Shown here: positions 1 to 8,450 of the stretch, in pieces
Layout of the letters: every line of letters begins with the position of its first letter
Position numbering within the stretch: position 1 is the stretch's first letter
Origin: Pseudomonadota bacterium
GTDB lineage: Bacteria > Myxococcota > Bradymonadia > UBA4248
DNA length: 8,450 bases
NCBI GenBank assembly: GCA_017613855.1
Contig: JAGACY010000396.1
Location: 1-8,450, forward strand
Direction: 5' to 3'
The notes under the pieces: model-generated
Seen by the model: only the letters and a program-made list of their open reading frames with translations
What the model was told of the DNA's origin: nothing
Databases searched by the model: none
Translations under genes and position numbers: made by a program

Positions 1-107
1 CCATCTTCTTTTCCAATCCTGATACCATCTTCTTTTCCAATCTTGAGGCCTTTTTTGTAGCCTGATTTCTCAGCTTTTCGGTATTTTCTGGCTTCATATT
101 CATCCAT
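1..107 (-). CDS. Partial duplicate of the Rpn C-terminal domain (candidate stand-alone small protein)
   Basis: The reading frame opens with an ATG at 107 and leaves the window at position 1 after 35 codons. It begins MDEYEARKYRKAEKSG and continues into the KEDGIRIG repeat. A GAGG Shine-Dalgarno site lies at 114-117, six bases before the ATG, and a GTG at 119 is an alternative start. The ATG lies 15 bases after the stop codon of the neighbouring nuclease gene, so coupled translation is plausible. Bases 1-119 are identical to 340-458 inside that gene, so this is a tandem copy of its 3' end without the nuclease domain. The obvious reading is a free-standing version of the C-terminal domain, which in E. 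coli Rpn proteins is made by internal initiation and inhibits the nuclease. It could equally be decaying duplication debris; the end of the frame is not visible. Confidence 0.55.
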   Translation of the reverse strand, partial: MDEYEARKYRKAEKSGYKKGLKIGKEDGIRIGKED

Positions 108-119
108 ACTGCGCCTCAC
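1..119. repeat. Direct repeat, copy 1 (identical to 340-458)
   Basis: All 119 bases match 340-458 at an offset of 339 bases, without a mismatch. Identity ends at the GTGAGG that carries the internal Shine-Dalgarno site: the next base is A at 120 but T at 459. The left end lies outside the window. The pattern is what a tandem duplication of the nuclease gene's last 339 bases would leave, and the lack of any difference suggests it is recent or kept uniform by recombination. Confidence 0.95.
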
Positions 120-122
120 ATA

Positions 123-1064
123 CTACTTCACTTCTTGTTGTTTAATTCGTTTAAGCTGTTCTTCTGTCAGACCAGTTGCTTCAAGTATCTGAGAATCACT
201 AAACGATCCCGCCTGCATCATGCGCATTGCTGTGTTTTTGATACCATTCGCTTCACCGATTTTGATTCCATCTTCTTTTCCAATCCTGATACCATCTTCT
301 TTTCCAATCCTGATACCATCTTCTTTTCCAATCCTGATACCATCTTCTTTTCCAATCCTGATACCATCTTCTTTTCCAATCTTGAGGCCTTTTTTGTAGC
401 CTGATTTCTCAGCTTTTCGGTATTTTCTGGCTTCATATTCATCCATACTGCGCCTCACTATTTTGTCCGCTTTTACATGTGCTACGCGTTTGGCAAACAC
501 AGCATCCTGCATCTGCTTAGGATCTGCGCAGCTAAAGTCATGCATTAGTTTACCCAAATCAGAATCATCACGCCATAACCCATTCACAAAAATAATGGTG
601 GTACCTACGCCGGTTTCCTCGCCATTCTGGCCTCGCAGAGAATATCGGTAAAAAGGGTTTTCATGGCAATTCTGGCCATCCCTCGTAATAAAAATGACAA
701 ACGTCCTGGGAATCCAGCGTTTTTTATTTTTGCGCTTTGAAAAGAAAACCTTCATCGCGGCACCGTTGTAATCTGCACGTTCTATACTTGCTCCCGCAGC
801 ATTATTTTGAATTTCGATATTATAATGCACTTTATCATCATCAAGTGCATGGACATCCATGCGAATTCCCGTACCGGTATTGAATTTTAATGGGTATTCG
901 ACATGTACTTTAGTGACATGCAATGATATTTTCAGGATAATTCGCAGCATGTGTTCAACCACATCAGGTGCATTGTTAAATACATGAAACATCAAACAAT
1001 CCGAGTACATCGTCATGCGGGCATAATTCGCATGCCTGACGCGACGCTTTCTTTTCGCAGTCAT
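123..1064 (-). CDS. Rpn/YhgA-type PD-(D/E)XK nuclease (putative transposase family)
   Basis: This 313-residue protein fits the recombination-promoting nuclease (Rpn) family, whose members are DNA endonucleases of about 300 residues once annotated as transposases; some act in phage defence. The PD-(D/E)XK core is visible as D70 in GIRMDVHALDDD followed by E84 and Q86 in YNIEIQN. The tail after residue 210 is charged and repetitive: five KEDGI(R/K)IG units, then a typical ending with AGSFSDSQILEATGLTEEQL. I chose the ATG at 1064 because AGAGGAG (1072-1078) sits seven bases upstream; the frame is open further up to 1256, but only across a terminator. An internal in-frame ATG (446, residue 207) has its own GAGG site and could give a 107-residue C-terminal protein. 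The upstream terminator suggests it has its own promoter. The family call is firm; biological role (defence, recombination) is inferred. Confidence 0.88.
   Translation of the reverse strand: MTAKRKRRVRHANYARMTMYSDCLMFHVFNNAPDVVEHMLRIILKISLHVTKVHVEYPLKFNTGTGIRMDVHALDDDKVHYNIEIQNNAAGASIERADYNGAAMKVFFSKRKNKKRWIPRTFVIFITRDGQNCHENPFYRYSLRGQNGEETGVGTTIIFVNGLWRDDSDLGKLMHDFSCADPKQMQDAVFAKRVAHVKADKIVRRSMDEYEARKYRKAEKSGYKKGLKIGKEDGIRIGKEDGIRIGKEDGIRIGKEDGIRIGKEDGIKIGEANGIKNTAMRMMQAGSFSDSQILEATGLTEEQLKRIKQQEVK
126..446 (-). CDS. Candidate internally translated C-terminal Rpn protein (RpnS-like)
   Basis: Inside the nuclease gene and in the same frame, an ATG at 446 (Met207) follows GTGAGGCGCAGT, which offers GAGG six bases before the start. 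Initiation here would give a 107-residue protein made of the charged repeat region and the C-terminal TGL-containing tail, lacking all catalytic residues. For E. coli rpn genes it is reported that such an internally initiated C-terminal product binds the full-length toxin and blocks it. Here the same site also marks the exact border of the downstream duplication, which supports its being a functional unit. The stop codon at 123-125 is shared with the full-length protein. No expression can be read from sequence, so this is a candidate. Confidence 0.5.
268..387. repeat. 24-bp tandem repeats encoding (KEDGIRIG)n
   Basis: Four perfect 24-bp units lie at 268-291, 292-315, 316-339 and 340-363; a fifth (364-387) shares its first 17 bases. 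A more divergent relative (244-267) codes for GIKIGEAN. Because 24 is a multiple of three, gain or loss of units changes the length of the protein tail without shifting the frame. The exact identity of the units points to recent expansion. Confidence 0.93.
340..458. repeat. Direct repeat, copy 2 (identical to 1-119)
   Basis: This is the copy inside the nuclease gene. It encodes the linker from VRRSMDEYEARK to the first two repeat units of the protein tail. Its right border coincides with the GAGG site for internal initiation. Confidence 0.95.
447..458 (-). promoter_or_regulatory. Internal ribosome-binding site within the Rpn gene
   Basis: GTGAGG at 453-458 puts GAGG six bases before an in-frame ATG at 446. 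An identical site at 114-119 precedes the duplicated C-terminal frame. Confidence 0.5.
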
Positions 1065-1078
1065 AGGTTTTCTCCTCT
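1065..1078 (-). promoter_or_regulatory. Ribosome-binding site of the Rpn nuclease gene
   Basis: AGAGGAG (1072-1078 on the minus strand) is spaced seven bases from the ATG at 1064. It decides the start against an open frame that extends to 1256. Confidence 0.8.
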
Positions 1079-1101
1079 GCAATAGACATAACATGATTGC
1101 T

Positions 1102-1158
1102 ATGCATAAGAATAATGCCAAGGAGAAACCGATTGTTACATTTGGGATGCTTTTTTTT
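1102..1158 (-). promoter_or_regulatory. Upstream element of the Rpn gene
   Basis: AATAATGCC (1111-1119), 13 bases, then TTGTTACATTTGGG (1133-1146), ATGC and eight T residues (1151-1158) mirror the region before the small membrane-protein gene. It lies between the TonB terminator and the nuclease ribosome site, where the nuclease promoter should be. Confidence 0.45.
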
Positions 1159-1159
1159 G

Positions 1160-1241
1160 AAAAAAAAGCGCGGCGTATCGGTAACGATAGCCGCGCAGTC
1201 GTGCCGTATGCCTGCGGGTGGCCCGCAGGCATAGGCGCGAC
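1160..1241 (-). terminator. Double-hairpin intrinsic terminator after the TonB gene
   Basis: Read on the minus strand from the TonB stop codon, the first hairpin spans 1241-1198: a perfect 12-bp stem (TATGCCTGCGGG with its complement, 1207-1233, three-base loop) extended by eight more pairs with one bulged base. The second hairpin (1196-1168) pairs GCGCGGC-TATCG around a four-base loop with one bulge and is followed at once by eight T residues (1167-1160). The second is a textbook Rho-independent terminator; the first may protect the message 3' end. It isolates the nuclease gene from the TonB transcript. Confidence 0.85.
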
Positions 1242-1252
1242 ACCCCCAAATA

Positions 1253-2863
1253 TCAATCATCCAAAGGATTGATGCGTTCAAGAGGCTGTGCAGGTACAGG
1301 TTCCTGTGGCTCATCCGGATTTTGAGACTTAACCGAATCGAGGCCTTTGACACCGGGAATATTGACGACAGACGGCTGCAGTCCCAACTTCTTTTCCTGC
1401 AGCTGCACGGCTTTAAGGCTGAAATTGAGCGCATCGCGCTTGTTGCCTTGCAATTTAAAGACTTTAACGCCGAAGACACCGCATTGGCGTTGATCGCGCC
1501 AAAATGTCCAATGGATGTACGATTTGCCATTATTGGAGCGCATTTCGTCGGGGGGCGGCACACCTGGCGAGGAATTCCAGGCGACATGAATCGCCTCATT
1601 GTCATAATCCGTAATGCCGCTCGAACGCACCATGCGGACATCTGAGACGGCGCCGAGGCTGTCGAGCGTGATTTCGAGGACGGCTTCGAGATTGGAATCA
1701 TTGAGTCGCGAACCGGGCTGCCGGTAAATCGTATCGAGGCGCAGCAGATATCCATGTGCCCAGAGCGGGTGGATTTCCTTGTGCATCAGGGCAAGGAATT
1801 CGGCGACATCCTTTTTGTGGGCCAGGGAATTGCCTTGCTGCCCGGGGCCAATGACGGGGCCATCATTGTTATAGGCCGATTCAAACCTTTTTTTGGCCAG
1901 GTCTGCAGCAGCGACAAATTTATTTTGATCGTGTTCCTCGAAGTTTTTTTGTGCAATTTCGGCGGATTCCAGCATGAGCTCCGGGGCTAGATTGAGCGCG
2001 GAAACTCGCAGGCTTTCCGGGGTTAATGGCACCGGCGACGGTTCATCGGTCGAGGGTTCACCCGAATGCACCGGGCTGACCGTTTCGTTGACGAGCGGCG
2101 ATGTTGGTGCCTGTGTCGGTTTGGGTTTAGGTTTGGATTTGGTTTGTTTCGGCTGTGGTTTGGGTTTGGGTTCCGGAACGACTTGTTTTTGCTGCGTTTT
2201 GGCCATTTCCTGGTTTTGAGGCATCGCTTTGGCTGCAGGTTCCTCGTTGGCCAATGGCTTTTGAGGATCATAAAGCGTTGCCGTCATGATCTCATGGACT
2301 TTGGGTTCAACTTTGAACTGGGCCGAGAAAATGCCGCCGGGTTCGCGATTTCCAGAAGGAAACTTACCCGCAAATTCTCCATCAAATGTGTTGGGATTAG
2401 AAACGACGCCATTTTCTCCGTCATGGACGACGATTTCATAGGTACCCGGATCTTGAATCGCTTCGAATTGCAGACCGAATTTTCGTTTGGGGTGAAGATG
2501 GGCTTTAGAAATCAGCGTTCGCGTGCCATCGGATTCGATTCGATAAAGCGATGCGGCTTCACCATTGAGGTTTTCCGGTTTTGAAGTAAAAAAAACTGCC
2601 GGTTCAATGGCCTGGGCAGGCATGAGTTCCACGGTTTCATTGGGTGCCGGAACCATGCCCGAAACATTGACCATCGTCTCTGGAATGAGATGCCATGCAA
2701 GCAGGGCCACGAGCGCAAGATGAAAGAGAATCGCCAGTATCCACGCGGTTGTCCAACGCCTTAAAAAAGGCTGTACGGGATGGTGCAGGCCAGAAGATGA
2801 CGCATATTCGTGCGCTTTTTCTGCCTGATTTGGAGTCCCTTTTTGGACGTTCTCTTTACTCAT
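1253..2863 (-). CDS. TonB-family energy transducer protein
   Basis: The 536-residue protein has a cytoplasmic N terminus, one membrane segment (about residues 38-60, WILAILFHLALVALLAWHLI), a periplasmic part of roughly 65-200 with alternating hydrophobic residues that looks like a beta-rich domain, a Lys/Pro-rich spacer (about 228-255, EPKPKPQPKQ), and a TonB C-terminal-type region at about 350-460 (VLEITLDSLGAVSDVRMVRSSG, then DNEAIHVAW and PGVPPP). TonB proteins pass proton-motive energy from ExbB-ExbD in the inner membrane to outer-membrane receptors. At 536 residues it is over twice the usual TonB length, because of the added domain and an extra tail of about 75 residues after the TonB fold. 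No exbB, exbD or receptor gene is in the window, so its receptor is unknown. It is monocistronic by appearance: a hairpin-bearing leader upstream and a strong terminator downstream. No good Shine-Dalgarno site is seen. Confidence 0.85.
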   Translation of the reverse strand: MSKENVQKGTPNQAEKAHEYASSSGLHHPVQPFLRRWTTAWILAILFHLALVALLAWHLIPETMVNVSGMVPAPNETVELMPAQAIEPAVFFTSKPENLNGEAASLYRIESDGTRTLISKAHLHPKRKFGLQFEAIQDPGTYEIVVHDGENGVVSNPNTFDGEFAGKFPSGNREPGGIFSAQFKVEPKVHEIMTATLYDPQKPLANEEPAAKAMPQNQEMAKTQQKQVVPEPKPKPQPKQTKSKPKPKPTQAPTSPLVNETVSPVHSGEPSTDEPSPVPLTPESLRVSALNLAPELMLESAEIAQKNFEEHDQNKFVAAADLAKKRFESAYNNDGPVIGPGQQGNSLAHKKDVAEFLALMHKEIHPLWAHGYLLRLDTIYRQPGSRLNDSNLEAVLEITLDSLGAVSDVRMVRSSGITDYDNEAIHVAWNSSPGVPPPDEMRSNNGKSYIHWTFWRDQRQCGVFGVKVFKLQGNKRDALNFSLKAVQLQEKKLGLQPSVVNIPGVKGLDSVKSQNPDEPQEPVPAQPLERINPLDD

Positions 2864-2872
2864 AAAACTCAG

Positions 2873-2889
2873 CCGGAGCTGAACTCCGG
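2873..2889 (-). promoter_or_regulatory. Small leader hairpin before the TonB gene
   Basis: CCGGAG and CTCCGG form a six-base-pair stem with a five-base loop, ending nine bases before the ATG at 2863. Being so near the start it might affect ribosome access. A second short inverted repeat, AGGCC-GTTA-GGCCT, lies at 2911-2924. Neither is followed by a T run on the minus strand. Confidence 0.35.
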
Positions 2890-2981
2890 ACCTAATCTCG
2901 AAAAACGCGAAGGCCGTTAGGCCTGAGCAAATCCATTTGTAATCATTAAAGGCTCTTGTTTAACGAACGTGGATACGACTT

Positions 2982-3098
2982 GAGCTTGTAGCTCATAGCT
3001 TATAGCTTATAGTTGAGAAATCATTTCATGGGAATTATGCTTTTGCCCACAAGATTCTGATTACTTCTACAAGCTAAAAGCTAAAAGCTATAAGCTCG
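2982..3098. repeat. Inverted pair of AGCTTAT heptamer arrays
   Basis: Four 7-bp units (AGCTTGT, AGCTCAT, AGCTTAT, AGCTTAT) lie at 2983-3010. Four related units in inverse orientation lie at 3067-3098. The two arms can pair along about 31 bases with a few mismatches, enclosing a 54-base loop. The intergenic region (2864-3143) between the TonB gene and the cysteine-cluster gene otherwise shows no coding frame. The heptamer differs in sequence from those in the other intergenic regions, but period and inverted layout are the same. Confidence 0.85.
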
Positions 3099-3143
3099 AA
3101 CGATTTCATTTACCCCAAATACCCGTCTCGTACAACAAAGCCT

Positions 3144-3557
3144 TTATAATCTTGCTTTCGATGCAATGGCCTTGATTTCATCTGCGCTCCAGAATTTTCC
3201 ATGGTTCATGCCGGGACACATTTGGGCCGTCTCATCCCATTCCGATTTCGAAGCGAGATTGCAGCGCCAAAAGGGAAAATCCCGGCATTGGGAGGGACGA
3301 TACGCGTAGACTGTGCAGCCATGATCGTAAAAGATGCAGTGCCCATCTGGAAAATCGTCCCTGGCAGTATAGGAATCGCGCCATGGGCGCATGTAATCCC
3401 GAATGAGAACATCGCGTTCAATGCCTCGCGTTTCTTTTAAATGCATGGCGAGTGCGTCAAATTCCCGTGGATTAAAATAAACAATGCCCGGTTCGCCGCA
3501 GCGGCAGCGACCGCATTGCTGACATGTAAATTGAAGACCGTTTTTCCAGAAAGACAT
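3144..3557 (-). CDS. YkgJ-like cysteine-cluster protein
   Basis: This 137-residue protein matches the YkgJ / CxxCxxCC cysteine-cluster family (putative zinc or iron-sulfur binding, function largely unknown). The first cluster is C12-x2-C15-x2-C18-x-C20 (TCQQCGRCRCGEPG); usual members have two adjacent cysteines where this one has C-R-C. Later cysteines follow the family pattern: C74 and C81 in GHCIFYDHGC, C91 in RPSQCRDFPF, C99 and C114. The start at 3557 is chosen because the frame upstream, up to 3608, is only translated heptamer repeat (NYELRITNYALK). No Shine-Dalgarno site is visible; the repeat array ends a few bases before the ATG. It is probably soluble. Neighbours do not reveal a partner. 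Confidence 0.8.
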   Translation of the reverse strand: MSFWKNGLQFTCQQCGRCRCGEPGIVYFNPREFDALAMHLKETRGIERDVLIRDYMRPWRDSYTARDDFPDGHCIFYDHGCTVYAYRPSQCRDFPFWRCNLASKSEWDETAQMCPGMNHGKFWSADEIKAIASKARL

Positions 3558-3802
3558 TGTTTTTAATGCGTAATTCGTAATTCGTAATTCGTAATTAGAG
3601 GATGACAAAACTAAAGAGTAAGTCTGAAGCTAATGGGGAGTTGTGTTCTAATTTGTAATTCGTAATGCGCAATTCTCAATTGAATATGCAACCCCCAAAT
3701 GTCACTCTAAAGCTATAATGTCTATATTCTTTAGGAATTAAAAAGAGAATGCCGGAATAATTACGCATTACGCATTACGCATTACGCATTACGCATTACG
3801 AA
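3558..3802. repeat. Composite intergenic repeat B (heptamer arrays plus core)
   Basis: The whole gap between the ComF stop codon and the next start codon is repeat-like. From left: four TCGTAAT-type units (3568-3596), a core of about 50 bases with TCTGAAGCTA at 3623-3632, four degenerate units (3650-3677), a spacer, then six ATTACGC units (3760-3801) in inverse orientation. The last array ends one base from the ComF stop codon. The spacer holds ATGCAACCCCCAAATGT (3686-3702) and, on the plus strand, a TATAAT at 3714-3719 with no matching -35 box. No gene is seen. Confidence 0.85.
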
Positions 3803-4471
3803 TTATTTAACGGCGTGTGCCAGAGCCACAAATCCGACCCATGGGGCACCGGCAGCCTTGAGTGTAGTTGCGCAAGCGGCGGCGGTTGCACCTGTCGTAG
3901 TCACATCATCGATGAGAATGACCTTTTGGGGAGCGAATTTTTCGGAGACTTTAAATGCACCATCGAGATTGTGAACGCGTTCATCGTGGGTGAGTCCTGC
4001 CTGATGCGGGGTATGGCGCGTTCGAGTGAGTACGTCGTCTCTAAAATCGGTGTGAATGCCGCTCTGTACAAGGATCTTGTGCAGTTTTTCGGCAAATGTC
4101 CATACCGGATCAAAGCCGCGTTCCCGCAGTCGCCTGGGATGGGGGGGGACGGGAATGAGACATGCATTATCGGGAATGAATGGCTTTAAACGCTCGATAT
4201 TTTCCGGCAAAAAGGAGAGCAAAGCTTTTTGGGCACTGTAATCCTCGTGGTATTTCCACTTGGCAATCATGTTCTGAACGGCGCCTTCATACCGAAAGAT
4301 GGCACAGGCACAGTCTATTGGTTCTGATAATGGAATTTGTGGTGCTTCCAAAACAGAGGCACGGCATTCTTCGCACAGAAGATCTTTAGGCTGTGGCAGC
4401 AGGACATCACAGGATGCACATCGTGTGGGCCAAATCACATGTTTAAGAGCGTCAAGCGTTTCGAGGAACAT
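3803..4471 (-). CDS. comF: ComF family protein (phosphoribosyltransferase-like)
   Basis: The 222-residue protein has the ComF layout. An N-terminal four-cysteine zinc knuckle (C18-x2-C21, C33-x2-C36) comes first, then the conserved LIPVPPHPRRLRERGFDP at 105-122 and TRTRHTPHQAGL near 149-160. The C-terminal part is a type I phosphoribosyltransferase fold with the PRPP-binding loop VILIDDVTTTGAT at 184-196. In naturally transformable bacteria ComF takes part in DNA uptake or processing; in others the homologue (GntX/ComFC) is kept without clear role. No other competence gene is in the window. The ATG at 4471 lacks a Shine-Dalgarno site; a heptamer array starts eight bases upstream of it. The stop codon is nearly fused to another array. 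Confidence 0.9.
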   Translation of the reverse strand: MFLETLDALKHVIWPTRCASCDVLLPQPKDLLCEECRASVLEAPQIPLSEPIDCACAIFRYEGAVQNMIAKWKYHEDYSAQKALLSFLPENIERLKPFIPDNACLIPVPPHPRRLRERGFDPVWTFAEKLHKILVQSGIHTDFRDDVLTRTRHTPHQAGLTHDERVHNLDGAFKVSEKFAPQKVILIDDVTTTGATAAACATTLKAAGAPWVGFVALAHAVK

Positions 4472-4691
4472 TGTTATTAATTAGCAATGCGCAATTAGCA
4501 ATGCGCAATTGGATGGCAAAAACTAAGGTTAATTCTGAAGCTAAGAGTAAGTGTGTGTTTTATTCGCAATGCTGAATGCGGAATCATTTTTTCAACGATG
4601 ATTAAAAACAAAGGATTTAAGTCTTTTTATATTTTTGAAAATGCATTGAGGAGGACTTGCAAATTGCTCATTGCGCATTGCGAATTGCGCA
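4472..4691. repeat. Composite intergenic repeat C (heptamer arrays plus core)
   Basis: Layout as in repeat B: four units (ATTAGCA/ATGCGCA, 4480-4510), the core with TCTGAAGCTA at 4534-4543, three degenerate units (4562-4582), an AT-rich spacer, then four inverted TTGCGCA-type units (4664-4691). The last unit touches the rlmH stop codon with no base between. The core holds a short frame from 4513 that starts MAKTKVNSEAK and ends after 20 codons; it is probably chance. No gene is otherwise seen. Confidence 0.85.
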
Positions 4692-5156
4692 TTATTTATG
4701 GTACGGCTCATTCTTGAGAATGGTCATCGCCCGGTAGATTTGTTCATATACAATGACGCGCGCCAGTTCATGGGGAAAAGTCAGAGGTGAAAGCCCAAAG
4801 ACTGTGTTGGCACGCTGTCGCAGGCATTCATGATGTCCATACGCGCCACCAATGACAAAGGCCATATCCTGCGACTGAGCCATGAGTTTTCCCAGCAGCT
4901 CGGAAAACTGTACACTGTTAAAGAGTTTTCCGCGTTCATCGAGGACAAACATATAGGTAGAGGGTGGCACAGCCTCGATAAATTGTCGGGATTCTTTTTC
5001 ACGAATCTGCGTCTCTGACAATTTGGGGGATGCCTCTGATTTGAGCTCAATTTCCTGAATACTGAGGTAATGTTTGAGCCTTTTGAGGTATTCATCGGCG
5101 GCTGCGCGATAGGGCGCAAACCGCATTTTACCGATAGCCAGAACTGTTGCAGCCAT
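4692..5156 (-). CDS. rlmH: 23S rRNA (pseudouridine-1915 N3)-methyltransferase RlmH
   Basis: RlmH is a SPOUT-class enzyme that uses S-adenosylmethionine to methylate pseudouridine 1915 in helix 69 of 23S rRNA, acting on assembled 70S ribosomes. The protein is 154 residues, the usual length. Family landmarks are LDERGK (72-77), the cofactor-binding knot loop FVIGGAYG (100-107), LSPLTFPHEL (122-131), EQIYRA (138-143) and the conserved C-terminal YHK. Its ATG lies two bases after the rsfS stop codon, so it is probably translated by coupling with rsfS; it has no separate ribosome-binding site. The pair rsfS-rlmH is a common arrangement in bacteria. Confidence 0.96.
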   Translation of the reverse strand: MAATVLAIGKMRFAPYRAAADEYLKRLKHYLSIQEIELKSEASPKLSETQIREKESRQFIEAVPPSTYMFVLDERGKLFNSVQFSELLGKLMAQSQDMAFVIGGAYGHHECLRQRANTVFGLSPLTFPHELARVIVYEQIYRAMTILKNEPYHK

Positions 5157-5158
5157 AG

Positions 5159-5557
5159 TTAAAGCAAGGGCATATCGTAGGATTCGTCCGTCAGACGCAA
5201 TTCGGGTGGAATATCAATTTCGAGACGCGGTGCGTCTTTCCAAAGGTTTTCGATGTTATATTCGGTACGTTTATGGCCATTAAAAATGTGCACAATCACA
5301 TCGCCGTAATCGAGCAAAACCCATTGGCCATTAGCCTGTCCTTCGTTGCTGATGCAAGAACGCATATCGACAACTTCATTATCAATGCCTGTGGCGATAC
5401 CATCGACCTGACGGTCACTGCGCCCAGAGCATACAACGAGAAAATCGGCATAATCGCATTTGCCGCGGACATCGATGATGACCGGCTCAATGGCTTTTTT
5501 ATCAATCGCAGCATTGGCAATGGCGCGTGCAACCTGCTCACTCGTGTAGTCTTCCAT
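5159..5557 (-). CDS. rsfS: Ribosomal silencing factor RsfS
   Basis: RsfS binds ribosomal protein L14 on the large subunit and blocks joining to the small subunit, slowing translation in starvation. The 132-residue protein shows DYADFLVVCSGRSDRQ (35-50), WVLLDYGDVIVHIF (79-92) and YNIENLWKDAP (100-110), all typical of the family (formerly YbeB/Iojap). The ATG at 5557 is chosen because GGAG (5563-5566) is spaced five bases from it; the frame is open to 5614 but that extension has no family match. It is the first gene of a two-gene unit with rlmH. Confidence 0.96.
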   Translation of the reverse strand: MEDYTSEQVARAIANAAIDKKAIEPVIIDVRGKCDYADFLVVCSGRSDRQVDGIATGIDNEVVDMRSCISNEGQANGQWVLLDYGDVIVHIFNGHKRTEYNIENLWKDAPRLEIDIPPELRLTDESYDMPLL

Positions 5558-5566
5558 ATTTTCTCC
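5558..5566 (-). promoter_or_regulatory. Ribosome-binding site of rsfS
   Basis: GGAG at 5563-5566 is five bases from the ATG and fixes the start. It contrasts with the neighbouring genes that lack such a site. Confidence 0.75.
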
Positions 5567-5585
5567 AAATTGTGGTGTAAAGTTC

Positions 5586-5601
5586 GTAGCCTTCTGGCTA
5601 C
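5586..5601 (-). promoter_or_regulatory. Hairpin in the rsfS leader
   Basis: GTAGCC and GGCTAC form a perfect six-base-pair stem with a four-base loop, 28 bases upstream of the rsfS ATG. There is no T run on the minus strand, so it is not a standard terminator; it may be a leader structure or nothing. Confidence 0.3.
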
Positions 5602-5648
5602 ACAGAGATACCATATATGATTTTGAGGGGAATGATTAGCTTTTTTTT

Positions 5649-5678
5649 AATTCGGAATTCGGAATGCGGAATGCGAAA
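5649..5678. repeat. Heptamer array after xerD
   Basis: Four units (AATTCGG, AATTCGG, AATGCGG, AATGCGA) run from 5649 to two bases before the xerD stop codon. The orientation is opposite to that of the arrays next to the ComF and rlmH stop codons, and this gap has neither the core nor an inverted partner array. A run of eight T residues (5641-5648) precedes it on the plus strand. Confidence 0.85.
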
Positions 5679-6590
5679 TTATTCATGCATTCTCGGATGG
5701 AATTCGACAAAAACCTGTTTGAGACGTTCCCTCGAAACATGGGTATAGATTTGTGTCGAAGAAATATCGGCATGTCCGAGCATTTCCTTCACTGCAAGCA
5801 AATCAGCGCCATGGGCAATGAGATGGGTCGCAAAGGTATGGCGCAGTTTATGGGGGGAGATTTCCTTGCGGATGCCGGCTTCGAGTGCATATTTCTTGAG
5901 GTTTTTCCAAAATCCCTGGCGCGTCATGCCACCTCCTTTGCGTGTAACAAAGAGGGTAGGGACATTCGATGGTGCTTTGGCCAATAATTCAGGACGTGAG
6001 GTTTCCAGATATCGCTGAACCCAAAGATGCGCACATTCTCCCATGGGAATGAGGCGATCTTTCGATCCTTTGCCATGGGCCGTAATACAGCCATTATCCA
6101 GGTCTAAATCCCGAAGGTTCAGATTAACCAATTCAGAGACTCGCATGCCTGTCGCGTACAAGAGCTCGATCATGGCCCGATCCCGCAAGCCCTCCGGCGT
6201 TTCATCATTTGGAGCCTTGAGCAGTGCATCGACTTCGCTTTCATTCAAATAGATGGGATCGCGCTGGGCATACTTGGGAATATCAATGTGCTCCGCGGGA
6301 TTGGATTCGATGAGTCCATCCCCCACGAGAAATGACATCCACTGTCGGATGCTGATGAGATTGTGGGCCAGTGTGCGCTCTTTGATGGGGGCTTCATCAT
6401 CATATAAACGAGATTCCAAATAGCCGCGAATGTGATCTTGCGTAATCGACTCTATCTCTTGACAGCCGTTGTCTTCTAAATACTGGCAAAAACGCTCCAG
6501 TTCCCGTCGGTAGGACATCTGCGTGTTATTCGCAAGCCCGCGTTCTGCCTTTAAAAATGTCATAAATTGTTCGAGTGCGTCGCGTAACAT
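5679..6590 (-). CDS. xerD: Site-specific tyrosine recombinase XerD (XerC/XerD type)
   Basis: Xer recombinases resolve chromosome dimers at the dif site. The 303-residue length is typical. An N-terminal SAM-like core-binding domain (about 1-95) is followed by the catalytic domain with all expected residues: R150 in ATGMRVSEL, K174 in GKGSKDR, H247 and R250 in SPHKLRHTFATHL, H273 in LGHADISSTQ and the nucleophile Y282 in IYTHV. The sequence looks nearer to XerD than XerC, but a lone Xer protein of another name cannot be excluded. It is housekeeping in appearance: no phage or integron genes and no dif-like site were seen nearby. The ATG at 6590 has no Shine-Dalgarno site and is followed upstream by a degenerate heptamer array. 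Confidence 0.93.
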   Translation of the reverse strand: MLRDALEQFMTFLKAERGLANNTQMSYRRELERFCQYLEDNGCQEIESITQDHIRGYLESRLYDDEAPIKERTLAHNLISIRQWMSFLVGDGLIESNPAEHIDIPKYAQRDPIYLNESEVDALLKAPNDETPEGLRDRAMIELLYATGMRVSELVNLNLRDLDLDNGCITAHGKGSKDRLIPMGECAHLWVQRYLETSRPELLAKAPSNVPTLFVTRKGGGMTRQGFWKNLKKYALEAGIRKEISPHKLRHTFATHLIAHGADLLAVKEMLGHADISSTQIYTHVSRERLKQVFVEFHPRMHE

Positions 6591-6804
6591 TGAAATTAAT
6601 GAGTAATGTGTAATTGGGAGACTGAACCTAAGTGGTTGGGTCTGAAGCTAAATGGCATTGATGTTTAATTCGCAATTCGCAATGCGCAATTGAGGAATGA
6701 CAAAACCAACGTTAATCGCTGAAGGTAGAGGTTATTCAAATCTTCAAAGATTACTTTGTGAATGCCTTATTAATTCCGCATTCCGCATTCCGCATTTCGA
6801 ATTA
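6591..6804. repeat. Composite intergenic repeat E (heptamer arrays plus two cores)
   Basis: Two degenerate units (6599-6612) are followed by a core with TCTGAAGCTA at 6641-6650, three AATTCGC-type units (6667-6687), a second divergent core (6688-6733, GGAATGACAAAACCAACG then GCTGAAGG), a spacer, and four inverted ATTCCGC units (6773-6800). The layout repeats that of elements B and C with the core doubled. No convincing gene is seen; 6805-6876 shows nothing recognisable. Confidence 0.8.
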
Positions 6805-6876
6805 CAAGAATGCCTTCATTGATCTTGCCTCACATTACCTCCATGTCAATTATTGGGATTCTTGGGGGCTTTACAT

Positions 6877-7047
6877 TTAATCCATTAAAATTGCCAATAT
6901 CCGAATGAGAACGACAATGATAAACAACCATGGCGCCCCCTTTTGGCAAACGGCCAAATCACTTGGGCGTTTATCCGGCTCTGGTCCACCAATGGCAAAC
7001 ATCGAATTCCCGGCATCGTATTTTTCCTGGATTTGTTTTTTGTTCAT
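6877..7047 (-). CDS. Small single-pass membrane protein, unrecognised
   Basis: A 56-residue frame starts at the ATG at 7047 behind GGAG (7053-7056), five bases upstream, and ends with TAA at 6877-6879. The protein begins MNKKQIQEKYDAGNSM, has a polar middle with PEPDKRPSD, and ends in a hydrophobic run APWLFIIVVLIRILAILMD that fits one C-terminal membrane segment (about residues 38-54) interrupted by an arginine. The well-spaced ribosome site, the clear two-part composition and a conserved-looking upstream region argue that it is real. I recognise no family. It diverges from the ABC-F gene, and its upstream region resembles that of the Rpn nuclease gene. Confidence 0.55.
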   Translation of the reverse strand: MNKKQIQEKYDAGNSMFAIGGPEPDKRPSDLAVCQKGAPWLFIIVVLIRILAILMD

Positions 7048-7078
7048 GGGGGCTCCGTGGGGGACTGTGTTCTGGGGG

Positions 7079-7145
7079 ATGCATTACCCTATTCTAATGA
7101 TGCCATTGGGATCGCGTTTGTTACATTTGGGGATGCATTTTTTTT
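7079..7145 (-). promoter_or_regulatory. Upstream element shared with the Rpn gene
   Basis: On the plus strand TTGTTACATTTGGG (7118-7131) is followed by GATGCA and eight T residues, and preceded at 13 bases by AATGATGCC. The same blocks with the same 13-base spacing occur at 1111-1158. Both lie about 48 bases or more upstream of a minus-strand start codon. It may be a promoter or operator; no standard -35/-10 pair is evident. Confidence 0.45.
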
Positions 7146-7178
7146 CATTTTATTTTATTTGGCGCATGGTTATTCACA

Positions 7179-7247
7179 ATTGCGCATTGCGCATTGCGCA
7201 TTGCGAATTAAAACAATTCCGCATTCCGAATTCCGCATTCCGAATTA
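7179..7247. repeat. Two heptamer arrays before the ABC-F gene
   Basis: Four ATTGCGC-type units (7179-7206) are followed after a nine-base link by four ATTCCGC/ATTCCGA units alternating (7216-7243). Both have the same orientation. The second ends four bases before the ATG at 7251, leaving no room for a normal ribosome site. Confidence 0.88.
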
Positions 7248-7250
7248 AAC

Positions 7251-8450
7251 ATGCTTCCTCTCATTACTGTTCAAAAACTCGGCAAAGCTTACGGGGCCAA
7301 ATCCGTTTTCGAAGACCTCAATCTCATCCTGACCGAACGGGAAAAAGTCGGCCTCATCGGCCACAATGGCTGCGGCAAATCGACATTCCTCAGGATTTTA
7401 GCGGGTCAGGAATACTACGATGATGGCGAAATTACGCACCATAAAAAGGTGCACATTGCCTATTTGCCCCAAAATCCGACATTTGCCGAGGATGACACGC
7501 CCCAGACGGTCGTCGCAAAAGCCCTCGAACCGCGTCGCGCACGGCTCAATGCCTACGAAATGCTGTGTACCCAAATTGCCGAGGCCAGCAACCCCAAGGC
7601 AATCGAGCGTCTAAGCCACGAGCAGGAACAGCTCCAGGCCGAAATCGAGCAGCACGGCGGCTGGGAAATCCAGCATGAAATCGAAGGCATGCTCCGGCGG
7701 CTGAACCTACCGTCGTCCGTACTTGATACCCCGATGTCCAGTCTCTCGGGCGGTCAACAGCGCCGCGTGGCACTCGCCCGCGTTTTGCTCGAACGCCCCG
7801 ATGTTCTGCTGCTTGACGAACCCACCAATCACCTCGATACACAGACCATCGAATGGCTCGAATCGCTTCTGCGCGATTATCGCGCGGCCATCATTCTCGT
7901 TACGCACGACCGTGCCTTTCTCGATGCCATCGTCACCCGCATTGTCGAGATTCATCACAGCGAATTGCTTTCATTTGCGGGCAATTACGTCAATTTTGTC
8001 GAGCAAAAAGCCGCCCTCATGGATTTGCGCAAAAAAGAGCAGGAAAAATATGCCAATCTGCTCGTGACAGAACTCGACTGGCTCCATCGTGCGCCCTGTG
8101 CCCGCGGTACAAAAGCCCGCGCCCGCATTGAGCGCGTCGCCGAAATCCAGGAAAAGGCCAAAGTTACGCACGAAGCTACGCTCACGATGTCTTTTACGGC
8201 CAATGCACGCCTTGGGAATATCATTATCAATGCCGAAAAAATCGAGAAAAGCTACGATCATCCGGTCTTTAAAGCGTTCGATTTTACCCTGCGAAAAGAC
8301 GACTGCTGCGCCATTGTTGGCCCCAACGGATGCGGCAAAACGACGCTCCTCAACGTCCTGACCAGACGCATCGAACCCGACAAAGGCACAGTCATTATTG
8401 GCAAAAACACGCATATCGCCTATCTTTCGCAGCACCGTCAGGAGCTCGAC
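7251..8450 (+). CDS. uup: ABC-F family ATPase, Uup-like (3' end outside window)
   Basis: ABC-F proteins carry two ATPase domains without membrane parts and act on ribosomes; Uup is also linked to precise excision of transposons and to DNA branch intermediates. The visible 400 codons contain Walker A GHNGCGKST (37-45), signature LSGGQQRR (165-172), Walker B LLLDEPTNHLD (186-196), the H-switch LVTHD with H219, and the second Walker A GPNGCGKTT (357-365). The linker motif ELDWLHRAPCARGTKARARI (274-293) is the hallmark that favours Uup over EttA or YheS. The frame is open to the last base; the second signature, Walker B and any C-terminal coiled coil are cut off. The ATG at 7251 directly follows a repeat array and has no Shine-Dalgarno site. 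It is the only plus-strand gene and diverges from the small membrane-protein gene. Confidence 0.92.
   Translation, partial: MLPLITVQKLGKAYGAKSVFEDLNLILTEREKVGLIGHNGCGKSTFLRILAGQEYYDDGEITHHKKVHIAYLPQNPTFAEDDTPQTVVAKALEPRRARLNAYEMLCTQIAEASNPKAIERLSHEQEQLQAEIEQHGGWEIQHEIEGMLRRLNLPSSVLDTPMSSLSGGQQRRVALARVLLERPDVLLLDEPTNHLDTQTIEWLESLLRDYRAAIILVTHDRAFLDAIVTRIVEIHHSELLSFAGNYVNFVEQKAALMDLRKKEQEKYANLLVTELDWLHRAPCARGTKARARIERVAEIQEKAKVTHEATLTMSFTANARLGNIIINAEKIEKSYDHPVFKAFDFTLRKDDCCAIVGPNGCGKTTLLNVLTRRIEPDKGTVIIGKNTHIAYLSQHRQELD

Follow-up and report, generated by a model that had tools for sequence, protein, structure and literature searches.

This locus raised the question of whether the end of an Rpn-type nuclease gene had been copied behind its own stop codon as a separate antitoxin-like cistron. 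The window (the whole 8,450-nt stretch of DNA analysed) opens with bases that recur inside such a gene. According to the preprint of Zhong et al. 2023 (PMC10327210), translation of Rpn genes from an internal start yields a small C-terminal protein, and this protein blocks the nuclease. Four-residue repeats in the first helix of the small protein influence specificity; they vary in number and begin 8–20 residues past its Met, and in RpnC one repeat of difference abolished neutralisation. The same preprint describes the small protein as encoded a second time behind rpnE (as ypaA) and, for part of the strains, behind rpnC; its authors propose that these copies are independent in origin, and they also report loss and fusion of rpnS. 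Judged by titles and abstract openings among the matches listed, no other paper on stand-alone Rpn tails was found.

The nuclease gene and the repeated block

The gene (123–1,064, minus strand; stop codon TAG at 125–123) encodes an RpnL-like protein of 313 residues (P0001). P0001 matched NCBIfam TIGR01784 with 41.6 bits (E 1.2e-10), under the cut-off of 52.1 bits, and matched none of the Pfam models. Its relative P0008 cleared the PF12784 threshold (28.7 vs 27.4), and PF12784 was present in 107 of 111 more distant relatives (P0011–P0121) among the matches listed (best 120 of 127). Residues D70, E84 and Q86, which we take to be the catalytic residues of PD-(D/E)XK nucleases, were invariant in 37 aligned sequences and followed the D...ExQ pattern. 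The AlphaFold2 model of P0001 had a mean pLDDT of 81.5, with a helical tail from residue 201 and pLDDT below 50 at residues 241–267. The PDB sequence search gave three matches at E 0.27–0.29, and Foldseek with the model gave nothing at E ≤ 0.001.

An RpnS-like frame of 107 residues (123–446, minus strand) starts in frame at Met207, which was invariant across the 10 sequences of alignment A1 and is also the start of predicted stand-alone proteins. A GAGG Shine-Dalgarno (SD) motif (453–456, minus strand) stands 6 nt ahead of this ATG at 446, before the helical tail. The tail contains four-residue repeats of the RpnS kind, in the register GYKK-GLKI-GKED-GIRI and onward from its residue 16. The repeat search placed a 24-nt tandem array, coding for 8-residue units of the GKEDGIRI type, at 263–385 (minus strand); a simple count of the pattern gave 0–6 units among relatives. 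The gene is provisionally placed in the Rpn/PD-(D/E)XK family. What has been copied is the predicted RpnS-like tail together with the SD and ATG that belong to it.

The sequence-only reading had described an exact repeat of 119 bases, and this was borne out: bases 1–119 equal bases 340–458 (both on the minus strand), the parental copy being the latter. The flanking bases 120 (A) and 459 (T) differ, and no 120-mer is repeated in the window. All remaining exact repeats of at least 40 bases lie within the region of the 24-nt array; within the block, bases 1–46 are array sequence and bases 47–119 lie outside the array. On the coding (minus) strand the identity opens with GTGAGGCGCAGT-ATG, and the border reported at the SD of the internal in-frame ATG was likewise found in the sequence. 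A 3-nt junction (120–122, minus strand) separates the stop codon from the copy. The ATG of the copy (105–107, minus strand; SD GAGG at 117–114) is located 15 nt past the nuclease stop and in the same frame as the stop, in agreement with the sequence-only reading. The copy thus shows the SD and start of a stand-alone rpnS cistron of the ypaA type, and its visible part is 119 bases; the frame runs off the window at position 1, inside the 24-nt array. The promoter scan of the window found 5 candidates against 3.2 expected in shuffles, none inside the repeated blocks.

The closest genome match was a Myxococcales metagenome-assembled genome of UBA4248 (G001), at 79% identity. Its locus L001 is orthologous: the adjoining leader and TonB-type gene are 82% identical in DNA to those of the window. 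L001 has the identical SD and ATG but, unlike the window, no copy downstream of the nuclease gene; G001 does hold a downstream tail copy at another Rpn gene, L062. Between the window and L001, the same codon was used at 33 of 37 identical residues in codons 201–238 and at 114 of 172 in codons 1–200 (Fisher 0.005). Because codons 141–160 were equally high (17 of 19), the sameness in 201–238 hints only faintly at a constraint at the DNA level. The viral contig collection, scanned with alignments A1 and A2, contained no relative, and 8 records were matched in the phage collection, none of them reaching 60% identity.

Other repeats were observed in the window. The leader upstream of the rpn gene (about 1,080–1,199) was 90–93% identical to that of the orthologue, above most of the gene, and a similar stretch occurred at two further places in G001. 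Intergenic arrays of a heptamer type (AATTCGTAATT / AATTGCGCATT) were located between many genes (3,564–3,596, 3,760–3,805, 4,479–4,510 and 7,179–7,246), and stretches resembling them matched many places in G001. An intergenic stretch at about 2,950–3,106 (roughly 100–160 bp) matched at least 11 places in G001 at 77–89% identity and is a dispersed repeat.

Tail copies behind other Rpn genes

Rpn-family ORFs from 250 loci (L001–L250, L094 being rpnE of E. coli MG1655) and from the window were surveyed. An initial look at 59 loci (57 testable) had shown an adjacent copy at L011 and merely short or weak matches at L040 and L043, 3.3 and 4.2 kb away. The first survey used ORFs of at least 180 residues with at least 350 nt downstream, duplicates by the last 150 residues being removed; 11 of 115 genes were positive at E 1e-3. 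The second survey covered 196 unique ORFs of this kind, with copies accepted at E 1e-4, at least 50% identity, on the same strand and within 1.5 kb downstream. The search for rpn genes followed by a C-terminal copy, suggested by the sequence-only reading, was successful, with 13 of the 196 positive (the window, rpnE and 11 of 194 others). Compared with the first survey, L107 was lost and L188 was gained; L107 was restored for the border test described below, giving 14 pairs. One of the 196 ORFs, the second ORF of L081, is itself a copy.

By source, tail copies were found in 1/49 for the mixed loci of the L001 search, 1/2 for an additional small locus set, 4/9 for the class of the closest genome (one of the nine itself a copy), 4/26 and 0/17 for the class of the Synergistaceae genome, and 1/26 for the family of G062 (genome of L026, Roseburia sp.). 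The family of the Treponema genome gave 0/24 and 0/41, that is, 0/65 ORFs. Some genomes of this family (loci L131–L160 and L211–L250) had dozens of Rpn-family matches, for example 40 in G214 and 37 in G197, and several matches in the family covered the profile only partly.

As a control, 487 ORFs of the same loci outside the first Rpn profile were searched and gave 15 matches; the number was corrected to 484 ORFs, L187, L188 and L094 being Rpn genes missed by that profile. A match of at least 65% identity over more than 10 residues was found for 1 of 484 control ORFs (L101, 1.4 kb away) and for 10 of 115 Rpn genes of the first survey, all of the latter within about 230 nt of the stop. The rest of the control matches were one of 10 residues (L020) and ten at 28–54% identity. 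L101 was considered as a possible Rpn gene and rejected, as it had no similarity to the Rpn set; it stands as the one non-Rpn positive.

Outside the window, broken copies (truncated or frameshifted) were present in 5 of 13 pairs (L062, L103, L107, L121 and L188), and at least one full tail frame was kept in 8 of 13. L081 and L119 have two successive copies each, one per locus being broken.

The position of the border was compared among the pairs. In L100, L103, rpnE and the window, identity begins at the SD itself, 10–12 nt before the ATG (L100, GGAGAGAGCGCA-ATG; L103, GGGGAGCGTG-ATG; rpnE, AAGGAGAGATTA-ATG; window, GTGAGGCGCAGT-ATG). In 9 of 14 pairs the border preceded an SD-bearing in-frame ATG by 0–25 nt, whereas borders placed at random in the same genes, 450 to 90 nt ahead of the stop, would give 1.44 such pairs; 0 of 200,000 simulations reached 9, the 25-nt limit and the SD definition having been set after the pairs had been seen and some loci sharing a genome. 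Without the window and E. coli the count was 7 of 12 (1.23 expected, p 4e-5), without L107 as well 6 of 11 (1.16 expected, p 0.0003), and, when each of the two genomes that had contributed two loci was also cut to a single locus, 4 of 9 (0.86 expected, p 0.005). The exceptions were L119, L062, L121, L188 and L063; in L063 the SD-ATG lies 40 nt within the border. Loci of rpnC in E. coli, which are outside the 14 pairs, contradict the rule, similarity beginning just after the internal ATG. The shared border, by which copies retain the internal ribosome-binding site, supports on comparative grounds a role of internal initiation in Rpn genes outside E. coli and C. difficile, the species in which it has been shown.

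The lengths of the internal tail and of the copy were 78 and 66 residues in L100, 87 and 72 in L063, 108 and 96 in L102, 96 and 72 in L081 (second copy), 56 and 61 in rpnE, and 77 and 72 in L078. The repeat region differed between nuclease and copy in 5 of these 6 measured pairs; in L078 the repeats were alike and the end differed. The copies of L011 and L119 kept a full tail frame, and their repeat regions differed by eye. Because one repeat of difference abolished neutralisation in the RpnC experiment of PMC10327210, mismatched copies would not be expected to neutralise the neighbouring nuclease. The proposal in the sequence-only reading that the copy gives extra or decoupled antitoxin was therefore weakened in one part: with 5 of 6 measured pairs differing in the repeat array from the parent, "extra" is doubtful as a general rule. 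The mismatch poses a sharp question, namely whether downstream copies neutralise their neighbour or do something else.

One speculative answer, which we consider unlikely, is that in several lineages antitoxin cassettes have arisen from Rpn loci time and again, anchored at the internal ribosome-binding site and in some loci (L081, L119) doubled, with repeats out of register with the adjacent nuclease. Such cassettes could store other specificities, either as immunity to ancestral or foreign Rpn alleles or as donors for recombination at the common start block. In that case they would not serve as additional antitoxin against the nuclease beside them, and donor recombination would give a nuclease a new tail and the matching new antitoxin in one step.

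Stand-alone tails and the origin of the copy

The query with the 107-residue tail returned 23 proteins, of which 11 (P0122, P0124–P0131, P0133 and P0134) start exactly at the Met207 equivalent (MDEYE or MDQYE). P0144 and P0152 came from a further search by profile (40 proteins), giving 13 predicted stand-alone proteins with this start. Many stand-alone tail proteins come from short contigs, and some may be gene fragments at contig edges. Whether these tails are no more than nuclease genes that lost their 5' part at a contig end and were called from the internal ATG is a side question compatible with each explanation of the window, and the answer yes seems to us somewhat improbable. It would agree with the identity of P0128 to the C-terminus of P0132, with the truncated proteins P0123, P0132 and P0135 starting elsewhere than Met207, and with the fact that 164 of 165 proteins (P0001 included) start with M, so that 5' partials are seldom visible in the database. 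Against it, Met207 starts exceeded other truncation starts by 12:3 (without P0152) with 33:81 codons available (binomial 6e-5, a rough value, as contig ends are non-uniform and gene callers prefer SD starts). P0130 and P0131 have the same contig count and the same longest contig (994), which suggests two tails on one contig, and P0152 (37 residues) sits on a contig of 11,749 bases and continues differently.

For the window itself, we consider it likely that the locus is a gene-within-gene Rpn toxin-antitoxin in which the RpnS tail was tandemly duplicated behind the stop codon, forming a second, separately evolving rpnS cistron. A PD-(D/E)XK nuclease (RpnL) would be made from the full frame and its C-terminal helical tail also alone (RpnS) from the internal SD and ATG, both starts being used and the tail inhibiting the nuclease. 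The tail, from its ribosome-binding site onward, would have been duplicated directly behind the stop codon; the second cistron, presumably intact, would probably be read from the same mRNA and, by analogy with other pairs, would be expected to drift to a repeat number unlike that of the parent, hence to a different specificity. The sequence-only reading had also seen the tail as duplicated into its own cistron; this part fits the relatives and the recurring tail copies, and the idea itself was already published for E. coli rpnE/ypaA and rpnC (PMC10327210). Several points count against this explanation: the copy is visible as just 119 bases at the window edge, the orthologous L001 lacks the copy, none of the 65 Treponema-family ORFs has one, five of the 13 copies outside the window are broken, the similarity in the E. 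coli rpnC copies starts after the internal ATG, and many of the stand-alone tails may be fragments at contig edges.

The absence at L001 would also agree with an assembly artefact or repeat-end effect, in which the contig stops on re-entering a repeated k-mer, the 119-base overlap is the k-mer size and the true arrangement may differ. The match reaches the window edge and is exactly 119 bases long, no 120-mer being repeated, and 119 is a k value in the default list of a common assembler. An artefact, however, gives no reason for the junction to coincide with the SD of an internal start, 3 nt past a stop codon. The same type of junction occurs inside contigs elsewhere (L100, L063 and L102) and in the complete E. 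coli chromosome, and a k-mer loop would presumably itself require real reads over the junction; we regard this origin as very unlikely. The broken copies in 5 of 13 pairs speak instead for the copy as evolutionary debris: the gene would be rich in repeats and evolve fast, and repeat-mediated tandem duplication would have left the copy behind as a by-product without selected function. The variation of the arrays among relatives and the rpnS loss and fusion reported in PMC10327210 point the same way. Random debris, however, would not favour an SD-bearing internal ATG as border, as seen in 9 of 14 pairs against 1.44 expected with a threshold chosen post hoc. A full tail frame was kept at least once in 8 of the 13 pairs outside the window, and predicted stand-alone proteins with the conserved start exist in relatives. 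We judge debris an unlikely account. Most likely the window carries a genuine tandem duplicate of the rpnS part, similar in kind to ypaA and in a lineage new for this layout.

Comparison with known systems

The tandem copy in the window was compared with E. coli rpnE/ypaA (rpnES in PMC10327210). Both have a tail copy directly past the nuclease stop with identity from the internal SD (AAGGAGAGATTAATG in rpnE), and the start codon of the copy follows the nuclease stop by 12 nt in rpnE/ypaA and by 15 nt in the window. At 61 residues, the ypaA copy exceeds the internal tail (56) by 5, whereas the visible 119 bases in the window are identical. RefSeq labels RpnE inactive and ypaA a pseudogene.

E. 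coli rpnC/rpnCS (also in PMC10327210) resembles the window in having a separate tail cistron behind the nuclease gene, but its similarity begins about 100 nt past the stop, immediately behind the internal ATG rather than ahead of it. Among five E. coli rpnC loci (from 40 listed), four had a tail copy and the fifth was interrupted by an insertion sequence. The rpnC tail query matched 6284 places in 5374 of 5426 E. coli genomes, up to 6 per genome; because there are 6284 matches in 5374 genomes, extra or split rpnC tail copies are present in part of the E. coli strains.

The Synergistaceae loci L100 and L011 (G058) have a tail copy 6 nt (L100) or 15 nt (L011) past the stop, like the window, but their Rpn sequences are more distant. 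In L100 the copy is short of 12 array residues, and the L011 copy differs in the repeat region too. The window extends the layout known from E. coli to a distant lineage, for which the closest genome was assembled from a metagenome; the survey extends it to several further lineages.
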